NCBI RefSeq assembly: GCF_002214465.1
Contig: NZ_CP015101.1
Location: 1,495,013 to 1,559,012, forward strand
From: Thermococcus barossii
GTDB taxonomy: Archaea; Methanobacteriota_B; Thermococci; Thermococcales; Thermococcaceae
Reading direction: 5' to 3'
Length of the DNA: 64,000 nt
Part shown: positions 1-64,000 of the stretch, piece by piece
How positions within the stretch are numbered: position 1 is the first letter of the stretch
How the letters are laid out: each line of letters begins with the position of its first letter
Program-made: the position numbers and the translations under genes
Notes under the pieces: generated by a model
What the model was told of the DNA's origin: nothing
The model's input: only the letters and a program-made list of their open reading frames with translations
The model's database searches: none

Positions 1-632
1 GAAATGGCCTCAAGGTACGGATTATCCTTCAAAGTCCCGTTCTTGACTTCGAGAACCGTCCCAAGACCGTTAATAACCGAGTTCACTATGGCCTTCGCCC
101 ACTTCCAGCCCAGAACGTTCTCCGTGACGTGGGTTTCCAGACCGGAAGCGTTGAAAACCTCGGCGACCTTTCCGACAAAGGGGTCACCTCCCGTTGGATA
201 CCTCCCGATGACGGTTATACCCCTTCCCGTCCATCTCACGCGCCCCCACTCAACCAGCATGGCGCCGTTCGTGGTTATTCCACCCATAACTCTCGGGGTG
301 ACCTTAAGGGCAAGCTCCTCGTTGCCGAGGCCGTTCTGTATGCTCAGTATCCACGTCTCCGGTCCAATACAGCTTTTCGCACACTCAAGGGCGGTTTTAG
401 TTGAGTAGGATTTTGTAGCCAGGAGCAGGAGATCAGGCGGCTCGTCGGGGGCGTAGAGGCTTGCCTCAGGATAGACCGTGAACTCCTCAACCCCAAACAC
501 GTGGAGACCGTTCTCGTTTACCGCCCTCACCTGCTCCTCCCTTCCGATGAGCGTCACATCGTTGCCGGCCCTCGCGAGCAGGGCCCCGAAGAGCGAACCT
601 ATGCTCCCCGCACCGAGTACGTAAACCTTCAT
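1..632 (-). CDS. panE: Ketopantoate reductase, 3' end outside the window
   Basis: NADPH-dependent reduction of 2-dehydropantoate to pantoate, in the pantothenate/CoA pathway (cytosolic). The N-terminus shows a Rossmann dinucleotide site, [17 protein letters not shown] at about residues 8-24, followed by family segments such as LLLATKSY and [10 protein letters not shown]. About 210 residues are visible of a usual ~300; the C-terminal domain is cut by the window edge. The ATG at 632 follows a strong GGTGGTGG ribosome site. It is transcribed away from the TrmJ-like gene across 45 bases. The next archaeal CoA enzyme, pantoate kinase, is also in this window near 57 kb but not linked. Confidence 0.9.
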
Positions 633-677
633 CCCACCACCGCAACCGTTTAAAGCCCCATCCTTAAAGCCTTACCG
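633..677. promoter_or_regulatory. Short divergent promoter between panE and the TrmJ-like gene
   Basis: The 45-base gap holds TTTAAA-type boxes usable in both directions (near 650 and 664). The rightward gene has no recognisable ribosome site before its ATG at 678, which fits a leaderless transcript. Confidence 0.4.
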
Positions 678-1394
678 ATGATAGGTGTCGTTCTCGTTGA
701 GCCGGAGGGGCCGGCAAACATCGGTATGATAGCGAGAACCATGAAGAACTTTGGATTTTCCAGCCTAGTCATGGTCAAGCCGAACATCACGGAGGAGAGC
801 TACAGCTATGCAGTCCACGCGGGCGACGTTCTGGACAGGGCGATAGTTGTCGAGAGCTTCGAGGAGGCGCTTGAGCTCTTCGACCTGACGGTCGGAACGA
901 CCGGGAAGCCCGGGAAAGGCTTCATCCCATACCGAGTTCCCATCTATCCCTGGGAGCTGAGGGAGACGCTTGAAGGCTATCCCGGGAGGATCGGCCTTTT
1001 CTTCGGCAGGGAGAGCATCGGGCTGAGGAACGATGAGCTGGAAAGGCTCGACTTCACCGTGACGGTTCCGACCAGCGGGGAATACCCCGTGATGAACCTC
1101 GCACAGTCCGTCGCGGTGATCCTCTACGAGCTAACGAAGGGAAAACCTGAAGCCAAAGTCCGTTCCCTTGAGCCCGCGACGAGGAGGGAGAAGGAGGAGC
1201 TTGTGGGGGCGTGGGAGAGACTCTTGGAGGCTCTCAACTACCCCAAGGACCCGGCGAGGCGGGAGGTCTTTGCAAAGGTGTTTCGGCGCTTCGTGGGGAG
1301 GGCCGTTCTGTACGGGAGGGAGGTTCACACGCTAATTGGCCCGCTGAGAAAGGCGGCCATCAAACTGGAGGAATGCAGGGATGCTGAGCGTTGA
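678..1394 (+). CDS. TrmJ-type SPOUT RNA 2'-O-methyltransferase
   Basis: Probable SAM-dependent ribose methyltransferase of the SpoU/TrmH class, closest in layout to archaeal TrmJ, which methylates position 32 of tRNAs. Visible SPOUT signatures are the N-terminal LVEPEGPANIGMIARTMKNF (motif 1), FFGRESIGLRNDEL in the middle (motif 2) and PVMNLAQSVAVILYEL (motif 3, the knot that binds SAM). A helical C-terminal extension of about 75 residues is typical of TrmJ. Length 238 aa fits. It overlaps the downstream O6-alkylguanine transferase by 14 bases, so the two are probably co-transcribed. The exact RNA target is inferred from the family. Confidence 0.85.
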   Translation: MIGVVLVEPEGPANIGMIARTMKNFGFSSLVMVKPNITEESYSYAVHAGDVLDRAIVVESFEEALELFDLTVGTTGKPGKGFIPYRVPIYPWELRETLEGYPGRIGLFFGRESIGLRNDELERLDFTVTVPTSGEYPVMNLAQSVAVILYELTKGKPEAKVRSLEPATRREKEELVGAWERLLEALNYPKDPARREVFAKVFRRFVGRAVLYGREVHTLIGPLRKAAIKLEECRDAER

Positions 1395-1917
1395 CGTTTT
1401 TGAGATAGCGGGCAGAAAAGTGTGGATAGGCGTGATCCACGAGAAAAAAATCCAGGGGATAACCTTCGCCCTCGACGGGGCGCAGTTTCGAGCGAACATC
1501 GAGCGCCTCCTGGGTTTCCTGAGAAAGAGGGGGGTCAATGCGAAGACGGAAGAGGCGGAGAGCGACTATCCCTCACTCGTGAGGGACGTTATCCTGGGCA
1601 GGAGGGTGAACCCGGAGGTTCTCCCCATGCTATCCTTCGACGGCGTTACACCCTTTGAGAGGCGGGTTTACGAATGGCTCACGAAAAACGTTAAAAGAGG
1701 GAGCGTTATAACCTACGGTAGCCTTGCGAAGGCCATTGGAACGTCTCCACGGGCAATCGGCGGGGCCATGAAGAGGAACCCCTACCCGATAGTCGTTCCC
1801 TGTCACAGGGTCGTTGCCAGCGGTGGCATCGGTTACTACACTCCGAGGCTGGAGGAGAAGGTGTTCCTGCTCGAAATTGAGGGGGTGAAAGGATGGACAG
1901 ACTCAAAGCGTACCTGA
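1381..1917 (+). CDS. ogt: Methylated-DNA--protein-cysteine methyltransferase
   Basis: Suicidal DNA repair protein that transfers the alkyl group of O6-alkylguanine to its own cysteine. The active-site motif PCHRV is present with Cys141, the recognition helix region TSPRAIGGAM lies just before it, and an N-terminal alpha/beta domain fills residues 1-85. At 178 aa it matches characterised Thermococcus MGMT, whose acceptor is also Cys141 (family knowledge). The ATG lies inside the end of the methyltransferase gene after GGAGGAATGCAGGG, and the 3' end overlaps the TPR gene by 25 bases, giving a three-gene overlapping operon. Confidence 0.93.
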   Translation: MLSVDVFEIAGRKVWIGVIHEKKIQGITFALDGAQFRANIERLLGFLRKRGVNAKTEEAESDYPSLVRDVILGRRVNPEVLPMLSFDGVTPFERRVYEWLTKNVKRGSVITYGSLAKAIGTSPRAIGGAMKRNPYPIVVPCHRVVASGGIGYYTPRLEEKVFLLEIEGVKGWTDSKRT

Positions 1918-2924
1918 TAGCGTTCGTTCTCATCATTCTGGGGATAGCCGCAGGGATAGTCTATGAATGGGGTTGGACGATGCTGCTCAGGGTTATCCTG
2001 ACCCTCGGCTTCCTGGGAGTTACGCTGATGTTGCTCTTCTTCACGGGACTCACACTCTACGCAGAGAGCTGGAAGTACGGGATAGTCCTCGCGATCTTCA
2101 CCGCAATAAGCGGCTACGGCCTTTACCTTAGCGCAACGTGGCAGAACCTCCAGGTAGTTGGCGGGATAATAGTCTTCTTCATCGCCATACTCGCCTTCGG
2201 AATCTGGTACATCAGCGAGCCCGACCTGAGCTTAGCGGACCGCTTCCGCTCGGCCGAGAAGCTTGAACGCATGGGCAAGTACAAGGCGGCGGCCAGAAAG
2301 TACGAGAAGGCCGGGAACTACTCGAAGGCGGCGGAGATGTACGAGAAGCTCGGCTGGATGGAGAGCGCCGCCTGGGCCTACGAGAAGGCCGGGAAGTACG
2401 AGAGGGCCGCGGAGATATACGAGGAGCTGTACGAGAAGGAGAAGGACACCTACTACCTCAAGGAGGCCCACGAGTACTGGAAGAAAGCTGGAAACATGGA
2501 GAGGGCGGCGAAGGCCCTTGAGCGCTACGCCGAGGAGGAGCCCTGGTTCTGGGAGGACGTGGCAAAGCTCTACGAGGAGCTGGGCAACGAGGAGAAGGCC
2601 AGGGAGGCCTGGGAGAAAGCCTTGGAGTACTACCAGAAGGAGGCCCAGGAGGAAGGCGTTTTCTGGGAGGACGTCGGGAACATAGCGAGGAAGCTCGGAA
2701 GGGAGGAGCTGGCGAGGGAAGCGTACCAGAAGTTCCTGGAGTACTGCCTGAAGGAGGCCGAGGAAGATCCTATGTGGTGGAAGCACGTGGCGGAGGCCTA
2801 CGAGTACCTCGGTGAGAGGGAGAAGGCGGAGGAAGCCAGAAAGAAGTACGAGGAGTACAGGGCAAAGATAATGAAAACCAACGAGGAGACCTCGAAGTTC
2901 CCGGAGGAGAAGGAGGAGGGTTAA
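1893..2924 (+). CDS. Membrane-anchored tetratricopeptide-repeat protein
   Basis: Unknown function; probably a scaffold for protein contacts at the membrane. Residues 1-105 contain four hydrophobic helices. From about residue 115 to the end there are tandem TPR-like units with the recurring pattern of YEKAGNY/KAAEMYEKLG, rich in Glu, Lys and Tyr. The soluble part should face the cytoplasm if the helices pair up. The start overlaps ogt by 25 bases and is preceded by a purine-rich GGGGGTGAAAGG. Its stop overlaps the convergent vapC stop by 4 bases. Confidence 0.85.
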   Translation: MDRLKAYLIAFVLIILGIAAGIVYEWGWTMLLRVILTLGFLGVTLMLLFFTGLTLYAESWKYGIVLAIFTAISGYGLYLSATWQNLQVVGGIIVFFIAILAFGIWYISEPDLSLADRFRSAEKLERMGKYKAAARKYEKAGNYSKAAEMYEKLGWMESAAWAYEKAGKYERAAEIYEELYEKEKDTYYLKEAHEYWKKAGNMERAAKALERYAEEEPWFWEDVAKLYEELGNEEKAREAWEKALEYYQKEAQEEGVFWEDVGNIARKLGREELAREAYQKFLEYCLKEAEEDPMWWKHVAEAYEYLGEREKAEEARKKYEEYRAKIMKTNEETSKFPEEKEEG

Positions 2925-3295
2925 AATACCCTCTCTATTCCATCAATTTTGTCAAAGTCCCCGTCGTTTGAGAGTATCTTCTTCACCCCGTGCTTCCTCA
3001 TCGTTGCGTAGTGAATCGCATCCTCGAAGTCAAGTTTCTCAACCTTTTCCGCCTCCGCGAGAATCTCAGGCGTTAAGGGAACGACCCGAATCCCCAGTTC
3101 AGGGAGTATTTCCATGAGGTTGAACCTCTCTTTTCGGTTAAGCCGCCTCAGAAGCACGTAAAGCTGCCAGACTGTCAGTGATGAGGTTATCATTGAGCCA
3201 TAATGTTCTTCCAGCAAATCGGTGGCCCTATCAGAGAACTCGGGGTTGTCAGTGAGGTGATAGTAAATCACGTTGACATCAACGTAAACCCTCAC
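2921..3295 (-). CDS. vapC: VapC-like PIN-domain toxin
   Basis: Predicted PIN-fold ribonuclease of a type II toxin-antitoxin pair. The metal-binding acids are visible: VDVNV (Asp6), FEDAIHYA and the SNDGDFD loop. The second conserved acidic position, usually a Glu in a S-x-L-x-x-x-E segment, appears to be Gln here (SLTVWQL). Length 124 aa is typical. The GTG/ATG-type start overlaps the antitoxin stop by 4 bases, so translation is coupled. Targets are unknown. Confidence 0.85.
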   Translation of the reverse strand: MRVYVDVNVIYYHLTDNPEFSDRATDLLEEHYGSMITSSLTVWQLYVLLRRLNRKERFNLMEILPELGIRVVPLTPEILAEAEKVEKLDFEDAIHYATMRKHGVKKILSNDGDFDKIDGIERVF

Positions 3296-3534
3296 AGCTC
3301 TCCCCTCAGGAGCTTTTCAGTTTCTTCCTTCACGATTTCGTCAATTTCCTCACCGGTGAGGTTCTCCCCCCTGAAAGTCCCCCGGTATTTCATCAGCTTC
3401 TCCCTGACGGGGATCAGGATTATCCTGCCGTCCTTCTCCTCGACGTAGAACTCCCTGGAGCGGAGGTTTTTCCTGACACTGGCTGGCAGGTAGATCCTCC
3501 CGTTGTCATCGAGTCTCACAACTTCCACTGTCAT
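3292..3534 (-). CDS. vapB: AbrB-fold antitoxin (VapB-like)
   Basis: Small DNA-binding antitoxin predicted to repress its own operon and neutralise the downstream PIN toxin. Residues 1-47 form a swapped-hairpin AbrB domain (DDNGRIYLPASVRKNL), and the acidic C-terminal tail (EEIDEIVKEETEKLL) is the likely toxin-binding segment. Length is 80 aa. No ribosome site precedes the ATG, but an AT-rich box (AAATAAATA, near 3558-3566) sits about 25 bases upstream, suggesting a leaderless mRNA. It forms a two-gene operon with vapC. Confidence 0.85.
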   Translation of the reverse strand: MTVEVVRLDDNGRIYLPASVRKNLRSREFYVEEKDGRIILIPVREKLMKYRGTFRGENLTGEEIDEIVKEETEKLLRGEL

Positions 3535-3585
3535 GGTAAAGATTGGATTTTTGGAAAATAAATACTTTTTGGCAAACGCAATTCC

Positions 3586-3768
3586 CTAATACATCTCGCC
3601 CCTCTTCTCAATCTCCTCAAGTTCCTTCGCTATTTCTCTCTCCTTCTTCTCGGCGTACCCCTCCATCCAGTTGAAGAAGAACTTTCCGGCGAGGAGGAGA
3701 ATGGCCAGGCCAAGAAAGCCAAGCAGTATCTGCCCGTCCGTGGGGACGGTTCGGGGAATGTAGGTCAT
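3586..3768 (-). CDS. Small single-pass membrane protein, unknown
   Basis: I do not recognise a family. The 60-residue product has one transmembrane helix (ILLGFLGLAILLLAGKFFF) followed by a charged tail (EKKEREIAKELEEIEKR). The ATG at 3768 is chosen because GGTGG lies 5 bases upstream; a GTG at 3798 would add ten residues. It is divergent from the NAC gene, with about 88 bases between the two starts. A small regulatory or complex-associated subunit is possible but not shown. Confidence 0.55.
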   Translation of the reverse strand: MTYIPRTVPTDGQILLGFLGLAILLLAGKFFFNWMEGYAEKKEREIAKELEEIEKRGEMY

Positions 3769-3856
3769 ACTTCCACCGGAGGAAATTTCGAAAACCACCT
3801 AAAAAACTTTGCCAACCTTTTTAAAATCCGGGTGGAAATCCCACCAGGTGGTAGCG

Positions 3857-4189
3857 ATGATGGGAATGAACCCCCGGCAGATGAAGAAGCTCATGCGTCA
3901 GATGGGCATCAAGATGGAGGAGCTTGAGGGCGTCAAAGAGGTGGTAATCAGGCTTGAGAACAGGGAGATAATCATAAAGCAACCTGCGGTCACGGTCATC
4001 ACAGCACAGGGCGAGAAGAGCTACCAGATAATCGGACCGGAGGAGGTCAGGGCGATAGTCAGCATCCCCGAGGAGGACATAAAGCTCGTGATGGAACAGA
4101 CCGGTGTCGACTACGATACAGCCAAGAAGGCACTGGAAGAGGCCGAGGGAGACCTCGCCGAGGCCATACTCAGGCTGAGCGGGGAATGA
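3857..4189 (+). CDS. nac: Nascent polypeptide-associated complex protein (archaeal NAC)
   Basis: Ribosome-associated chaperone that binds emerging chains as a homodimer. After a short N-terminal segment ([14 protein letters not shown]) comes the NAC beta-barrel ([20 protein letters not shown]) and a C-terminal UBA helix bundle ([19 protein letters not shown]). Length 110 aa is normal. The start at 3857 (or 3860) follows GGTGGT; the open frame begins further left, but that part contains a TTTTTAAAA box at about 3818-3826, so it is promoter, not coding. Confidence 0.93.
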
Positions 4190-4203
4190 AAAAGAAAAGG
4201 GCA

Positions 4204-4560
4204 TCACGCCTTTTGCTCCTTTCCGAAGTTTTCTATTGCCTTCACGAGCGGAATGAGATGCATTAGGGCCGGACCTCCAGCCATCAGAACGGCAACGAGA
4301 CCGGCTTCGATAAGCTCCTCCGGCTTGGCACCGGCGGCGAGGGCCTTCTGGGTGTGGAGGTAGATGCACCACTCGCAGCCTTGGGCTATGCCGAGGGCAA
4401 GGGCTATGAGCTCCTTCTCGCGCGTCGTCAGGGCCTTGTTGTCGAGGGTCTCGCGCAGGAAGCGGGAGAAGGCCGAAATCTCCTTCGGGTGCTCCTTGCC
4501 AAGCTTGTCAAGGAGCTCCTCTATTTCCTGAAGTTTGACGTTAACCTCGTCGTAATCCAT
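4204..4560 (-). CDS. Carboxymuconolactone decarboxylase / AhpD-like protein
   Basis: Small all-helical protein of the CMD/AhpD family. It carries the AhpD-type redox motif CEWC followed by a His three residues on (CEWCIYLH), and the preceding helix LTTREKELIALALGIAQG is diagnostic. Members often act in peroxide or thiol redox chemistry; the substrate here is unknown. The ATG at 4560 follows GGTGGT with a 4-base gap. It is convergent with NAC, with 14 bases between stops. Confidence 0.85.
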   Translation of the reverse strand: MDYDEVNVKLQEIEELLDKLGKEHPKEISAFSRFLRETLDNKALTTREKELIALALGIAQGCEWCIYLHTQKALAAGAKPEELIEAGLVAVLMAGGPALMHLIPLVKAIENFGKEQKA

Positions 4561-4670
4561 GGTAACCACCGTAAATAACTCGCGTTCGGGGTTTAAAGGC
4601 CTATCTCCAACTTCAGGTTAGAAACCAGCCGTTCCAAAAGACTATAAACCCCATCGAATAGGTGGATACG

Positions 4671-5981
4671 ATGAGGGCCATAGGAGTCATAAGAAAATCA
4701 AGGCGAGAGCGGATAAGCCGCGAGGAGTTCGAAGAGCTCCTGAGGAGTGCCGGCTACGAGGTAGTGGCGATTCTGGAGCAGAACCGGGAAGAGCACCCCA
4801 AGTACAATATCGGAAAGGGAAAGCTGGAGGAGCTCAGGGAGCTGGTTCGGGAGCTGGAGCCGGACAAGGTTGTGTTCGCCAACAAGCTCACGCCGAGCCA
4901 GGCCTACAACCTCTGGAAGGAGCTGAGGGTTGAAATCATCGATAAGTGGCAGCTCGTTCTTGAGATATTCGAGAGGCGGGCGCACTCAAAGGAGGCCAAG
5001 CTTCAAGTTGAGTTGGCTTCGCTCCAGTACGAGGTTCCTCTGGTGAAGGAAGCGATAAGGCGGATAAAGCTCGGCGATAGGGCCGGCTTCAAGGGAATGG
5101 GTGAGTACCAGACAAGGCAGTACCTCAAGCACATCCGCTACCGTATGGGACGAATTCGAAAGGAGCTGGAGAAGGTCAAGGCCGACCGCGCGGTGAAGAG
5201 GAAGCGCCGCGAGGAGGTCGGCTTCATACTGCTCGCCCTTGCGGGATACACGAACGCCGGCAAGTCAACTCTCCTCAACACCCTCGCGGGGGAGGAGATA
5301 GAGGCGAGGAACCAGATGTTCACGACGCTGGACACGACAACGAGGCGCTTCAAGCTCTCCGGAAAGAGGGTTCTCGTCACTGACACCGTCGGCTTCATAG
5401 ACGGTCTTCCGCCGTTTATAGTTGAAGCCTTCCACTCGACTCTGGAGGAGATAGTGAAGGCCGATGTAATTCTGCTCGTCCTCGACGTCAGCGAGCCCTG
5501 GCCGGAGATACGGAGGAAGTTCCTGGCTTCCCTCAGCGTTCTCCGTGAGCTTAAGGCCCTGGGCAAGCCGATGATAGTCGTTCTCAACAAGAGGGACCTC
5601 ACGAGCGAAGAAGACGTACGCGATAAGGCCGAAAGGATAGGGGGGATAATCGAGGAACGCGGGATAAACGTCTCCCGCGTGGTGGCAATATCCGCCAAGC
5701 TCGGTCAGCTGGAGGAACTTTACGATGCCCTCGAGGAGGTCATACTGGCGCTGCCCAAGTACGGCGCCTTCGAGATAACCGTGAGCGAGCCGGGGAAGGT
5801 TCCGCAGGTCATGGCGCTGATAAACGCCATCGGTGAGGTTCTGTCCGTTGAGTATGGAAAAGAGACGCGGATAGAGGCCTACATCCAGACGGGGATGATA
5901 AAGGAACTCACGCGGCTGGGCGTCGGGATAAAGAGGCTAAACCAGCCCAACCAGCGAGAAGGCCTTGAATATGACCAGTGA
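4671..5981 (+). CDS. hflX: GTPase HflX
   Basis: Ribosome-binding GTPase. It has the N-terminal HflX domain with the glycine-rich NIGKGKLEEL segment, a helical linker (residues ~150-185), and a G domain with G1 GYTNAGKST, G3 DTVGF and G4 NKRD. Length 436 aa is normal for archaeal HflX. The ATG at 4671 follows AGGTGG by 5 bases; a TATA-like CTATAAAC lies at about 4642. The last 45 bases overlap the convergent phosphate transporter gene, and the reading frame continues cleanly to GLEYDQ. Confidence 0.92.
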   Translation: MRAIGVIRKSRRERISREEFEELLRSAGYEVVAILEQNREEHPKYNIGKGKLEELRELVRELEPDKVVFANKLTPSQAYNLWKELRVEIIDKWQLVLEIFERRAHSKEAKLQVELASLQYEVPLVKEAIRRIKLGDRAGFKGMGEYQTRQYLKHIRYRMGRIRKELEKVKADRAVKRKRREEVGFILLALAGYTNAGKSTLLNTLAGEEIEARNQMFTTLDTTTRRFKLSGKRVLVTDTVGFIDGLPPFIVEAFHSTLEEIVKADVILLVLDVSEPWPEIRRKFLASLSVLRELKALGKPMIVVLNKRDLTSEEDVRDKAERIGGIIEERGINVSRVVAISAKLGQLEELYDALEEVILALPKYGAFEITVSEPGKVPQVMALINAIGEVLSVEYGKETRIEAYIQTGMIKELTRLGVGIKRLNQPNQREGLEYDQ

Positions 5982-6899
5982 AATCACTATGGCCGTAAGC
6001 GGTGTCGCCACCCAGCCGAAGACTATGTCCCTGATGACGGATTTATCAACCCCCTCACCGGCGAGGAGGCCAACGCCCACAACGCCGCCCACAATGGACT
6101 GACTTGAGCTAACGGGAAGGCCGAAGAAGTTGGCCAGACTAACAGCTATCGCCGAACCGAACTGAGCCGCAAAGGCTGAAACCGGGCCGAGGGCGGTTAT
6201 CTTCTTTCCGACGGTGTGCATCACCGCATAGCTGAACGTGAGCGCACCTATTGATAGAGCGATAGCCCCGAAGATTCCCGCCACCTTCGGCTCCATGAAG
6301 CCGGCACCGACGAGTGGGCCGGAGGCGTTGGCAACCTCGTTCGTCCCGAAGTTGAAGGCCATGTACGAGCCGCCGAGTATTGCGAGGGCCTTGTAAAGGG
6401 TCTCGATAGTCGAAACGCTTTTGATTCTGGAGATTGCCCACGAATAGAACCGGAAGAGCAGTATGGCCAGGATTCCAGAAAGTATCGGGGAAACCACCCA
6501 CGCGGAGGCTATCTTGACGAGGGTGTACCAGTTGACGGGCGCTCTAGCCGCGAGACCAACGCCTATGACTCCACCAACTATCGCCTGGGTCGTGGAAACC
6601 GGCAGGCCCTTCACTGTCGCTATCGTCACCCACACTCCCGCGGCGAGAAGTGCTATAACTGCCATCTCCATTGTCAAAAAGCCGCTGGGAACTATGCCCT
6701 CGCCGACGGTCTTCATGACCTTGTATCCCTTCAGATAGGCCCCCATGAGGACGAATATCGCTATCGTGAGGGTAGCCTGGCGGAAGCTGAGTATTCCGGC
6801 ACCAACCGCAGTGCCCATGGCATTGGCTGAGTCGTTGGAGCCTATGTTCCACGCGATATAGAACGCCACCGCTATCGCTGCCAGGGCCAGGCCATCCAT
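5937..6899 (-). CDS. pitA: PiT-family inorganic phosphate transporter
   Basis: Membrane symporter for phosphate. Both copies of the internally duplicated PHO4 signature are present: GSNDSANAMGTAVGAG near residue 20 and NFGTNEVANASGPLVG near 200. About ten hydrophobic helices are visible in 320 residues. The ATG at 6899 follows AGGTGATG; an ATG at 6905 is an alternative. No DUF47/PhoU-like partner gene is adjacent. The 3' end overlaps hflX tail to tail. Confidence 0.92.
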   Translation of the reverse strand: MDGLALAAIAVAFYIAWNIGSNDSANAMGTAVGAGILSFRQATLTIAIFVLMGAYLKGYKVMKTVGEGIVPSGFLTMEMAVIALLAAGVWVTIATVKGLPVSTTQAIVGGVIGVGLAARAPVNWYTLVKIASAWVVSPILSGILAILLFRFYSWAISRIKSVSTIETLYKALAILGGSYMAFNFGTNEVANASGPLVGAGFMEPKVAGIFGAIALSIGALTFSYAVMHTVGKKITALGPVSAFAAQFGSAIAVSLANFFGLPVSSSQSIVGGVVGVGLLAGEGVDKSVIRDIVFGWVATPLTAIVISLVIFKAFSLVGLV

Positions 6900-6909
6900 G
6901 GACATCACC

Positions 6910-6924
6910 TATATAGTCTATATA
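6910..6924. promoter_or_regulatory. Inverted repeat in the pitA leader
   Basis: TATATAG-T-CTATATA is a perfect 7+1+7 inverted repeat ending about ten bases upstream of the pitA ATG. A better-placed TATA box (AAAAATTTTTAAG on the minus strand, 6944-6956) lies upstream, so the repeat would fall near the transcription start or in the leader, a classic operator position. Confidence 0.45.
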
Positions 6925-7126
6925 TTCCCGAGGGGAGGTTGGGCTTAAAAATTTTTGCCAAGACTTGGACGAAGTTTTTTCGAGAAATGATGCCCCAATC
7001 GAGCCATTGACGACTGACAACGTTCATGCCTACCCAAAGACACCTGCCGAAGAGAGCTTAAGCCAATACCGAAACTTAAATAAATGCATTGGATGAATAA
7101 AGTTTGACAAACTTAAGGAGGCAGGA

Positions 7127-7687
7127 ATGATGATAGAGATTCGTTTTCACGGTAGGGGTGGACAGGGCGCAGTTACCGCCGCCAACATACTAGCCTCAGC
7201 TGCTTTCCTTGAGGGCAAGTACGTCCAGGCGTTCCCGTTCTTCGGTGTCGAGAGGCGTGGAGCGCCAGTTACAGCGTTCACCAGGATCGACGAGAAGCCG
7301 ATAAGGATAAAGACCCAGATATACGAGCCGGACATAGTGGTCGTCCTCGACCCGAGCCTTCTCGATACCGTTGACGTCACCGCCGGTCTCAAGGACGACG
7401 GAATCGTCATCGTCAACACAGAGAAGAGCAAGGACGAAGTCCTCGCCAAGCTCAAGAAGAAGCCAGCGAAGCTCGCGCTCGTCGACGCCACGACCATAGC
7501 CCTCGACATACTCGGTCTTCCGATCACCAACACTGCTATACTCGGTGCGGTCGCAAAGGCCACAGGCGTCGTCACTCTGGAGCACGTCCAGAAGGCCATC
7601 CAGGACGTCTTCTCAGGGGCCCTCGGCGAGAAGAACGCCAAGGCCGCAGAGGAAGCCTTCAACAAGACCGTCATTTACGAACTCTGA
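7127..7687 (+). CDS. porG: Pyruvate/2-ketoisovalerate:ferredoxin oxidoreductase, shared gamma subunit
   Basis: Gamma subunit used by both POR and VOR in Thermococcales. The first residues [20 protein letters not shown] are the hallmark of the family, followed by [14 protein letters not shown]. Length 185-186 aa is typical. AAGGAGG lies upstream of tandem ATGs at 7127 and 7130; the second gives the usual M-I-E-I start. It heads the order porG-vorDAB-porDAB, the arrangement known from Pyrococcus. A TATA-like CTTAAATAAA lies near 7074. Confidence 0.95.
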
Positions 7688-7726
7688 TTCTCTTTCCTTC
7701 ATAATCCTTGGTAAGGGGTGAAAAGC

Positions 7727-8044
7727 GTGAACACGTTGTTTGGTGAAAGGAAGGAAGGGGCAACCAAAATCGTCCTTAAATCGGTGGACGAGTACCCGGA
7801 AGCCCCGATAACGTTGGGAACGACCCTCGTTAACTTTACGGGGGACTGGAGGACATTCATACCGGTGATAGACGACGACAAGTGCGTCAAGTGCTACATC
7901 TGCTGGAAGTTCTGCCCGGAGCCGGCCATATTCATCCGCGAGGACGGCTACGTCGGCGTGGACTACGACTACTGTAAGGGCTGCGGTATCTGTGCGAACG
8001 AGTGCCCGACCAACGCTATAACAATGGAGAAGGAGGAGAAGTGA
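7727..8044 (+). CDS. vorD: 2-Ketoisovalerate:ferredoxin oxidoreductase delta subunit
   Basis: Ferredoxin-like electron-transfer subunit with two [4Fe-4S] sites: CVKCYICWKFCPEP and CKGCGICANECPT. The GTG at 7727 is preceded by AGGGGTGA and gives 105 residues starting V-N-T-L-F-G, the usual length for VorD; a GTG at 7718 would add three residues. It carries electrons from the TPP-containing VorB to soluble ferredoxin. vorA starts one base after the stop. Confidence 0.94.
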   Translation: MNTLFGERKEGATKIVLKSVDEYPEAPITLGTTLVNFTGDWRTFIPVIDDDKCVKCYICWKFCPEPAIFIREDGYVGVDYDYCKGCGICANECPTNAITMEKEEK

Positions 8045-8045
8045 G

Positions 8046-9236
8046 ATGGCGGAGTACAAGCCGATTAGGAAGGTTGTGAGCGGCAACTACGCCGCCGCGT
8101 ATGCCGTCAAGCACGCCCGCGTTGAGGTCGTCGCGGCTTACCCGATCACTCCCCAGACGAGCATCATCGAGAAGATAGCCGAGTTCTTGGCCAACGGCGA
8201 GATCGAGGGGCTTGAGTACGTTCCGGTGGAAAGCGAGCACTCGGCCATGGCGGCCTGTATAGGAGCGAGCGCCACCGGCGCCAGGGCCTTCACAGCCACC
8301 TCTGCCCAGGGTCTGGCTTTGATGCACGAGATGCTTCACTGGGCCAGCGGAGCGAGGTTGCCAATAGTCATGGTTGACGTCAACCGTGCCATGGCTCCCC
8401 CATGGAGCGTCTGGGACGACCAGACGGACAGCCTGTCACAGAGGGACACCGGCTGGATGCAGTTCTACGCCGAGAACAACCAGGAAGTTTACGACGGTGT
8501 GCTCATGGCCTTCAAGATAGCCGAGACCGTCAACCTTCCAGCGATGGTTGTCGAGAGCGCCTTCATCCTGAGCCACACCTACGACGTTGTGGAGATGATT
8601 CCACAGGAGCTCGTTGACGAGTTCCTCCCGCCGAGGAAGCCCCTCTACACCCTCACCGACTTCGACAACCCGATAGCCGTGGGTGCCCTCGGTGGCCCGA
8701 ACGACTACTACGAGTTCCGCTACAAGATACAGAAGGCCATGGAGAAGGCCGAGAAGGTTATCCACGAGGTTGGAAAGGAGTTCGGTGAGCGCTTTGGAAG
8801 GGACTATAGCCAGATGATAGAGCTTTACAGGACGGAGGACGCTGACTTCGTCTTCATGGGCATGGGCTCGCTCATGGGAACCGTCAAGCAGGCGGTGGAT
8901 ATTCTCCGCGAGGAGGGCTACAAGGTCGGAGCAGCCAAAGTCCGCTGGTTCAGGCCGTTCCCGAAGAAAGAGCTCTACGAGCTGGCAAAGAGCGTTGAGG
9001 GCATAGCCGTCCTCGACAGGAACTTCTCCTTCGGACAGGAGGGCATACTCTTCAACGAGGCCAAGGGAGCGCTCTACAACACCGACGCGAAGCCGCTCAT
9101 CAAGAACTACATCGTCGGCCTTGGCGGAAGGGACTTCACCGTGAACGACGTCAGGAAGATAGCCGAGAACATGAAGGCGATAATCGATAAGGGAGAGCTT
9201 GATGTAGAGGTGGACTGGTACCACCTTAAGAGGTGA
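8046..9236 (+). CDS. vorA: 2-Ketoisovalerate:ferredoxin oxidoreductase alpha subunit
   Basis: Alpha (pyrimidine-binding type) subunit of the enzyme that oxidises branched-chain 2-keto acids to acyl-CoAs. Family segments AAYPITPQTSIIEKIAEF, VPVESEHSAMAACIGASATG and [20 protein letters not shown] are all present. Length is 396 aa. It is a clear paralogue of porA 2.5 kb downstream, differing mainly in the middle region that shapes substrate preference. It overlaps the upstream region of vorB. Confidence 0.94.
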   Translation: MAEYKPIRKVVSGNYAAAYAVKHARVEVVAAYPITPQTSIIEKIAEFLANGEIEGLEYVPVESEHSAMAACIGASATGARAFTATSAQGLALMHEMLHWASGARLPIVMVDVNRAMAPPWSVWDDQTDSLSQRDTGWMQFYAENNQEVYDGVLMAFKIAETVNLPAMVVESAFILSHTYDVVEMIPQELVDEFLPPRKPLYTLTDFDNPIAVGALGGPNDYYEFRYKIQKAMEKAEKVIHEVGKEFGERFGRDYSQMIELYRTEDADFVFMGMGSLMGTVKQAVDILREEGYKVGAAKVRWFRPFPKKELYELAKSVEGIAVLDRNFSFGQEGILFNEAKGALYNTDAKPLIKNYIVGLGGRDFTVNDVRKIAENMKAIIDKGELDVEVDWYHLKR

Positions 9237-9241
9237 GAATG

Positions 9242-10177
9242 ATGGAGATTCCAGAGAACGTTAAGAAGAGGTTGAGCATCCCCGCTGACGAGCACTTTTA
9301 CGCCGGCCACACGGCCTGTCAGGGCTGTGGGGCCTCCCTCGGCATCCGCTACGTGCTGAAGGCCTACGGAAGGAAGACCATATTCACAATCCCGGCGTGC
9401 TGTTCAACCATCATCGCCGGTCCCTGGCCGTACACCGCCTTCGAGGCAAACCTGTTCCACACGGCCTTCGAGACCACCGGTGCAGTAATGAGCGGCATCG
9501 AGGCGGCACTCAAGGCCAAGGGCTACAAGGTTAAGGGCGAGGACGGAGTAATGGTCGTTGGCTGGGCCGGCGATGGAGGTACCGCAGACATAGGCCTTCA
9601 GGCACTGAGCGGATTCCTTGAGAGGGGCCACGATGCGGTTTACATAATGTACGATAACGAGGCCTACATGAACACCGGAATCCAGAGGTCGGGTTCAACA
9701 CCCTACGGAGCCTGGACAACGAACACCCCCGGTGGAAAGAGGCACTTCCTCGAAAAGAGGCACAAGAAGAAGGTCATTGACATAGTCATAGCCCACGAGA
9801 TACCCTACGCCGCCACGGCGAGCATCGCCTTCCCGGAGGACTTCATAAGGAAGCTCAAGAAGGCCCAGAAGACCCCTGGACCGAGCTTCATTCAGCTCTT
9901 CGCACCGTGCCCGACCGGCTGGCGCTCGCCAACCGACAAGAGCATTGAGCTCGCGAGGCTCGCGGTTCAGACAGCATACTTCCCGCTCTTCGAGTACGAG
10001 AACGGAAGGTACAAGATCAACATGCCCTCAACCAAGAAGGAGCCGAAACCGATAGAGGAATTCCTCAAGCTCCAGGGCAGATTCAAGTACATGACCAAGG
10101 AGGACATAGAGATACTCCAGAACTGGGTGCTCCACGAGTGGGAGAAGCTCAAGAAGCTCGCCGAGGTCTTCGGCTGA
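9242..10177 (+). CDS. vorB: 2-Ketoisovalerate:ferredoxin oxidoreductase beta subunit
   Basis: TPP-binding subunit with one [4Fe-4S] cluster. Visible are CQGCGASLG and a later Cys (IPACCSTI) for cluster binding, the TPP motif [18 protein letters not shown], and [16 protein letters not shown]. The ATG at 9242 lies 5 bases after AGGTGA and gives M-E-I-P and 311 residues, the usual length; the ATG at 9239 is too close. A 66-base gap with a possible TATA (GGTTTAAG, near 10203) separates it from porD, so an internal promoter is possible. Confidence 0.94.
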   Translation: MEIPENVKKRLSIPADEHFYAGHTACQGCGASLGIRYVLKAYGRKTIFTIPACCSTIIAGPWPYTAFEANLFHTAFETTGAVMSGIEAALKAKGYKVKGEDGVMVVGWAGDGGTADIGLQALSGFLERGHDAVYIMYDNEAYMNTGIQRSGSTPYGAWTTNTPGGKRHFLEKRHKKKVIDIVIAHEIPYAATASIAFPEDFIRKLKKAQKTPGPSFIQLFAPCPTGWRSPTDKSIELARLAVQTAYFPLFEYENGRYKINMPSTKKEPKPIEEFLKLQGRFKYMTKEDIEILQNWVLHEWEKLKKLAEVFG

Positions 10178-10243
10178 GCTTTCCATCTTTAATTCCTCGC
10201 AAGGTTTAAGTTTCAATATGATAATTCACCTGAGGTGATAAAC

Positions 10244-10561
10244 ATGGCCGAGAGTCCGTTTAAGGCCGACATCGAGAGGGTTCAGAAGGAGTATAGCGAA
10301 AAGATGACCCCGGGAGCGATAGCAACCATCCCCGGGAGCAGCGTGATAAACAAGACCGGTTCCTGGAGAGTTTTTATGCCCGAGTTCTACAAGGACAAGT
10401 GCGTCCGCTGCTATCTCTGCTACATCTACTGCCCCGAGCCTGCCATCTACCTCGACGAGGAGAACTACCCGGTCTTTGACTACGACTACTGTAAGGGCTG
10501 TGGGATATGTGCCAACGAGTGCCCGACGGATGCCATCATAATGGTTAGGGAGACCAAGTGA
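10244..10561 (+). CDS. porD: Pyruvate:ferredoxin oxidoreductase delta subunit
   Basis: 105-residue double [4Fe-4S] ferredoxin subunit of POR, with CVRCYLCYIYCPEP and CKGCGICANECPT. It differs from VorD mostly in the N-terminal 35 residues, which probably dock it to its own alpha-beta pair. The ATG at 10244 follows AGGTGAT by 4 bases. It passes electrons from PorB to ferredoxin. Confidence 0.94.
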   Translation: MAESPFKADIERVQKEYSEKMTPGAIATIPGSSVINKTGSWRVFMPEFYKDKCVRCYLCYIYCPEPAIYLDEENYPVFDYDYCKGCGICANECPTDAIIMVRETK

Positions 10562-10572
10562 GGTGGTGAAAG

Positions 10573-11757
10573 ATGCCGATGAGAAAGGTTATGAAGGCCA
10601 ACGAAGCCGCCGCCTGGGCGGCCAAGCTCGCCAAGCCGAAGGTCATAGCGGCCTTCCCGATTACGCCATCAACGCTCGTTCCAGAGAAGATTAGCGAGTT
10701 CGTCGCGGATGGGGAGCTTGACGCAGAGTTCATCAAGGTCGAGAGCGAGCACTCCGCCATTTCAGCCTGTGTGGGTGCCTCCGCTGCGGGCGTAAGAACC
10801 TTCACCGCCACAGCCTCCCAGGGTCTCGCCCTGATGCACGAGATACTCTTCATCGCCGCAGGGATGCGCCTTCCGATAGTCATCGCCGTTGGAAACCGCT
10901 CCCTGAGCGCTCCTATCAACATCTGGAACGACTGGCAGGACAGCATAAGCGAGCGCGACACCGGCTGGATGCAGTTTTACGCCGAGAACAACCAGGAGGC
11001 CCTCGATTTAATCCTCATCGCATACAAGGTCGCCGAGGACGAGCGCGTTCTCCTCCCGGCGATGGTCGGCTTCGACGCGTTCATACTCACCCACACCGTC
11101 GAGCCGGTCGAGATTCCGGATCAGGAGCTCGTTGACGAGTTCCTCGGCGAGTACGAGCCCAAGCACGCCTACCTCGATCCGGCCAGGCCGATAACCCAGG
11201 GCACCCTCGCCTTCCCGGCCCACTACATGGAGGCCCGCTACACCCTCTGGGAGGCCAACGAGAACGCGAAGAAGGTCATTGACGAGGTCTTTGCCGAGTT
11301 CGAGAAGAAGTTTGGAAGAAAGTACCAGAAGATAGAGGAGTACAGGACGGAGGATGCCGAGATAATCTTCGTCACGATGGGCTCGCTCGCCGGTACAGTC
11401 AAGGAGTACGTCGACCACCTCCGCGAGAAGGGCATCAAGGCCGGTGCTGCCAAGCTCACCGTCTACAGGCCGTTCCCGATCGAGGAGGTAAGGGCGCTGG
11501 CGAAGAAGGCGAAGGTTCTCGCGCTCCTTGAGAAGAACGTCACCTTCAGCGTCGGCGGAGCTCTCTTCCAGGACTTCAGCAGGGCTTTGATAAACGAGAG
11601 CGAGAAGCCGGTCATTGTTGACTTCATCCTCGGCCTAGGAGGAAGGGACGTCACCTTCAAGGACCTCGACGAGGCACTCGCGATTGCCCAGAAGGCCCTC
11701 AACGGGGAGGAGTTTGACGAGGTCAACTGGATCGGCCTGAGGAAGGAGATTCTGTGA
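10573..11757 (+). CDS. porA: Pyruvate:ferredoxin oxidoreductase alpha subunit
   Basis: Alpha subunit of POR, which converts pyruvate and CoA to acetyl-CoA, CO2 and reduced ferredoxin. Landmarks are [57 protein letters not shown] and [13 protein letters not shown]. The 394-residue length agrees with the Pyrococcus subunit. The ATG at 10573 has GAGGTGGTG upstream. It sits between porD and porB as in other Thermococcales. Confidence 0.95.
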
Positions 11758-11767
11758 GGTGATGAAG

Positions 11768-12763
11768 ATGGCCGTTAGAAAACCCCCGATTACCACTCGC
11801 GAGTACTGGGCACCCGGGCATGCAGCCTGTGCCGGATGTGGCTGTGCCACCGCTCTGAGGCTCGCCACCAAGGCCTTCAGCGAGGCCATGGAGGAGAAGT
11901 ACGGCGATCCAAACGCCTTCGCCATAGCCCAGGCCACCGGATGTATGGAAGTTGTCTCAGCCGTCTTCCCCTACACCGCCTGGAAGGCCCCGTGGATCCA
12001 CGTGGCCTTTGAAAACGCGGCCGCTGCTGCGAGCGGTGTCGAAGCAGCATGGAAGAAGCTCGGGAGGAAGGGCAAGATACTCGCCATAGGCGGTGACGGT
12101 GGTACCGCCGACATCGGTATGCAGGCCCTCAGCGGCATGCTTGAGCGCTGGCACAACGTCGTTTACCTCATGTACGACAACGAGGCCTACATGAACACCG
12201 GAATACAGCGCTCAAGTTCAACACCCTACGGTGCTTGGACCACCACCAGCCCGCCGGGCAAGTACTCCATCGGTGAGGACAAGCCCAAGAAGTGGGTCGC
12301 GCTTATAGCCGCCGCCCACCAGGTTCCGTACGTCGCAACGGCTAGCATAGGCAACCCCTTCGACTTCGTCAAGAAGATGAAGAAGGCCGCTAAAGTCGAC
12401 GGCCCGGCCTTCGTCCAGGTCCAGTGCACCTGCCCGACCGGCTGGAAGAGCCCGCTGGAGAAGGGCGTCGAGATTGCCCGCCTGGCTATAGAGACCGGCG
12501 TCTGGCCGCTCTTCGAAATCGAGAACGGCGACCTCTGGAACATCAAGATACAGAGCCCCGGCGGAGGAGCGAAGGTCAAGCGCGAGGGAGGAAGAGTCGT
12601 CGCCATAGAGTTCAAGAAGCCCATCGAGGAGTACCTTAAACTGCAGGGCAGGTTCAAGCACCTCTTCAAGCAGCCGGAAGCCATAGACGTCATGCGCGAG
12701 CAGATCAAGGCCATGTGGAAGGTCCTCGGTGTGGACGTCACCCTCCCGAAGCCGGAGGAGTGA
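11768..12763 (+). CDS. porB: Pyruvate:ferredoxin oxidoreductase beta subunit
   Basis: TPP subunit of POR. It has the cluster-binding [10 protein letters not shown] and [17 protein letters not shown], the TPP motif [16 protein letters not shown], and [20 protein letters not shown]. The ATG at 11768 is 5 bases after AGGTGA and gives the canonical M-A-V-R-K-P-P start and 331 residues. It is the last gene of the seven-gene oxidoreductase operon; the next gene is convergent and starts a different locus. Confidence 0.95.
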
Positions 12764-12802
12764 GCCTTCCTTTTCTTTCCAATTTGAGATTTCGCCGAAT
12801 GT

Positions 12803-13264
12803 TCAGTCCACCGCATCCTTAAAGGCCAGTGCAAGCGCTCTGACGCAGTTCTTCACCTCATCGCTTACCTCCATCCAGTCTCCGGGCTGACAGCCAAGGA
12901 GAACGAACCGGGTCTCGGGAAGCAACTCGGCCAGATGGTCAAGCGTAACCCTGAGCTGGAACCGAAAGTCCTGGGGGATGTCTCCCATGGCCTCCCAGGG
13001 GTCGGCAACGACCACTCTACCAGGCTCGCCCCCAAATTCAAGGGGAACGGCTATTATCACAAGCTCGGGACGGAAGCGTATTATAACCCCCGCCTGGCTC
13101 TCCGGCACGTCGTGACAGTTGATGGAACGGAAGTTTGGGTTCTCGACCGCCACTGAAAGGGCCTCCGCCAGATAAGCTCCGAACCCGTAATCCCCGCGCT
13201 TTTCGTTGCCCAGGCCGCAGATAACAACCCTGCGTGCGTCCCCGATTATCTCGTCCACTCGCAC
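12803..13264 (-). CDS. HycI/HyaD-like hydrogenase maturation protease
   Basis: Member of the nickel-dependent endopeptidase family that trims the large subunit of NiFe hydrogenases. The first motif reads GLGNEKRGDYGFG where the family usually has GxGNxxxxDDGxG, so the second acidic residue, a metal ligand in HycI/HybD, is Tyr. A VPES segment and IIAVPLEFGG follow. Length is 153 aa. It is the last gene of the CODH operon, 21 bases after a CooF-like gene, yet no hydrogenase structural gene is in the window. It may act in trans or have another role. Confidence 0.7.
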   Translation of the reverse strand: MRVDEIIGDARRVVICGLGNEKRGDYGFGAYLAEALSVAVENPNFRSINCHDVPESQAGVIIRFRPELVIIAVPLEFGGEPGRVVVADPWEAMGDIPQDFRFQLRVTLDHLAELLPETRFVLLGCQPGDWMEVSDEVKNCVRALALAFKDAVD

Positions 13265-13285
13265 GGCCGAACCTCCAAAAAGGTG

Positions 13286-13810
13286 TCAGAGGAGAACATA
13301 GCCAGAACTAACGCTCTCCTTCAGCTCCTCCTCCGTAAGCTCCCTCCTGTGTTCGGGGATGTTCTTGGCGCGCCTCTCGTTGACCAGCTCCAGAACCATC
13401 TCCAGTGGGCCGTACTGGATGGCCTCCGCCGGACACATGAGTGCGCACGCCGGTTCCAGCCCCTCCTCGCGCCTCTCCGCACACATGTCGCACTTGGTTA
13501 TCGCCCTGACCTTGAGGCTGTAGAAGGGAACGCCGTACGGGCACACCTGGAGGCAGGCGAGACAGCCGATGCACCTGTTCTCAGCTATCCTCACGGCCCC
13601 GTCCTCGTCCCGGTAGATTGCGTTAGTCGGGCACACCCTCACACAGGGTGCATCGTCGCAGTGCTTGCAGTTTATCGGCACGTACTGCTTGTTCTCCGTG
13701 ACGTATATCCTGATGTGCGGGCTCCCATCGTGGATGAAGGCGCAGACCGTTTCACAGGTCTCGCAACCGATGCAGGTGAGATAGTCGAGGTAGAGGTACT
13801 TCCTCTCCAT
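13286..13810 (-). CDS. CooF/HycB-like polyferredoxin (second copy in the CODH operon)
   Basis: Iron-sulfur electron carrier with four cysteine groups suited to four [4Fe-4S] clusters: CIGCETCETVC, CKHCDDAPCVRVCP, CIGCLACLQVCP and CDMC...CALMCP. Length is 174 aa. It resembles the CooF upstream of cooS but is shorter at the N-terminus. Start and stop overlap: its ATG at 13810 overlaps the stop of the flavin oxidoreductase by one base. It probably links the flavoprotein to CODH or another partner; the direction is not known. Confidence 0.85.
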   Translation of the reverse strand: MERKYLYLDYLTCIGCETCETVCAFIHDGSPHIRIYVTENKQYVPINCKHCDDAPCVRVCPTNAIYRDEDGAVRIAENRCIGCLACLQVCPYGVPFYSLKVRAITKCDMCAERREEGLEPACALMCPAEAIQYGPLEMVLELVNERRAKNIPEHRRELTEEELKESVSSGYVLL

Positions 13811-14862
13811 CAGGACTCACCCCTGAGCCACCTGTCCATTGATACCGCCGCATAGAGGCCGTCCTTTATCGCCCTGCCGACCTTTGTGGGGCCGTTGACA
13901 ACATCGCCGGCCGCGAAGATTCCCTCAACGCTCGTCATGTGCCTGGAATCAACGAGAAGCCTCCCCCTCCTGTCTGTTGCCAGGTAGGAGCCGTTCACCG
14001 GTGGGGTGGATACCATGCCTATGGCGAAGACGAGGTAGTCCAGCTCCACCTGGAACTCCGAGCCCTCAATAGGTATCGGCCTCCTCCTCCCGCTCTCGTC
14101 TGGCTCGCCGAGGCGGGTTCTGAGGAGTTCAATGGCCTTGACGCGACCGTTCTCACCTATCACCCGCTTTGGGGTCACGAGCTCGAACCACTTGACCCCC
14201 CTGTTCCGGAGGATGTTTATCTCGTAGGCACCCGCCGGTGCTTCCCTTATCGTCCTGCGGTAGAATATCTCCACCTCCGCACCGAGGCGGTTGCACTCGA
14301 AGGCCACGTCCACCGCCGTAAGTCCTGCACCTATTATGCCCACCTTCTTGCCCCTTAGCTGTGGAACCTTCTCCTCGGGGACGTAGCCGAGTTCATGGCC
14401 CTTTATCCAGAAGAGGAGCTCCAGCGGCGAGAGAATTCCCTCAAGGTCGTCCCCCGGGATTCCAATCCTCCTGACGTTCCAGATTCCTGTGGCTATCAGG
14501 ACGGCGTCGTAGTTCTCCCTGAGCTCGCTTAGCCTGACGACCCTCTCGTAGAACTCATCGCCTTCATCTTCCCTTTCGCCCTCCATGACCTTCGTCTTGG
14601 GGTAGTACGTTACCTCGAACTCCTCCTCAAGCTCCTTGGCACCGAGGCGAACCCTCTCAACCGGGATTCTGAACTCAGGGATCACGAAGAGCATCAAACC
14701 CCCGGGCTCGGGCATCTTGTCGTAGATATCAACGTCATGTCCCCTGCAGACGAGGTAGCCGGCGGCGGTCAAACCGGCGGGGCCGGCGCCGACTATGGCT
14801 ATCCTCTTTCCTGTCCTCTGGGGTTTCCTTTTGCATAGAAACGAAAACTTCATCCCCCTCAT
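13810..14862 (-). CDS. GltD-like FAD/NAD(P)-dependent oxidoreductase
   Basis: Flavoprotein of the glutamate synthase small-subunit / sulfide dehydrogenase type. Two Rossmann sites are clear: FAD site VGAGPAGLTAAGYLVCRG and NAD(P) site GIIGAGLTAVDVAFECNRLG, with EPGGLMLFVIPEFRIP and the C-terminal AAGDVVNGPTKVGRAIKDG. The usual N-terminal Fe-S domain is absent; separate ferredoxin genes lie on both sides instead. The ATG at 14862 overlaps the upstream stop (ATGA), giving 350 residues. Context suggests transfer of CO-derived electrons to NAD(P)+, an inference from gene order. Confidence 0.85.
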   Translation of the reverse strand: MRGMKFSFLCKRKPQRTGKRIAIVGAGPAGLTAAGYLVCRGHDVDIYDKMPEPGGLMLFVIPEFRIPVERVRLGAKELEEEFEVTYYPKTKVMEGEREDEGDEFYERVVRLSELRENYDAVLIATGIWNVRRIGIPGDDLEGILSPLELLFWIKGHELGYVPEEKVPQLRGKKVGIIGAGLTAVDVAFECNRLGAEVEIFYRRTIREAPAGAYEINILRNRGVKWFELVTPKRVIGENGRVKAIELLRTRLGEPDESGRRRPIPIEGSEFQVELDYLVFAIGMVSTPPVNGSYLATDRRGRLLVDSRHMTSVEGIFAAGDVVNGPTKVGRAIKDGLYAAVSMDRWLRGES

Positions 14863-15338
14863 TTGAGCATTCCCCCAAAGAACCTGAGGTATTCGCTCGG
14901 GAACTCCTTGACGCGGTCGTGTTTGCACCTGTCGCACATGAAGACGACCTCTGGATGGTCGTAGAACCTCTCAAGCTTATGGTAGAGGAACTCCGCGGTC
15001 TTGACCGTGTAGTCCAGCTTTTTACCACAGACCTGGCAGTGGGCGTACTCGAATTCCAGGTCAATTCTGTCGGGACGGCCCTCGATGGCCTTCGTTGGAC
15101 ATATGTCGTTGCACTCGTAGTTACACTCCCCGCAGAGCTCGGGGTGGAACGAGATGACCCTCTTTTCGTTGTCGATTACGAATATCGCGTTGTGGGGACA
15201 CACCTGGGCGCAGAGGCCACAGCCTATGCAGGCATCGGCCTTGAGGCCTCTCCTCTCCGGAGTTTCCGGGACTTCACTTGAGGTTGAAGCCGGAGCCTTC
15301 CCTTCCCTCCCGAATAACCCCCTGATGCGCTTGAACAT
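14859..15338 (-). CDS. HycF/NuoI-like ferredoxin with C-terminal CxxC pair
   Basis: 159-residue iron-sulfur protein. The first half has two cluster motifs (CIGCGLCAQVCPHN and CGECNYECNDICPT). The second half has CQVCGKK and CDRCKHDR separated by about 30 residues, a zinc-ribbon or rubredoxin-like arrangement also found in HycF/HyfH subunits of formate hydrogenlyase. So it looks like a hydrogenase-complex subunit recruited to a CODH operon. It follows cooS by 33 bases and overlaps the flavoprotein gene. Confidence 0.8.
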   Translation of the reverse strand: MFKRIRGLFGREGKAPASTSSEVPETPERRGLKADACIGCGLCAQVCPHNAIFVIDNEKRVISFHPELCGECNYECNDICPTKAIEGRPDRIDLEFEYAHCQVCGKKLDYTVKTAEFLYHKLERFYDHPEVVFMCDRCKHDRVKEFPSEYLRFFGGMLK

Positions 15339-15371
15339 TCTCCCACCTCAAAAGGGAATAAAAAAGGGAGC

Positions 15372-17342
15372 TCAGATGCCGAGCTCCTTCCTCTTCTTCA
15401 TTATGTGGTCGTACATCAGCTTTGCCGCCTTGTAGGGGTCGGGCTCCACTATGAAGGCCGCCCCCACGATGTCGTACAGGTCCTGCGTCAGTATCTTAAC
15501 CACCTTTGGACCTCCGAGGACAGGTGGTATTATGCCGAGGTGCGTGGTAATTCCGCTGGCCACGAAGTAGGTTCCTATCGAGACGGCCTTCTCCGTCATG
15601 GCCTCCGGGGCGGAGCCGACGACGGGCAGTGCCGAGATCGGAACGTTGAGGTCCCTCGCGATGAGGTCGGCTAGAACCAGCATCCTGGTACAGTCAACGC
15701 ACGAACCCATGTTGAGGGCTGGAGGTATGCCCCATTCCTTGGCGAACTCCCTGAGGCCCGGCCCCACGTTCTCGGTGTCGGCGTATTCCGGCAGGAAGAT
15801 GCCGTATTTCATGGCCGCTGTGGCCCAGCAGCCCGTTCCTATGAGGAGAACGTCCCTCTTCATCAGCTCGTTGGCTATCTTGATGTGGTTGTGGTCCTGC
15901 TTTATCTTCGGGTTGTTGCAGCCGACCAGACCGGCGACGCCCTTTATCTTGCCCTCCACTATCGCCTCCTCCAGGGGCTTGAGGGAGCCTCCGAAGTGCT
16001 TGAGTATGGCCTCGACGCTGAAGCCAACGTAGCCGGCCATCTTCTCCTTCGGTATCTCGACCCTCTGCTTGGACCTGTTCGGGAAGTTCTCGACGGCGGT
16101 CTTCACTATCTCCTTTGCGATCTCGTCAGCCCTCCTCTCGTCGAACTTGATGTGTATAGCTCCCGGGAAGGTTGCCAGCGGGCTGGTGTCTATTATCTTG
16201 GTGTGGAAGCACCTCGCCACATCAACCGTTGCGGGCATTATACACTGGACGTCGACCACCATGGCCTCGACCGCGCCGGTGACTATGGCCATCTCCTGCT
16301 GGAGGAAGTTGCCCGCTATGGGTATGCCGTGCCTCATGAGAACCTCAAGACCGGTGCAGCACATTCCGACGACGTTTATGCCCTTCGCACCGAGCTTCTG
16401 GGCCAGCTCGATCAGCTCGGGGTCCTGCGCGGCCTCAACTATCTTCTCGGAGAGAACCGGCTCGTGGCCGTGGACGACTATGTTGACGTAGTCCTCCTTG
16501 AGCACCCCGAGGTTGGCCTCGGCCTTTATGACCTGCGGCGTGCCGAAGAGTATATCCTGGAGTTCGGTAGCTATGAGCGAGCCTCCCCACGCATCGCCAA
16601 GGGACGTCTTCAGGCCGTGGAGGAGTATGCTCACCGGGTCGTGGTCGGTTCCGATGTGGGTTCTGTGAAGGCTCTCAACTATCTCCCTGTCTATCCCCCT
16701 CGGCAGGATGCCGTTCTCGAACCAGGGCATACCTGCCTTCTCGGCGGCCTTCTCGAATACCTCGTAGGTCTTGGGGTTGAGGTAGGCCTTGAGGAACGCC
16801 AGAGCCTCCTCATCCTGCTTCCCGAAATCATGAAGCGCCACTTCGGCAACTTCCTTGGCGAGCTCCCTGATGGTCTTGCCCTCGGTCTCGATTCCGAGCC
16901 TCTCTGCAACGGCCTTCAGCTTCTCGACGTCCCTGACTTGATAGGGCAGGGTGCTTGACGCCATGTTGTCCAGCTCAAGGACTGGCTTACCTTCCTTCTT
17001 GAACTTCTCGGCCATTTCCGCCGCTATTAGAAGGGTCAGGGCAACGTGTCGCCCATGGTCACTGTGGGCGGCCGCACCCGCCGCTATCATCCTGAGAAGG
17101 TTTCTGGCAACTATGGTATCGGCATCTGCACCGCAGACACCCCTCCTCGGCTCACCCCCGAAGGGGTTGATCCTGCACGGTCCCATCATACAGTTCCTGC
17201 AGCAGACACCAAGGAGACCGTAACCGCACTGTGGCTGCTGCTTCTCAAGCCTCTCCCAAACGGTCTCGATGCCCATCTCCCGGGCCCGTTCGTACATCTG
17301 CTGGGTGGTACTATCTATGGAGACTTCCTTATACTTCTTCAT
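15372..17342 (-). CDS. cooS: Carbon monoxide dehydrogenase, catalytic subunit
   Basis: Ni-Fe enzyme that oxidises CO to CO2 and passes two electrons to CooF. Cysteines 39 and 47 (D cluster) and 48, 51, 56, 70 (B cluster) fall at the same numbers as in Carboxydothermus CODH-II. C-cluster ligands are present: HGH 291-293, Cys329, Cys367, Cys475, Cys505 and Cys548. The proton-path histidines 93, 96 and 99 are kept, as is the EKAVSIGT lysine. Length 656 aa. The ATG overlaps the cooF stop by 4 bases. No acetyl-CoA synthase genes are near, so this is a monofunctional CODH. Confidence 0.96.
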   Translation of the reverse strand: MKKYKEVSIDSTTQQMYERAREMGIETVWERLEKQQPQCGYGLLGVCCRNCMMGPCRINPFGGEPRRGVCGADADTIVARNLLRMIAAGAAAHSDHGRHVALTLLIAAEMAEKFKKEGKPVLELDNMASSTLPYQVRDVEKLKAVAERLGIETEGKTIRELAKEVAEVALHDFGKQDEEALAFLKAYLNPKTYEVFEKAAEKAGMPWFENGILPRGIDREIVESLHRTHIGTDHDPVSILLHGLKTSLGDAWGGSLIATELQDILFGTPQVIKAEANLGVLKEDYVNIVVHGHEPVLSEKIVEAAQDPELIELAQKLGAKGINVVGMCCTGLEVLMRHGIPIAGNFLQQEMAIVTGAVEAMVVDVQCIMPATVDVARCFHTKIIDTSPLATFPGAIHIKFDERRADEIAKEIVKTAVENFPNRSKQRVEIPKEKMAGYVGFSVEAILKHFGGSLKPLEEAIVEGKIKGVAGLVGCNNPKIKQDHNHIKIANELMKRDVLLIGTGCWATAAMKYGIFLPEYADTENVGPGLREFAKEWGIPPALNMGSCVDCTRMLVLADLIARDLNVPISALPVVGSAPEAMTEKAVSIGTYFVASGITTHLGIIPPVLGGPKVVKILTQDLYDIVGAAFIVEPDPYKAAKLMYDHIMKKRKELGI

Positions 17343-17944
17343 TTCGACTCCCCCTCATTAATACGAATAATTTCGGCGTACATGGACCTGAAAAGGTCCC
17401 AACCGTTGTATTCCTCCTCGTACGTGCCTTCCTTCAGCTTGATTATCTTCTCAGCGGTCTCCTTCCTGACCTGCGAGACTACCTCGTCTATGGTGCCGAA
17501 CATCAGCGCTCCGGTCTTGCACGCCTCAACACAGGCGGGCGGTCTGCCCTCGGCCCTCCTGTCGGGGCACAGGTCGCACTTGAACATCACGCCGTTGAGG
17601 GCTTCGAACTCGGGGATACCGAATGGACAGACGATGGCACACATCTTACATCCGATGCACTTCTCGGGAGTTATCATTACCGCGCCGTCCTCGTCATGGT
17701 AGAGCGCGCCGGTGGGGCATACCTCAACGCACGGTGCGCCGTCGCAGTGCCGGCAGTTCATGGGCACGTTGTAGGCGCCCATCGGCAGGATGTGTATCCT
17801 CGGCAGAGGCAGGGGGTCCTCAAAGATCGCCGAGAACAGGTCCTTGCTCTGGGAATGCTCCACTGCACACGCTATCTCACACTGCCGACATCCAATGCAC
17901 TTTGCTGGATTTATGAAAATGGTAGGCTTTGAATCGGTGGGCAT
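17339..17944 (-). CDS. cooF: CODH iron-sulfur electron-transfer protein CooF
   Basis: Polyferredoxin that accepts electrons from CooS. Four cysteine groups are visible: CIGCRQCEIACAVEHS, CRHCDGAPCVEVCPTGA, CIGCKMCAIVCPFG and CDLC...CVEACKTGA. Length 201 aa matches CooF. The ATG at 17944 follows GGTGAT. It is the first gene of a leftward operon of six genes ending at 12803, with small overlaps or gaps throughout. Confidence 0.93.
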   Translation of the reverse strand: MPTDSKPTIFINPAKCIGCRQCEIACAVEHSQSKDLFSAIFEDPLPLPRIHILPMGAYNVPMNCRHCDGAPCVEVCPTGALYHDEDGAVMITPEKCIGCKMCAIVCPFGIPEFEALNGVMFKCDLCPDRRAEGRPPACVEACKTGALMFGTIDEVVSQVRKETAEKIIKLKEGTYEEEYNGWDLFRSMYAEIIRINEGESK

Positions 17945-18280
17945 AGGAAATCACCGTTGTTCTTTTTGACGTATATTTTATAAATTCCTTTCCGTTTTAA
18001 CATGAAACCATGGAGTAGTCTTTAAAATTGTAACAAGAAACTCGAAAAAACACAACAATGCAATAAATAGAGGCCAGATACGCCCTCCAGCGAGATAACT
18101 ACCCAAAAGTGTGAAACCAAAGGTTATACATTCCTGTCCACTAAATGTCATTTACAAAAGACTGTACATCGATTCCAAGAAAATGGTATTGAGTACCCAA
18201 AGCTGTTGAATCAATGAGTTCGAACATCAAACCTAAAAGCATTTATATCGCCGTATTTCAATCATTAGAGGTGCTCGACT
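17945..18280. promoter_or_regulatory. Divergent cooF / cooC control region
   Basis: This 336-base AT-rich gap holds no credible gene. TTTATAAA at 17977-17984 fits a TATA box for the leftward cooF operon, and TTTATAT at 18243-18249 fits one for cooC, about 30 bases before its ATG. The middle 230 bases are long for this genome and may bind a regulator. I found no obvious inverted repeat and no CorQ/CorR-like regulator gene nearby. Confidence 0.55.
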
Positions 18281-19198
18281 ATGGCGAAACCCTTGAATCC
18301 CAAGGATGAGGAGAGGAGAAAGAAACTGTTTGAAATCGCAGATGAGCTGAGAGAGAGGACAAAAAAACAGGTTCCCGAGGAAGGTTTTAGGGTCGTGATA
18401 ACGGGCAAGGGCGGTGTTGGAAAGACCACGATGACAGCCCTTCTCGCAAGACTCCTTGCCAGGGACGGCTATCGCGTTCTGGCCGTTGATGAAGACCCCC
18501 AGATGAACCTCGCACACGCCCTCGGCGTTCCAAAGGAAGTGAGGGACAAGATAATCCCCCTCAACAGAAACCTTGACTACATCGAGGAGAAGACGGGAGC
18601 GAGGCCGGGCACCAACTGGGGACTGTACTTCTCCCTCACCCCCGATGTCAGGGACGTCGTTGACCGCTTCGGCGTCGTTGGGCCGGACGGTGTCATGCTC
18701 CTCGTCATGGGGAGCGTTGTCCAGGCTGCGGCCGGCTGTCTCTGCCCCGAAAACGCCCTCCTCGATGCCGTCATCAAGTACATAAACCTCAGGAAGGGAG
18801 AGATAATCCTGATGGACACCCAGGCCGGACTGGAGCACTTTGGAAGGGCTCTGGCAAGGGGCTTCAAGCAGGCGGTTATACTCACCGAACCGACCTACAA
18901 CTCCGTCCAGGTGGCGGTGGACGCGGCAAAACTGGCGAGACAGTTGGGCATCGAACACATCCACCTGGTCATCAACAAGGTGAAGAAAGAAGCCCACGTG
19001 GAAAAGGTTGAGAGAATCCTGAACGAGCTCGGCTTTAACGACTTCACAACGAAGACCGTGATACCATACGACGAAATGGTTGAGGAGTACGACCCCGAGA
19101 TAGAGGCAATACTCACCAATCCAGAGTCACCGACCTACAGGAAGGCCCTGGAGCTGAAGGATATCCTTCTTAGGTACGCGGAACAGCCAGAACGCTGA
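18281..19198 (+). CDS. cooC: CODH nickel-insertion ATPase CooC
   Basis: MinD-type ATPase that helps load nickel into the CooS C-cluster. The deviant Walker A GKGGVGKTT spans residues 42-50, with VDEDPQMNL after it. The metal-binding C-x-C pair (Cys153-Leu-Cys155, in GCLCPENALL) that marks CooC is present. Compared with bacterial CooC it has an N-terminal extension of about 35 charged residues. The ATG follows GAGGTG. It is divergent from the cooF-cooS operon across a shared control region. Confidence 0.92.
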   Translation: MAKPLNPKDEERRKKLFEIADELRERTKKQVPEEGFRVVITGKGGVGKTTMTALLARLLARDGYRVLAVDEDPQMNLAHALGVPKEVRDKIIPLNRNLDYIEEKTGARPGTNWGLYFSLTPDVRDVVDRFGVVGPDGVMLLVMGSVVQAAAGCLCPENALLDAVIKYINLRKGEIILMDTQAGLEHFGRALARGFKQAVILTEPTYNSVQVAVDAAKLARQLGIEHIHLVINKVKKEAHVEKVERILNELGFNDFTTKTVIPYDEMVEEYDPEIEAILTNPESPTYRKALELKDILLRYAEQPER

Positions 19199-19290
19199 CA
19201 TCCTGCAGTTTCTCTCAAATTTCATCCCTCAAGCTGAATACCCATATATGTGTAACACTGTCAAACTTTGGGACAAAACTTTTAAGCTCT

Positions 19291-19304
19291 TTAGGTCAAC
19301 CTAA
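19291..19304. promoter_or_regulatory. Inverted repeat TTAGGT-CA-ACCTAA before mrp
   Basis: A perfect 6+2+6 inverted repeat between a TATA-like CTTTTAAG (19279-19286) and the ribosome site of mrp. The arms equal the outer half-sites of the classic DtxR/IdeR metal-regulator box, which would suit a gene for Fe-S cluster assembly. Function is inferred. Confidence 0.45.
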
Positions 19305-19320
19305 GCCGGAGGTGAATTGA

Positions 19321-20223
19321 ATGACCATAAAAGCTCCCACACTCAACATAGGCGGACTGGGCGCTGATCCCCTCACCCAGAGGATAAACGAGAAACAGGA
19401 GAAGTGGAAGTACAAAATAGCCGTCCTGAGCGGCAAAGGTGGTGTCGGCAAGAGCACCGTGGCGGTTAACATAGCCGCGGCCCTGGCAAAGAAGGGCTAC
19501 TTCGTTGGAATACTCGACGCAGACATACACGGCCCGAACGTCGCCAAGATGCTCGGCGTTGACAGGGCGGAAGTTCTGGCCGAGAAGATGGAAGACGGCA
19601 GGTTCGAGATGATACCGCCGATGAACGACTTCCTGGGCCAGACGACCCCGATAAAGGTCATGAGCATGGGATTCCTCGTCCCGGAGGATCAGCCGATAAT
19701 CTGGCGCGGCGCTCTGGTCACAAAGGCCATCAAACAGCTCCTCGGCGACGTCAAGTGGGGCGAGCTCGACTTCATGATAGTTGACTTCCCTCCGGGAACG
19801 GGCGACGAGATACTAACCGTAACCCAGACCCTCAAGCTCGATGCTGCCGTTATAGTCACCACCCCCCAGGAGGTCGCTTTGCTCGACACGGGCAAGGCAG
19901 TGAACATGATGAAGAAGATGGAAGTGCCCTACGTGGCCGTCGTGGAGAACATGAGCTACCTCATCTGTCCCCACTGCGGCAACGAGATAGACCTCTTCGG
20001 CAAGGGCGGTGGAAGGAAGCTCGCCGAGAAGGAGGGGGTTGACTTCCTTGGGGAGATTCCCATCGATCTCAAGGCCAGAGAAGCCAGCGACGCTGGAATA
20101 CCGATAGTCCTCTACGAGGACACAGTCGCCGCCAAGGCATTCATGGAGATAGTTGACAAGCTCGTGGCGAAGCTCGAAGCCATGAAAGGTGAAAAGAACC
20201 AAGAGGAACCCGGGGAAGAGTAA
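19321..20223 (+). CDS. Mrp/ApbC/Nbp35-family Fe-S cluster carrier ATPase
   Basis: Soluble P-loop ATPase that carries and delivers [4Fe-4S] clusters. The deviant Walker A GKGGVGKST is at residues 38-46, LDADIHGPNV follows, and the bridging-cluster motif CPHC is at 216-219. Length 300 aa is typical for archaeal Mrp. The ATG follows GGAGGTGA. Its position beside the CODH locus may reflect a supply of clusters, but Mrp is a general factor. Confidence 0.92.
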   Translation: MTIKAPTLNIGGLGADPLTQRINEKQEKWKYKIAVLSGKGGVGKSTVAVNIAAALAKKGYFVGILDADIHGPNVAKMLGVDRAEVLAEKMEDGRFEMIPPMNDFLGQTTPIKVMSMGFLVPEDQPIIWRGALVTKAIKQLLGDVKWGELDFMIVDFPPGTGDEILTVTQTLKLDAAVIVTTPQEVALLDTGKAVNMMKKMEVPYVAVVENMSYLICPHCGNEIDLFGKGGGRKLAEKEGVDFLGEIPIDLKAREASDAGIPIVLYEDTVAAKAFMEIVDKLVAKLEAMKGEKNQEEPGEE

Positions 20224-20287
20224 TCCCCGGAGGATTCCCTCAATTCTTTACATGGTTTCGCTGCATTAACTTTTTAACCACTTCTGG

Positions 20288-20308
20288 GTATCCCCTTGGG
20301 AGGGATAC
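20288..20308. promoter_or_regulatory. Inverted repeat around the ribosome site of the next gene
   Basis: GTATCCC and GGGATAC (7+7, spacer 7) bracket the GGGAGGG ribosome site just before the ATG at 20310. A TATA-like TTTTTAA at 20271-20277 would place transcription start near the spacer, so the repeat may act as DNA operator rather than RNA hairpin. Confidence 0.3.
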
Positions 20309-20309
20309 G

Positions 20310-21677
20310 ATGAAACGGGCCCTCGTTCTGGCAACTCTAATCCTTTTAATCGCCCTTCCCCTCGTCTCCGCCGGGGAATTGAGCTACTATCCTAACCGGG
20401 AGGCGTTTCAGGCGTTTCTGAACTCAAGCTCACCCTACACTGTTGTGGCGGGTAACGATGCGTGGGCCAGGGGATGGGCCTACTACGTGGACGAGAGGCT
20501 CTACACGATAAAGCCCCACGGGAACGGAACGCTCGTCCTGGTAGGGAACGTCTACAACAATCCCCAGATGGCTTCCCTCTGGAACCTCACCGGGCTCCCT
20601 GCCAACGCTTCCCTTCTCCCGTCCATCGTCATCCTCAACGGCACCGTTCTAATAACCGGCTCCGAGAACAACATCTACCTCACCGAGAGGGCCTTCGCGG
20701 GGCTGTGGAATCCCCCCAGGGGGTCGGTGGTGGCGTTTCTGATACTAACATCCGCACTCATCCTGACGTTTCTGCTCGCTCTGAGGCGCGACGACAGCCA
20801 CGCGGGCAGCTTTTACATCCTGGCTGCATCTCTGTTCGTTCTCTGGTACCTGACGGCCCGGAGACCTGCATTGACAGAGGGCTTCCTGCGCTATCTCCTC
20901 CAGGCCGTAACGTTCTCTGTCGGGGGCTCTCCAAAATCGCCCCTCAGCACGATAATGGGAACCGTCTTCAGGTTCGTGCCCCCGATAGAGGAGAACATAA
21001 TCTTCGTCCACTGGATTCTCATTCTCCTCATCGCGTCGTTCTCATTCTATCTGGCCCCGAAAAGAGCCCGAGAGCTTGGTTTCTTAATATTCGGGCTTGA
21101 ATTCGTGGCCCCGATGTTCAGGGAAAACCTCTATCACATCAGTGGAAGCGCCCTGGGACTGGCAGGTCTCGTAATAACCCTCGCCATCGTGAATAACGTA
21201 ACCTTCTCCCCGGAGAAGTGGAAAGCCCTGCTCCAGACCCTCGTCCTCTCGACCTTTACCCTGCTAACCATAGCGATAAACCCGTACCTGGTTCTCATCC
21301 CGATAACCTTCGTCATCACGTTCCCGAAGAGACACCTGAGAAACTACGCATACCTGCTGATAACCGGCGCCGGAGTGCTCCTCATGTACCTCCGGTTCGG
21401 GGTTCCCGTCGGCCTACCAACCGGAATGGATCCCAACGGATTGAGGAACCTGGAGAGGTTCCTGTTCAACAGTGCCTTGGCACTGATGGCTATGGCCTAT
21501 GTAATGGCCGCTGGAAAAAGGGGAATAAAGATGAAGGGCCAGACGGCGTTCCTGCTTCTGATGACGATTCTGTACCTTCCCGCGGCCCTCTTCGTGCCCT
21601 CCCTGTTCCCCTACTGCTTTGTTCTCATCGCCGCTCTTACCGTGAGACTGATTCACGGGCTCACTCCCGGAACTTGA
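20310..21677 (+). CDS. Polytopic membrane protein with signal peptide, unknown
   Basis: I do not recognise the family. Residues 1-21 are a signal sequence (LVLATLILLIALPLVSAG). An extracellular domain of about 120 residues follows, with N-x-S/T sites, and then roughly ten hydrophobic helices from residue 135 to the end. No catalytic motif is evident. It stands alone: upstream is mrp and downstream is a convergent DUF2110 gene overlapping by 17 bases. A transport or envelope role is possible. Confidence 0.7.
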   Translation: MKRALVLATLILLIALPLVSAGELSYYPNREAFQAFLNSSSPYTVVAGNDAWARGWAYYVDERLYTIKPHGNGTLVLVGNVYNNPQMASLWNLTGLPANASLLPSIVILNGTVLITGSENNIYLTERAFAGLWNPPRGSVVAFLILTSALILTFLLALRRDDSHAGSFYILAASLFVLWYLTARRPALTEGFLRYLLQAVTFSVGGSPKSPLSTIMGTVFRFVPPIEENIIFVHWILILLIASFSFYLAPKRARELGFLIFGLEFVAPMFRENLYHISGSALGLAGLVITLAIVNNVTFSPEKWKALLQTLVLSTFTLLTIAINPYLVLIPITFVITFPKRHLRNYAYLLITGAGVLLMYLRFGVPVGLPTGMDPNGLRNLERFLFNSALALMAMAYVMAAGKRGIKMKGQTAFLLLMTILYLPAALFVPSLFPYCFVLIAALTVRLIHGLTPGT

Positions 21678-22404
21678 CGGCGCCGATGAGGGTGCCCCTG
21701 AGGTGTGGACCGATCTCCTTTATTATTCCCGGGGCCTGGGTTCCCTTCTTGAGTACCAAGAGGGTCTCCATGAGACCCAGCTCCTCCATGCGCTTCACGT
21801 CCCTTCCATGTCCCGTTTTGATGAGTGCCCTCTCGACGTTCTCGCTCACCGTACCGGCTATGAAGAGCTTGTCGTAGCCGTCACTTAGCCAGCCCTTTAT
21901 GCGCTTCAGCTGAGCCTCGCTGAAGGCCAGCTCCACCTCCCTGGCCCCGAATTCCACCCCGGTCACGGTGACCTCGACGGGCAGGTTGTCAACCCAGCCA
22001 AAGTTCCTTATCATCTGCCTGACGGGCATCTCTCCGAAAACCTCTTTAAGGTAATAAAGAGGAATCAGGGCGTCCTTTGGCCTGGGAGTGAAGATTCCAA
22101 TGTCCACGTAGGTTCCGTAGCCGACTTTTCCCAGGTCTATGAAGCGGCCCCTGTAGGTTTTGCCTTCTTTAACCGCACTCAGCCTGTAGGGAACTTCGCC
22201 GAACTCCTCACGGACCAAGTTCGCGCTTATCTCCTCGTCATCTCCGCTAATAGAAACCTTAATCCAGTTCTTCTTAACCGCCGAAAGCTTCCATTCAACT
22301 TCCAAATCTCCAAGGAGGGCCCTCAGCTTCTTGTCGAGCTTGAGAAACCCACTCCTATCCCCGTAAACCTTCTCAAGAATAACTACTTCCCGCATATTCA
22401 TCAT
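21661..22404 (-). CDS. DUF2110 family protein
   Basis: Archaeal protein of unknown function, 247 aa, matching in length and in segments such as GYGTYVDIGIFTPRPKDALIPL what I know as DUF2110. It begins 35 bases after the TFE gene, so it is likely co-transcribed with a basal transcription factor; a nucleic-acid role is plausible but unproven. Three in-frame ATGs (22404, 22401, 22395) are near the start; GGGATGAT before the last makes 22395 possible too. Confidence 0.7.
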   Translation of the reverse strand: MMNMREVVILEKVYGDRSGFLKLDKKLRALLGDLEVEWKLSAVKKNWIKVSISGDDEEISANLVREEFGEVPYRLSAVKEGKTYRGRFIDLGKVGYGTYVDIGIFTPRPKDALIPLYYLKEVFGEMPVRQMIRNFGWVDNLPVEVTVTGVEFGAREVELAFSEAQLKRIKGWLSDGYDKLFIAGTVSENVERALIKTGHGRDVKRMEELGLMETLLVLKKGTQAPGIIKEIGPHLRGTLIGAVKFRE

Positions 22405-22439
22405 CCCCGAAGTTCATTACAAGCCGTTCAAACTTCACA

Positions 22440-22976
22440 TCACTTCTTTTTCCTGGGCTTCTTCCTGAGGCCAAGCTCTATTTCGAGCTCCTCGATGCGC
22501 CTCTGGAGCTCCTCAACAACGGCGGTGTTGTCGTACTGCATGAGCATCTGACCGCATATGGGACACTGGAACTCGTACTCCATGGCCTCATCGAAAGTCA
22601 GCTTTGGATGACCCGGTGTGCCGCAGTGATAGTATATCTCGCTGGTCTCTTCCTCCAGCATCTCCCTGAGCTTCTTGAGTTCTGCCATCTTCTTGGCCCG
22701 GATTATCTCCGGGAGGCGCTTGGTCTCAAGGCGCCAGTAGTAGTAATACCAGCCAGTTTCCTTGTCCCTTATACGCTTGAACTCAGCCAAGCCCTGATCG
22801 TAGAGCATGTAGAGAATCTTTCTGACGGTGTTGACCCTGATGCCAGTTATCTCGGCGAGCTCCTCATCCGTGGATTCTTTCTTCTTTTCGAGAGCCTTGA
22901 TTACCTCAACGGCCTCCTCCCCGCCCATGTCCAGCGCAAGCTCAAGGAGCTCCTTGTTCTTTCTCCTCGCCACCAT
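22440..22976 (-). CDS. tfe: Transcription factor E, alpha subunit
   Basis: Basal factor that helps open archaeal promoters with TBP and TFB. The N-terminal winged helix covers residues ~5-90 ([35 protein letters not shown]). A zinc-binding part follows with HCGTPGH and CPICG around [12 protein letters not shown]; the first pair reads C-x4-H rather than CxxC. A coiled, basic tail ends the protein. The ATG at 22976 follows GGAGG; the frame stays open further but that stretch is AT-rich promoter. Length is 178 aa. Confidence 0.93.
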
Positions 22977-23114
22977 AACAACCTCCAGAGAATATTTAAA
23001 CACACTGTATTTTAGTGCACAAATACTGTCCAATAACAAAGTATGTGAACTGGAGTATATATAGGTTTTTGTCATATTTCCAACGCCAGTGAACAGAAAA
23101 GAACGTTGAATAGA

Positions 23115-23399
23115 CTAATCGGTGAAGTACTCATTGAGCAATTCCTTTGCGGAGGGCTTGTAAAGCTCCACAACCTCTATGTGCTCGATGACGTTGCCCT
23201 CCCTGAGTTTGAGCTTGACCTTGCCCCCGTAGACCTGAAGGTCGTCAAGCATGCCGTAGATGGCATCTTCAGCCTCAAGGGGGGTCTTAAACTTCATTAT
23301 ATACTCCCCATCCTGAGTGATGAGCTTGACCCAGTATTCGTTCTTCCTCTTGAAGGGACGGGTGATCTTCGGCTTGAAGTTGTCAATTATGATTTCCAA
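23115..23399 (-). CDS. Conserved small protein, unknown
   Basis: 94-residue soluble alpha/beta protein, not recognised. It alternates short strands and charged loops (LEIIIDNFKPK, YIMKFKTPLEAEDAIYGML). The start is a TTG at 23399, chosen because GGAGGTGA lies 5 bases before it; the in-frame GTG at 23408 is part of that ribosome site. It stands alone between tfe and a sugar kinase. Confidence 0.6.
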   Translation of the reverse strand: MEIIIDNFKPKITRPFKRKNEYWVKLITQDGEYIMKFKTPLEAEDAIYGMLDDLQVYGGKVKLKLREGNVIEHIEVVELYKPSAKELLNEYFTD

Positions 23400-23539
23400 G
23401 CGCTTCACCTCCAACCCAAAGACTTTTTGGTCTCTCTAAGGCTTTTAGGTTGCGGATTTTTAAGGGTTTCCTAACCAACCCTCTGGATAAAATGTCACCG
23501 TCTATTATTTAAACGTTATGAGGGAAGACCTTGCCGGGC

Positions 23540-24431
23540 TCATCCCGACCCAATGGGAAGTTCAAGTCCCGTTTCCCTCGCAACTTCCATGACCCTCTCC
23601 AGAGGAACCACCGCGCTCCTCGCCCCAACCTTCTGAACTGTTAGGTATGCCAGCAGCATACCGAGCCTGGCAGCTTCTTCAAGCGTCCAGCCGTTGAGAA
23701 CGCCGTAGATAACCCCCGCGTCGAAAGCGTCTCCCGCACCGGTCGAGTCAACGACCTCCGCACTCAATCCGCGAACTTCGCTGACGTTTCCCTTCTCGTC
23801 CCTCACCAAAGCCCCGCCGCCGTTAAGTGTAACCACGAGGTTCCTGGCCGAGGAGAGGGAGAGGTCAAGGGAACCGAACTTCCTCTTGTACTCGTCCTCG
23901 TTCATCATCAGGTAATCCACCCTCGCCTCCACGTCCCTCGGGAGCTCGGCCTCGCCTATGTCCAGAGAGACCGTTATCCCCCTCCCGCTGGCAAAGTTCA
24001 CGACATCAACTATCGTCTCAGGAGGATTCGAGGAGAGGTGCACGTGTCTCGTCTTAGAAAGGTACTCGAAGTCTATCTCCTTCATGAGGTTGGCCCCGGG
24101 GTACTTCACTATCCGCTTATCCTCACCGTGGATTATGGCAACCGCAACCCCCGAAGGCGCGTCCACCGTCCTGATGCCCCCAGTGTCAACTCCCAGCTTT
24201 TTGAAGTACGAGATGTGAGCTTCCCCAATCTCGTCCCTGCCAACGGCCCCCACATAGCCCGTCCTCAACCCGAACGTGGCCAGCCAGCTTATCGTGTTGG
24301 CGGCGGCGCCACCCAGGCCAAAGAACGCGTTCTCGGCGTTGACCTTTTCATGGAACTCGGGGAAGCGCTCTACAAGCAGTATGATATCGTAATTGAGGTT
24401 GCCCACGCCCACAACGTCGAATCTTGCCATA
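23540..24431 (-). CDS. PfkB-family sugar kinase (candidate ribose-1-phosphate kinase)
   Basis: Ribokinase-fold kinase. Present are the N-terminal glycine motif ([16 protein letters not shown]), the substrate region and the C-terminal PfkB signature [16 protein letters not shown] with the catalytic Asp. Length is 297 aa from the ATG at 24431, which follows GAGGTGGGG. In T. kodakarensis a PfkB protein encoded a few genes from TFE is an ADP-dependent ribose-1-phosphate kinase of the pentose bisphosphate pathway; the similar neighbourhood suggests the same role. Substrate and phosphate donor are inferred. Confidence 0.8.
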
Positions 24432-24546
24432 ATCCCCACCTCTGAATGAGGAGATAAAACAGACACTGTTAATAACCTTGCGGAGGAATCCGGGGAAAGA
24501 TTTAAATATCCATTCCTACTCATATATGGGTAAGAGGTGGACAAAA

Positions 24547-25140
24547 ATGATGCTCATACTGGAGGCGTATTTCAAGAATTATCCGGCCAGGAGGAAGGTG
24601 GCGGAGTTTCTCTTCGAAAACGGTCTCAGCGTAAAGAACGGAAAGATATACCTCAGAAACGTGGAGGTTCCGATAAGCGAGCTCGCAAGGGTAATCGGAG
24701 TCAACAGGAAGATAGTGTACCACACGATAGAATACATCGAGAAGACGTATCCCCTAAAGCTGATCTTCGAGAAGCTCAACCCGCTGCCAAGTTTGATAGA
24801 CGTTGCTCCCCTGATGGGATGGGAAGTCCTGGAGATAGAACTCGAAAAGAAAGACTACCTTCACGGTTTCTCAGAGGTTCTCGGCCTGCTCTCGGAAAAC
24901 GGTGTTCCCGTCATGGAGGTGTTCAGCAGAAACCTCCGCGAGGAACCAACGAAGCTCTACATAGTCATAGACGGCACCCTGCCCGTCGAGGTCTTCATGA
25001 GGGTCAAGGAGATGGAGGGCTTTAGAAAGCTCATCCTCCACACCCCCGAGAAGGACAAGGAGCGTTTCGTCTGCAACTACTGCGAGGTCAAGTACTGCCC
25101 AAAAAGGATCCTAATAGAGAGGCTAGAGGCTACCCAGTGA
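24547..25140 (+). CDS. Predicted regulator of amino acid metabolism (ACT-like, COG2150 type)
   Basis: About 197 residues. The N-terminal part has a helix-turn-helix ([26 protein letters not shown]); the middle part is an ACT-like alpha/beta domain ([10 protein letters not shown]...[20 protein letters not shown]); the C-terminus has [10 protein letters not shown], a possible metal site. This layout matches the archaeal COG2150 family. The ATG at 24547 follows AGGTGG; a TTTAAATA box lies near 24500. It overlaps the convergent acylphosphatase gene by 11 bases. Confidence 0.75.
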
Positions 25141-25405
25141 CCTTAAAACCCTCAAGCCCTTCCGGTTCTTCCCATCTCACTTCAACCCTCGTGACCCTGG
25201 CCAGTAGGGGACCCTGGTGTGCCCATCCTATGAGCGCTTCAACCCTCTCGGGGTCACCCTCAATAACCGCCTCAACCGTCCCGTCGGGAAGGTTCCTCAC
25301 CCAGCCGCTTACACCGAGCTTTCTGGCCTCCCTCTGCATGCTCCACCTGAATCCAACCCCCTGCACGCGCCCGTAGATTTTAAGGTGAGCCCTTACCCTC
25401 TTCAT
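25130..25405 (-). CDS. acyP: Acylphosphatase
   Basis: Small enzyme that hydrolyses carboxyl-phosphate bonds such as acetyl or carbamoyl phosphate. The diagnostic [10 protein letters not shown] (catalytic Arg) and [17 protein letters not shown] (catalytic Asn) are present. From the ATG at 25405 it has 91 residues, the normal size. GGGATGG precedes the start; the open frame extends 9 codons upstream but without a ribosome site. Confidence 0.94.
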
Positions 25406-25482
25406 ACGCCATCCCGTTGAGGATACCCCCACAACCGATTTAAGCTTATCCGTCTATCCCAAAACGGTGAGGGAGGATGGAG

Positions 25483-25788
25483 ATGATACTCGTCTACACC
25501 ACGTTCCCTGACTGGGAGAGCGCCGAGAGTATCGTGAGAACACTCCTTGAGAGGAAACTCATCGCCTGCGCCAACCTGCGGGAGCACCGGGCGCTTTACC
25601 TATGGGAGGGGAAGATTGAGGAAGATACCGAGGTAGGCGCTATCCTCAAGACCGAAGTGGGGAAGTGGAGGGAACTTCGGGAGGCCCTCAAGGAGATGCA
25701 TCCGTACGAGGTTCCAGTAATAGCAAGGATAGAAGTCGATAAGGTCAACAGAGAGTACGCGGAGTGGCTTGAGAAGGTGCTGTCATGA
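25483..25788 (+). CDS. cutA: CutA1 divalent-cation tolerance protein
   Basis: Trimeric ferredoxin-fold protein, 101 aa. Family segments [35 protein letters not shown] and HPYEVPVI are nearly invariant in Thermococcales CutA1. The start ATG at 25483 lies 6 bases after GGGAGG; the ATG at 25477 is too close to it. Its stop overlaps the DUF99 start by 4 bases (ATGA), so the two form an operon. Confidence 0.94.
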
Positions 25789-26372
25789 TAAGGAAGGTCA
25801 AACCTCAAATCCGCACCGTTGGCTTCGACGACGGGACGTTCTCCTTTTTCTCCAAACTCGAACGGGACAAAACGATTCTGATAGGCGTTGTCATGAAGGG
25901 CTCCCAGGAGGTTGTGGGCGTTCTCTCCCGCTGGATAACGGTAGACGGAAACGACGTCACGGATGCCATGATAGATGCCATCAACTCCTCCAGATTCAAA
26001 GACCTCCGGGTCATCCTTCTGAAGGGGATAACCTACGCCGGCTTCAACATCGTTGACCTCGAAAGACTCCACCGGAAAACCGGGCTCCCCGTTGTGGTTG
26101 TTGTGAGGAAAAGGCCCAACCTCGATGCCATGGAAGGAGCACTGAGAAAGCACTTCAGCGATGCGGAGGAGAGGATAAGCCTCCTGAGGAATGCACCCCC
26201 GCTGGTGGAGCTTGTTCCTGGAAAGCTCTACATCCAGGCAACCGGTCTCGAAATTAAAACGGCGGGAGAGATTGTAAGGACGACAACCAAGACGGGCCTG
26301 ATCCCTGAACCCCTAAGGCTCGCCCACATGATAGCCAGCGCCGTGATGACGGGCGAGAGCAAAAGGGAGTAG
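25785..26372 (+). CDS. DUF99 family protein (endonuclease V-like fold)
   Basis: Archaeal protein of 195 aa belonging to the DUF99 family, distantly related to endonuclease V. Typical segments are [10 protein letters not shown] near the N-terminus, [14 protein letters not shown] in the middle and the C-terminal [19 protein letters not shown]. No activity is assigned. Translation is coupled to cutA. Confidence 0.85.
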
Positions 26373-26401
26373 GTTTATAAGCGGCTCAGAAAAGAAAGAA
26401 A

Positions 26402-26466
26402 CGGCCGATGATGGCAACAGGGTAGCTACCGAATCTTGATGTGGAAGCCGTTCCAGTCTGAGGCTA
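26402..26466 (+). ncRNA. Candidate box C/D guide sRNA
   Basis: A ~65-base RNA with C box AUGAUGG (26408-26414), D' CCGA (26429-26432), C' UUGAUGU (26436-26442) three bases later, and D box CUGA (26458-26461). GCC and GGC (26404-26406, 26462-26464) can pair to close the kink-turn. TTTATAA at 26374-26380 lies 25-30 bases upstream, so it would have its own promoter. Guide segments are about 26417-26428 and 26446-26457; I could not name their targets. D' and C' each deviate from consensus. Confidence 0.55.
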
Positions 26467-27300
26467 ATCACAGGGCACCAGCAGGACGGGGATTTTTGAA
26501 TCCCTCATGACCCTCTCCGCCGTGCTTCCAAGGAGAAGATCCTTCAGGAAGTTCCTGCCCTTCTTACCGATGACTATGAGCGTGGCGTTCTTTGCGAGGG
26601 CGGTTCCTATTATGGCCTGGCTTGCCGAGCCTACCAGCACTTCCACATCAAACCCGGCCTTTATCCCCTTCGCCGACTTTTCGAGGTTGAGCTTCGCGGC
26701 TTCGATGTTGCGCTCCAGCTCCTCCATCCCCCCGTAGTCAACGGAGTGCACCATGATGCCCCTCTCTATCAGTTCTTCGAACTTCCTCACGGTCTTGATT
26801 ATTTTTATCGAGCACTTCGAGAAGTCCAGTGAGACTAGCGGCCGCTTGAATATGGCCGAACAGTCCACAGAGGGCTCAAAGCCGTCGTCCTTCTTCTGAT
26901 ACTTGAGCAGAAGAACCGGCCGTCTGGTGGCCCTTGCGAGGTTGGAGGCGGTGCTGCCCATAAACATGGTTCTCCAGATGTTCTCACCAACGCTCGGAAT
27001 GACGACGAGGTCTATGTCAACCTCCTCCGCAACCTCCGCTATCTCTATCGAGGGGATGCCTATCCTGACTATCGCGTTCACCTTTACACCATCGGTTCTT
27101 AGCTCCTCGGCGAGCTTTTCAAGCTTCTCTCGGTAGATGTCCTCAAGCTCAAAGGCCTCGAACTCGGCGATGGTTATGTCAACGACGTGGATGAGGTGGA
27201 GCTCCCTGACACCCATGGATGTGAGTTTTGGTACGCATGTGCGCAGGGCATGCAGGGACACGTCCGAAAAGTCCGTCGGATAGAGAATCTTCTCAAACAT
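26464..27300 (-). CDS. Tandem-domain universal stress protein
   Basis: Two UspA domains in one chain (about residues 1-145 and 150-278). The second has the ATP-binding loop [21 protein letters not shown] pattern; the first has a weaker version ([19 protein letters not shown]). The start [12 protein letters not shown] is canonical. The ATG at 27300 follows GAGGTG; the open frame extends 28 codons upstream into the promoter shared with gcvT. Function is stress-related by family; no ligand is known. Confidence 0.88.
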
Positions 27301-27402
27301 CCGCAACACCTCAGTATTAACTTGGACGTTGACGCTTATTATCGTTGCCCATGCATTGGAAAGGGTTATAACGCTCAGGTCCAAGTTTTAACGGTGATGG
27401 CT

Positions 27403-28599
27403 ATGGTCAAGAGGGTTCACATCTTCGACTGGCACAAAGAAAACGCGAAGAAAGTTGAAGAGTTCGCCGGCTGGGAGATGCCCATCTGGTACTCCAGCAT
27501 AAAGGAGGAGCACCTCGCCGTTAGGAACGGCGTTGGCATATTCGACGTCTCCCACATGGGAGAGTTCATCTTCCGCGGTAAGGACGCCCTTGAGTTCCTC
27601 CAGTACGTCACGACCAACGACATAAGCAAGCCTCCGGCAATAAGCGGAACCTACACGCTGGTTCTCAACGAGAGAGGAGCGGTGAAGGACGAAACGCTGG
27701 TCTTCAACCTCGGGAACGACACCTACATGATGGTCTGCGACAGCGACGCCTTCGAGAAGCTCGAAGCCTGGTTCAACGCAATAAAGCGCGGAATAGAGAA
27801 GTTTGGCGAGATAGACCTCGAGATCGAGAACAAGACCTACGACATGGCCATGTTCTCAATACAGGGGCCGAAGGCGAGAGACCTCGCCAAAGACCTCTTC
27901 GGCATCGACATAAACGAGCTCTGGTGGTTCCAGGCCAAGGAGGTCGAGCTCGACGGGATAAAAATGCTCCTCTCAAGGAGCGGCTACACCGGCGAGAATG
28001 GCTTTGAGGTCTACTTCGAGGACGCCAACCCCTACCACCCGGACGAGAGCAAGCGCGGAAAGCCGGAGAAAGCCCTTCACGTCTGGAAGACCATCCTTGA
28101 GGCGGGAGAGAAGTACGGGATAAAGCCCGCCGGACTTGGAGCGAGGGACACGCTCAGGCTTGAGGCAGGCTACACCCTCTACGGCAACGAGACGAAGGAA
28201 TTGCAACTCCTCAGCACCGATATAGACGAGGTTACCCCCCTTCAGGCCAACCTCGACTTCGCCATCTTCTGGGACAAGGAGTTCATAGGAAAAGATGCAC
28301 TCCTCAAGCAGAGGGAGAGGGGCCTTGGCAGGAAGCTGGTGCACTTCAAGATGGTCGAGAAGGGAATCCCGAGGGAGGGCTACAAAGTTCTCGCGAACGG
28401 CGAGCTCATCGGCGAAGTTACGAGCGGAACCAGTTCCCCGCTCCTCGGCATTGGAATAGGTATCGCCTTCGTTAAGACGGAGTACGCCCAGCCCGGCGTC
28501 GAGCTGGAGATAGAAATAAGGGGCAAGTCCAAGAAGGCCGTGACCGTTGCTCCCCCATTCTATGACCCCAAGAAGTACGGCGCCTTCAGGGAGGAGTGA
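27403..28599 (+). CDS. gcvT: Glycine cleavage system T protein (aminomethyltransferase)
   Basis: Transfers the methylene group from the H-protein lipoyl arm to tetrahydropterin or folate. GcvT landmarks are [42 protein letters not shown] and [18 protein letters not shown]. 398 residues from the ATG at 27403, which follows GGTGAT by 4 bases; the open frame continues upstream through the promoter. gcvH and gcvP are not in the window. It is divergent from the Usp gene. Confidence 0.94.
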
Positions 28600-28631
28600 T
28601 TTCCTCCCTCTTTTTATCCAAAACGTTTTTG

Positions 28632-28649
28632 GGTAACGGTACCGTTACC
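28632..28649. promoter_or_regulatory. Perfect 18-base palindrome upstream of the DMT transporter gene
   Basis: GGTAACGGTACCGTTACC is its own reverse complement, and a third GGTAACGG half-site follows at 28651-28658. It lies about 50 bases upstream of a TTTATAT box (28699-28705) for the transporter gene and 30 bases after gcvT. It is a candidate operator for a dimeric regulator; the half-site repeat argues against a simple terminator. Confidence 0.5.
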
Positions 28650-28728
28650 TGGTAACGGGAGCAGAATCAAATTTTGTTCGGAAGGCCAAAATCGCTGGAT
28701 TTATATTTCCCGAAGATGAGATGAGGTC

Positions 28729-29556
28729 ATGTCGAGAAAGCACGCCGTCGGTGCAGTTTTGCTCTGGTCAACGGTGGCTTCAGCTTTCAAACTCTCGCTC
28801 CGCTACATGAATCCACTTCAGCTTCTCCTCTACGCCTCGCTGACCTCGCTGATGGTCTTCGGGCTTCTCTATGCGAGGGACTTCAGCCCGAGGAGGGAGA
28901 ACCTCCGTTCGGCCTACCTGGGCCTTGTAAACCCTCTCCTCTACTACACCGTGCTCTTCTCTGCCTATGACAGGTTGCCGGCCCAGGAGGCACAGGCTTT
29001 AAACTACACCTGGCCGCTGATGCTCGTGCTCCTCTCAATCCCGCTCCTCGGAAAGAAACCGGGTGCCAGGACGATACTCGGCCTGGTGCTCGGTTTTATT
29101 GGGGCAATAGTGGTGGCAACAAAGGGAAACCTAACAGGACTAAATTTTACCGACCCGCTCGGCGTTGCCCTCGGCCTGGGGAGCGCGGTGGTCTGGGCGA
29201 GCTATTGGCTCCTCAACCTCCGCGATGAGAGACCGCTCGTTGAGAAGATGCTCTGGAACTTCCTCTTCGGGTTCATCTACGTTCTTGTGACCGCCGAGAT
29301 GACGGGAAACCTCGCCGTTCCACAGTTGAAAGGCCTCGCGGGAGCGGTTTACGTCGGCCTCTTTGAGATGGGAGTTACGTTCCTCCTCTGGTACAGGGCG
29401 GTAGAGGGGGACATAGCCTTTGCCTCGAATCTGGCATACCTCGTGCCCTTCCTGAGCCTGTTTTTTATCTCTATTATCGTCGGGGAGAGCATAGCCCCGG
29501 CAACGGTGGTCGGCCTGGCGATGATAGTGGGCGGCATCATCATCGGGAGGAGATAG
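28729..29556 (+). CDS. EamA/DMT-family transporter
   Basis: Integral membrane protein of 275 aa with ten hydrophobic helices arranged as two EamA repeats (WSTVASAFKLSLRYMNPLQL and GSAVVWASYWLLNL begin the halves). Such proteins export amino acids, nucleosides or other metabolites; the substrate cannot be read from the sequence. The ATG at 28729 follows GAGGT. It stands alone between a palindromic site and tRNA-Trp. Confidence 0.87.
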   Translation: MSRKHAVGAVLLWSTVASAFKLSLRYMNPLQLLLYASLTSLMVFGLLYARDFSPRRENLRSAYLGLVNPLLYYTVLFSAYDRLPAQEAQALNYTWPLMLVLLSIPLLGKKPGARTILGLVLGFIGAIVVATKGNLTGLNFTDPLGVALGLGSAVVWASYWLLNLRDERPLVEKMLWNFLFGFIYVLVTAEMTGNLAVPQLKGLAGAVYVGLFEMGVTFLLWYRAVEGDIAFASNLAYLVPFLSLFFISIIVGESIAPATVVGLAMIVGGIIIGRR

Positions 29557-29595
29557 CAAAACTTATAAACTCGGCTTGGGTAGGTTAAGCCGGAT

Positions 29596-29736
29596 GGGGG
29601 CGTGGTGTAGCCTGGTCCATCATCGCGGGCTCCAGAGGTATGAGGACTTGCGGGTTTGCTGATTTGGGGATGAGCCTTTGGAGCTCTGACCCGGAGAAAC
29701 CCGCGGACCGGGGTTCAAATCCCCGCGCCCCCACCA
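29596..29736 (+). tRNA. tRNA-Trp (CCA) with intron
   Basis: Acceptor GGGGGCG (29596-29602) pairs with CGCCCCC (29726-29732), discriminator A and encoded CCA at 29734-29736. The anticodon CCA is at 29632-29634. Anticodon stem GCGGG pairs with CCCGC (29700-29704) once the 63-base intron (29636-29698, after position 37) is removed. The T arm is CGGGG-TTCAAAT-CCCCG. A TATA-like CTTATAAAC lies about 30 bases upstream. Confidence 0.96.
29636..29698 (+). ncRNA. Box C/D guide RNA inside the tRNA-Trp intron
   Basis: C box AUGAGGA (29640-29646), D' CUGA (29659-29662), C' AUGAGC (29670-29675) and D CUGA (29686-29689). The D guide 29679-29684 pairs with positions 31-36 of the same pre-tRNA, and the fifth base upstream of D (29681) faces C34. 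The D' guide 29650-29657 pairs with 29697-29704, and its fifth base (29654) faces position 39. This is the known archaeal self-guiding intron for 2'-O-methylation of 34 and 39. Confidence 0.93.
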
Positions 29737-29995
29737 TCAGAAACTTTTGACAGGCAAAGTCATCAGAGTTAGTGGCTCTTTTTGGAATGCATTCAACACG
29801 TGTTTTGCTTTTTCTTCACGAGTCAAACCCTTAAGTGGGGTTTTGGGCAAGTAGCCACCATAATTTTGAAAGCACTTTCCAGGGGTACTCCTCCAAGAGC
29901 CCGAACTTTTCGCCAGCCTTTGTTAAAGGCTTAACTCGAAGTTTGATAAAAACTCTGCCCCGCAAAGTTTCCTCGCAAGCACCGGCGGAAGTTTT
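29737..29995 (-). pseudogene. Decayed gene fragment abutting tRNA-Trp, unknown
   Basis: On the minus strand two overlapping frames read like protein. The first runs leftward from about 29995 (segments RVFIKLRVKPLTKAGEKFG, LLEEYPWKVLSKLWWLLA) to a stop at 29831. The other runs on (GLTREEKAKHVLNAFQKEP, LTLMTLPVKSF) to a TGA at 29737-29739, the base after the tRNA CCA. One frameshift near 29835 would join them. There is no start codon and part overlaps the promoter of the next gene. I do not recognise the family. Confidence 0.4.
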
Positions 29996-30034
29996 ATTAA
30001 CTTTGACTTACAAAAAGTTTACGAGGTGATGGGC

Positions 30035-30271
30035 ATGGAAGAGCCCGTTAAGATCGGCCACGACAAATTCTATATTGGCGAAGGAGAAACCGCCAGAAGG
30101 GAACTCCGAGTGATTAAGGTCAGCGACGAGGTGATTCAGGTTCAGGAGGAAGTTCACGGCATTATAGCCCTCGTCGGTGCGAGCTCAAGCGTCAACATCA
30201 AGAAAGAGGAGCTCAAGAACCTCATAAAAGTCGCCAAGGAACAATTCGGCTGGACCGACATCTGCGAATGA
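30035..30271 (+). CDS. Conserved small protein, unknown
   Basis: 78-residue soluble protein, not recognised. It has several short strands (DKFYIGEGETARRELRVIKV) and a C-terminal helix pair ending in GWTDICE. The ATG at 30035 follows GAGGTGAT; the ATG at 30029 overlaps that site. A TTTTATTAA box lies near 29992. It stands just upstream of fbp but has its own promoter. Confidence 0.65.
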   Translation: MEEPVKIGHDKFYIGEGETARRELRVIKVSDEVIQVQEEVHGIIALVGASSSVNIKKEELKNLIKVAKEQFGWTDICE

Positions 30272-30309
30272 CCCCCTTTCCATTTCTGTGAAATTTGCCG
30301 CCCCTCTGG

Positions 30310-30326
30310 TATCATCGGCGGTGATA
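30310..30326 (+). promoter_or_regulatory. Thermococcales glycolytic motif upstream of fbp
   Basis: TATCAT-CGGCG-GTGATA matches the TATCAC-N5-GTGATA motif (TGM) bound by Tgr/TrmBL1, with one mismatch. It ends 7 bases before the fbp TATA box TTTATAA (30334-30340). A site upstream of the TATA box is the arrangement known for genes activated in gluconeogenesis. Confidence 0.75.
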
Positions 30327-30376
30327 TTAACGTTTTATAAGCATAAAAGTGCTTAAAAGCCATCGAGGTGATTGCC

Positions 30377-31504
30377 ATGGCAGTTGGAGAGAAGATAACG
30401 ATCAGCGTTATAAAGGCCGACATCGGCGGCTGGCCGGGCCATTCAAGGGTTCATCCCCAGCTCGTCGAGACCGCCGAGGAGGTTCTCGCCAAGGCCCGGG
30501 AGGAGGGCACCATAATAGACTTCTACGTCGCGACCTGCGGCGATGATCTTCAGCTCATCATGACCCACAAGAAAGGCGTCGACAGCTCCGAGATACATGG
30601 CCTCGCGTGGAGAACCTTTGAGGAGGCCACGAAGGTAGCGAAGGAGCTCGGTCTCTACGGAGCGGGCCAGGACCTGCTCAAGGACGCCTTCAGCGGTAAC
30701 GTTCGCGGGATGGGGCCGGGCGTTGCCGAGATGGAGATAACCCTCAGGAAGAGCGAGCCGATAGTTACCTTCCACATGGACAAGACTGAACCCGGAGCCT
30801 TTAACCTCCCGATATTCAGGATGTTCGCGGACCCATTCAACACCGCCGGGCTTGTCATAGACCCCAACATGCACATGGGCTTCCGCTTCGAGGTCTGGGA
30901 CATAAAGGAGCACACGAGGGTCATCCTCAGCACCCCAGAGGAACTCTACGACCTTCTTGCCCTCATCGGGGCCAAGAGCCGCTACGTCATCAAGCGTGTC
31001 TTCCCGAAGGAGGGCCACAAGATATCCAAGGACGAGCCAGTGGCAGTTGTCAGCACGGAGAAGCTTTATGAAATAGCGGGGGAGTACGTCGGAAAGGACG
31101 ATCCGGTTGCGATAGTCCGCGCCCAGAGCGGTCTTCCGGCCCTCGGCGAGGTTCTTGAGCCCTTCGCCTTCCCGCACCTCGTCAGCGGCTGGATGAGGGG
31201 TTCCCACAACGGTCCGGTCATGCCGGTTCCGATGCACCAGGCCAACCCGACGAGGTTCGACGGTCCGCCGCGCGTAGTCGCCCTCGGCTGGCAGATAAGC
31301 CCGGAAGGAAAGCTCGTCGGCCCGGTTGACCTCTTCGACGACCCGGCCTTCGACGGTGCCAGGCAGAAAGCCGTTGAGATTGCCGAATACATGCGCAGGC
31401 ACGGACCCTTCGAGCCCCACAGGCTCCCGATGGAGGACATGGAGTACACCACCCTTCCGGGAGTTCTGGAGAAGCTCAAGGACAGGTTCGAGCCCGTCGA
31501 GTGA
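30377..31504 (+). CDS. fbp: Fructose-1,6-bisphosphate aldolase/phosphatase
   Basis: Bifunctional gluconeogenic enzyme: condenses triose phosphates and hydrolyses the resulting FBP to fructose 6-phosphate. Family landmarks are ISVIKADIGGWPGHSRVHP (metal ligands), TCGDDLQLIMTH, FHMDKTEPGAFNLP and PVMPVPMHQANPTRFDGPPR. 375 residues from the ATG at 30377, which follows GAGGTGAT, equal to the T. kodakarensis enzyme. A TGM site directly upstream of its TATA box suggests activation in the absence of sugars. Confidence 0.96.
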   Translation: MAVGEKITISVIKADIGGWPGHSRVHPQLVETAEEVLAKAREEGTIIDFYVATCGDDLQLIMTHKKGVDSSEIHGLAWRTFEEATKVAKELGLYGAGQDLLKDAFSGNVRGMGPGVAEMEITLRKSEPIVTFHMDKTEPGAFNLPIFRMFADPFNTAGLVIDPNMHMGFRFEVWDIKEHTRVILSTPEELYDLLALIGAKSRYVIKRVFPKEGHKISKDEPVAVVSTEKLYEIAGEYVGKDDPVAIVRAQSGLPALGEVLEPFAFPHLVSGWMRGSHNGPVMPVPMHQANPTRFDGPPRVVALGWQISPEGKLVGPVDLFDDPAFDGARQKAVEIAEYMRRHGPFEPHRLPMEDMEYTTLPGVLEKLKDRFEPVE

Positions 31505-31582
31505 TTTCCTTTTCCTTATTCCCACAATCTCTTTTCTCCAGTAAAATCTTATAACCCGGAGCGCCATAGCCGTCAATATAAC

Positions 31583-31621
31583 CCTCCCGCTGGGAGGATG
31601 GAGATGCACACCGGTGGTTGA
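31583..31621 (+). promoter_or_regulatory. glpK leader: hairpin over a ribosome site plus a mini-ORF
   Basis: CCTCCC-GCT-GGGAGG (31583-31597) can form a hairpin that hides the GGGAGG ribosome site. Seven bases after that site an ATG at 31604 opens a five-codon frame, M-H-T-G-G-stop (31604-31621), ending one base before the glpK ATG. A TATA-like CTTATAAC at 31548-31555 would put the transcript start at about 31578, just before the hairpin. Confidence 0.35.
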
Positions 31622-31622
31622 A

Positions 31623-33110
31623 ATGGACGGGGATAAATTCATACTCTCCCTCGACGAGGGAACCACGAGTGCGAGGGCGATAGTCTTCGACAGGGAAAGC
31701 AACGTCGTGGGGATGGGCCAGTACGAGTTTCCGCAGCACTACCCAAGGCCAGGGTGGGTCGAGCACAACCCCGAAGAAATCTGGAACGCCCAGTTCAGGG
31801 CCATCAAGACGGCACTGGAGAGGGCTAAGGTAGAGCCGGGTCAGATAGCGGCGATAGGCGTCACCAACCAGCGCGAGACGACGATAGTCTGGGACAGGAG
31901 CGGCAAGCCACTCTACAACGCGATAGTCTGGCAGTGCAGGAGAACGGCCGAGATGGTGGAGGAGATAAAGAGGGAGCACGGGGACGTAATTAAGGAGAAG
32001 ACCGGCTTGGTTCCAGATGCGTACTTCTCGGCGAGCAAGCTCAAGTGGCTCCTCGACAACGTGCCAGGATTGAGGGAGAGAGCTGAGAGGGGCGAGGTTC
32101 TCTTCGGGACGGTGGATACATTCCTCATATACCGCCTGACCGGTGAGCACGTCACCGACTACTCCAACGCCTCCAGAACGATGCTCTTCAACATCAAGAA
32201 ACTCGACTGGGACGACGAGCTGCTCGAAATCTTTGATATCCCCGCGGAGGTTCTGCCGGAGGTCAGGGAGTCGAGCGAGGTCTATGGCTACACGAAGAGG
32301 GAGCTTTTGGGAGCCGAAATCCCGGTGAGCGGGGACGCGGGCGACCAGCAGGCGGCACTGTTCGGCCAGGCCGCTTTTGAAGCTGGGATGGTAAAGGCAA
32401 CCTACGGTACCGGAAACTTCATTTTAGCAAACACCGGCAAGACCGTCCGCTATTCGGACAACCTCCTCACCACAATAGCGTGGGGGCTCAAAGGAAAGGT
32501 CACCTATGCCCTTGAGGGGAGCGTCTTCATAACAGGAGCGGCAGTTCAGTGGCTCCGCGATGGAATAAGAATCATAGAGAGCGCCCCCGAGACGGAGGAG
32601 CTAGCGAGAAAACTTGAGAGCAACGAGGGCGTTTACTTCGTCCCGGCCTTCGTCGGCTTGGGAGCGCCTTACTGGGACCAGTTTGCCAGGGGTCTGATAA
32701 TCGGCATAACTCGCGGAACGGGAAGGGAGCACCTCGCGAGGGCAACGCTTGAAGCGATAGCCTACCTCACCCGCGACGTCATAGAAGAGATGGAGAGGCT
32801 CGTCGGCATAAAGGAGCTCCGCGTCGACGGAGGAGCGACGGCGAACGACTTCCTGATGGAGTTCCAGGCGGACATACTTGGAAAGCGCGTCATAAGGCCC
32901 GTCGTCAAAGAAACAACCGCCCTCGGAGCGGCTTACTTAGCAGGACTGGCCGTTGACTACTGGGATGGCATGGAGGAGATTAAGGACCTCTGGAGGGCCG
33001 AGAGAATCTTTGAGCCGAAGATGGACCGGGAGACGAGGGAGAGGCTCTACCGCGGCTGGAAGGAGGCTGTAAAGAGGGCACTGGGGTGGGCTAAGATCGC
33101 AGAAGCATGA
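31623..33110 (+). CDS. glpK: Glycerol kinase
   Basis: FGGY-family kinase that phosphorylates glycerol with ATP. The N-terminal phosphate motif [15 protein letters not shown], the glycerol-binding [11 protein letters not shown], and the C-terminal [20 protein letters not shown] are present. 495 residues from the ATG at 31623, which follows GGTGGT by 4 bases. Its product is used by the glycerol-3-phosphate dehydrogenase genes at 36.5-39.6 kb; an AT-rich island now separates them. Confidence 0.95.
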
Positions 33111-33130
33111 AATTAAAATAATGAAGAGAA

Positions 33131-35089
33131 TTATAATCTCGCTATCTCCTTGACAATCTTTTCCAAAGTTTTAAGGGACTCTCCAGAGGATTTTATCAGC
33201 TTGTCTTTAATGTCATCTGTAGGGTTATACCACAATTCGATAAATCTTTTCATTGGAGCATAATTCTTCAAGTCATCTTTTCCGAGAATAATATTGTCTT
33301 TTCTCAATTTACTAAATACTATATGCCAGTTCTTGGAACCTAAATCTCTTTTTATTACGTCTTCTAGATTTTTGTTCAAGACCGCAAAGTTCTTTTTTAT
33401 AATAGATGAGGCAATATTTCGTTTAGACTTATATCCCACAGCATTGAACAAATGCTTGTTTTGTTCATCATTGTCTCGGTCAAAATCCCAGATAATATAT
33501 GTGGGAATATTAAACCCCGTAAACAACAAGTATGAACTAAGAATATTACCCTTCCCCCCAACAGGTATTATTGAGATATTGTTTCCCTCAAGGTCTATGT
33601 CATTATATTCTGAGACAACTTCCAATGCTGCCTTATCGCTCCACCCCTCAACTAGAACAACTTTATCTGCAAAGAATCCCTCATTTATTACAGGGTTTAT
33701 GGTAGTGGTGAATTTTTTAAGTTGCCTTGATGGCGACTCTATGCCAAATTCCTCCAAGTCTTTCATGAATTGGTGTTGTGAATATAAATACACTTTAGTT
33801 TCTTTTGGTTTCTTTGATTTTCGCTTTCCTTCCTTCCGGAGCAATCTTAGGTTGTTAAAAGTATCTATGCTGACTAAAAATGGTGAATGGGTAGAGTACA
33901 TAACCTGTATGTTAAATCCCTCAAAGGTACTTCCAGCGAGAGACTTGAACAATTTGTGAAGGTGTTTCTGACGCTGGGGATGTTGATATAACTCCAACTC
34001 TTCAATAATTAAAAATAAAGTAGGATTTGATTTGATAGTTATTTCTTTCTTTTCTGTTTTAGTAATCTCATATTTTTTCTTAACAATATATTGCAACAGT
34101 GAGAACAAGAGAGCTCTTTGTGTGCCATGCCCAACTTTATCAACATGCACTTCGAATCCATCTTCATTAACTAATACCTCGGGCGTTGGCAACGGTAACT
34201 GAAATTCTTCAAGATTATTCCATTTGATATATGCCCTAGTATTTGGTGCAAATTTTTCCAGAATTTGTGTTACTTCATGGCCAAGTTCATAAAATAGTCC
34301 CATGTTTTCTTTTTTCCGTCCTTTCTTATTCATGCCCTCAAGTATTTTCTTATACCTTTTTTCAAGTCTATTGAACTGGGGGTTAGATCTTATGTGACTT
34401 TCTATTATCATTTGAGTAATCTCTGTAATTATACTCCCTCTTTTGTACTCAGCTTCTTCAGAGACGTCCTTAACAGCAGGAACAAATATCAATTTCATAA
34501 ACTTTCCAATTTTTCCCTTGCCAACTTCTCTATATCCAAAAAATTGGATGTCCTTTAGGACAGGCTTCTTTTTTTCTGGATGATTTGCCTCGTATTCTTT
34601 AAGTGTCTCGAGTATCTTTTTCTTAGTGGGATTCTCCCCAAGATCCGGTAGACCCGGAAATTCACTCCGTAATTTGTTGTACTTTTTTATTAAATCCTCT
34701 TTTTTTGAAGGTAACTCCGAGAATTGTGGGATACCCATGGTAATTCCATGGTAAGTTTGATTTGATTTAGAGGGGGGAAATTTCATTATTTTCACGACTT
34801 TCATGTATCTTTTGCCATTTTCTTCAATAACGTAGCCCCTGAATTCATTTATTTCTTGCTCATTAGTCAATTCAAACGTCACAGTAATTTTGATTGGTGA
34901 ATCAGTATTTCTTGCATAGAAATCTTCCTCTGAGTACTTAGCATTTGGATTAAAAAACAATTCTAGGGCTTTTAGTACTGAGGATTTCCCTGCCCCATTT
35001 CTCCCAATTAAGATTGTTAGGTCGTCAATAGGAATTGTTACATGTTTTAATGACCTGAAATTTTCAATTTCAATTCCAACTATCCGCAT
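33131..35089 (-). CDS. OLD-family ATP-dependent endonuclease (AAA ATPase + TOPRIM)
   Basis: 652-residue ATPase-nuclease of the overcoming-lysogenization-defect type, usually antiviral. Walker A GRNGAGKSS at 29-37, signature-like VGHGTQRALL at 319-328, Walker B TLFLIIEELE from 357 and the H-switch STHSP at 399-403 form the ABC-type ATPase. A TOPRIM domain follows: Glu481 in VEGWSD and DFDRD at 535-539. The ATG at 35089 follows GGGGATT. Codons are AT-rich, unlike neighbours, which points to transfer. No UvrD helicase (GajB) is beside it; the divergent gene is a different protein. Confidence 0.9.
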   Translation of the reverse strand: MRIVGIEIENFRSLKHVTIPIDDLTILIGRNGAGKSSVLKALELFFNPNAKYSEEDFYARNTDSPIKITVTFELTNEQEINEFRGYVIEENGKRYMKVVKIMKFPPSKSNQTYHGITMGIPQFSELPSKKEDLIKKYNKLRSEFPGLPDLGENPTKKKILETLKEYEANHPEKKKPVLKDIQFFGYREVGKGKIGKFMKLIFVPAVKDVSEEAEYKRGSIITEITQMIIESHIRSNPQFNRLEKRYKKILEGMNKKGRKKENMGLFYELGHEVTQILEKFAPNTRAYIKWNNLEEFQLPLPTPEVLVNEDGFEVHVDKVGHGTQRALLFSLLQYIVKKKYEITKTEKKEITIKSNPTLFLIIEELELYQHPQRQKHLHKLFKSLAGSTFEGFNIQVMYSTHSPFLVSIDTFNNLRLLRKEGKRKSKKPKETKVYLYSQHQFMKDLEEFGIESPSRQLKKFTTTINPVINEGFFADKVVLVEGWSDKAALEVVSEYNDIDLEGNNISIIPVGGKGNILSSYLLFTGFNIPTYIIWDFDRDNDEQNKHLFNAVGYKSKRNIASSIIKKNFAVLNKNLEDVIKRDLGSKNWHIVFSKLRKDNIILGKDDLKNYAPMKRFIELWYNPTDDIKDKLIKSSGESLKTLEKIVKEIARL

Positions 35090-35162
35090 TGTCAATCCCC
35101 AAGTTATTATACACAAAAAATATTTAAAGATTATTCTTGTACCAAGTCATTGGGTGACCCCA

Positions 35163-36263
35163 ATGAATAAGTATCGACACAACACATATAGGAGATATAA
35201 GATATTTATACAGATAGCAAAAAGATACTGGTATGACATAGTCAAATACTCAGAAAAAAGCTGGAAACACACATTTGATATTATCGAAGGAATAACATTA
35301 AAACACAATGAACCCTCGTATGTGGGCGCATATTTATACTATGGTCTTTCTCAGCTAAATCGCGACTTGCTAATAAAATCTCTATTTGGGAAAGAACTTG
35401 ATATGAATGGATTTCAACTAAAATTTGGAGGAATATTTGTTCATCAAAATCCAATAGTAGAAGTAGAGCCAAGTAATCCAAGTGTTAAAGGTTTGAGTAG
35501 AAGAACTTGTGAAATTGGAGATCTCCTTATAATTTTCACGTTTGTTGACAAAAACAATGTCCCATTAATAAACAGGGCATTTTTATCTCAAGCTAAAATT
35601 GATGACACCCCTGTAAGAGGAGCCCAGCGTATTCTATACGAGAAGGATGTAAGATTTCGGTTTAAGCGACCCTTGGAGGAAAACATCCAAAAGAACTCTT
35701 GTGCTGTAACACGACACAATAGATATCCTAGAAGATTTCCTTCACGATGGCCAAAATCAAGAGGATTAAAATATCTTAGACTGTACCCTTTAGAAAAAGA
35801 AACAAGACTAGAGCTTTTGGACAGAGATAAGTTTTGTCCATGCTTGGAATATTGTTATTGTAGACGTCCTTGGTGTTGTAATGAATACCCCTTTGGATGC
35901 TCGATTTTTGGGTTGATGACAGGTCAGGATGGATGGAAGTTTTCATTAAACCCAAATCCACCTCTATATATATGTGGGTGGAACCATATTATGCATGATT
36001 TAATAACCGATACTGCTCATAGAGTATCGACCTTAGGAGGATTAAAAAAAGGAAAAGACCGTTTTAATAGGGGCCAATATCTAAGTTATCTCGTGTCTCA
36101 GTTCAATAGGTTTGAAAACATCAATGAACATTTTATTGGAATGAATCCACTGGATCCTGAACCACCAGGAAAAACTGAAAGCCCAGAAGGCCCCAATGGG
36201 ATAAATACTATGCTAATAATGGTTAAAGATACCAAGACAGAATCCGAACATACACAAGAGTGA
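35163..36263 (+). CDS. Cysteine-rich protein with a nuclease-like E-x2-D...Q-x-K signature
   Basis: Unrecognised 366-residue protein, divergent from the OLD gene across 73 bases and equally AT-rich. Residues 117-145 read EIGDLLIIFTF followed by FLSQAK: Glu117, Asp120 and Gln143-x-Lys145 on predicted strands resemble a PD-(D/E)XK nuclease core in its Q-x-K form. A cluster of seven cysteines at 225-246 (CPCLEYCYCRRPWCC...C) could bind zinc or an Fe-S cluster. The ATG at 35163 follows GGGTGA. It may be the partner of the OLD protein in a defence system; both assignments are inference. Confidence 0.65.
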   Translation: MNKYRHNTYRRYKIFIQIAKRYWYDIVKYSEKSWKHTFDIIEGITLKHNEPSYVGAYLYYGLSQLNRDLLIKSLFGKELDMNGFQLKFGGIFVHQNPIVEVEPSNPSVKGLSRRTCEIGDLLIIFTFVDKNNVPLINRAFLSQAKIDDTPVRGAQRILYEKDVRFRFKRPLEENIQKNSCAVTRHNRYPRRFPSRWPKSRGLKYLRLYPLEKETRLELLDRDKFCPCLEYCYCRRPWCCNEYPFGCSIFGLMTGQDGWKFSLNPNPPLYICGWNHIMHDLITDTAHRVSTLGGLKKGKDRFNRGQYLSYLVSQFNRFENINEHFIGMNPLDPEPPGKTESPEGPNGINTMLIMVKDTKTESEHTQE

Positions 36264-36328
36264 CAAGGCACAAATAGGCGAAATTAATGAAGTTCAACGA
36301 AAGCATTTTCCAAACTTTTATTTTTAAG

Positions 36329-36439
36329 TCAAACAGGGAAAATCCAAACGCCACTTCTGCTCATGGCCCGAGTGTCCACCAATGTGCTATCCCCTTATGC
36401 CCAAATCTGTTCTCTACGTGCCGCTGGACAAAACCTGAG
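36329..36439 (+). pseudogene. Short cysteine-rich coding remnant
   Basis: An open stretch of 36 codons without a start codon reads HFCSWPECPPMCYPLMPKS, then VLYVPLDKT and a stop. The composition (three Cys, many Pro) looks protein-like rather than random, and it lies at the right border of the AT-rich island. It may be the tail of a gene broken by insertion or deletion. I do not recognise it. Confidence 0.3.
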
Positions 36440-36461
36440 GTTTAAGAAAGCTTTAAAACGA

Positions 36462-36476
36462 GAAAGACACTTTCTT
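36462..36476. promoter_or_regulatory. Inverted repeat in the glpA-operon promoter
   Basis: AGAAAG-ACA-CTTTCT (6+3+6) lies just downstream of a TATA-like CTTTAAAA (36452-36459) and 24 bases before the ATG at 36500, so it spans the expected transcription start. It is a candidate repressor site for glycerol control. Confidence 0.4.
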
Positions 36477-36499
36477 GAGTTAGTTAGGAGGGAGAAGGA

Positions 36500-37999
36500 A
36501 TGAAGACACGGATAGCCATAATCGGTGCCGGCGTCGTTGGGGCGTCGATAGCCAGGGTTCTCAGCCAGTACGATGGGCTTGAGGTTCATCTCATCGAGAG
36601 GAACGCCGACGCTGGAATGGGGGTCAGCAAAGCCAACACGGGAATAATCCATCCCGGACACGAGGACGACCCCGGGAAGTACCCGCTAAGGGCAAAACTG
36701 TGTGTCCAGGGAAACAGGCTCTGGTACCAGTGGACGAAGGAGCTTGGAATCCCCGCGAAGTGGCCTGGTGAGCTCATGGTTGCCCTCGAAGAGGAGGACC
36801 TGAAGGTTGCCGAGTACTACCTCGAACTCGCCCAGAGGAACGGTGTTCCGGGTGTCAGGCTGGTCGAGAGGGAAGAGCTCCTGAGGCTTGAGCCCAACGC
36901 GAACCCAAACGCCGCGGGAGCGCTGTGGGCTCCAACAGCAGGAGTCATGTCCTCCCCGATGGCGGCGGTGGCGCTCACCGAGAACGCCGTTGACAACGGG
37001 GTCAGGTTCCACCCGGAGACTGAAGTGCGTGGGATAAAGGTGGAGAAAGGTGAGGTAAAGGGCGTTGAGACCAACGGGGGGTTCATTGAAGCCGACATCG
37101 TCATAAACGCCGCCGGTCTCTACACGGACAGAATCTCGGCCATGGCCGGCATAGACCACTTCACCATACGCCCCAGGAAGGGCGAGTACTACATCTTCGA
37201 CGACGATGCCGGGCCGAAGGTCAGGAGGATAGTCCACCAGACCCCCACCCCCACGACGAAGGGCGTCTACGTAATCACCGAGATGAACGATGGGGTGATG
37301 ATAGGACCCACCGCCGAGGATCTGCCGGAGGATGCAAAGGACGACACCTCGACGACCAGGGAGGGACTGGAGTTCGTCTGGAAGATGGCGAAGAAGCTTG
37401 TTAAGGGACTTCCCCCAAAGAACAGGGTGATAAGAACCTTCGCGGGCCTGAGGCCAGAGCCCCCCGACGGGAGGTGGATAATAGAGGCCTACGACGATCC
37501 CTGGGGCTTCATAAACGTTGCCGGAATAAGGTCACCGGGACTCACCGCCGCGCCCGCAATAGCGCACTACGTGGTCAGGGAGCTGATTCAGGGCAAACTG
37601 GAGGTAAAACTGACCAAAAAGTCCCACTGGAATCCCTACAGAAACGCCTTCTGGTTCAAGGCCCTGCCGAGAGAGAAACAGGCAGAGCTGATAAGGAGGA
37701 ACCCCGCCTACGGAAGGGTAATCTGCATGTGCCGCACGATCACCGAGGGTGACATAGTGGACATAATACACCGCATGAAGCGGATGGGCGTTAAGACCAT
37801 CACCCTCGACGGCGTTAAGCTGAGGAGCGGCGTCATGTCAGGGACCTGCCAGGGCTCGTACTGCAGGGTGAGGATAGCCAACATCATCGCCAGGGAAACC
37901 GGAATTCCGCTCTGGAAGGTTACCCTAAAGGGAGAGGGAACGGAGTACGGCATCGGCGACATAAAGGTTCTCCTGAGGGGGGAGAGGGATGAGGAGTGA
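36500..37999 (+). CDS. glpA: Glycerol-3-phosphate dehydrogenase-like FAD protein with BFD-type [2Fe-2S] domain
   Basis: FAD oxidoreductase of the DAO/GlpA family, 499 aa. FAD site IGAGVVGASIARVLSQY at the N-terminus, GLRPEPPDGRWIIE in the substrate domain, and a C-terminal BFD-like domain with CMCRTITEGDI and GTCQGSYCRVRI for a [2Fe-2S] cluster. With the next two genes it matches the three-part anaerobic glycerol-3-phosphate dehydrogenase described in T. kodakarensis. RBS GGAGGG. The 3' end overlaps the next gene by 11 bases. Confidence 0.88.
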   Translation: MKTRIAIIGAGVVGASIARVLSQYDGLEVHLIERNADAGMGVSKANTGIIHPGHEDDPGKYPLRAKLCVQGNRLWYQWTKELGIPAKWPGELMVALEEEDLKVAEYYLELAQRNGVPGVRLVEREELLRLEPNANPNAAGALWAPTAGVMSSPMAAVALTENAVDNGVRFHPETEVRGIKVEKGEVKGVETNGGFIEADIVINAAGLYTDRISAMAGIDHFTIRPRKGEYYIFDDDAGPKVRRIVHQTPTPTTKGVYVITEMNDGVMIGPTAEDLPEDAKDDTSTTREGLEFVWKMAKKLVKGLPPKNRVIRTFAGLRPEPPDGRWIIEAYDDPWGFINVAGIRSPGLTAAPAIAHYVVRELIQGKLEVKLTKKSHWNPYRNAFWFKALPREKQAELIRRNPAYGRVICMCRTITEGDIVDIIHRMKRMGVKTITLDGVKLRSGVMSGTCQGSYCRVRIANIIARETGIPLWKVTLKGEGTEYGIGDIKVLLRGERDEE

Positions 38000-39239
38000 G
38001 TACGATGTCGTTGTCATCGGTGGCGGGCCGGCCGGTCTGGCCGCTGCGATAAAGGCGAAGGAGCTCGGAATGAGCGTTCTCCTCATCGAAAACAGGGAAT
38101 TTCTCGGCGGTATTCCAATGCAGTGTGTTCATCCTGGCTTCGGGCTCCACTACTTCAAGGAAGACCTGACCGGAACGGAGTTCATACACCGCATAATCGA
38201 ACGGTTCAGAGCGCTGAATGTCGAGTACTACACGAACGCCCACGTTCTTGAGGTGGTGCCCTACTCCTACAGGCACAAGATTCTCAGGGTGGTGACGGAT
38301 AAAGGGCTATTCGAGGTCAGGGCGAAGACCGTCATCTACGCAACGGGCGCTAGGGAGAGGCACATGTTTGAGATAGGCATAACCGGCCACAGGGTTGCCG
38401 GGATATACACCGCCGGGGAAGCCCAGACCATGATGGACATCTACGGGGTAATGCCCGGGAAGGAGATAGTCATAGTCGGTTCGGGCGACGTTGGCCTCAT
38501 AATGGCGAGGAGGTTCACCCTTGAGGGCGCCCACGTCAAGGCCGTCATAGAGCTGATGCCTTATCCCGGAGGACTCACAAGGAACGTGGTCCAGTGCTTG
38601 GAGGACTTCGGGATACCCCTGTACCTGAGCCACGCGGTCACCAGGATTGAGGGCAGAAAGAGGGTTGAGAGGGTAATCGTGGCAAAGGTTGACGAGAACC
38701 TCAGACCGATTCCCGGAACCGAGGAGGAGATTGAATGCGACACCGTCGTCCTGGCCGCAGGTCTCGTGCCGTACCTGAAGGTCATAGAAAAGGCCGGCGT
38801 GGAGGTAGACCCCGCCACAAAAGGTCCCGTCGTGAACAGCTATCTCGAAACCAGCGTTCCGGGAATCTTCGTTGCCGGAAACGCCCTCGTCATCAACGAC
38901 CTCGTGGATTATGTGGTTGAGCAGGGAGAAGAGGCCGCTAAGGGAGCGTACGAGTTCGTCAAAAACGACGGGCTCCCGGCGCTCAGATGGAGAAAGCTCG
39001 TGAAGGGGAGGAATATCAGGCTGGCGGTACCCCACTATCTGGCGGACACCAAGGATGTAACGATATACGCCAGGGTCGCGTACCCGGAGGAGAACGTTAA
39101 GCTGCGCTTCCCGGAGATAGGAAAGGAAATCCGGCTGCCCTTCGTCAAGCCGTCCGAGATGATAAGGATAAAGCTGAGAAAGGAGGACATAGCCCGGGCA
39201 GGGGACAGAATAACGATGGAGGTCGTCCCCAATGAGTGA
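37989..39239 (+). CDS. Pyridine nucleotide-disulfide oxidoreductase-type subunit of the G3P dehydrogenase complex
   Basis: 416-residue NAD(P)H/FAD oxidoreductase. FAD motif VVIGGGPAGLAAAIKAKELG, a CVHPGFG segment near residue 50, second dinucleotide site IVIVGSGDVGLIMARRFTLEG, and VPGIFVAGNALVINDLVDYV near the C-terminus. It overlaps glpA and the DUF1667 gene, so all three are translated as a unit. It probably passes electrons from the GlpA flavin to NAD(P)+ or another acceptor; the acceptor is not known from sequence. Confidence 0.87.
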   Translation: MRSEYDVVVIGGGPAGLAAAIKAKELGMSVLLIENREFLGGIPMQCVHPGFGLHYFKEDLTGTEFIHRIIERFRALNVEYYTNAHVLEVVPYSYRHKILRVVTDKGLFEVRAKTVIYATGARERHMFEIGITGHRVAGIYTAGEAQTMMDIYGVMPGKEIVIVGSGDVGLIMARRFTLEGAHVKAVIELMPYPGGLTRNVVQCLEDFGIPLYLSHAVTRIEGRKRVERVIVAKVDENLRPIPGTEEEIECDTVVLAAGLVPYLKVIEKAGVEVDPATKGPVVNSYLETSVPGIFVAGNALVINDLVDYVVEQGEEAAKGAYEFVKNDGLPALRWRKLVKGRNIRLAVPHYLADTKDVTIYARVAYPEENVKLRFPEIGKEIRLPFVKPSEMIRIKLRKEDIARAGDRITMEVVPNE

Positions 39240-39597
39240 GGTCAAAAAGTTCAGGCTGACCTGCATAGTATGCCCGCTGGGGTGCACCATAGAGGTGATG
39301 ATGGAGGGCGACAGGATAACCGGCATAACCGGGTGCACCTGTCCCAGGGGAGAGGAGTACGCCGTTCAGGAGGTAACCGAGCCCAAGCGCGTTGTCATGA
39401 GCGTCATCAAGGTTAAGGGGGGAATGTTCCCAACGGTCTCAGTAAAAAGCGACCGGCCCGTTCCCAGGGAGTTCATTCCGAAGATCATGCGGGAGCTCGC
39501 GGGAGTTGAGGTCGAGGCACCGGTTCGCGTGGGGCAGGTCATCGTGGAGAACATCCTCGGCACCGGGGCCAACATAGTCGCGACGAGGGAGGCGTAG
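39232..39597 (+). CDS. DUF1667 iron-sulfur-type subunit of the G3P dehydrogenase complex
   Basis: 121-residue protein with four N-terminal cysteines, CIVCPLGC and GCTCPRG, typical of DUF1667, probably binding an Fe-S cluster or zinc. The rest is a small domain (VKGGMFPTVSVKSDRPVPRE). It starts 8 bases before the end of the preceding gene. DUF1667 proteins are regularly found with GlpA and NADH-oxidase-like genes in anaerobes, which supports one complex. Confidence 0.87.
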   Translation: MSEVKKFRLTCIVCPLGCTIEVMMEGDRITGITGCTCPRGEEYAVQEVTEPKRVVMSVIKVKGGMFPTVSVKSDRPVPREFIPKIMRELAGVEVEAPVRVGQVIVENILGTGANIVATREA

Positions 39598-39683
39598 AAC
39601 CTTAAAGCGTCCGCTCCATTTATTTCCTTCAGACGACGGGATGCGGTACAACTCTCAAAACTCTTAAATACATTGATTGTAAA

Positions 39684-39700
39684 TAACACCGAGAGTGATA
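39684..39700 (+). promoter_or_regulatory. Thermococcales glycolytic motif downstream of the gor TATA box
   Basis: TAACAC-CGAGA-GTGATA matches TATCAC-N5-GTGATA with one mismatch. It lies between TTAAATA (39664-39670) and the ribosome site at 39702. A TGM downstream of the TATA box is the arrangement for glycolytic genes repressed by Tgr/TrmBL1 during gluconeogenesis. Confidence 0.75.
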
Positions 39701-39713
39701 CGGGGTGAGGAAC

Positions 39714-41672
39714 ATGAAGTTCACGGTTCTCCATCTCAACCTGAACGAAGGAAAAGTTGAACGCGAGGAACTAGAGAGAGACGGGGTATACGGCGTATTG
39801 GACTACGGCATAGAGGTTCACGAGAGCCTTGAGACCCACAGCATTGAACCGTACGACCCCAAAAACGTTGTGATAATGGGAATGGGACCGTTCTCGGGCT
39901 CAACCCTGCCCGGAGCGCACAGACTCATGTTCTTCTTCCGCTCGCCGCTCTACGGCACGCTCTTCCCCTCTGCTATGGGCGGGGCGGCCTACGCCTTCAA
40001 GAACGTTGGCGTTGATTTCGTAACCTTTGAGGGCAAGGCCGAGAAGCCCGTTGTGGTGCTCCTCTACAACGACGGTGAGAACGTTCACGTTGAACTCCAC
40101 GAGATTGAACTCGAAAAGGTCATAGAGATATGGAGAGGCTACAAGGGCGAAGAGGGGGTTTATGCCCTCACCCAGTACCTCATCGACAACTTCGGAGAGC
40201 GTTTCGACTTCGAGTACAGAATAGCGGTCGTTGGACCGGCCTCGCTGAACACCAACTACGGCGCTATATTCTCCCAGGCCCTCAGGAAGGGAGAAAGGCT
40301 CGTGGGCAGTGAGGACTGGGCGGCGAGAGGAGGCTCTGGAAGCGTTCTCCTCCGTGCTCACAACGTCGTTGGAGTAATCTTCGGCGGGAAGCCGAGGAAG
40401 CGCGCCTTCCCTGGTGAGGACATAGGTAACTTCAGAACGGCCAAGGGCATAGTGGAAGGCGTCCACAAGAAGCCTTACAACGAGATAATCAGCGAGAAGA
40501 CCACCAAGTACCGCTTCAACCCCAAGCTCAACACCGGCGGAACCTTCGGCGGCAACTACCCTGCTGAAGGCGACTTCGTGCCGATTCTCAACTGGCAGAT
40601 GCCGTACATACCGAAGGAGGAGCGCATCAGGATACACGAGAACATCATGAAGCACTACTGGGAGCCCTTCAACGAAGAGGCGATAAAGCCCAAGAACTGG
40701 ACGACCTGCGGCGAGCCGTGTCCCGTCGTCTGTAAGAAGTACAGGCGCGGACACCACGTCGAGTACGAACCCTACGAGGCCAACGGTCCGCTCAGCGGAA
40801 GCATAAGCCTCCGCGCCAGCGACATAAGCGTCCACGCTGCTGATGCAATGGGCTTCGACGCGATAGAGTTCGGCGGTACCGCGGCGTGGGTTCTTGAGCT
40901 CGTGCACCGCGGTCTGCTCAAGCCGGAGGAAGTTGGTATAAGCGGAAAGCCGGAGTTCACTAAGGAGGCTTTAATCGAGCGCCCGGTCGAGGCGAGCGAG
41001 GTCAACGCCAAGCTTGTGGCTGAATTAGCCCACCGCGTCGCCTTCGCCGAGAACGAAATAGCCAAGATAATCGGTCTCGGCAAGAGGAAGGCGAGCGTTA
41101 TCCTCGACGAGAAGTTCAAGGACAGGCTCAAGTACGGCGAGAGCTTCAAGGACTACGCCGTCTTTACCCCGCTCGGCGAGAACGGCGAGATGACGCCGAC
41201 GATGTACTGGGCGATAGGCAACTACATCCCTCTGCCAATACAGGGCCGCTACTGGACCTTCTATCAGTTTGGCGTCTTCCTTGAGCCGGAGGAACTGGCG
41301 AGCAAGATAATAGCGAGCGCCCTCTGGGAGTTCTGGTACGACAACGTCGGCTGGTGCCGCTTCCACAGGGGCTGGATGAAGCCCGTCCTTAAAGCACTCT
41401 TCATGGAGGCCTACGGGGTCAACGTGGACATGGAGGAGCACGCGAGGAAGCAGCTCAAGAGGCTCATTGAATACACGAGGAAAGCGGGCTACAGCCCGGT
41501 CTTCTGGGACTCGATGCGCGTTATAGACCTCGTGGCAGCGGGAAGCGAGGAGTTCGGAAACGAGAGGTGGGCCGAGAGGTTCGGGATTGACAAGGTCGGC
41601 ACGGCAAAGGAGTATCTCGAAAGGGTTCTTGATGCCTACAGCGAAGCGCTCGGCGTTGAGTGGAGGCTCTGA
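39714..41672 (+). CDS. gor: Glyceraldehyde-3-phosphate:ferredoxin oxidoreductase (GAPOR)
   Basis: Tungstopterin enzyme of the AOR family that oxidises GAP to 3-phosphoglycerate and reduces ferredoxin, the key glycolytic step in Thermococcales. It follows the Pyrococcus GAPOR pattern closely along its length: RLMFFFRSPLYGTLFPS, GSEDWAARGGSGSVLLRAH, KLNTGGTFGGNYPAEGD, the cluster cysteines CGEPCPVVCKK and NVGWCRFHRGW. 652 residues from the ATG at 39714 after GGGGTGAGG. A TGM site lies in its promoter. Confidence 0.96.
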   Translation: MKFTVLHLNLNEGKVEREELERDGVYGVLDYGIEVHESLETHSIEPYDPKNVVIMGMGPFSGSTLPGAHRLMFFFRSPLYGTLFPSAMGGAAYAFKNVGVDFVTFEGKAEKPVVVLLYNDGENVHVELHEIELEKVIEIWRGYKGEEGVYALTQYLIDNFGERFDFEYRIAVVGPASLNTNYGAIFSQALRKGERLVGSEDWAARGGSGSVLLRAHNVVGVIFGGKPRKRAFPGEDIGNFRTAKGIVEGVHKKPYNEIISEKTTKYRFNPKLNTGGTFGGNYPAEGDFVPILNWQMPYIPKEERIRIHENIMKHYWEPFNEEAIKPKNWTTCGEPCPVVCKKYRRGHHVEYEPYEANGPLSGSISLRASDISVHAADAMGFDAIEFGGTAAWVLELVHRGLLKPEEVGISGKPEFTKEALIERPVEASEVNAKLVAELAHRVAFAENEIAKIIGLGKRKASVILDEKFKDRLKYGESFKDYAVFTPLGENGEMTPTMYWAIGNYIPLPIQGRYWTFYQFGVFLEPEELASKIIASALWEFWYDNVGWCRFHRGWMKPVLKALFMEAYGVNVDMEEHARKQLKRLIEYTRKAGYSPVFWDSMRVIDLVAAGSEEFGNERWAERFGIDKVGTAKEYLERVLDAYSEALGVEWRL

Positions 41673-41739
41673 GTTATTTTCCTCTTTTTGAGAACAACCC
41701 TTATATTCTCCCCCTCTTCATGAATCTCAGGTGAGAAGA

Positions 41740-43002
41740 ATGAGGGCTGTGGTCATAGGCTCGGGAATCGGCGGTCTTCTTACCGCGTCGTTTCTGGCTA
41801 AAAATGGTTACGATGTCACCGTCATCGAGAAATCCCCTTACATAGGGGGCCGCTTCACGAATTTGGAGTACAAGGGCTTCGGCCTCTCCACCGGAGCTTT
41901 TCATATGCTCCCCCACGGCGAGAACGGGCCCCTCGCTCACCTCCTCAAGCTCCTCGGTGCGGATGTTCAAATAGTCAACTCCCAGCCAAAGGGCATGATC
42001 TTCTACGAAGGAAGAACCTTCTCCTACCGCGAGGGCTGGAAGTACCTTGGCTTCAGGGAGAAGGCGAGGGCGATGAAGCTCATGGCGGACGTGAGGAGGG
42101 GCAAGCTCCCCGTGGGGGAGGAGGCCGAGATGAGCGGCCGCGAGTGGATACGCGAGAGGGTTGGCGACAACGAGTTCGTGGACCTCTTCTTCCAGAGCTT
42201 CCTCGGCTGGGCCGACAGCGTGCTGGACGTTCCGGCAGGGGAGCTGGCGAGGGAGATTAAGGCGGCGCTGAGATGGGGCGGACCTGGGCTGATCAAGGGC
42301 GGCTGCAGGGCCGTAACGGGCGAGCTCGCGAGGATAACCGAGGCCAGCGGCGGAAGGATAATCACAGGCAAAAAGGCCGTCGAAATCGACGTCGATAAAA
42401 AGAGAGTCATTACCGCTGACAACGAGGAGATTCCCTACGACGTGCTGGTGTCCAACATAGGAATCAAGGAGACCGTGGAGCTAATCGGCAGGGACAACTT
42501 CGACCGCGACTACCTCAGGCGCGTCGATTCCCTAAAGCCCAGCGAGGGGATAAAGTACAACGTGGCCCTGAAGGGTGGGCCAAGGGTCGGCAACACCGTC
42601 GTCTTCACGCTCGACACCGAGAGGATAAACGGCTACAACGAGCCCTCCAGCCTTTCCCCGGAGCTGGCAAGGGAAGGCTACACCCTGATAATGCTCCACC
42701 ACGCTTTACAGAGCAGGAACCTAAAATCCGAGAGAAAAAAGGGAATAGATGACATCTACCGCATCTTCCCGAACCTCGACGAGGAGGGCGAAATACTGCT
42801 CGTCCAGACGTATCTCGACGGGAATCCCGTGAACAGGGTCGCGAGCGGGCAAACCGTCGAGGACTTCCCGATAAGTGATGTTTACATCGTCGGCGACGCC
42901 TACAGGCCGCCCGGGGGAATAGAGGTCGAGGGCATAGCTCTCGGCGTCATGAGAACGCTTGAGAGGCTAAACCTCGGGAACTTCCAGGAGTGGTATCTCT
43001 AG
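41740..43002 (+). CDS. FAD-dependent oxidoreductase (COG1233, phytoene-desaturase-like)
   Basis: 420-residue flavoprotein. The N-terminal site [20 protein letters not shown] and [18 protein letters not shown] are typical of NAD(P)/FAD amine-oxidase-fold enzymes, and the C-terminal [21 protein letters not shown] completes FAD binding. Carotenoid genes are absent, so the true substrate is unknown; reduction or oxidation of isoprenoid lipid chains is one possibility. The ATG at 41740 follows AGGTGAGA. Confidence 0.8.
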
Positions 43003-43139
43003 GCCACTTCACCCGGCTGATTCTTTACCTTTGCCAACTTATTTTCCGGCCTTTCGAACCTTTTTCCAGTGAACAGGGCTGGCTCCTAACGAACGTTTTT
43101 ATCCTCCCCCGCGTATCTATACATCCCGGAGGTGAGGTT

Positions 43140-44087
43140 ATGAAGAGGGTGGTCATAGCTTTGGGCGGTAACGCTATTCTCCAGCGAGGCCAAAAGGGAA
43201 CCTACGAGGAGCAGATGGCCAACGTCATGAAGACGGCCAAGCAGATAGTGGACATAATCCTCGACGGCGATTATGAAGTTGTAATCACCCACGGAAACGG
43301 TCCCCAGGTTGGGGCGCTTCTCCTTCACATGGACGCTGGCCAGGCCGTCCACGGCATTCCGGCCCAGCCGATGGACGTTGCTGGTGCGATGACCCAGGGC
43401 CAGATAGGATACATGATCCAGCAGGCTATAAGGAACGAGCTGAAGAGACGCGGGATAGACAGACCTGTGGCGACCATCGTAACCCAGACGCTCGTGGACA
43501 AGGACGATCCAGCGTTCCAACACCCAAGCAAGCCAGTCGGACCGTTCTACGACGAGGAAACAGCAAAGAAGCTCGCGAAGGAGAAGGGCTGGGTCGTCAT
43601 AGAGGACTCCGGGAGGGGATGGAGGCGCGTTGTGCCGAGTCCCGATCCAAAGGGTCACGTCGAGGCGCCGGTGATAGTCGACCTCGTTGAGAAGGGTTTC
43701 ATAGTCATAGCCAGTGGCGGCGGTGGCGTTCCCGTTGTGGAAGAGAACGGCCAGCTCAAGGGCGTGGAGGCCGTTATAGACAAGGATTTAGCTGGCGAGA
43801 GGCTCGCCGAGGAGGTTAAAGCCGACATCTTCATGATACTCACAGACGTGAACGGTGCGGCGGTGAACTTCGGCAAGCCCGACGAACGCTGGCTCGGAAA
43901 GGTCACCGTCGAGGAACTGAAGCGCTATTACAAGGAGGGTCACTTTAAGAAGGGAAGCATGGGGCCGAAGGTTCTGGCCGCGATAAGGTTCGTCGAGTGG
44001 GGCGGCGAGAGGGCCGTCATAGCTGCCCTTGACAGGGCCGTTGAGGCCCTTGAAGGGAAGACCGGAACGCAGGTCATAAAGGGCTGA
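43140..44087 (+). CDS. cpkA: Carbamate kinase (carbamoyl-phosphate synthetase-like)
   Basis: Amino-acid-kinase-fold enzyme interconverting carbamoyl phosphate plus ADP with carbamate plus ATP. Landmarks [21 protein letters not shown] (start), [28 protein letters not shown] and [16 protein letters not shown]. 315 residues from the ATG at 43140 after GGAGGTGAGG; the open frame extends 50 codons upstream but that part is promoter. In hyperthermophiles it is thought to make carbamoyl phosphate in vivo. Confidence 0.95.
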
Positions 44088-44135
44088 ACCAAAGGCTATA
44101 AATATCTCCCCCTCCCTTCTTTATCAGGTGATACC

Positions 44136-44978
44136 ATGAGTGAGGCAGCCAGCGGATTCTTCGGTTCACTGCTGTGGTGGCTGTTTTTCATGTACATCCT
44201 GCTCTGGCCTCAGATGCAGTACAGGAGCCTCCAGATAGCGAGGGCGAAGCTGCTCAAGAGGCTGTCAGAGAAGAGAAAGTCAACGGTAATAACGATGATC
44301 CACAGGCAGGAGAGCATCGGCCTCTTTGGAATCCCCTTCTACAAGTTCATAAGCGTCGAGGACAGCGAGGAGGTGCTGAGGGCAATCCGCTCAGCCCCCA
44401 AGGACAAGCCGATAGACCTCATAATCCACACACCGGGTGGGCTTGTACTGGCAGCGACGCAGATAGCCAAGGCCCTTCACGACCACCCGGCGGAGACACG
44501 GGTCATAGTCCCTCACTACGCCATGAGCGGAGGAACTTTGATAGCGCTCGCCGCGGACAGGATAATAATGGACCCCCACGCGGTTCTCGGGCCTGTTGAC
44601 CCGCAGCTCGGCCAGTATCCCGGACCGAGCATCGTCAGGGCCGTCGAGAGGAAGGGCGTTGATAAGGTGGACGACCAGACGCTTATCCTAGCAGATGTCG
44701 CCGAGAAGGCCATCAAGCAGGTTCGAGATTTCGTCTACAACCTGCTGAAGGACAGGTATGGTGATGAGAAGGCCAGGGAACTTGCCCAGGTGCTCACGGA
44801 GGGCAGATGGACGCACGACTACCCGATAACCTACGAGCACGCAAAGGAGCTCGGGCTTCACGTCGAGACGGAGGTTCCGGAGGAGGTCTATGCCCTCATG
44901 GAACTCTACAAGCAGCCAACGAAGCAGAGGGGCACGGTGGAGTTCATGCCGTATACCCAGAGGGGCGAGAGCTCCTAA
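44136..44978 (+). CDS. Membrane-bound ClpP-class serine protease (SDH-type, PF01972)
   Basis: 280-residue protein with one N-terminal transmembrane helix (residues ~10-28) and a ClpP/SppA-like domain. LIIHTPGGLVLAATQIAKAL and the nucleophile region VPHYAMSGGTLIALAADRIIMD (Ser in MSGG) are present, followed by VLGPVDPQLG. Family members are thought to degrade or process membrane proteins; the dyad partner is not obvious from sequence. The ATG follows AGGTGAT. Confidence 0.85.
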   Translation: MSEAASGFFGSLLWWLFFMYILLWPQMQYRSLQIARAKLLKRLSEKRKSTVITMIHRQESIGLFGIPFYKFISVEDSEEVLRAIRSAPKDKPIDLIIHTPGGLVLAATQIAKALHDHPAETRVIVPHYAMSGGTLIALAADRIIMDPHAVLGPVDPQLGQYPGPSIVRAVERKGVDKVDDQTLILADVAEKAIKQVRDFVYNLLKDRYGDEKARELAQVLTEGRWTHDYPITYEHAKELGLHVETEVPEEVYALMELYKQPTKQRGTVEFMPYTQRGESS

Positions 44979-45123
44979 AGAGCCGAGTCTTTCTCCACTT
45001 CCACCATTTTTGGAAGACCAGCAAAATTCCAGCCAAAAAGTTTTTATTTACTCTTGCCTTTTTCAGTCCAGATGTTTGGAGTAAGCTCACGGGCTATTCT
45101 AAAAAGAGGGAAGGGGAAGAGAG

Positions 45124-46026
45124 ATGCAAGCGAAAGTGGACCCAGAGGAAATTAAGAGGATCAAGAGGGAGATAGAGGCCCTTGAAAAGGAGAGAAACGA
45201 GATAAGGGCCAAACTGGAGGAGTTGGAGAAGGAGCTTCAAATATGGATTCAAAAGAGGGACGAGAAGAACAACGAGGTAAAGCAGCTGAGACAGAAGGGA
45301 CGCGAGTATAAAGCCAAGAGGGATGAAATCAACGCCCAGATACAGGAGCTGAAGAAGAACCGCGAGGAGATAAACGCGAAGCTCGACCTTCTCTATCAGG
45401 AGATACTCGAATACAGGACAAAGAGGGACGAGTACAACCAGCTCAGACGGCTCAAGATGCCGCCGGAGAAGATACAGGAAAGGATAGAGAAGCTGGAGTG
45501 GGAACTCCAGACCAACCCGAATATAACCCCGGAGAGGGAGAAGCAGATAGTTGACCAGATACAGGTTCTGGCGACGGAGCTTGAGATAATCCAGCAGGCC
45601 CAGAGGTTCCACACCAAGCTCCAGGAAACGAGGAAGAAGGTCGACCAGCTCAAGAAGGCCAGGAGGGCCATAAGCATGGAGATACAGAAACTTGCCAACC
45701 AGAGCCAGCAGTTCCACGAGCAGATGATAAAGGCCTTCAACCAGGCCGACGAGGTCAAAAAGGAGGCCGACGAGTATCACGCCAAGGTCGTTGAGCTCAG
45801 AGAAAAGATCAAGGAAGTCAGGAAGGAGCTCCGCGAGATCGAGAAGAAGATAAGGGAGTACGACGAGAGGCACAAGGAGCTCATCGCCTACAGGCTCGTT
45901 GCCAGGATGCGCTCCAAGAAGGACGCCAGCTTTGAGAAGGCCGTTGAGGCTCTGGAGAAGTTCAAGCGCGGTGAGAAGCTCACCCTCGACGAGCTGCTGC
46001 TCCTCCAGCGCTACAATCTCGTCTGA
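45124..46026 (+). CDS. Long coiled-coil protein (COG1340 type)
   Basis: 300 residues, almost wholly a charged coiled coil rich in Glu, Lys and Arg (for example REIEALEKERNEIRAKLEEL), with a break near residue 118 (MPPEKIQERIEKLEWELQ). Such archaeal proteins are often mislabelled phosphoserine phosphatase; no phosphatase motif is present. A structural or scaffolding role is likely. It is followed after 9 bases by arcS, so the two may share a transcript. A TTTTTATTT box lies near 45040. Confidence 0.8.
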   Translation: MQAKVDPEEIKRIKREIEALEKERNEIRAKLEELEKELQIWIQKRDEKNNEVKQLRQKGREYKAKRDEINAQIQELKKNREEINAKLDLLYQEILEYRTKRDEYNQLRRLKMPPEKIQERIEKLEWELQTNPNITPEREKQIVDQIQVLATELEIIQQAQRFHTKLQETRKKVDQLKKARRAISMEIQKLANQSQQFHEQMIKAFNQADEVKKEADEYHAKVVELREKIKEVRKELREIEKKIREYDERHKELIAYRLVARMRSKKDASFEKAVEALEKFKRGEKLTLDELLLLQRYNLV

Positions 46027-46035
46027 GGCCTGGCT

Positions 46036-47742
46036 ATGGAGGTCATCAGGCACGAGGGGCCTGGAAGGCTGGGCCTCGTGAGGCTTAGGGAGCATGCGTT
46101 CAGAACTCCTGCCCTGGCGGGGATAGACTTCACCCTCTCCCCGTTCAACTCCTTCTTCCACCCGGAGGAGCCCGGTAACTACGACTTCAACCTTGCCCCC
46201 GCAATACCCCTCGGCTTCTACACGCCAGACGAGGTCATTCAGAAAGCCTTGGGAAGGCTCTGGAGCGTAAACTACGACGGCTTCAACGCCTTCTACCTTC
46301 CGGCACTCAGGAGGACGGAGTACCTTCCCGAGTTCTTCAAGATAATCGAACGCTATGGCTTTGAGGCCGTCTACCTCGGCAACACTAAGATACTCGTTAG
46401 GGAATACCGCTACTTCGTGACGATTTTAAGGGAACTCCGCGAGAGGTTCCCCAACCTCATGATAATCGCCGATTTAGAGCCATTTTTCTACCCCTTGGCA
46501 GTTTACCTCGGCGTCGATGCCTTTGAAACGCGCTCGCTCAAGCTCTACGACTTCGAGGGCAAGGGCTTCACCGGGTACAGCCCCTTCCTCTGGAATAAGG
46601 AGCCAAACTCCCTCGACTTCGCGAGGGAAACCATATTGCTCGTCAGGAGGGCCATTGAAGAGGGCAAGCTCCGCTACCTCGTCGAGAACTTCTTCAACAC
46701 CCAGTACCATGCGGGGATTCTGAGGATAGCCGACCTGGAGCACGGGGATTACCTTGAGAAATACACTCCAATCCAGAGGGAGACGGTCTACTTCATAAGC
46801 GAAGCCTCGATAAGGAGACCTGAAGTTAAGCGCTGGCACTCCCGCGTTGCCGAGCGCTTCGTCCCGCCGAAGAACACCGAGCTTGTGCTCCTCTTCCCCT
46901 GCTCGGCCAAAAAGCCCTATTCATTCTCGCGCTCACACACCCTCTACCGCAAAGCTGTGAAGGAGGCCCTCGGCTCTGGCATTGCCAGAGTCCACGAGCT
47001 TATCCTCACTTCCCCATTCGGCGTCGTGCCGAGGGAGTGGGAGTGGTTAGCAAAGTATGACATAGTCGTCACCGGCCACTGGAGCGAGGAGGAGATTAAA
47101 CCGGCGGCGGAGCTCCTTGCGAAAACTTTGGAGAAGTATCCAGTGGACGTTCCGATAATAGCTCACCTCGACGAGGCCTACGTCGAGATTGCAAAGCTCG
47201 CTGGCGAGATGAGCGGGAGGGAGATAACCTTCACCCGCGTTGAGAACGGCACGACGAGCAGGGAGAGCCTTAAAGCCCTCACCGAGACGCTGAGGGAGTT
47301 CGAGCTTGAGGGGACGAAGGAGGACAGGACCTACCGCTACTTCGAGGGCATAAGGAAGGTCTTCGACTTCTACTTCGGCCCAGGAGCCGGAGAGGCCGTC
47401 CTGCCGGAGGACGGTAAAGTCAAGGGCTCCAAGATGCTCCGCCTCTTTGTCGACGGCCAGCAGACGGGAACCTTCAGGGACGGCGTGATAAGTGTTACAC
47501 CATACGGAATGCAGAGGATATACGACGCCGTTGGGGGCTACTGGGTGAAGATAGACTTTGAGCTTCGCGGCGACGTCTTCGCGGTGGGAGTTGATGAGGC
47601 AGACCCAGCTATAAGACCTGACGACATAGTGGGAATCGTCAGGGACGGGAAAGTTGTCGGTGTCGGAAAGGCAGTCCTGAGCGGCGAGGAAATGGTTAAG
47701 GCGAAGAAGGGAGTCGCCGTCAAGGTCAGGAAGAGGGCCTGA
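46036..47742 (+). CDS. arcS: Archaeosine synthase / TgtA2-type lysine transferase ArcS
   Basis: tRNA-modifying enzyme acting at G15 in archaeosine synthesis. The TGT-like N-terminal domain is followed by the ArcS core with PCSAKKPYSFSRSH and by a C-terminal PUA domain (VDGQQTGTFRDGVISVTPYG, DDIVGIVRDGKVVGVGKAVL). Length 568 aa fits. In Thermococcus ArcS attaches lysine to preQ0-tRNA and a radical-SAM partner (RaSEA) finishes the reaction; no RaSEA gene is adjacent here. Confidence 0.9.
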   Translation: MEVIRHEGPGRLGLVRLREHAFRTPALAGIDFTLSPFNSFFHPEEPGNYDFNLAPAIPLGFYTPDEVIQKALGRLWSVNYDGFNAFYLPALRRTEYLPEFFKIIERYGFEAVYLGNTKILVREYRYFVTILRELRERFPNLMIIADLEPFFYPLAVYLGVDAFETRSLKLYDFEGKGFTGYSPFLWNKEPNSLDFARETILLVRRAIEEGKLRYLVENFFNTQYHAGILRIADLEHGDYLEKYTPIQRETVYFISEASIRRPEVKRWHSRVAERFVPPKNTELVLLFPCSAKKPYSFSRSHTLYRKAVKEALGSGIARVHELILTSPFGVVPREWEWLAKYDIVVTGHWSEEEIKPAAELLAKTLEKYPVDVPIIAHLDEAYVEIAKLAGEMSGREITFTRVENGTTSRESLKALTETLREFELEGTKEDRTYRYFEGIRKVFDFYFGPGAGEAVLPEDGKVKGSKMLRLFVDGQQTGTFRDGVISVTPYGMQRIYDAVGGYWVKIDFELRGDVFAVGVDEADPAIRPDDIVGIVRDGKVVGVGKAVLSGEEMVKAKKGVAVKVRKRA

Positions 47743-47744
47743 CA

Positions 47745-48785
47745 ATGAGGAGGAGTCTGGCCCTTTCACTCATCTTCACGGTTCTCCTTTCGTTCCTTTC
47801 CGGTGTCTGTGCCGACTACCTTGGGGCAGAGAGCGTTGACTTTCACGTTTTAGCGGTGTACGGCGATTCGGCCGTTCTCTCACTCGTCTATGTCCCATAT
47901 TCCACTTCCATGAGCGGTGCGCTCGTTCCCACCGGGTACTTCCACTACAACTTCTACGTGAACTCGACCGGGGCGTATTTCATCGGTGGATCATTGGACA
48001 TGCCGGTCGTTTACTGGTACAGAGGATTCTACTACGTTTTTGCCCCGAATGACGGGATGGTGGATGTCTATAGAATGGGTGAGGACTGCTTTGAGAGGGT
48101 CACATCGGTGAAGACGAATCTGGAAGGTTCGCCCAACTTCGCCGTGGCCGTGCCATACCTGGTGGTCCAGGTGTCCGAGAACGAGCTCCTTGCCATCAAT
48201 GTCGCCAGAAACGCCACCGCCGGAATCCTCGACCTGAGGGAAACAGAGAGCGGCACCTACTTCAGAGGAGTAACCGTAGTCAAGGGCTCGTGGGGCGTTG
48301 AATTGAAGGGGGACGAACCGGAGAAGCCGCCGAAACCGTTGAATACCGAGGTAGCCGACGGAAAGCTTAAAATTCCTGAGAAGGGGGTAGAGCTATCCCT
48401 CCGGGCCGTTGCCGAGCATCTGTGGGATGCCAAGGAAGCGGGTCATCTCAGGGCGTATGAACTTGAGAACGCGATTCTGTTGGTACCACCGGACGTTACG
48501 CACTACTTCGCCCCGGATGCCAATTCCACGGGCGAAATGCTGGCCTTTGGAAACGAGAGCGTCTCCGTTCGCGGGATTTCGGAGGTTTCCGTTCTCTACT
48601 ACGATGGAAGCATTAGGGCATTTTCCCTCGGGGAGGCCAGGGGGAGCAGGTTCGTGGTAACGGTCGATAACGTGACGTTCAGCCGGTGCGAGGTGCCGAG
48701 GACGTACGCCCTCGAGTTCTGGGTGGCTGTTGTCCTGCTCGCACTTATAGGCTTCACCTGGTTCTTCACGGTTAGAAAAGGCTAA
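47745..48785 (+). CDS. Secreted membrane-anchored protein, unknown
   Basis: 346 residues: signal peptide at 1-23 (LALSLIFTVLLSFLSGVCA), a large extracytoplasmic beta-rich domain with several N-x-S/T sites, and a C-terminal transmembrane helix (FWVAVVLLALIGFTWFF) before a short basic tail. No family recognised. It begins 2 bases after the arcS stop and is probably in the same operon, though its location suggests an unrelated role. Confidence 0.7.
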   Translation: MRRSLALSLIFTVLLSFLSGVCADYLGAESVDFHVLAVYGDSAVLSLVYVPYSTSMSGALVPTGYFHYNFYVNSTGAYFIGGSLDMPVVYWYRGFYYVFAPNDGMVDVYRMGEDCFERVTSVKTNLEGSPNFAVAVPYLVVQVSENELLAINVARNATAGILDLRETESGTYFRGVTVVKGSWGVELKGDEPEKPPKPLNTEVADGKLKIPEKGVELSLRAVAEHLWDAKEAGHLRAYELENAILLVPPDVTHYFAPDANSTGEMLAFGNESVSVRGISEVSVLYYDGSIRAFSLGEARGSRFVVTVDNVTFSRCEVPRTYALEFWVAVVLLALIGFTWFFTVRKG

Positions 48786-48810
48786 AAACCTCCTCCTCGT
48801 TCCTGACACC

Positions 48811-49107
48811 ATGCCGAGGCACTTCAAACGGGGCGTCAAAAGGGAGCACCACTTTCTCAGGGGACTTGAGAAGCCCCTCGAAGAGATAGCCCAGATTCCA
48901 GGAGTTAAGAAGGTGATCCCTGGCAGGATTTACGCGAGCGATTCCAGAGGATTCGAGATCAAGGTGACGAGGGAAACGCCGACCGGCCTGAAGCTCGTCG
49001 CCAAGAGCGACGGCTCCGTCCAAGAGGTTTTCTTGGTCGTGGACAAGGCCGACAGGGAGAGGGTGAGAAGGGAGGTAGAGGGGCTGGCAGAGAAGTGGAG
49101 GGACTAA
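48811..49107 (+). CDS. DUF2103-like protein
   Basis: 98-residue soluble protein resembling the archaeal DUF2103 family. It is basic at the N-terminus (RHFKRGVKREHHFL), then PGVKKVIPGRIYASDSRGFEIKV strands and a C-terminal helix. No ribosome site is evident before the ATG, but an A-rich GCTAAAAACC lies 25 bases upstream, suggesting leaderless expression. Its end overlaps the convergent methyltransferase gene by 4 bases. Confidence 0.65.
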   Translation: MPRHFKRGVKREHHFLRGLEKPLEEIAQIPGVKKVIPGRIYASDSRGFEIKVTRETPTGLKLVAKSDGSVQEVFLVVDKADRERVRREVEGLAEKWRD

Positions 49108-49739
49108 AGCTCCTCCTTCCCCTCGAAAAACGCCTCAAGCTCCTCGTCACTTATCCCCTCGTCCGTTTCCGTGTAGCCCAGCTCCCTCTTCTGGAGTTCT
49201 ATCAGGCCGGGCGTGAGCAGAAGCTTTCCGTCGAGCTTCGGAACCGCGTAGTGGAGCGTTATCTCGCTGAACTCGTCCAGCTTTATCGTCGGGTTCAGCT
49301 CGTACTCAATCTCCTCCAGCCTCATGCCCCCGGCTATGAGCTTTGCAACTATCGCCGAGCCGTCTATAGAGAACTGCACGCTCCCGATGTGCCTAGCCTT
49401 TGCCCCTTCAATCTTCTCTGTTATGAACTTCTTGGTTTTCCCCGTGAACTCGAAGTCTCCGAGGATTCCACCGACGACTATTATGCTGTCCTCCTCGATG
49501 TCCTCCGGCTTGAGCCCCTCCTCCGCGAAGGGGTCGAGGATTATGAGCTTCGAGCGATCGAGGGGGAACTCCGTGACGCTCTGGCTCAGGACGCTTCCCA
49601 GCTTCGCCAGTTCCTCCCTCTCCTCCGGCAGAACGTTCGTGAATATCAGCTTTTCTCCCCACCACTCACTCGCGTGCCTGTATTCGAGGAGAACCCAGTC
49701 ACGCAGCTCCTCAAGGTGCTCTATGAGCAGGTACGGCAT
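49104..49739 (-). CDS. SFM1-like SPOUT methyltransferase
   Basis: 211-residue protein of the SPOUT superfamily resembling yeast Sfm1, which methylates an arginine of ribosomal protein uS3; archaeal members are labelled predicted RNA methyltransferases. Family segments are LIEHLEELRDWVLLEYRH, ILDPFAEEGLKPED and the SAM-knot VVGGILGDFEFTGKTK. The ATG at 49739 follows GGTGATG; the open frame continues far upstream through the neighbour's promoter and start, so the shorter form is chosen. Substrate unknown. Confidence 0.82.
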   Translation of the reverse strand: MPYLLIEHLEELRDWVLLEYRHASEWWGEKLIFTNVLPEEREELAKLGSVLSQSVTEFPLDRSKLIILDPFAEEGLKPEDIEEDSIIVVGGILGDFEFTGKTKKFITEKIEGAKARHIGSVQFSIDGSAIVAKLIAGGMRLEEIEYELNPTIKLDEFSEITLHYAVPKLDGKLLLTPGLIELQKRELGYTETDEGISDEELEAFFEGKEEL

Positions 49740-49838
49740 GAGCATCACCACGCCCGCTTTGCCCTTTGGCCTTAAAAGCCTGCCGACTCCCCAATCCTGC
49801 CCAGCAAGGGTTTTAACGGGAAGTGGAGAGCCAGGTTC

Positions 49839-50474
49839 ATGGGCTTCCGGGAGAAGTACGCGAGGCTGGGCGAGAGATACGATGCTCTGGAAAAACCTCT
49901 GGAGAGGTTCTTCTGTCCGCTCAGGAAGAGGGCGGCAGAGTTTGTCAAGGGAAAAGTCCTGGAGGTCGGTGTAGGCGTCGGGAAGATGCTCCCTTACTAT
50001 CCCCCCGACATTGAGCTCCATGCAGTTGATGCAGTGCCGGAGATGGTCAGGATAGCTGAGAGAAGGGCGGAAGAGCTTGGATTGAACGCAAACTTCTACG
50101 TTATGGACGCCGAAAAGCTGGAGTTCCCAAGCGGGAGCTTCGACACGGTTTTATCTTCCTTCGTCTTCTGCACCGTCCCGAACCCGGAAAGGGCTATGGC
50201 CGAGATACACCGCGTTCTTAAGCCTGGCGGAAGGGCGATCTTCCTGGAGCATACGAAGAGCGACTGCCGGCTTTTGAACTGGCTCTTCCTCAAGCCCCTC
50301 GACCTTCTCCTTGGGGTGCTCCTCGACGACAACACGCTGAGGGAAACTCACGTTCTCGCGAGAAAATACTTCGAAATCGAGCACGAGGAGAGCCACTACA
50401 GGGGCATAGTAAGGCTCATCGTTGCGAGGAAGCCCGGTGAACAAAGTAAAGCTTTTAAAGACCGGGGGGCTTAA
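49839..50474 (+). CDS. Class I SAM-dependent methyltransferase (UbiE-like)
   Basis: 211-residue methyltransferase. Motif I VLEVGVGVGKMLPYYP, acidic loop HAVDAVPEM, motif II/III FPSGSFDTVLSSFVFC and LKPGGRAIFLEH are clear. The C-terminal half (NWLFLKPLDLLLGVL) is hydrophobic and may touch membrane or lipid substrates. The substrate is not known. It lies divergent from the SFM1-like gene and directly upstream of tRNA-Gly, whose TATA box is within its 3' end. Confidence 0.83.
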   Translation: MGFREKYARLGERYDALEKPLERFFCPLRKRAAEFVKGKVLEVGVGVGKMLPYYPPDIELHAVDAVPEMVRIAERRAEELGLNANFYVMDAEKLEFPSGSFDTVLSSFVFCTVPNPERAMAEIHRVLKPGGRAIFLEHTKSDCRLLNWLFLKPLDLLLGVLLDDNTLRETHVLARKYFEIEHEESHYRGIVRLIVARKPGEQSKAFKDRGA

Positions 50475-50490
50475 TATTAGCCGGGCCAGG

Positions 50491-50568
50491 GCGGTGGTAG
50501 TCTAGCCTGGTCTAGGACACCGGCCTCCCAAGCCGGTAACCCGGGTTCGAATCCCGGCCACCGCACCA
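50491..50568 (+). tRNA. tRNA-Gly (CCC)
   Basis: Acceptor GCGGTGG (50491-50497) pairs with CCACCGC (50558-50564), discriminator A and encoded CCA at 50566-50568. Anticodon arm CCGGC-CTCCCAA-GCCGG with anticodon CCC at 50527-50529; T arm CCGGG-TTCGAAT-CCCGG. No intron. TATA-like CTTTTAAAG about 30 bases upstream. Confidence 0.96.
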
Positions 50569-50748
50569 TAATTCTTTCCGTCCATGTATTCCGGCAGTCC
50601 TATCCAAGGTCAGTAAAACTGTTGTACCGCCCGGGACACGATAACGGTATCAGCCCTAGTCGAAAACACCAACGAGATTCCGGCTGAATACACCGCCGAG
50701 CTTAAGGTGAATTCTTTCAAGAGTAAAAAGAAAGAAGAGCTCACTTAA
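50569..50748 (+). pseudogene. Frameshifted fragment of a CARDB/S-layer-like domain
   Basis: Directly after tRNA-Gly two frames together read SKTVVPPG (50612-50635) then DTITVSALVENTNEIPAEY and TAELKVNS (from 50635 to a TAA at 50746-50748). This is the pattern of CARDB-like extracellular repeats. Restoring one G near 50635 joins the frames. There is no start codon or promoter, so it is a decayed remnant, not an active gene. It overlaps the end of the Lrp gene by 8 bases. Confidence 0.6.
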
Positions 50749-51166
50749 GCTTCTCAAGGATTATCGCCGGACAGACCTTGGTAACGCCGTCTATCTTGCC
50801 TATCTTGTTGGAGATTATGTCCGAAAGGTCCTCCCCATCCTTGGCCCAGACCTCGGTCATTATCATGTGGTCACCGCTGGTGAGGTAGACGCTCCTCACG
50901 AACTCGAACTCCTTCAGCTTGCTGGCCACTTCGAATATCTTCTCGGGAAGCGTGTCAACGCCAGTCAGGCTGACGAGGTTGTAGCCGAGCTTCGATGGGT
51001 CCACCACGACGGTGTACTGCTTTATGACGCCGGCCTCTTCGAGGGCCTTGACCCTCTTCCTGACTGCGGTCTCGCTTATGCCAAGAACCTTGGCTATCTC
51101 CGTGAACGGAGTGCGGGCATCCTTGGTGAGCATCTCGATTATAATCCTGTCCCTTTCATCAAGCAT
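50741..51166 (-). CDS. Lrp/AsnC-family transcriptional regulator
   Basis: 141 residues: N-terminal winged helix ([46 protein letters not shown]) and C-terminal RAM/ACT domain ([33 protein letters not shown]) that senses amino acids or similar effectors. Upstream, an inverted repeat GAACC-TGTT-GGTTC (51217-51230) lies near a TATA-like TTAATATACC, possibly an autoregulatory site. Target genes are unknown. Confidence 0.92.
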
Positions 51167-51235
51167 TTTTCATCACCTCTGTTTACAGTTATGCAGACTA
51201 GGTATATTAAGTTTTTGAACCTGTTGGTTCTAAAG

Positions 51236-52489
51236 TTAAACCTTGAGTTTAAGTTTGACAACCGTCTCCACGTGAGGCGTATGCGGGAACATGTCAAGCC
51301 CAACGACGGTCTCTACCGCGTATCCCTCCGATAAAGTGTCTAGATTGTCCCGGAGAGTCTTTGGATTGCAGGAGACGTAAACGATGCTTTGCGGTTTGTC
51401 TTTTAAGATTTTCTTTATCAGTTTGGGATGCAACCCCGCCCTTGGCGGATCAACGATTACCGTCTCGTATTTCGAAAGATTTTCGACGTCCCTATCCTCA
51501 CCGACACGGAAGGTTGCCTCAACGCCGTTCAGCTCGGCGTTCCGATTGGCCATCTCCACCGCGAAGGGGTTCGCCTCGATGCCCTCAACCGAAAAACCCC
51601 TCTTCGCCAAGTAAATGCCAAACGTCCCAACGCCGGAGTAGAGGTCGAGAATCCTCTCCCCATCCACTAGCCCCGCCACCTTCCTAACCAGGTTAACCGC
51701 CTGATAGCTGTTCGTCTGGAAGAAGCTGTTGGGGTGGATCAGGTAGGTGACATCGTCGAGGCGCTCCCTTATGAACTCTCCCTTCCAGAACCTCTCAACG
51801 TCGCCGTAGGAGACGTCACTCGGCGTCCTGTTGACGCTCCAGTAGATGGAATCGGCGTAGTCGAAGTACTCGGGAAAGTCCTCGGGGAGCTTCCCCTCGG
51901 AGGTGACCAGATTGATCATCAGCTCACCTGTGAACTTGCCCTCGCGGATGACGATGTAGCGCAGGAACCCCTTGTTCTTCCGTATCTCATACAGAGTGGG
52001 TGTGTGGTCTTCTATAAACTCTCTCAAGGACTTGAGAACCCTCCTGCTGGATTCACCAAAAACGGGACACCACTCGATGTCAACCGCGTCCCACCAAGTG
52101 CCGCGCCTCCTGAATCCAATCCCCGCTGTCGAAACGACAACGTCAATGCGGTTTCTGTGACCGTATATCTTCGGGGACGGAATAACTTCGACGTCAAATC
52201 CTAAAATCTCCCTCAATTTGTCGGATTTAAATCTGACCTGCTCCCCGTATGGAAGGTGCTGAAGGAGACAGCCACCGCACGTTCCGAAGTAGGGACAACC
52301 CGGCTCGGTCCGGTTTGGGGAGGGTTCCACGACGTCAAAATCGGTGGCTATGAGCCGTCTCTTCTTCCTCCGCCATTTCCTAACTTCCACTACGTCACCC
52401 GGTGCGGTGAACGGAACGTGGATTTCCCTCCTCCCGAGCCTCACCACGCCCAGGCCTTCCATATCGAGTCCTTCTACCACTCCCCGCAT
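51236..52489 (-). CDS. TrmA/RlmD-type RNA (uracil-5-)-methyltransferase with TRAM domain
   Basis: 417-residue enzyme forming m5U in tRNA or 23S rRNA. An N-terminal TRAM domain (residues ~1-55, GLDMEGLGVVRLGRREIHVP) is followed by Fe-S cysteines (CPYFGTCGGC and a later WCPVF), the SAM site LDLYSGVGTFGIYLAKRG, IVDPPRAGLHPK and catalytic Cys in YVSCNPKTL. Pyrococcus has two such enzymes, one for tRNA U54 and one for rRNA; which this is cannot be decided here. The ATG at 52489 follows GGATGGG. Confidence 0.9.
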   Translation of the reverse strand: MRGVVEGLDMEGLGVVRLGRREIHVPFTAPGDVVEVRKWRRKKRRLIATDFDVVEPSPNRTEPGCPYFGTCGGCLLQHLPYGEQVRFKSDKLREILGFDVEVIPSPKIYGHRNRIDVVVSTAGIGFRRRGTWWDAVDIEWCPVFGESSRRVLKSLREFIEDHTPTLYEIRKNKGFLRYIVIREGKFTGELMINLVTSEGKLPEDFPEYFDYADSIYWSVNRTPSDVSYGDVERFWKGEFIRERLDDVTYLIHPNSFFQTNSYQAVNLVRKVAGLVDGERILDLYSGVGTFGIYLAKRGFSVEGIEANPFAVEMANRNAELNGVEATFRVGEDRDVENLSKYETVIVDPPRAGLHPKLIKKILKDKPQSIVYVSCNPKTLRDNLDTLSEGYAVETVVGLDMFPHTPHVETVVKLKLKV

Positions 52490-52598
52490 GGTTTCCCATC
52501 CAGCGGCTGCCTTATAAACCTGCCTTTTGTACATGTGCCGAACTCCGCCCCAGAAGGTTTATTTAGGAGGAGGAAGTAACTAGATATCGGTGCCCTTG

Positions 52599-52814
52599 AT
52601 GTTCGGCAGGCGTAAGGATGTTGTTTACAAGACCCTTGCTACCAAGAAAAGGGCCGTGGCGCTTCAGGCACTAAGCGCCGAACTTGAAACTCCAATGCCT
52701 GCGGTTCTCAAAACAGTTAAGCAGCTTGAATCCGACGGCCTGGTGGAGGTTTTCTACGGCCAGAAAAAGGCTTCAATAATGGTCAGGGCCAAGACAATAG
52801 AGGATTACCTCTGA
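52599..52814 (+). CDS. Small winged-helix protein
   Basis: 71 residues with a DNA-binding winged-helix pattern: ALQALSAELETPMPAVLKTVKQLESDGLVEVFYGQKKA. The ATG at 52599 is 6 bases after GGTG; a GTG at 52590 would be inside that site. It is 52 bases upstream of the MinD-like gene and may regulate it or share its transcript. No close family recognised. Confidence 0.65.
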   Translation: MFGRRKDVVYKTLATKKRAVALQALSAELETPMPAVLKTVKQLESDGLVEVFYGQKKASIMVRAKTIEDYL

Positions 52815-52866
52815 TTCCTTTCAATAATTTTTGGGGGAATAACAGGAACGAACGGAGGGCTAGAAG

Positions 52867-53700
52867 GTGGTGTCAGTAGTCATAACCGGAAGGGGCGGGG
52901 CAGGAAAGACCACAATGACTGCCAATCTGAGCACCTACTTCTCCAAGAACGGTTACAGAACTCTTGTCATAGATGGCGACCTGTACCTGCCGAAGCTGGC
53001 GTTCCATTTCGGTATATACAACCCCGTTTACAACCTCCACACCCTCCTAAAGAATCCCGACATGAGGGTGCTCAACGCGGTTTACCACGATGTGAATACG
53101 GGAGTTGATGTCCTTCCGGGGAGTTCGAGGCTGTACGACGTCCTTGACCTCGACAACAAGCGCCTCAGAGACATCGTGAGGGAAATCTCGGCCAGATACA
53201 GGATGACTATAATAGACTCCCCGGTCGGAATACCCTTCGACACGATATCAACGTTCAGGCTCGCCCAGTACCAGATCATCATACTCGAGATAGAACGCTG
53301 CCCGATACACTCGGTACACCGGATGGTGGAGAACGAGGTCATCAAGCTTAAGACTCTCGGCGAGGCCTACGGTTTAAAGGTGGGCGTAATCATCAACAAG
53401 GTCAGGGAATCCTCAGCCAACGTCGACGACGTGGTGGACTTCCTTGAGTACAGCGTTGACGTTCCAGTCGTGGGCATAATCCCCTACGATTACAAGGTTC
53501 CCGAGGCCACCAATATGGGCCGGCCAGTTCTGGATTACGCGCCCCACGCACCTGCCTCAAAGGCCATCAGCGAGGCCGGCTCTGTTCTGGACGAGTGGAT
53601 ATTCGGAAGGAAGAAAAAGGAGGGTTTCTTCCACAGGCTCTACGAGGCCATAACGTCATTCCTGCACTCCAGAAGAGCGCCTGCGGGCAAAAAGCTCTGA
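52867..53700 (+). CDS. MinD/ParA-family ATPase with atypical P-loop
   Basis: 277-residue P-loop ATPase of the MinD/ParA/CooC group: [48 protein letters not shown] and GVIINKVRE. The signature lysine of the deviant Walker A (K-G-G-x-G-K) is Arg here (GRGGAGKTT). The C-terminal tail ([17 protein letters not shown]) is amphipathic, like a MinD membrane-targeting helix. The GTG at 52867 follows GGAGGG. The last 45 bases overlap pyrE tail to tail. Cargo is unknown. Confidence 0.82.
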
Positions 53701-54216
53701 AACCGTGACAAGGGGTATGAATCGGTACTTCTCCCCTATTCTCTTGGCAGCGCCTTCCTCCCTGTCCACCACCACGCTTATGGCGACTATCTCCGCCCCG
53801 GCATTCTCAAGAACCTCGGCCGCGCGCAGAACGCTCCCGCCGGTAGTCGTCACGTCCTCGACCAGGAGTATCCTATCGCCGGGGCTCACCTCACCCTCAA
53901 TCTGGCTCCCGGTGCCGTGCCCCTTGGGCTTCTTCCGGACTATGACGAGGGGCTTTCCGGTTTCCAGCGATAGCGCCGTTGCTATCGGTACCGCCCCCAG
54001 CTCCGGGCCGGCGACCCGGTCGAACTCTATGCCAAGCGCTCTGGCCTTCTCGGCCATCAGGCTCGCGATTATCCTCAGCGCCCGGGGATTTGTGGACAGC
54101 TTCTTCACGTTGATGTAGTAGTCGCTCTCCCTGCCGGAGGTGAGAACGAAACGGCCGAAGAGCACCGCCCCCTCGGAGAAGAACATGTCTATGAGTCTGG
54201 TCTTTCCATTCTCCAT
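53656..54216 (-). CDS. pyrE: Orotate phosphoribosyltransferase
   Basis: Pyrimidine biosynthesis enzyme forming OMP from orotate and PRPP. The PRPP loop [21 protein letters not shown] is diagnostic, with [18 protein letters not shown] and [13 protein letters not shown]. 186 residues from the ATG at 54216, preceded by GGTGTTCAAG. The open frame extends 43 codons upstream but contains the promoter (TTTAAAAA near 54270). No other pyr genes are adjacent. Confidence 0.94.
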
Positions 54217-54322
54217 CTTGAACACCTTCGTGTAAATTTTGTGACAGTTCCAGAGGAAAATCCACACGAGATTTAAAAAAGTTGGGGCCAACTTTAATAA
54301 GGCAGGACGGTAAGAAAGTACC

Positions 54323-55066
54323 ATGCTCACACCGGAGAGGGTCATCGAATACTACTTCGGAATCATAACGGTGGTCGGGGGCCTGTCCGTTCTTCTGGCG
54401 ATCAGGTACACCCTCCAGAGGTGGCGCTCCTTTCCAGAGAGCGGCTGGAAGGTTCCCTCGTTCGCCCTCGGGCTGCTGGGCCTCGTCATGGCGTCAATCC
54501 TTGAGGCGCCGTTACTGTTTCTCAAGACGTGGATTGCGCTGGCCTTCGCTGCCGGGATAATCGAGGAGTCTGTGAAGCTACTGCCCCTGAAGTTCTTCGG
54601 GCGCTCGCCGGAATGGGAGAGGTGGAAGCTCGTCATCGGAGCGGGCCTCTTCCTTGGCATTGTGGAGGGGATATTTTACACCGCGGGAATCTTCGCCCTC
54701 AACCAGCCGGCATACCTCGTCGGGGTCAGAATCGTCCTGATGGGACTTCATGCCACCTGGGCGGCAATCACGGTTGGCTTCCTGCTCGGAGAGAGGGAAT
54801 GGAAGCGCTTCGCCGGGCTGGCCTTCTCAATGATTGCCCACGCCCTCTACGACCTCCCCTCCCTGGCCATGGTGGACGGCTATTCGGGAAACGCGATCGC
54901 TTACCTGGCGGGCCTCTCGACAGGCTTCCTTCTCGCGACCCCGCTCATGGCGAAGAGGGCCGCCGAGCTGGCCGGAAAACTGGTTCCCGAGGAAGGCGAA
55001 GAAACGGGCAAAATGTGGGAAAACGGTGAAGAAACTGAGGAAAGCGAGGTCACCTCTTCGCCTTGA
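54323..55066 (+). CDS. PrsW-like intramembrane glutamic protease
   Basis: 247-residue polytopic protein with about seven helices. PrsW/CPBP-type motifs are visible: [14 protein letters not shown] (EE-x2-K), [10 protein letters not shown] and the later LHATW and HALYD histidines, which build a metal-free or metal-assisted membrane protease site. The acidic C-terminal tail is cytoplasmic by prediction. An AT box 25 bases upstream and no ribosome site suggest a leaderless mRNA. It overlaps the ligase stop by 17 bases. Confidence 0.78.
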
Positions 55067-56729
55067 ACCTCTCCTGGAACTCGTAGAGCTGGGCTATGCG
55101 CTCAATTGTGTCCGCCTCCTCCGGGCTCTTGTCCTCCCTCAAAGCGACGTAGCGCGGGAACCTCAGGGCAAAACCGCTCCTGTACTTGGGGCTCTTCTGA
55201 ATCTCCTGGTAGGTAACCTCGATGACTATCTTAGGCTCTATCTCCACGAACTTGCCCTCCTCGCGGACTATGAGTGGCCTGAGCATTCTCGTGAACTCCG
55301 CTAAGTCCTCGTCCGTGAATCCGCTTCCCACCTTTCCAACAGGGACGAACTCGCCGCTGTGCGGGTCGAAAGCGGCCACCAGGAAGGAGCCGAGCAGATG
55401 TGCGCGCCTTCCCTCGCCCCATTCCGCGCCGATGATGACGAGGTCCAGGTCCTCCATGGTGGGCTTTATCTTGAGCCACTTCTTGCCCCTGTTCCCGGGC
55501 TCGTAGACGGAATCGAGTCTCTTGGCCATCAGCCCCTCGTGGCCGAGCTCAAGGGCTTTCTTGTAGAACGTCTCCGCCTCGTCTGCACTTCCCGTCACAA
55601 GCTGCTCCGCCAGCCTTATCTTCTCGCTCCCCTTCACAATTTCTTCAAGCCGCTTTCTGCGCTCGGAGAATGGGGTATCAATCAGCCCGTCCCCGTCAAC
55701 GTAGAGAACGTCGAAAAGGTTCAGCTCCAAGGGAATCTTCTCTATCATCTCCTCGATGTTGTACTTCCTCCTGAAGCGCCTGAGAACGTACTGGAATGGC
55801 CTCGGCTTTCCGCCCTCCCCGACGGCAACGAGCTCACCCTCGACGATGACTTTCTCGGGCTTCAGGCTTTCAAGCACTGCATTGACCATCTCCGGAATGG
55901 ACTTCGTAACGTTCTCCAGCCTGCGGGAATAGATGATCACCCTCTCGCCGTCCTTGTGAACCTGAACGCGAGCGCCGTCGTATTTGATTTCAAACGCCGC
56001 CTTCCCTCCCATCTCAACAAGCGCTTCCTTCACGTTCGCCGCGTTTTGAGCGAGCATCGGCCTTATCGGCTTTCCAACCTGTATGCGAACCTTCGAGAGC
56101 CCCTCGTTACCCTCAAGCTTCGCAACCTTTGCCACGTATCCGAAGTCGCTCGTGAGCATGTAGGCCCTCTCAACCAGCTCCGCCTTTACCTTAAAGGCCT
56201 CGGCTATGGCGTCCCTCAGGAGACCCTCGGCAACGCCCGTCCTCATCGTCCCGAGGACAGTTCTGGCCAAATACTTGCCCTCCTCCGGCTGGGCGTCCAT
56301 GAAGATGTTGGCGAGGTACTTCAGCTTTTTATCCTGGCTCCCCTGCCCGCTGGCCTCGGCTATCTTCACGAAGGTGTCGTAGACGCGCTTTATCGTCAGC
56401 GGCTGGCTGAAGAAGCTCTTCTGCTTCTTCCTCTTGAGCGCCAGGGCAACGCTCTCTCCAAGGTCGCCGGTGTCCTTGATGGAGTTCTCTATCTCCCTCT
56501 CCGGAACGCCGGTGGCCATGGAGACGGCCTTTATGAGGAGCTTCTCGCCCACACCAAGCTCCCTCTCGTCCCAGTCCGGGAAGACCTTGCCGAGGATGAG
56601 GTAGGGAATTATCTCAAGGAGCTCATCGGGTGTCTTCTTGAGGAAGTCGGCGACAAATTTTGTCTTTAGCGTCTTGAGGGTAGTTTTTTCCAGGCGTTTG
56701 TAAAGGTCGGCCAGTTCGGAGTACCTCAT
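55050..56729 (-). CDS. lig: ATP-dependent DNA ligase
   Basis: Replicative ligase that seals nicks with ATP (in Thermococcales also NAD+ in some reports). The N-terminal DNA-binding domain is followed by the adenylation motif [12 protein letters not shown] (nucleophilic Lys), [22 protein letters not shown] and KWLKIKP, and an OB domain with [13 protein letters not shown]. 559 residues from the ATG at 56729 after GGTGGTGAG equals family length. Confidence 0.96.
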
Positions 56730-56772
56730 ACTCACCACCTGAAATGGAGTTGTCACAGAGGGATAAAAGGGT

Positions 56773-57675
56773 TTAGCCAACCCACCTGCCAACCTTCGGC
56801 CTGCCCTCATGGATTCCGGTCACGTCGTAGGGCAGGTCGAGGTCGGAGAGGAGGTTTATGGCGTTCTCCACCTCGTCCTCCCTGAGAAGGGCGAAGAGGC
56901 CCCTTCCGAGCATTATCATTGAGCTGGGGTTCGAGAGCACCCTGTCCAGCTGACGGGCGAGTTCAAGAAGTTCACCGCTCAAAAGGCCGGTTTTCTCCGC
57001 GAATTCTCTCGCTAGAATCATCATGCGCTCGGGCCTCGGATCCTTCAGGAGCCTTTCGAGGGCGAGCCTCCCTTCGCGCTCTATTGCACCAACCACGTCC
57101 CCGTCCAGGACTTCCCTTGTCGAGAGTCTCCCCAGAGGGACGACGAGAACGCGATAATCCTCGAAGAAGAGGTTGTCCACCACGCCCACCCCGGGGCCTC
57201 CAGCCCTAACGCGAACCTCTATGCCGCCGGAGAGCTGGGCTATGACATCGCCGAGGCCGCCCTTATGCTTCACCTCGGCCTCGTGGGCAAGCTGAGAAGC
57301 TTTAAGCCACGTCCCGCCGAAGGCGTAGCTCAAAGCTAAGGCCGTTCCCAGGGCCCCGCCCGCACTGTTCCCGAAGCCGTGGCCGTTCGGGAAGTCGAAG
57401 TACTGCCAGATTTCAACCTCGCCGAGGAAGTCGTTGGGAACGAGCCTCTCCGCGACGGAGTAGCTGATTATTGCCTCTTCCCTCTTCACGGGCTCGCCGT
57501 TGAAGGCGATGTGGATGTGCCTCTCAAGCGTTCCGGTCTCGATGCTCGCGAAGACGTTGGTCCCCTTGTCAAGGTTTATCCCGGCCCCAAGGGAGCCAGC
57601 CTTTAACGGGTCATCGTGAAACACCGGTACGAAGAATGCCGTTATATGCGCTGGAACGAAGGCTCTGACGAGCAA
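56773..57675 (-). CDS. Pantoate kinase (GHMP family)
   Basis: Archaeal CoA-pathway kinase that phosphorylates pantoate before condensation with beta-alanine. GHMP features: [13 protein letters not shown] at the N-terminus, [11 protein letters not shown], the ATP loop [20 protein letters not shown] and the C-terminal [13 protein letters not shown]. 300 residues. The start is a TTG at 57675 with GGAGGTGA 4 bases upstream. It follows the ligase gene at a 43-base distance. The pathway's reductase (panE) is at the left end of the window. Confidence 0.9.
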
Positions 57676-57742
57676 GCTTTCACCTCCAAGAAGAGTACTC
57701 CCTCGGCCTTTTAAAAGTGGCGAGAAAGGAAAAAAGAAAATT

Positions 57743-59338
57743 TCAGTCCTCGGCCACGTAAACCGGAACCTTGCCGTGTGGTATCCCGTACTTCTTGCCG
57801 TACCACTCGCTCAGGAAGTACCATGCTCCGATGAGGAGTACAAAGCCCAGGGGTAGGAGCACTGCCCAGCTGTGAACACCGAAGCCGAAGAGCAGGTAGA
57901 GTATTATACCGACGCCCGATGCAGTTACCGCGTACGGCACCTGCGTCGTGACGTGGTCGATGTGGTCGGAGCCGGAGAACATCGAGCTCATGATCGTCGT
58001 ATCGCTTATCGGGGAGCAGTGGTCACCAAAGATACCGCCGGCGAAGACCGCACCGATGGCCGCGAAGACCTCCGGGCCGACGTAGCCGGTGACGCCGTAG
58101 GCGAGCGGTATGGCGATGGGCAGCATGATGCTGAAGGTTCCCCAGCTGGTTCCGGTCGTGAAGGAGATGAACATGGAGATGAGGAACACTATCAGTGGCA
58201 CCCAGCTACCGGTAACGCCGGCACTCTTGGCGAGGTCAACGATGTAGGGAGCGGTTCCAACCGCATCTGTGGCGCTCTTGATGCTCCAAGCCAAGAGCAG
58301 TATCGTGTTGGCTATGACCATCTGCTTCATTCCGCGGACGATGGCGTCCTCAGCCTCCTCGATGGTCATGCGCCTCATGGCAAGCACGAGGAAGAACGCC
58401 ACCACGACCATGGCAAAGGAACCCCAGAGAAGCGCAAGGGCCGAGTCGGAGTTTCCAAGAACCTCCATGAGACCACCTTCGGCATAGGCCTCGCTCCCGC
58501 CGCCGGTGTACCACATGCCGTAGAGGGTGACGAATATCAGCGTCAGTATCGGCCAGATGAATATGTGGACGCTGCCATCCTCCTTCGGCATGCCGAGGTC
58601 AATCTCGGTGGTCATGAGTGGCTTCGCGCCGTCGCGGAGAACCTTGCCCTCCGTCCTCGCGCGCATCTCTGCCTTGAGCATCGGGCCGTAGTGCCTGTGG
58701 GTGAAGGCCACGATGAAGACCAGTATTATCGCGAGTATCGAGTAGAACCTGAAGGGAACGCTGTGCATCCACGCGACGTAGGCGCCGTAGTCAACGTTGA
58801 GGTCTTTAAAGGCGTCTCCTATGAGACCGACCTCGTAGCCTATCCATGTTGAGACTATTGCCAGTCCCGCAACCGGTGCCGCGGTTGAGTCGTCTATGTA
58901 GGCAAGCATTTCACGGGAAACCCTCGTCCTGTCGGTGATGGGCCTCATGGTGTTACCGACTATGATGGTGTTTGTGTAGTCATCGAAGAATATGAGCACG
59001 CCGAGGAGCCATCCCATAACCGAGGCTCCCCTACTGGAGCGCACCTTGCTCGCGAGGGCACGGCCTATGGCCATCGCTCCTCCGGACTTGTATATAAGGC
59101 CAACGCCGGCACCGATGAGGAAGTCGAAGAGGAGTATCTTGACGTTCCAGTCATCGATGGCGTTGCCGACTATCCAGTCGAGGGTCTGGGTGGTTCCCGT
59201 CACCGGGTTCCAGCCGGAGACCATTACGCCTCCAATCCAGACACCGGCGAACAGAGCCAGGATAACCCTCTTCGTCCATATCGCCAGGATAATGGCCACC
59301 AGTGGTGGCAGCAGAGACAGCACTCCGAAATCCGACAC
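57743..59338 (-). CDS. nhaC: NhaC-type Na+/H+ antiporter
   Basis: 531-residue membrane protein with about twelve helices. IFFDDYTNTIIVGNTMRPITDR, STAAPVAGLAIVSTWIGYEVG, TGTSWGTFSIMLPIA and GDHCSPISDTTIMSS are typical of the NhaC family. The start is a GTG at 59338 following GGGGGTGA. Such transporters exchange sodium for protons or small organic substrates; substrate is inferred. Confidence 0.9.
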   Translation of the reverse strand: MSDFGVLSLLPPLVAIILAIWTKRVILALFAGVWIGGVMVSGWNPVTGTTQTLDWIVGNAIDDWNVKILLFDFLIGAGVGLIYKSGGAMAIGRALASKVRSSRGASVMGWLLGVLIFFDDYTNTIIVGNTMRPITDRTRVSREMLAYIDDSTAAPVAGLAIVSTWIGYEVGLIGDAFKDLNVDYGAYVAWMHSVPFRFYSILAIILVFIVAFTHRHYGPMLKAEMRARTEGKVLRDGAKPLMTTEIDLGMPKEDGSVHIFIWPILTLIFVTLYGMWYTGGGSEAYAEGGLMEVLGNSDSALALLWGSFAMVVVAFFLVLAMRRMTIEEAEDAIVRGMKQMVIANTILLLAWSIKSATDAVGTAPYIVDLAKSAGVTGSWVPLIVFLISMFISFTTGTSWGTFSIMLPIAIPLAYGVTGYVGPEVFAAIGAVFAGGIFGDHCSPISDTTIMSSMFSGSDHIDHVTTQVPYAVTASGVGIILYLLFGFGVHSWAVLLPLGFVLLIGAWYFLSEWYGKKYGIPHGKVPVYVAED

Positions 59339-59648
59339 GGTTTCACCCCCACCTAAATATCATGCCTTGGAATCCTTGGGTGGAATATAAGGTTTCCTGA
59401 AAAGTTTTTGACACAATGACATGTTTCCGAAAATCCCGTGGGTCGTTTCCATACATTTGAACCGGGTTTTCTGCATTCTGATGAATACTGGTGTACCTCT
59501 GCATTAATGCATGCTTTCAGGTACAATAATGCGCACCAATACCATAAAAATCTTTCCCAGAAAAGCTTCAGCAAAGAAACTTTAAGGCTTAAAAAACGCT
59601 AGGAAAGGCGCACTCACTCGGAAGAGTATTTGAAAGTTGAAGGACCTT
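59339..59648. other. Gene-free 310-base AT-rich gap
   Basis: No credible gene or RNA was found. A TATTTAG box near 59355 serves nhaC. A dyad TGCATTAATGCA (59501-59512) sits in the middle. The right part holds a T/A-rich run where transcripts of the leftward UDG gene would end. Confidence 0.4.
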
Positions 59649-60236
59649 TCATAATTGGCCCTCTATCAGCTCCCTAAGCCTCTGAAAGTCCTTCCTTAAC
59701 TCCTCCTTCAGTGGAGGTCTGTAGAGGGCAACGGCCGGGTGATACATCGGCATTATGACGAACTTCCCGAATAGGGTGCGAGCCTCAAAGATCTTTCCGT
59801 GTATCTTGCTTATCGGCTCGGGCTCAAAGCCGAACTTCTCCAGGATGTACCTCATGGAGTGTCTGCCGAGCGGGACTATGACCTTGGGCCGGATTATGTC
59901 TATCTGCCTGTCCAGGTAGGGCGAGCAGGCCCTTATCTCCTCCTCGGTCGGATCCCTGTTCTCTGGCGGCCGGCACTTGACTATGTTGGTTATGTACACC
60001 TCATCCCTGCTCAGACCTATCTCAGCCAGGAGCTCGTCAAGAACCTTTCCGGCCCGTCCGACGAAGGGCAGGCCCTTCTGGTCCTCCCAGTAGCCGGGGG
60101 CTTCACCAACGAACATCACCTTGGCGTCGTAGCTACCGGAGCCAGGAACGGGGTTGGTTCTGAGTTCTCCGAGCGGACACTTCCTGCAGTTCCTTATGCG
60201 CTCTTCGAGCTTTCTCATGGCCTCTTCCTTCCCCAT
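59649..60236 (-). CDS. udg: Family-4 uracil-DNA glycosylase
   Basis: Thermostable Fe-S glycosylase that removes uracil from DNA. Four cluster cysteines are visible (CRKC near residue 17, KCRPPENRDPTEEEIRAC near 88-104). Catalytic motif 1 is GEAPGYWED and motif 2 MYHPAVALY; PFVGRAGKVLDELL is family specific. 195 aa is normal. It follows the small gene at 60246 by 9 bases, so they are co-transcribed. Confidence 0.93.
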   Translation of the reverse strand: MGKEEAMRKLEERIRNCRKCPLGELRTNPVPGSGSYDAKVMFVGEAPGYWEDQKGLPFVGRAGKVLDELLAEIGLSRDEVYITNIVKCRPPENRDPTEEEIRACSPYLDRQIDIIRPKVIVPLGRHSMRYILEKFGFEPEPISKIHGKIFEARTLFGKFVIMPMYHPAVALYRPPLKEELRKDFQRLRELIEGQL

Positions 60237-60245
60237 GGGAACACC

Positions 60246-60605
60246 TCATCTCTTGAGTGCGAGCGTCTTTTGGCTTAAATAAGCCTTGAGGAACTCGACC
60301 CAGGCGGTGTAGTAGCCCTTCTCGTACTCATCGCGGAACTCGTGCTCCAGGATACTCTGAAAGTGCCTCAGCAGTCCCTCGGCCTTTTCCCTGTCATGCT
60401 CGTTGATCAGCTGGACTATGAGGGCATCGGTGTCGTTGTCTTTGAGGGCGCTCATAAAGCCGTTTATCGCCTTACCGTAACCTCTGCCCCACTCGTCCGA
60501 ACCCGCCATCTTCTGGAGCTTCTCCAGGTGGGCCTTCGCCTTGGTGAAGTCCCTCCTCAGCAAAGCGCGAAGGAACATCTCCATCCTCATTTCTCTCGCC
60601 GGCAT
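60246..60605 (-). CDS. Small helical protein co-transcribed with UDG, unknown
   Basis: 119 residues, all helix by composition (FLRALLRRDFTKAKAHLEKL, HDREKAEGLLRHFQSILEH), no Cys or catalytic motif. The ATG at 60605 follows GGTGGT. It ends 9 bases before the glycosylase start, hinting at a link to DNA repair, but none is shown. Family not recognised. Confidence 0.65.
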   Translation of the reverse strand: MPAREMRMEMFLRALLRRDFTKAKAHLEKLQKMAGSDEWGRGYGKAINGFMSALKDNDTDALIVQLINEHDREKAEGLLRHFQSILEHEFRDEYEKGYYTAWVEFLKAYLSQKTLALKR

Positions 60606-60764
60606 CTAACCACCGGAGTAACTTTGACCGCGTGCTTTTAACCCTTAGCCCGTTACCCAGATGTGGGGCATAGATATGCAGGAAAATCTTCATATTTACG
60701 CAAAAGTTTTTATACCTGGTGATTGGATAAATGACCAAAGACAAAAGTTGGAGAGGTGAGTAGC

Positions 60765-62540
60765 ATGGCAGAGAGCGTTGGTGAAGTGCCCAGCGGCGAA
60801 AAGGAATTCAACCAGCTAACAAGGAGGATCAGGGACATAATCGAGTTCCCCGAAATAAGCGAGGAGCAGTTCGAGGAGATGCTCAAAAAGGCCAGCAGGG
60901 CCTACGGCGGACCGCTGCCGCACAGAACGTACTCGCTCTGTCCCGAGACCAGGAGGGTCGTCCCTGCCCTTGTATGGGAGAAGGATGGTAAGGTCTGGAT
61001 AACGAAGCGCTGTCCCGAAGGTATGATAACCGATGTGTATTACGAGGATGTTGAGCAGTACTATCGCTTCCAGAGGTGGAGGTTCGACTTCAAGCTCATG
61101 AGCACCAACGTTGACGCTTCCGGCGTCAACTGCCCCCTGGACTGTGGCCTCTGCGCGAGGCATCGCTCCCACACCAGTTTGCTCAATATAGTGCTCACCA
61201 ACCGCTGTAATCTGAGCTGCTGGTACTGCTTCTTCTACGCAAAGGAGGGTCAGCCGATCTACGAGCCGACACTTGAGCAGATTCGGATGATGCTCCGCAA
61301 TGCCAAGAAGGAGCACCCAGTCGGTGCCAACGCCGTCCAGCTCACCGGCGGCGAGCCGACACTGAGGGAGGATCTCATCGAGATAATCAAGATTGCCAAG
61401 GAGGAAGGCTACGACCACGTCCAGCTCAACACCGATGGAATAAAGCTCGCCTTCGAGCCGGAGCTTGTTAAGGCGGTAAGGCGGGCGGGAGTTAACGTTC
61501 TCTACCTGAGCTACGATGGAATGACGCCCCAGACCAACTGGAAGAACCACTGGGAGATTCCGCTCATCTTCGAGAACGTGAGAAAGGCCAACGGGCCGGG
61601 AATAGTCCTCGTGCCGACAACCATAAGGAACGTCAACGACCACGAGCTCGGTGCGATAATCAACTTCGGCCTGAATCACCTCGACATCGTCAGGGGTGTC
61701 AACTTCCAGCCGATTTCCCTCGTCGGAAGGGTTCCCAGGAAGGAGCGCCAGAGATTCAGGATAACGATTCCGGGGGCAATAAAGCGCATAGAGGAGCAGA
61801 CCAACGGAACCATAGCCATGGAGGACTGGTACCCGATTCCAATAGCCGGCCACATAGCCCGCTTTTTTGAGGCCTTCACCGGCTCGCGCTACTACATGAC
61901 CAGCCACTACTGCTGCGGTGCCGCCACCTACGTCTTCCTCGACCGCGAGAACAAGAGGGTCGTTCCAATAAGCAGGTTCCTGGATGTTGAAGGCTTCGTA
62001 GAATACCTGGAAAGCAAGGCCGAGGAAATCGAGGAGTGGAAGAACCTCGGAAGGCTCCAGAAGCTCAAGCTCGGTGCGGAGATTTTCGTCAAGTTCAAGA
62101 GCTTCTACGATGACAGGTACGCCCCCAAGGGACTGAAGGTGCTCGACCTCATAAAGAACGCCTTCATGTACGGGAACTACGATGCACTGGGTAAGTTCCA
62201 CATGAACTCGCTCTTCCTCGGAATGATGCACTTCATGGACGAGTACAACTACGACGTCGAGAGGGTGGAGCGCTGCGTCATCCACTACGCCATGCCCGAC
62301 GGAAGGATAGTGCCGTTCTGTACGTTCAACGTGATTCCAGAGCTCTACCGCGACAAGGTGCAGGCCCAGTTCAGCTATACCTGGGAGGAGTGGAAGGCCC
62401 TCCATCCGGACTGGGAGTACCAGAAGGACAAGTACATCAGGACCAGGGAGTTCGTGGAGAGCATGAAGAACAGCGAGCTTTACAGAAAGACGTACATCGA
62501 CATAGAGGACTACTTCGGAACGATAAAGACGAAGGAGTGA
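60765..62540 (+). CDS. tes: Tetraether lipid synthase (radical SAM, Tes/MJ0619 type)
   Basis: Radical SAM enzyme that joins the tails of two archaeal diether lipids to make membrane-spanning GDGT. An N-terminal cysteine site CPLDCGLCARH precedes the radical-SAM motif CNLSCWYC, then QLTGGEPTLREDL and later Cys (SHYCCG, FCTF) for extra clusters. 591 residues from the ATG at 60765 after GAGGTGAG. A TTTTTATACC box lies near 60707. Assignment rests on similarity to MJ0619. Confidence 0.85.
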   Translation: MAESVGEVPSGEKEFNQLTRRIRDIIEFPEISEEQFEEMLKKASRAYGGPLPHRTYSLCPETRRVVPALVWEKDGKVWITKRCPEGMITDVYYEDVEQYYRFQRWRFDFKLMSTNVDASGVNCPLDCGLCARHRSHTSLLNIVLTNRCNLSCWYCFFYAKEGQPIYEPTLEQIRMMLRNAKKEHPVGANAVQLTGGEPTLREDLIEIIKIAKEEGYDHVQLNTDGIKLAFEPELVKAVRRAGVNVLYLSYDGMTPQTNWKNHWEIPLIFENVRKANGPGIVLVPTTIRNVNDHELGAIINFGLNHLDIVRGVNFQPISLVGRVPRKERQRFRITIPGAIKRIEEQTNGTIAMEDWYPIPIAGHIARFFEAFTGSRYYMTSHYCCGAATYVFLDRENKRVVPISRFLDVEGFVEYLESKAEEIEEWKNLGRLQKLKLGAEIFVKFKSFYDDRYAPKGLKVLDLIKNAFMYGNYDALGKFHMNSLFLGMMHFMDEYNYDVERVERCVIHYAMPDGRIVPFCTFNVIPELYRDKVQAQFSYTWEEWKALHPDWEYQKDKYIRTREFVESMKNSELYRKTYIDIEDYFGTIKTKE

Positions 62541-62549
62541 GGTGGTGGC

Positions 62550-62855
62550 ATGACGGTCAAACCTGATAAAAGGCTCACCAAGCTGCTCCTCAGGTTCGGA
62601 AGCATAGACTGGGAGAGGGCAACAGCGAAGCAATACGAACTCCTAAAGGACGAGAGGGTCTGGAGGGCTTTCATCAACGGCTATGCCAAGAACGGCTTCG
62701 TGATATTCGACGAGGAAGCCCTTCCCAGGGAGGAGCTCCTCAAGAGGCTCGGCGACCTTGAGCCGGAGATAGTCAGGGAGGAGAGCGTAACCGTCGGGGA
62801 GCTCATAGAGTCCAGCTACTCATGGAACAACATCCTCGGAAAAATGGAATCGTGA
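62550..62855 (+). CDS. Small protein coupled to tes, unknown
   Basis: 101-residue soluble protein beginning 9 bases after the tes stop; its ribosome site GAGGTGGTGG overlaps that stop, so expression should be tightly coupled. Helical, with LTKLLLRFGSIDWERATAKQ and a C-terminal SSYSWNNILGK. No family recognised. A helper of the lipid synthase is possible. Confidence 0.65.
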   Translation: MTVKPDKRLTKLLLRFGSIDWERATAKQYELLKDERVWRAFINGYAKNGFVIFDEEALPREELLKRLGDLEPEIVREESVTVGELIESSYSWNNILGKMES

Positions 62856-62865
62856 AGGAAAGAGC

Positions 62866-64000
62866 TCACCGAAGCTCTATCCTTACCTTTCCTTTCATTT
62901 CCGGTCTTTCCAGTTCAAAGCTCACGATGCCGCTGAAAGAATCCAGATCGAGTATGTTCTTGCCCCTCTTGACTTCGAAGGTTTCGCTAACAGCCTCCCC
63001 ACCAGGGAGGGAGAGGTCGTACTCGTAGACGGTCAGCCTGTTGTCCCCGCTCAGGTAGAGAACCATCCTCGGCTCGCGGTAGCCGTCCAGAGGGATTCCT
63101 CCAAAGGTTCCGGCCCCCAGGTTCTTCGCCATGCTCGGAAGTGCCAGCGGAAGGGAGAAGCTTACCGCGGGGGGATTTTCCTGGACAATCTTTTCGTCGA
63201 GAACCACAATATCCCTGTTGCCGGTGTCGAAGGGCGTCGCCTCAGTTGAGCCAGTGTTTGGAGTGGTGTTGGTGGCAACGAGCAGCTTCCCGTCCATTTT
63301 CTCTATGCTCGTAACCCTGGCCCCAAAGGCCCCCACTATCTTGACCATCGGCGGGGCGATGTATACCAAAACGCTGGGGCCCGGTATGGTGTTCGTCGAA
63401 GTCCACTCCATGTCCCCCACATGTGAGTCCCGCCTGTAAACCGCGTCGTGGTGGGCGTTGTAGGCCGTGAGGATTCCTCCCCCAAGGTTTATCGCGTTCA
63501 CCCTGAAGGGGGCGTAGAAGGTGTAGAACTCGAAGAGGCGGAAGAAGCGGAAGTCCTCGCCCATAAAGGGGTTTCCCGCTATAACCCCACCGCGAACGAA
63601 GGCGAAGGCCCTGTTGTAGGCGCTCGCCAGGGGGCCGTACTCGGGCCTTATGTATGGCCGTCCGTCAACGCTCTCACCGAGCTTGAAGGCACTCCACCTT
63701 CCCCCAATAAGGTCGAGGGCTCGTATCTCCCTCAGCCCCTCAGTGAAGTTGTTGCCGATGCCAAAGAAGGCAGTGTCGTGGACTATCGTCCCCTTGAGGG
63801 ATGGCTCGTGAATCAGGGCCTCGGCCTTTCCGGTTCTTCTGTCAAGGGCGTAGATTCCGAGGTTTGCGTGACCGTCCTCCCGCGCGATGAGGAGCCTGTC
63901 GTTGGCGGGGTCGTAGAGTATATCGCTCACCTCGCCAGCCCAGTCGGTCTCATGGTGAATGGAGTCCTTCCAGAGGAGCCTTATGGAGTCGTTCTCGGTG
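62866..64000 (-). CDS. DUF2139-like beta-propeller protein, 5' end outside the window
   Basis: At least 378 residues; the frame stays open to the window edge, upstream of an internal GTG at 63930, with the sequence SIRLLWKDSIHHETDWAGEV preceding it. Repeated units of the kind LYDPANDRLLIAREDG and RVTSIEKMDGKLLVATN suggest a beta-propeller. This resembles the archaeal DUF2139 family. No signal sequence can be judged because the start is missing. It is convergent with the tes operon. Confidence 0.7.
   Translation of the reverse strand, partial: TENDSIRLLWKDSIHHETDWAGEVSDILYDPANDRLLIAREDGHANLGIYALDRRTGKAEALIHEPSLKGTIVHDTAFFGIGNNFTEGLREIRALDLIGGRWSAFKLGESVDGRPYIRPEYGPLASAYNRAFAFVRGGVIAGNPFMGEDFRFFRLFEFYTFYAPFRVNAINLGGGILTAYNAHHDAVYRRDSHVGDMEWTSTNTIPGPSVLVYIAPPMVKIVGAFGARVTSIEKMDGKLLVATNTTPNTGSTEATPFDTGNRDIVVLDEKIVQENPPAVSFSLPLALPSMAKNLGAGTFGGIPLDGYREPRMVLYLSGDNRLTVYEYDLSLPGGEAVSETFEVKRGKNILDLDSFSGIVSFELERPEMKGKVRIELR

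Follow-up and report, generated by a model that had tools for sequence, protein, structure and literature searches.

Gene content and genome setting

In the 64,000-nucleotide stretch of the Thermococcus barossii genome analysed here (the window, 1.495–1.559 Mb), six minus-strand genes run from position 17944 to 12803 in the order cooF1-cooS-fdx-FNOR-cooF2-hycI-like, and each is an open reading frame. An initial annotation had listed a cooF-cooS pair, a HycF-like ferredoxin, a GltD-like flavoprotein and a second CooF, all of which are open and correctly placed; its coordinates took in the hycI-like gene at 13264–12803, but its text omitted this sixth gene. It had also described the genes as overlapping, which holds for three of the five junctions (in gene order −4, +33, −4, −1 and +21 nt) but not for those of +33 and +21 nt. 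Junction lengths are nearly unchanged in eight other genomes checked, and purifying selection acts on every gene of the operon (dN/dS 0.02–0.21).

The lack of a linked energy-converting hydrogenase, also claimed initially, is confirmed: there are no hydrogenase or antiporter genes in the window, and no Mch-type cluster adjoins cooS. The genome is assembled in one contig and is 99.97% complete. A second cooS, which the annotation had proposed to look for, was absent in a genome-wide search, so cooS is a single-copy gene and no other copy is linked to a hydrogenase. Homologues of the hydrogenase large subunit map to 165, 565 and 609 kb, 1.598 Mb and 1.607 Mb, none of them inside the window, and a search for such homologues revealed no Mch-type hydrogenase elsewhere in the genome. 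The large subunit of the membrane complex at 565 kb has no CxxC NiFe motifs. Also encoded are soluble hydrogenases and, near 1.6 Mb, an Mbh-type hydrogenase whose NiFe motifs are intact.

A CODH head of the hydrogenase type

CooS (15372–17342, minus strand) matches TIGR01702 at 697.7 bits (cut-off 478) and is 95–98% identical to CooS in 15 other genomes. The cysteines of its D-, B- and C-clusters and the C-cluster histidine are kept as in CooS of T. onnurineus and AM4 (C39, C47, C48, C51, C56, C70, the HGH histidine, C328/C329, C367, C475, C505 and C548). CooF1 (17339–17944, minus strand), whose gene overlaps cooS by 4 nt, carries 16 cysteines in four motifs, enough for four [4Fe-4S] clusters. 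Phylogenetically it clusters with CODH-type CooF (support 98/94), away from the Fdh3G1 and CooF2/Fdh3G2 groups.

The CooF1-CooS pair groups with hydrogenase-type CODH, and homologues of CooF, CooS and CooC are found in the Codh-Mch-Mnh cluster of T. onnurineus (57% identity for CooS and for CooF). In that cluster, however, hydrogenase and antiporter are linked to the CODH, and the acceptor is H+ where we predict NADP+ for T. barossii. On the plus strand, cooC (18281–19198) encodes a P-loop CbiA/ParA-type ATPase with 39% identity to the CooC encoded in the codh cluster of T. onnurineus, a homology that identifies it as the gene of the nickel-insertion ATPase. It adjoins cooF1 divergently in relatives too, and TcCODH-I shows the same divergent placement (PMC13056359).

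A cassette shared with formate dehydrogenase Fdh3

The flavoprotein FNOR (13810–14862, minus strand) most likely starts at the ATG at 14862, in a 4-nt overlap with fdx, and not at the upstream GTG at 14937. It matches the GltD-like family NF009409 (PRK12770) at 498 bits, over the cut-off, and aligns with its best solved relative, the large subunit of Pyrococcus furiosus NfnI (5jca_L), only from residue 151 on, from which it follows that the N-terminal Fe-S domain is absent. The original description of a GltD-like FAD/NAD(P) protein without an Fe-S domain of its own was therefore sound. Two other assignments were discarded: the COG1251 NADH oxidases (NF046103 scores 35.5 bits, far below its cut-off of 600, the GltD-like family being best), and Nfn, whose N-terminal Fe-S domain is missing and whose NfnS-like gene has no counterpart in the operon. 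The FNORs of CODH operons form one clade (support 100/100). An arginine pair, R202–R203 (in YRR), is invariant among 11 aligned proteins and equals R204–R205 of Fdh3B, which has been proposed to bind the 2'-phosphate of NADP (PMC8965080).

The start of cooF2 (13286–13810, minus strand) overlaps the FNOR stop by 1 nt. Its product has 16 cysteines, again enough for four [4Fe-4S] clusters, and the tree places it with the Fdh3G2 proteins, apart from CooF1 (support 100/99); by sequence, CooF2 is the orthologue of Fdh3G2. Fdx (14859–15338, minus strand) contains 12 cysteines, nearly all invariant, in two [4Fe-4S] motifs and a C-terminal CxxC..CxxC metal site. The label HycF-like proved right, as the AlphaFold (AF2) model best matches E. 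coli HycF of formate hydrogenlyase (7z0s_F, E 5.9e-9). In sequence Fdx is nearer to TON_0541, the ferredoxin of the fdh3 operon (44%), than to hydrogenase HycF (31%).

Taken in order, cooF1-cooS-fdx-FNOR-cooF2 mirrors fdh3A-fdh3G1-TON_0541-fdh3B-fdh3G2 of T. onnurineus NA1 (TON_0538–0543; PMC8965080), with identities of 60% for FNOR/Fdh3B and 55% for CooF2/Fdh3G2. In both operons a 16-Cys Fe-S subunit adjoins the catalytic subunit. Gene order, orthology and the 2'-phosphate arginine pair thus define fdx-FNOR-cooF2 as an Fdh3-type NADP cassette. The remaining genes differ: catalysis falls to a tungsten formate dehydrogenase there and to CooS here, the first Fe-S subunit comes from another branch than CooF1, and a formate transporter stands in place of cooC and hycI-like. 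Judged from its sequences, the operon is a chimera of a hydrogenase-type CODH head and an Fdh3-type NADP cassette.

Distribution and parallel decay

Of 15 other Thermococcus genomes, most share the six-gene order, among them those that we take to be AM4 (G032), where the enzyme is CODH-I, and T. gammatolerans (G018); a further genome is presumably that of T. onnurineus (G025). The latter matches the published description in its fdh3 locus and in where R204–R205 lie (PMC8965080). The arrangement is no rarity: the operon, that of CODH-I, was already described for AM4 and had been noted in T. gammatolerans (PMC13056359, PMC2718504). Their operons are orthologous (CooS 95–96%), with a divergent cooC, the same six genes in order and no important difference. 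AM4, unlike T. barossii with its single cooS, has a second cooS of the hydrogenase type. Both AM4 enzymes, CooS1 and CooS2, were reportedly characterised by Benvenuti et al. in 2020. The operon is thus already known from related species, and what is newly testable is its reading as a CO:NADP+ system.

An intact CODH-I-type cooS has the cassette directly downstream in 16 of 16 genomes, that of the window included. The sole genome with a broken cooS (G054, one TGA) also has a broken FNOR (TGA and TAG), and the Fdh-type paralogue of FNOR is open there; cooS and FNOR decayed in parallel. Outside Thermococcus, no FNOR homologue among the matches listed had a cooS neighbour in a contig scan that used two short patterns and yielded 198 candidates, a sample and not an exhaustive survey.

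Two observations on this distribution were counted against a CO:NADP+ system. In one genome (G043) the corresponding chromosomal position holds a cooF-cooS pair (CooS 71%) but no cassette, which means that a related CODH does not depend on it. At other loci the cassette is found beside hydrogenase genes or on its own, and it could be a free-standing unit.

A predicted route from CO to NADPH

How might these parts work together? A guide is offered by Fdh3, which was purified as Fdh3A, Fdh3B, Fdh3G1 and Fdh3G2 and acts as a formate:NADP+ oxidoreductase, with 77.4 U/mg for NADP+ against 11.2 for NAD+ (PMC8965080). By analogy, and on the strength of the homologies above, the T. barossii operon probably encodes a soluble CO:NADP+ oxidoreductase. 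CooS would oxidise CO to CO2, the CooS dimer would hand its electrons to CooF1, which would pass them through its four [4Fe-4S] clusters to the four of CooF2, and from there they would reach the FAD of the GltD-type flavoprotein and reduce NADP+. The overall reaction, CO + H2O + NADP+ -> CO2 + NADPH + H+, would yield about −39 kJ/mol from textbook potentials. The cell thus probably turns CO directly into NADPH rather than hydrogen; the NADPH could serve biosynthesis, sulfur reduction or H2 formation through soluble hydrogenase I. The CO-dependent NAD(P)+ reduction first suggested for the locus is the best-supported reading, sharpened to NADP+ by the Fdh3B/Fdh3G2 homology and the invariant arginine pair. 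Fdx may be an accessory docking or relay protein, because its homologue TON_0541 was absent from the purified Fdh3 core, albeit in one preparation (PMC8965080).

A different path would lead from CooS-CooF1 to a soluble ferredoxin and on to the distant Mbh, with H2 formation and ion pumping, while the FNOR cassette would be a separate ferredoxin:NADP+ reductase that merely shares the transcript. The intact Mbh and the soluble hydrogenases of this genome are consistent with such a path, as are cassettes that stand alone or beside other enzymes and the slow ferredoxin reduction of which Fdh3A alone is capable (PMC8965080). Yet on purification of Fdh3 its catalytic subunit brings the flavoprotein and Fdh3G2 with it, and NADP+ reduction falls when ferredoxin is added (PMC8965080). 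Together with the 16 of 16 intact cases and the joint decay in G054, this makes the ferredoxin path improbable. The ferredoxin/NAD(P) exchange complex that had been offered as an alternative is likewise the weaker reading: TON_0541 was missing from purified Fdh3, ferredoxin was reduced at about 1% of the rate seen with NADP+, and its addition gave no stimulation of NADP+ reduction (PMC8965080).

The homology of FNOR to the bifurcating NfnI large subunit raises the further thought that its FAD couples CO, ferredoxin and NADP+ as in Nfn, saving part of the energy of CO by bifurcation or confurcation. A possible ferredoxin docking through Fdx would suit this, and so would the three small Fe-S proteins with their ten predicted [4Fe-4S] sites. 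It is nonetheless very improbable: the operon has no second flavoprotein of the NfnS type, FNOR lacks the N-terminal Fe-S domain, ferredoxin and NADP+ do not act synergistically in Fdh3 (PMC8965080), and the potential of CO is already low enough to reduce ferredoxin directly.

A direct transfer to NADP+ has a parallel in bacteria, where the operons of CODH/FNOR clusters (Geobacter sulfurreducens GSU2098–2095, Clostridium, C. hydrogenoformans CODH-IV) likewise unite CooS and CooF with a FAD-NAD(P) flavoprotein. In G. sulfurreducens, whose operon has the form cooS-cooF-FNOR, extracts of cells grown on CO use this gas to reduce NADP+ and form no H2 (PMC4703632). The bacterial flavoprotein is of the COG1251 or NADH-oxidase-like type (PMC6344411, PMC4703632), whereas that of Thermococcus is of the GltD/Fdh3B type and is joined by a second 16-Cys subunit, a HycF-like and a HycI-like protein. 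The Thermococcus operon is therefore a parallel solution, which suggests that archaea and bacteria couple CO to NADP+ through different flavoprotein families.

The bacterial clusters have been tied to the oxygen response (PMC6344411, PMC4703632), and clearance of CO or reactive oxygen, the role proposed for CODH-IV, might be the main purpose of making NADPH from CO, rather than growth. This concerns the purpose and not the mechanism, since the chemistry is the same, and does not compete with a CO:NADP+ oxidoreductase. T. gammatolerans produces CooS and CooC on sulfur medium without CO feeding (PMC2718504), which fits such a role; the conserved unit, however, consists of six redox and assembly genes with no oxidative-stress gene among them in the window, and we consider a protective purpose rather unlikely.

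For a Thermococcus with CODH but no CODH-linked hydrogenase, the CO:NADP+ reading gives the electrons of CO a concrete fate, NADPH and not H2. As to origin, the cooF1-cooS head, matured by CooC, would have joined the NADP cassette of Fdh3. A more ambitious version, that this is the first dedicated CO:NADP+ oxidoreductase complex, in which a CODH head replaced the Fdh3-type formate dehydrogenase head and a protease-dead HycI aids assembly, is one we hold tentatively, at slightly less than even confidence. If true, Thermococcales would possess a single interchangeable NADP cassette that fits heads of three kinds, CODH, formate dehydrogenase and hydrogenase. The chimera suggests more generally that their redox enzymes are built from exchangeable modules, which is relevant to engineering CO-driven NADPH regeneration at high temperature.

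A conserved pseudo-protease

The product of the sixth gene (12803–13264, minus strand) has 34% sequence identity with HycI of T. kodakarensis (5ZBY), and its AF2 model (pLDDT 93) has the HycI fold, with 5zby as best match (TM 0.88). The D, D and H metal ligands of the maturation protease are replaced by Y, V and F. Across the operon copies examined, D62 and the histidine (H90–93) of the ligand triad are lost throughout and the first ligand (D16/E16) in all but one (L043, which keeps Glu). The closest relatives, HycI paralogues of hyp operons, retain the triad. An active maturation protease is excluded by these losses, and a decaying pseudogene is excluded for most species by dN/dS values of 0.07–0.19, though 2 of 16 loci (L037, L040) carry truncated copies. 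By its sequence, the protein is a conserved pseudo-protease, its ligands gone and purifying selection kept, and it may be a non-proteolytic assembly factor descended from a hydrogenase maturation protease, of a kind so far unrecognised.

Could HycI-like and Fdx instead be leftovers of a lost CODH-hydrogenase operon? Fdx is HycF-like, HycI normally serves hydrogenases, and the two truncated hycI-like copies would fit this. Purifying selection on both genes (dN/dS 0.08–0.21 for fdx), the closer kinship of Fdx to the Fdh3-operon ferredoxin and that of hycI-like to hyp-operon genes speak against it, and we regard such an origin as unlikely.

The divergent promoter region

Between cooF1 and cooC (17945–18280), TATA-like boxes face both sides. 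An AACCnnnGGTT element at 18115–18125 is conserved in an alignment of 10 orthologous intergenic regions and is similar to AACn5GTT, one half of the extended SurR motif. It is not the full motif, as GTTn3AAC is missing, and it does not match an EnfR site. Taken by itself, the short palindrome is no less frequent in the window than expected by chance; the full 17-nt element has no second exact copy in the genome.

Layout of the CODH operon

The minus-strand operon begins with cooF1 (17944-17339) and cooS (17342-15372) and continues with fdx, encoding a ferredoxin-like protein (15338-14859), the gene of the GltD-like flavoprotein FNOR (14862-13810), cooF2 (13810-13286) and a hycI-like gene (13264-12803); cooC (18281-19198) is divergent from it. 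The initial annotation had named the first five of these, and all were located, but its list lacked the hycI-like gene. Since the junctions (-4, +33, -4, -1 and +21 nt) are nearly unchanged in eight other genomes, this arrangement very likely represents a single transcript. Also borne out is the view that no hydrogenase is linked to cooS: no large subunit gene was found inside the 64-kb window. A second cooS, which the initial annotation had suggested seeking elsewhere, is absent from the genome (one contig, 99.97% complete), where the operon copy is the only one.

The 336-bp cooC-cooF1 intergenic region contains TATA-like boxes for each direction and a conserved element around AACCTTTGGTTTCACAC, which has one exact match in the genome. 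An AACCnnnGGTT palindrome at 18115-18125, within a longer element conserved in ten such regions, is similar to one half of the extended SurR motif.

An Mrp/NBP35-type Fe-S carrier ATPase gene (19321-20223) adjoins cooC, as in several related genomes (L032, L034, L045, L047). Convergent with the operon are POR/VOR-type 2-oxoacid:ferredoxin oxidoreductase subunit genes (9233-12763), likewise its neighbours in several relatives (L032, L033, L034, L042, L045, L046). Elsewhere, at 565-573 kb of the genome (L070 9120-16968), an Mbh-like membrane complex with antiporter-type subunits is encoded; it is probably not a hydrogenase, because its large subunit is without both CxxC NiFe motifs. At about 170-175 kb (L069 11864-16526), a 600-aa NuoF-like protein and a 958-aa NfnA-like GltD-fusion protein, possibly a bifurcating complex, are encoded near soluble hydrogenase genes.

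Distribution and origin

Intact cooS of this type occurs in 16 of 94 Thermococcaceae genomes, T. barossii included, with 95-98% identity of the other 15 CooS proteins to that of the window. The cassette fdx-FNOR-cooF2 directly follows cooS in all 16 and is itself followed by the hycI-like gene. Other genomes have a cooS of a second, hydrogenase type with about 60% identity, and both types meet in only one of the 94, which we take to be strain AM4. The operon of the window agrees with the TcCODH-I operon that the eLife 2026 survey (PMC13056359) describes for AM4, where cooC runs on the other strand. In T. gammatolerans the CODH genes are not clustered with a hydrogenase, and CooS and CooC were detected in sulfur-grown cells (PMC2718504). 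Given these reports, the operon was already known.

At the same chromosomal site, genome G043 (L047, 7135-9619) has a cooF-cooS pair (CooS 71%, CooF 62% identical) without fdx, FNOR, cooF2 and hycI-like gene; here the otherwise conserved Cys 551 is Ser. In G054, cooS (L048, C31) is broken by an internal TGA and FNOR, on a separate contig (L090, C62), by TGA and TAG. Both decay together, while the other, Fdh-type FNOR paralogue is open.

In a tree of 16-Cys proteins, CooF1 joins the CODH-type CooF (support 98/94) and CooF2 the Fdh3G2 proteins, with 100/99 support for the split between these halves; FNORs from CODH operons form one clade (100/100) in their own tree. Some long branches make outgroup placement unsure but leave the split unaffected. 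On this phylogenetic evidence the operon is a chimera of a CODH-type cooF1 side and an Fdh3-type downstream half. Fdx is 44% identical to TON_0541, more than to hydrogenase HycF (31%), and its predicted model has the E. coli HycF fold, C-terminal part included.

An FNOR paralogue (59-64% identical) occurs in many Thermococcaceae without operon-type cooS and in some with it, in most contexts read with fdx before and a cooF2-like gene after. In a genome that is presumably T. onnurineus, the three cassette genes come after fdh3A-fdh3G1. The cassette also adjoins soluble hydrogenase I or an F420-type hydrogenase with formate dehydrogenase, lies between formate hydrogenlyase and Mbh, or stands alone (whole or in part at L087, L082, L085, L088, L099-L108). 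From these varied contexts it looks like an exchangeable NADP module. One limited pattern scan showed no cooS beside FNOR outside Thermococcus among the matches listed. FNOR relatives outside Thermococci (L109, L113, L122) accompany an FdhA-like gene on one Desulfobacterales MAG contig, which could be a binning error, and on one Thermoprotei MAG contig; in a Desulfovibrionaceae MAG the partner gene is cooF2-like.

A proposed electron route

CO -> NADP+ yields about -39 kJ/mol from standard potentials, so bifurcation would not be needed. Purified T. onnurineus Fdh3 consists of Fdh3A, Fdh3B (the FNOR counterpart), Fdh3G1 and Fdh3G2 (that of CooF2); TON_0541, the fdx counterpart, is absent from the preparation (PMC8965080). 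Its activity is 77.4 U/mg with NADP+ versus 11.2 U/mg with NAD+ and 0.83 U/mg with ferredoxin, which does not stimulate NADP+ reduction (PMC8965080). The Fdh3B pair R204-R205, proposed to hold the NADP 2'-phosphate (PMC8965080), matches R202-R203 of the window FNOR and is invariant in all aligned members.

By homology, the proteins most likely form a complex with NADP+ as acceptor. CO would be oxidised at the CooS C-cluster, and electrons would leave via the D-cluster to CooF1 and pass through CooF2 and the FAD of FNOR to NADP+. We place CooF2 beside FNOR for two reasons: Fdh3 is active in the absence of TON_0541, and models of E. coli AegA and YgfT match a CooF-like and a GltD-like part within a single polypeptide. 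A parallel coupling of CODH and FNOR exists in G. sulfurreducens (operon cooS-cooF-FNOR): with CO as donor, extracts of its CO-grown cells reduce NADP+ and produce no H2 (PMC4703632). The FNOR of bacterial CODH clusters belongs to COG1251 (PMC6344411), in contrast to the GltD-like window protein, so the two are analogous rather than orthologous.

Selection and the HycI-like protein

All six operon genes are under purifying selection (dN/dS 0.02-0.21), CooS being most and Fdx and HycI-like least constrained. The HycI-like protein has the HycI fold (AF2 pLDDT 93; match 5zby, TM 0.88), with the protease metal ligands D, D and H (numbered as in E. coli HycI and HybD) replaced by Y, V and F. Every operon copy examined lacks D62 and the histidine, and the first position is acidic (Glu) in L043 only; the hyp-operon paralogue of the same genome (L080) retains all three. 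The dN/dS of the hycI-like gene against relatives, 0.07-0.19, shows that it is maintained by selection, though truncated at 2 of 16 loci, and we propose a non-proteolytic assembly role.

Follow-up and report, generated by a model that had tools for sequence, protein, structure and literature searches.

The window analyzed here is the whole stretch of 64,000 nucleotides taken from contig NZ_CP015101.1 of Thermococcus barossii. Between glpK, which ends at position 33110, and glpA, which starts at 36500, it carries an insert of about 3.2 kb whose only genes are a divergent pair: one encodes a protein of the OLD family, in which an ATPase is fused to a TOPRIM nuclease, and the other a protein of 366 amino acids that we call the partner. 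The features of the locus are listed below, where G023 is the genome of a second Thermococcus species.

33111..36346, unstranded: AT-rich insert holding the OLD and partner genes only, delimited by GC content and by the breaks in similarity to insert-free relatives
33131..35089, minus strand: gene for the OLD-family ATPase-TOPRIM nuclease, 652 amino acids, identified with Pfam, PADLOC, PDB entry 6p74 and the orthologue in G023
35117..35128, unstranded: TATA-like box AAAATATTTAAA, common to both divergent genes and the longest block conserved between the intergenic DNA of the window and of G023
35153..35157, plus strand: GGTGA, ribosome-binding site of the partner gene as read from the sequence, kept in G023
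35163..36263, plus strand: gene for the partner, a PD-(D/E)XK-like protein of 366 amino acids from an unnamed family, assigned by family profile match
35511..35597, plus strand: codons 117-145 of the partner, with the core motif E117-x2-D120...R138...Q143-x-K145, invariant in 11 of 11 family members
35835..35900, plus strand: cysteine cluster C225-C246 of the partner, with seven cysteines, five of them kept in G023

The borders of the insert were set by comparison with close relatives that lack it, similarity to which ends at about 33102-33110 and picks up again at about 36346. When we examined the DNA of 29 other Thermococcaceae glpK loci, neither an OLD nor a partner gene was found in any of them, and in 27 glpA lies directly downstream of glpK, with a gap of about 0.15-0.25 kb in 19 loci and of about 0.9 kb in 8. 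The GC content of the insert is about 35% against about 57% in its surroundings; the two genes stand at 35-36% and the adjoining glpK at 58%, in line with the AT-rich codon use, unlike everything around it, that the preliminary description had noted for the pair. The insert lacks integrase and transposase genes as well as terminal repeats, and in the window the pair is flanked directly by metabolic genes and not by further defense genes. Elsewhere in the window, coding-like DNA at positions 2301-2423 holds 3.2 tandem copies of a 39-bp unit, a short repeat that probably corresponds to a repeated stretch of protein.

The OLD protein is a genuine, intact member of its family. Its start codon is the ATG at 35089, the mechanical reading frame of 661 codons beginning at a TTG at 35116, and on a single chain it combines an AAA_15 domain (residues 10-415; 186 bits, 2.1e-54) with an OLD-like_TOPRIM domain (481-546; 69.8 bits, 2.9e-19), both far over the Pfam cut-offs and numbered on the 661-residue frame. 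PADLOC ranks its Old model best (1.5e-58), followed by AriA and GajA, the GajA models giving an E-value of 1e-36, and the best relative in the PDB is the OLD of Thermus scotoductus (6p74, 7e-22). Alignment to 6p74 and to the orthologues showed that the Walker A motif GRNGAGKS (29-36), the H-switch STHS (H401) and the TOPRIM acids E481, D485, D535 and D537 are intact and common to the orthologues, just as had been claimed from the letters of the window; the four acids match the metal ligands as defined previously (PMC7049728). The complete 1.92-Mb genome contains one OLD-like TOPRIM match. A search of viral contigs yielded no relative of the OLD. We also considered that the OLD may be a GajA that had its helicase replaced; the closest OLDs on plasmids (29% identity) adjoin other genes, not relatives of the partner.

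The partner starts with the ATG at 35163, so that the divergent start codons are 73 bp apart, and this gap contains a single TATA-like box, in agreement with the earlier suggestion that both genes share one short promoter region. The box AAAATATTTAAA is the putative promoter of both genes, and together with the ribosome-binding site it makes up the best-conserved part of the intergenic DNA when the window is compared with G023.

As the preliminary description had anticipated, the partner could not be placed in any named family: it has no match in Pfam, PADLOC, NCBIfam, PHROG or the PDB. Single-sequence searches of contigs, and of phages and plasmids by tblastn, returned no relative outside G023. 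A profile built from these two sequences detected a distant relative in genome G017 (E 8.8e-4 over the motif), while weak profile matches outside the motif region (E 0.01-0.3) were discarded. Further relatives came to light with a consensus query composed from the motif region: plasmids of Halorubrum, Haloprofundus, Paraburkholderia and Thioclava carry them, as does coliphage P2-EC48 in its lysogenic-conversion ('Z') region. These finds alone cannot prove the motif, since the query itself contains it, but an independent profile of six relatives that excluded the window sequence recovered the window partner with an E-value of 2e-9 among 2357 reading frames, with no false matches. Likewise, a non-window profile of nine relatives scored it at 36.7 bits (E 3.6e-10), against 5.4 bits for the best of 2000 shuffles. 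Family members gave nothing above noise in Pfam, NCBIfam, PADLOC or PHROGs, so existing defense scans would overlook this family. Searches of viral contigs with several queries added no members of the family, and a broader set of 396 genomes related to that of the window added none beyond Thermococcaceae.

Across the 11 aligned members, E117, D120, R138, Q143, K145, Y208 and G346 are invariant, and Q155 is kept in 10. The invariance of the first five of these indicates that the motif is more than chance. The residues D120...Q143-x-K145 conform in 11 of 11 members to the PD-(D/E)XK-type pattern D...(D/E/Q)-x-K, some of these members having been found with a query that contains the motif. Thus, the residues that had been proposed as a nuclease motif turned out to be the invariant core of a family, and the partner quite probably has a PD-(D/E)XK core; a predicted nuclease of this type is our best reading of its sequence. 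Structures were predicted and their folds searched, as had been proposed along with that motif. The AlphaFold models of the window partner (pLDDT 36, shallow alignment of 4 sequences) and of a relative (pLDDT 42, 8 sequences) are of low confidence; both have a helix followed by beta strands around the motif, and the model of the relative has no fold match in the PDB. SSB and the other proteins that Foldseek paired with this low-confidence model, all at E > 0.6, carry no meaning, and the family profile found neither a nuclease nor a solved relative in the PDB. The nuclease fold is therefore a prediction from the motif pattern. The seven cysteines noted earlier are present (225, 227, 231, 233, 238, 239 and 246), five of them (227, 233, 238, 239 and 246) being kept in the G023 orthologue. 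The cluster is absent from all other relatives, which ruled it out as a family-defining feature; judged from the alignment, it is a local elaboration and not a family trait.

Examination of the DNA around the known family members revealed no adjoining OLD in 9 of 11. In Thermococcaceae, relatives of the partner occur in a cassette of constant order, in which an Eco57I/MmeI-type methyltransferase is followed by a small protein of about 182 amino acids, a KwaB-like protein of about 370 and the partner relative of about 304. We found it in four genomes and one misbinned contig (L086:7275-13806; L024:3577-10076; L087:1618-8244; L088:2066-8623; L025:2-4151). A PLD-SNF2 helicase comes next in L024, L087 and L088, two of which also have Abi-like genes. 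The small protein looks membrane-bound from its sequence. The two KwaB-like scores, 24.2 and 18.0 bits, lie under the Pfam cut-off of 26.3, so this label is a lead only; the trio of small protein, KwaB-like protein and partner relative may be a separate module. One of the cassettes lies in a metagenome-assembled genome of a Helicobacteraceae bacterium, for which reason we searched Campylobacterota genomes, and no relative of the partner was found there. That contig (JALUKO010000075.1, L025:1-5053) is Thermococcaceae-like, with protein identities of 69-93%, and is therefore probably misbinned.

In coliphage P2-EC48 the family member is the second of two adjacent open reading frames of unknown function in the lysogenic-conversion region (L067:424-2587; ORF2, 1538-2587). 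ORF1 has no match, and neither frame was found in E. coli genomes. The old locus of P2 is a known defense hotspot that holds alternative defense systems (PMC10568477), which makes the presence of a family member here suggestive of defense, and ORF1-ORF2 is a candidate two-gene prophage defense unit.

The window-type partner is present in 2 and the window-type OLD in 4 of 94 Thermococcaceae genomes, and both partner genes adjoin an OLD. G023 carries the pair at the same glpK-glpA site and in the same divergent order, so the neighborhood check that had been suggested did find the two homologues together elsewhere. Identity between G023 and the window is 66% for the OLD and 60% for the partner against 86% for glpK; the pair is AT-rich in both hosts and far more diverged than glpK. 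Between the two genomes, pS is 0.75-0.78 and pN 0.20-0.26. Reading frames that stay intact and key residues that are kept while synonymous sites are saturated point to purifying selection. The other two OLD genes lack the partner. In G073, an OLD pseudogene lies beside a degraded glpK fragment (L010:7550-9831), a decayed version of the same locus, while an intact glpK is present elsewhere in the genome. In G083, the OLD is intact and has the genes for FBPase and aldehyde ferredoxin oxidoreductase on either side (L009:1839-6153). It stands close to the position that the glp block occupies in the window, but in the opposite orientation. Given an OLD without a partner in both G083 and G073, the two genes are genuinely but not obligatorily associated, and since only two genomes carry the pair, at the same insertion site, one ancestral insertion could explain it.

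Taken together, the observations of the preliminary description are confirmed and its interpretation is partly supported: the idea of a defense pair is favored by the recurrence in G023 and by the defense-type surroundings of the partner's relatives, but the pairing is not obligatory, as G083 and G073 show. From this context, we think it rather likely that the insert has a role in defense. In its most likely form it would be a rare two-gene variant of OLD-type defense, with an optional second metal nuclease from an unnamed family. The two genes would be transcribed apart from one TATA region, having been inserted as a unit beside glpK. An OLD dimer would bind ATP, sense nucleic acid of an invader or replication and repair intermediates, and nick or cleave it through the TOPRIM site, while the partner would act as an additional nuclease, or as one licensed by the OLD, that destroys the invader or shuts down the cell. 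Because an OLD stands alone in G083, the OLD here probably retains some independent activity, with the partner as an add-on effector or modulator. Nuclease activity of the partner, its physical cooperation with the OLD and an antiviral role are what we infer, and for the whole proposal, a compact defense-type module of an OLD with a PD-(D/E)XK-like nuclease as its effector or modulator, we see the chances as evenly balanced.

Other explanations for the pair have to be weighed against this module. The OLD could be a stand-alone Class 1 defense gene and the partner an independent one, such as a single-gene nuclease or restriction-like enzyme, with insertion and promoter region shared by chance. 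The OLD is indeed intact and alone in G083, relatives of the partner occur without an OLD in other settings, and the best PADLOC match is the single-gene Old, Class 1 OLDs being single genes (PMC10568477). Nevertheless, both window-type partners in the 94 Thermococcaceae genomes adjoin one of only four such OLDs, and the divergent arrangement with its shared TATA box is conserved; we regard a chance association as possible but rather unlikely. A divergent pair with 73 bp between the starts would also suit a regulator or antidote, that is, a toxin-antitoxin-like pair in which the partner has retained its PD-(D/E)XK-like core to bind DNA and is not an effector nuclease, and the partner-free G073 does have its OLD as a pseudogene. 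However, the candidate catalytic residues are all invariant in 11 distant members, which argues for catalysis, and G083 tolerates an intact OLD without the partner, so that a role of this kind seems improbable to us.

The pair might instead be cargo that a virus or another mobile element left behind and that now has no function; an AT-rich insert in a house-keeping locus and the patchy distribution would agree with such an origin. Against this stand the intact frames, the conserved key residues and the values of pS and pN, as well as an insert without integrase, transposase or terminal repeats, and we consider inert cargo very unlikely. Finally, the OLD might be a housekeeping protein that the partner assists. 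The model here would be Cran1 of Sulfolobales, like ours an archaeal OLD with ATPase and TOPRIM, which is essential, acts in cell-cycle progression and is not antiviral (PMC12796447). Nonetheless, Cran1 is inherited vertically across its whole order (PMC12796447), whereas the window-type OLD is rare (4 of 94 genomes, one copy a pseudogene) and lies on an AT-rich insert, which leaves a housekeeping role with hardly any likelihood. The one archaeal OLD examined in that work proved to be a cell-cycle protein (PMC12796447).

Compared with the established OLD classes, the protein described here is closest in architecture to Class 1 (P2 Old, Thermus scotoductus OLD and E. coli YbjD), with which it shares the ABC ATPase-TOPRIM fusion and the metal ligands, although at 652 amino acids it is longer. 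Class 1 OLDs are single genes by definition, while classes 2-4 act in multi-gene defense (PMC10568477); here, a conserved divergent partner that shares the promoter region adjoins the OLD in the window genome and in G023, and the OLD is alone in G083. Gabija (GajA-GajB, Class 2) is likewise a two-gene system with an OLD, and GajA models also match ours, but its GajB is a UvrD-like helicase, whereas no UvrD/PcrA/Rep-like helicase adjoins the OLD in the window and the partner has no GajB or helicase match. Retron OLDs (Class 3) and PARIS (AriA-AriB, Class 4) resemble the pair in joining an ATPase and a TOPRIM nuclease in multi-gene defense. The former have an adjacent reverse transcriptase and ncRNA, and no reverse transcriptase occurs among the neighboring frames; the latter splits the ATPase (AriA) from the TOPRIM protein (AriB), which are fused in the window, with no AriB. 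In the absence of an adjoining UvrD helicase, a reverse transcriptase or a split AriA/AriB, the OLD is not of the Gabija, retron or PARIS type as these are defined, which agrees with the remark in the preliminary description that the partner fits none of these pairings.

With the PD-(D/E)XK superfamily (Cas4, AddB, Shedu and Cap4 types), the partner has in common the invariant D...Q-x-K core with a preceding E, and Q155-x3-Y159 downstream of it resembles the QxxxY motif of RecB/Cas4-like nucleases. No named member was matched by profile, in the PDB or by fold, however, and the cysteines of the partner are not arranged like those of the Fe-S site known from Cas4 and AddB. As for Kiwa (KwaA-KwaB), neither the KwaA membrane protein nor KwaB adjoins the window pair. 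Lamassu couples the SMC-like LmuB with the nuclease LmuA, an ABC/SMC-type ATPase with a PD-(D/E)XK-type nuclease. Likened to it by description only, our pair would share this working principle, but the OLD has a TOPRIM nuclease of its own. The unnamed partner family adjoins three different kinds of defense-type genes in archaea and bacteria. We raise, as a tentative and somewhat doubtful possibility, that the locus represents a new class of OLD defense, in which the OLD is coupled to a nuclease of an undescribed PD-(D/E)XK-like family serving archaeal and bacterial cassettes (OLD, KwaB-like and P2 prophage region) as a general, interchangeable effector; in the window member, the cysteines may form an additional metal or Fe-S site. 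If true, this would add a fifth arrangement to the OLD classes reviewed to date (PMC10568477), and the first among them whose partner is a second nuclease.
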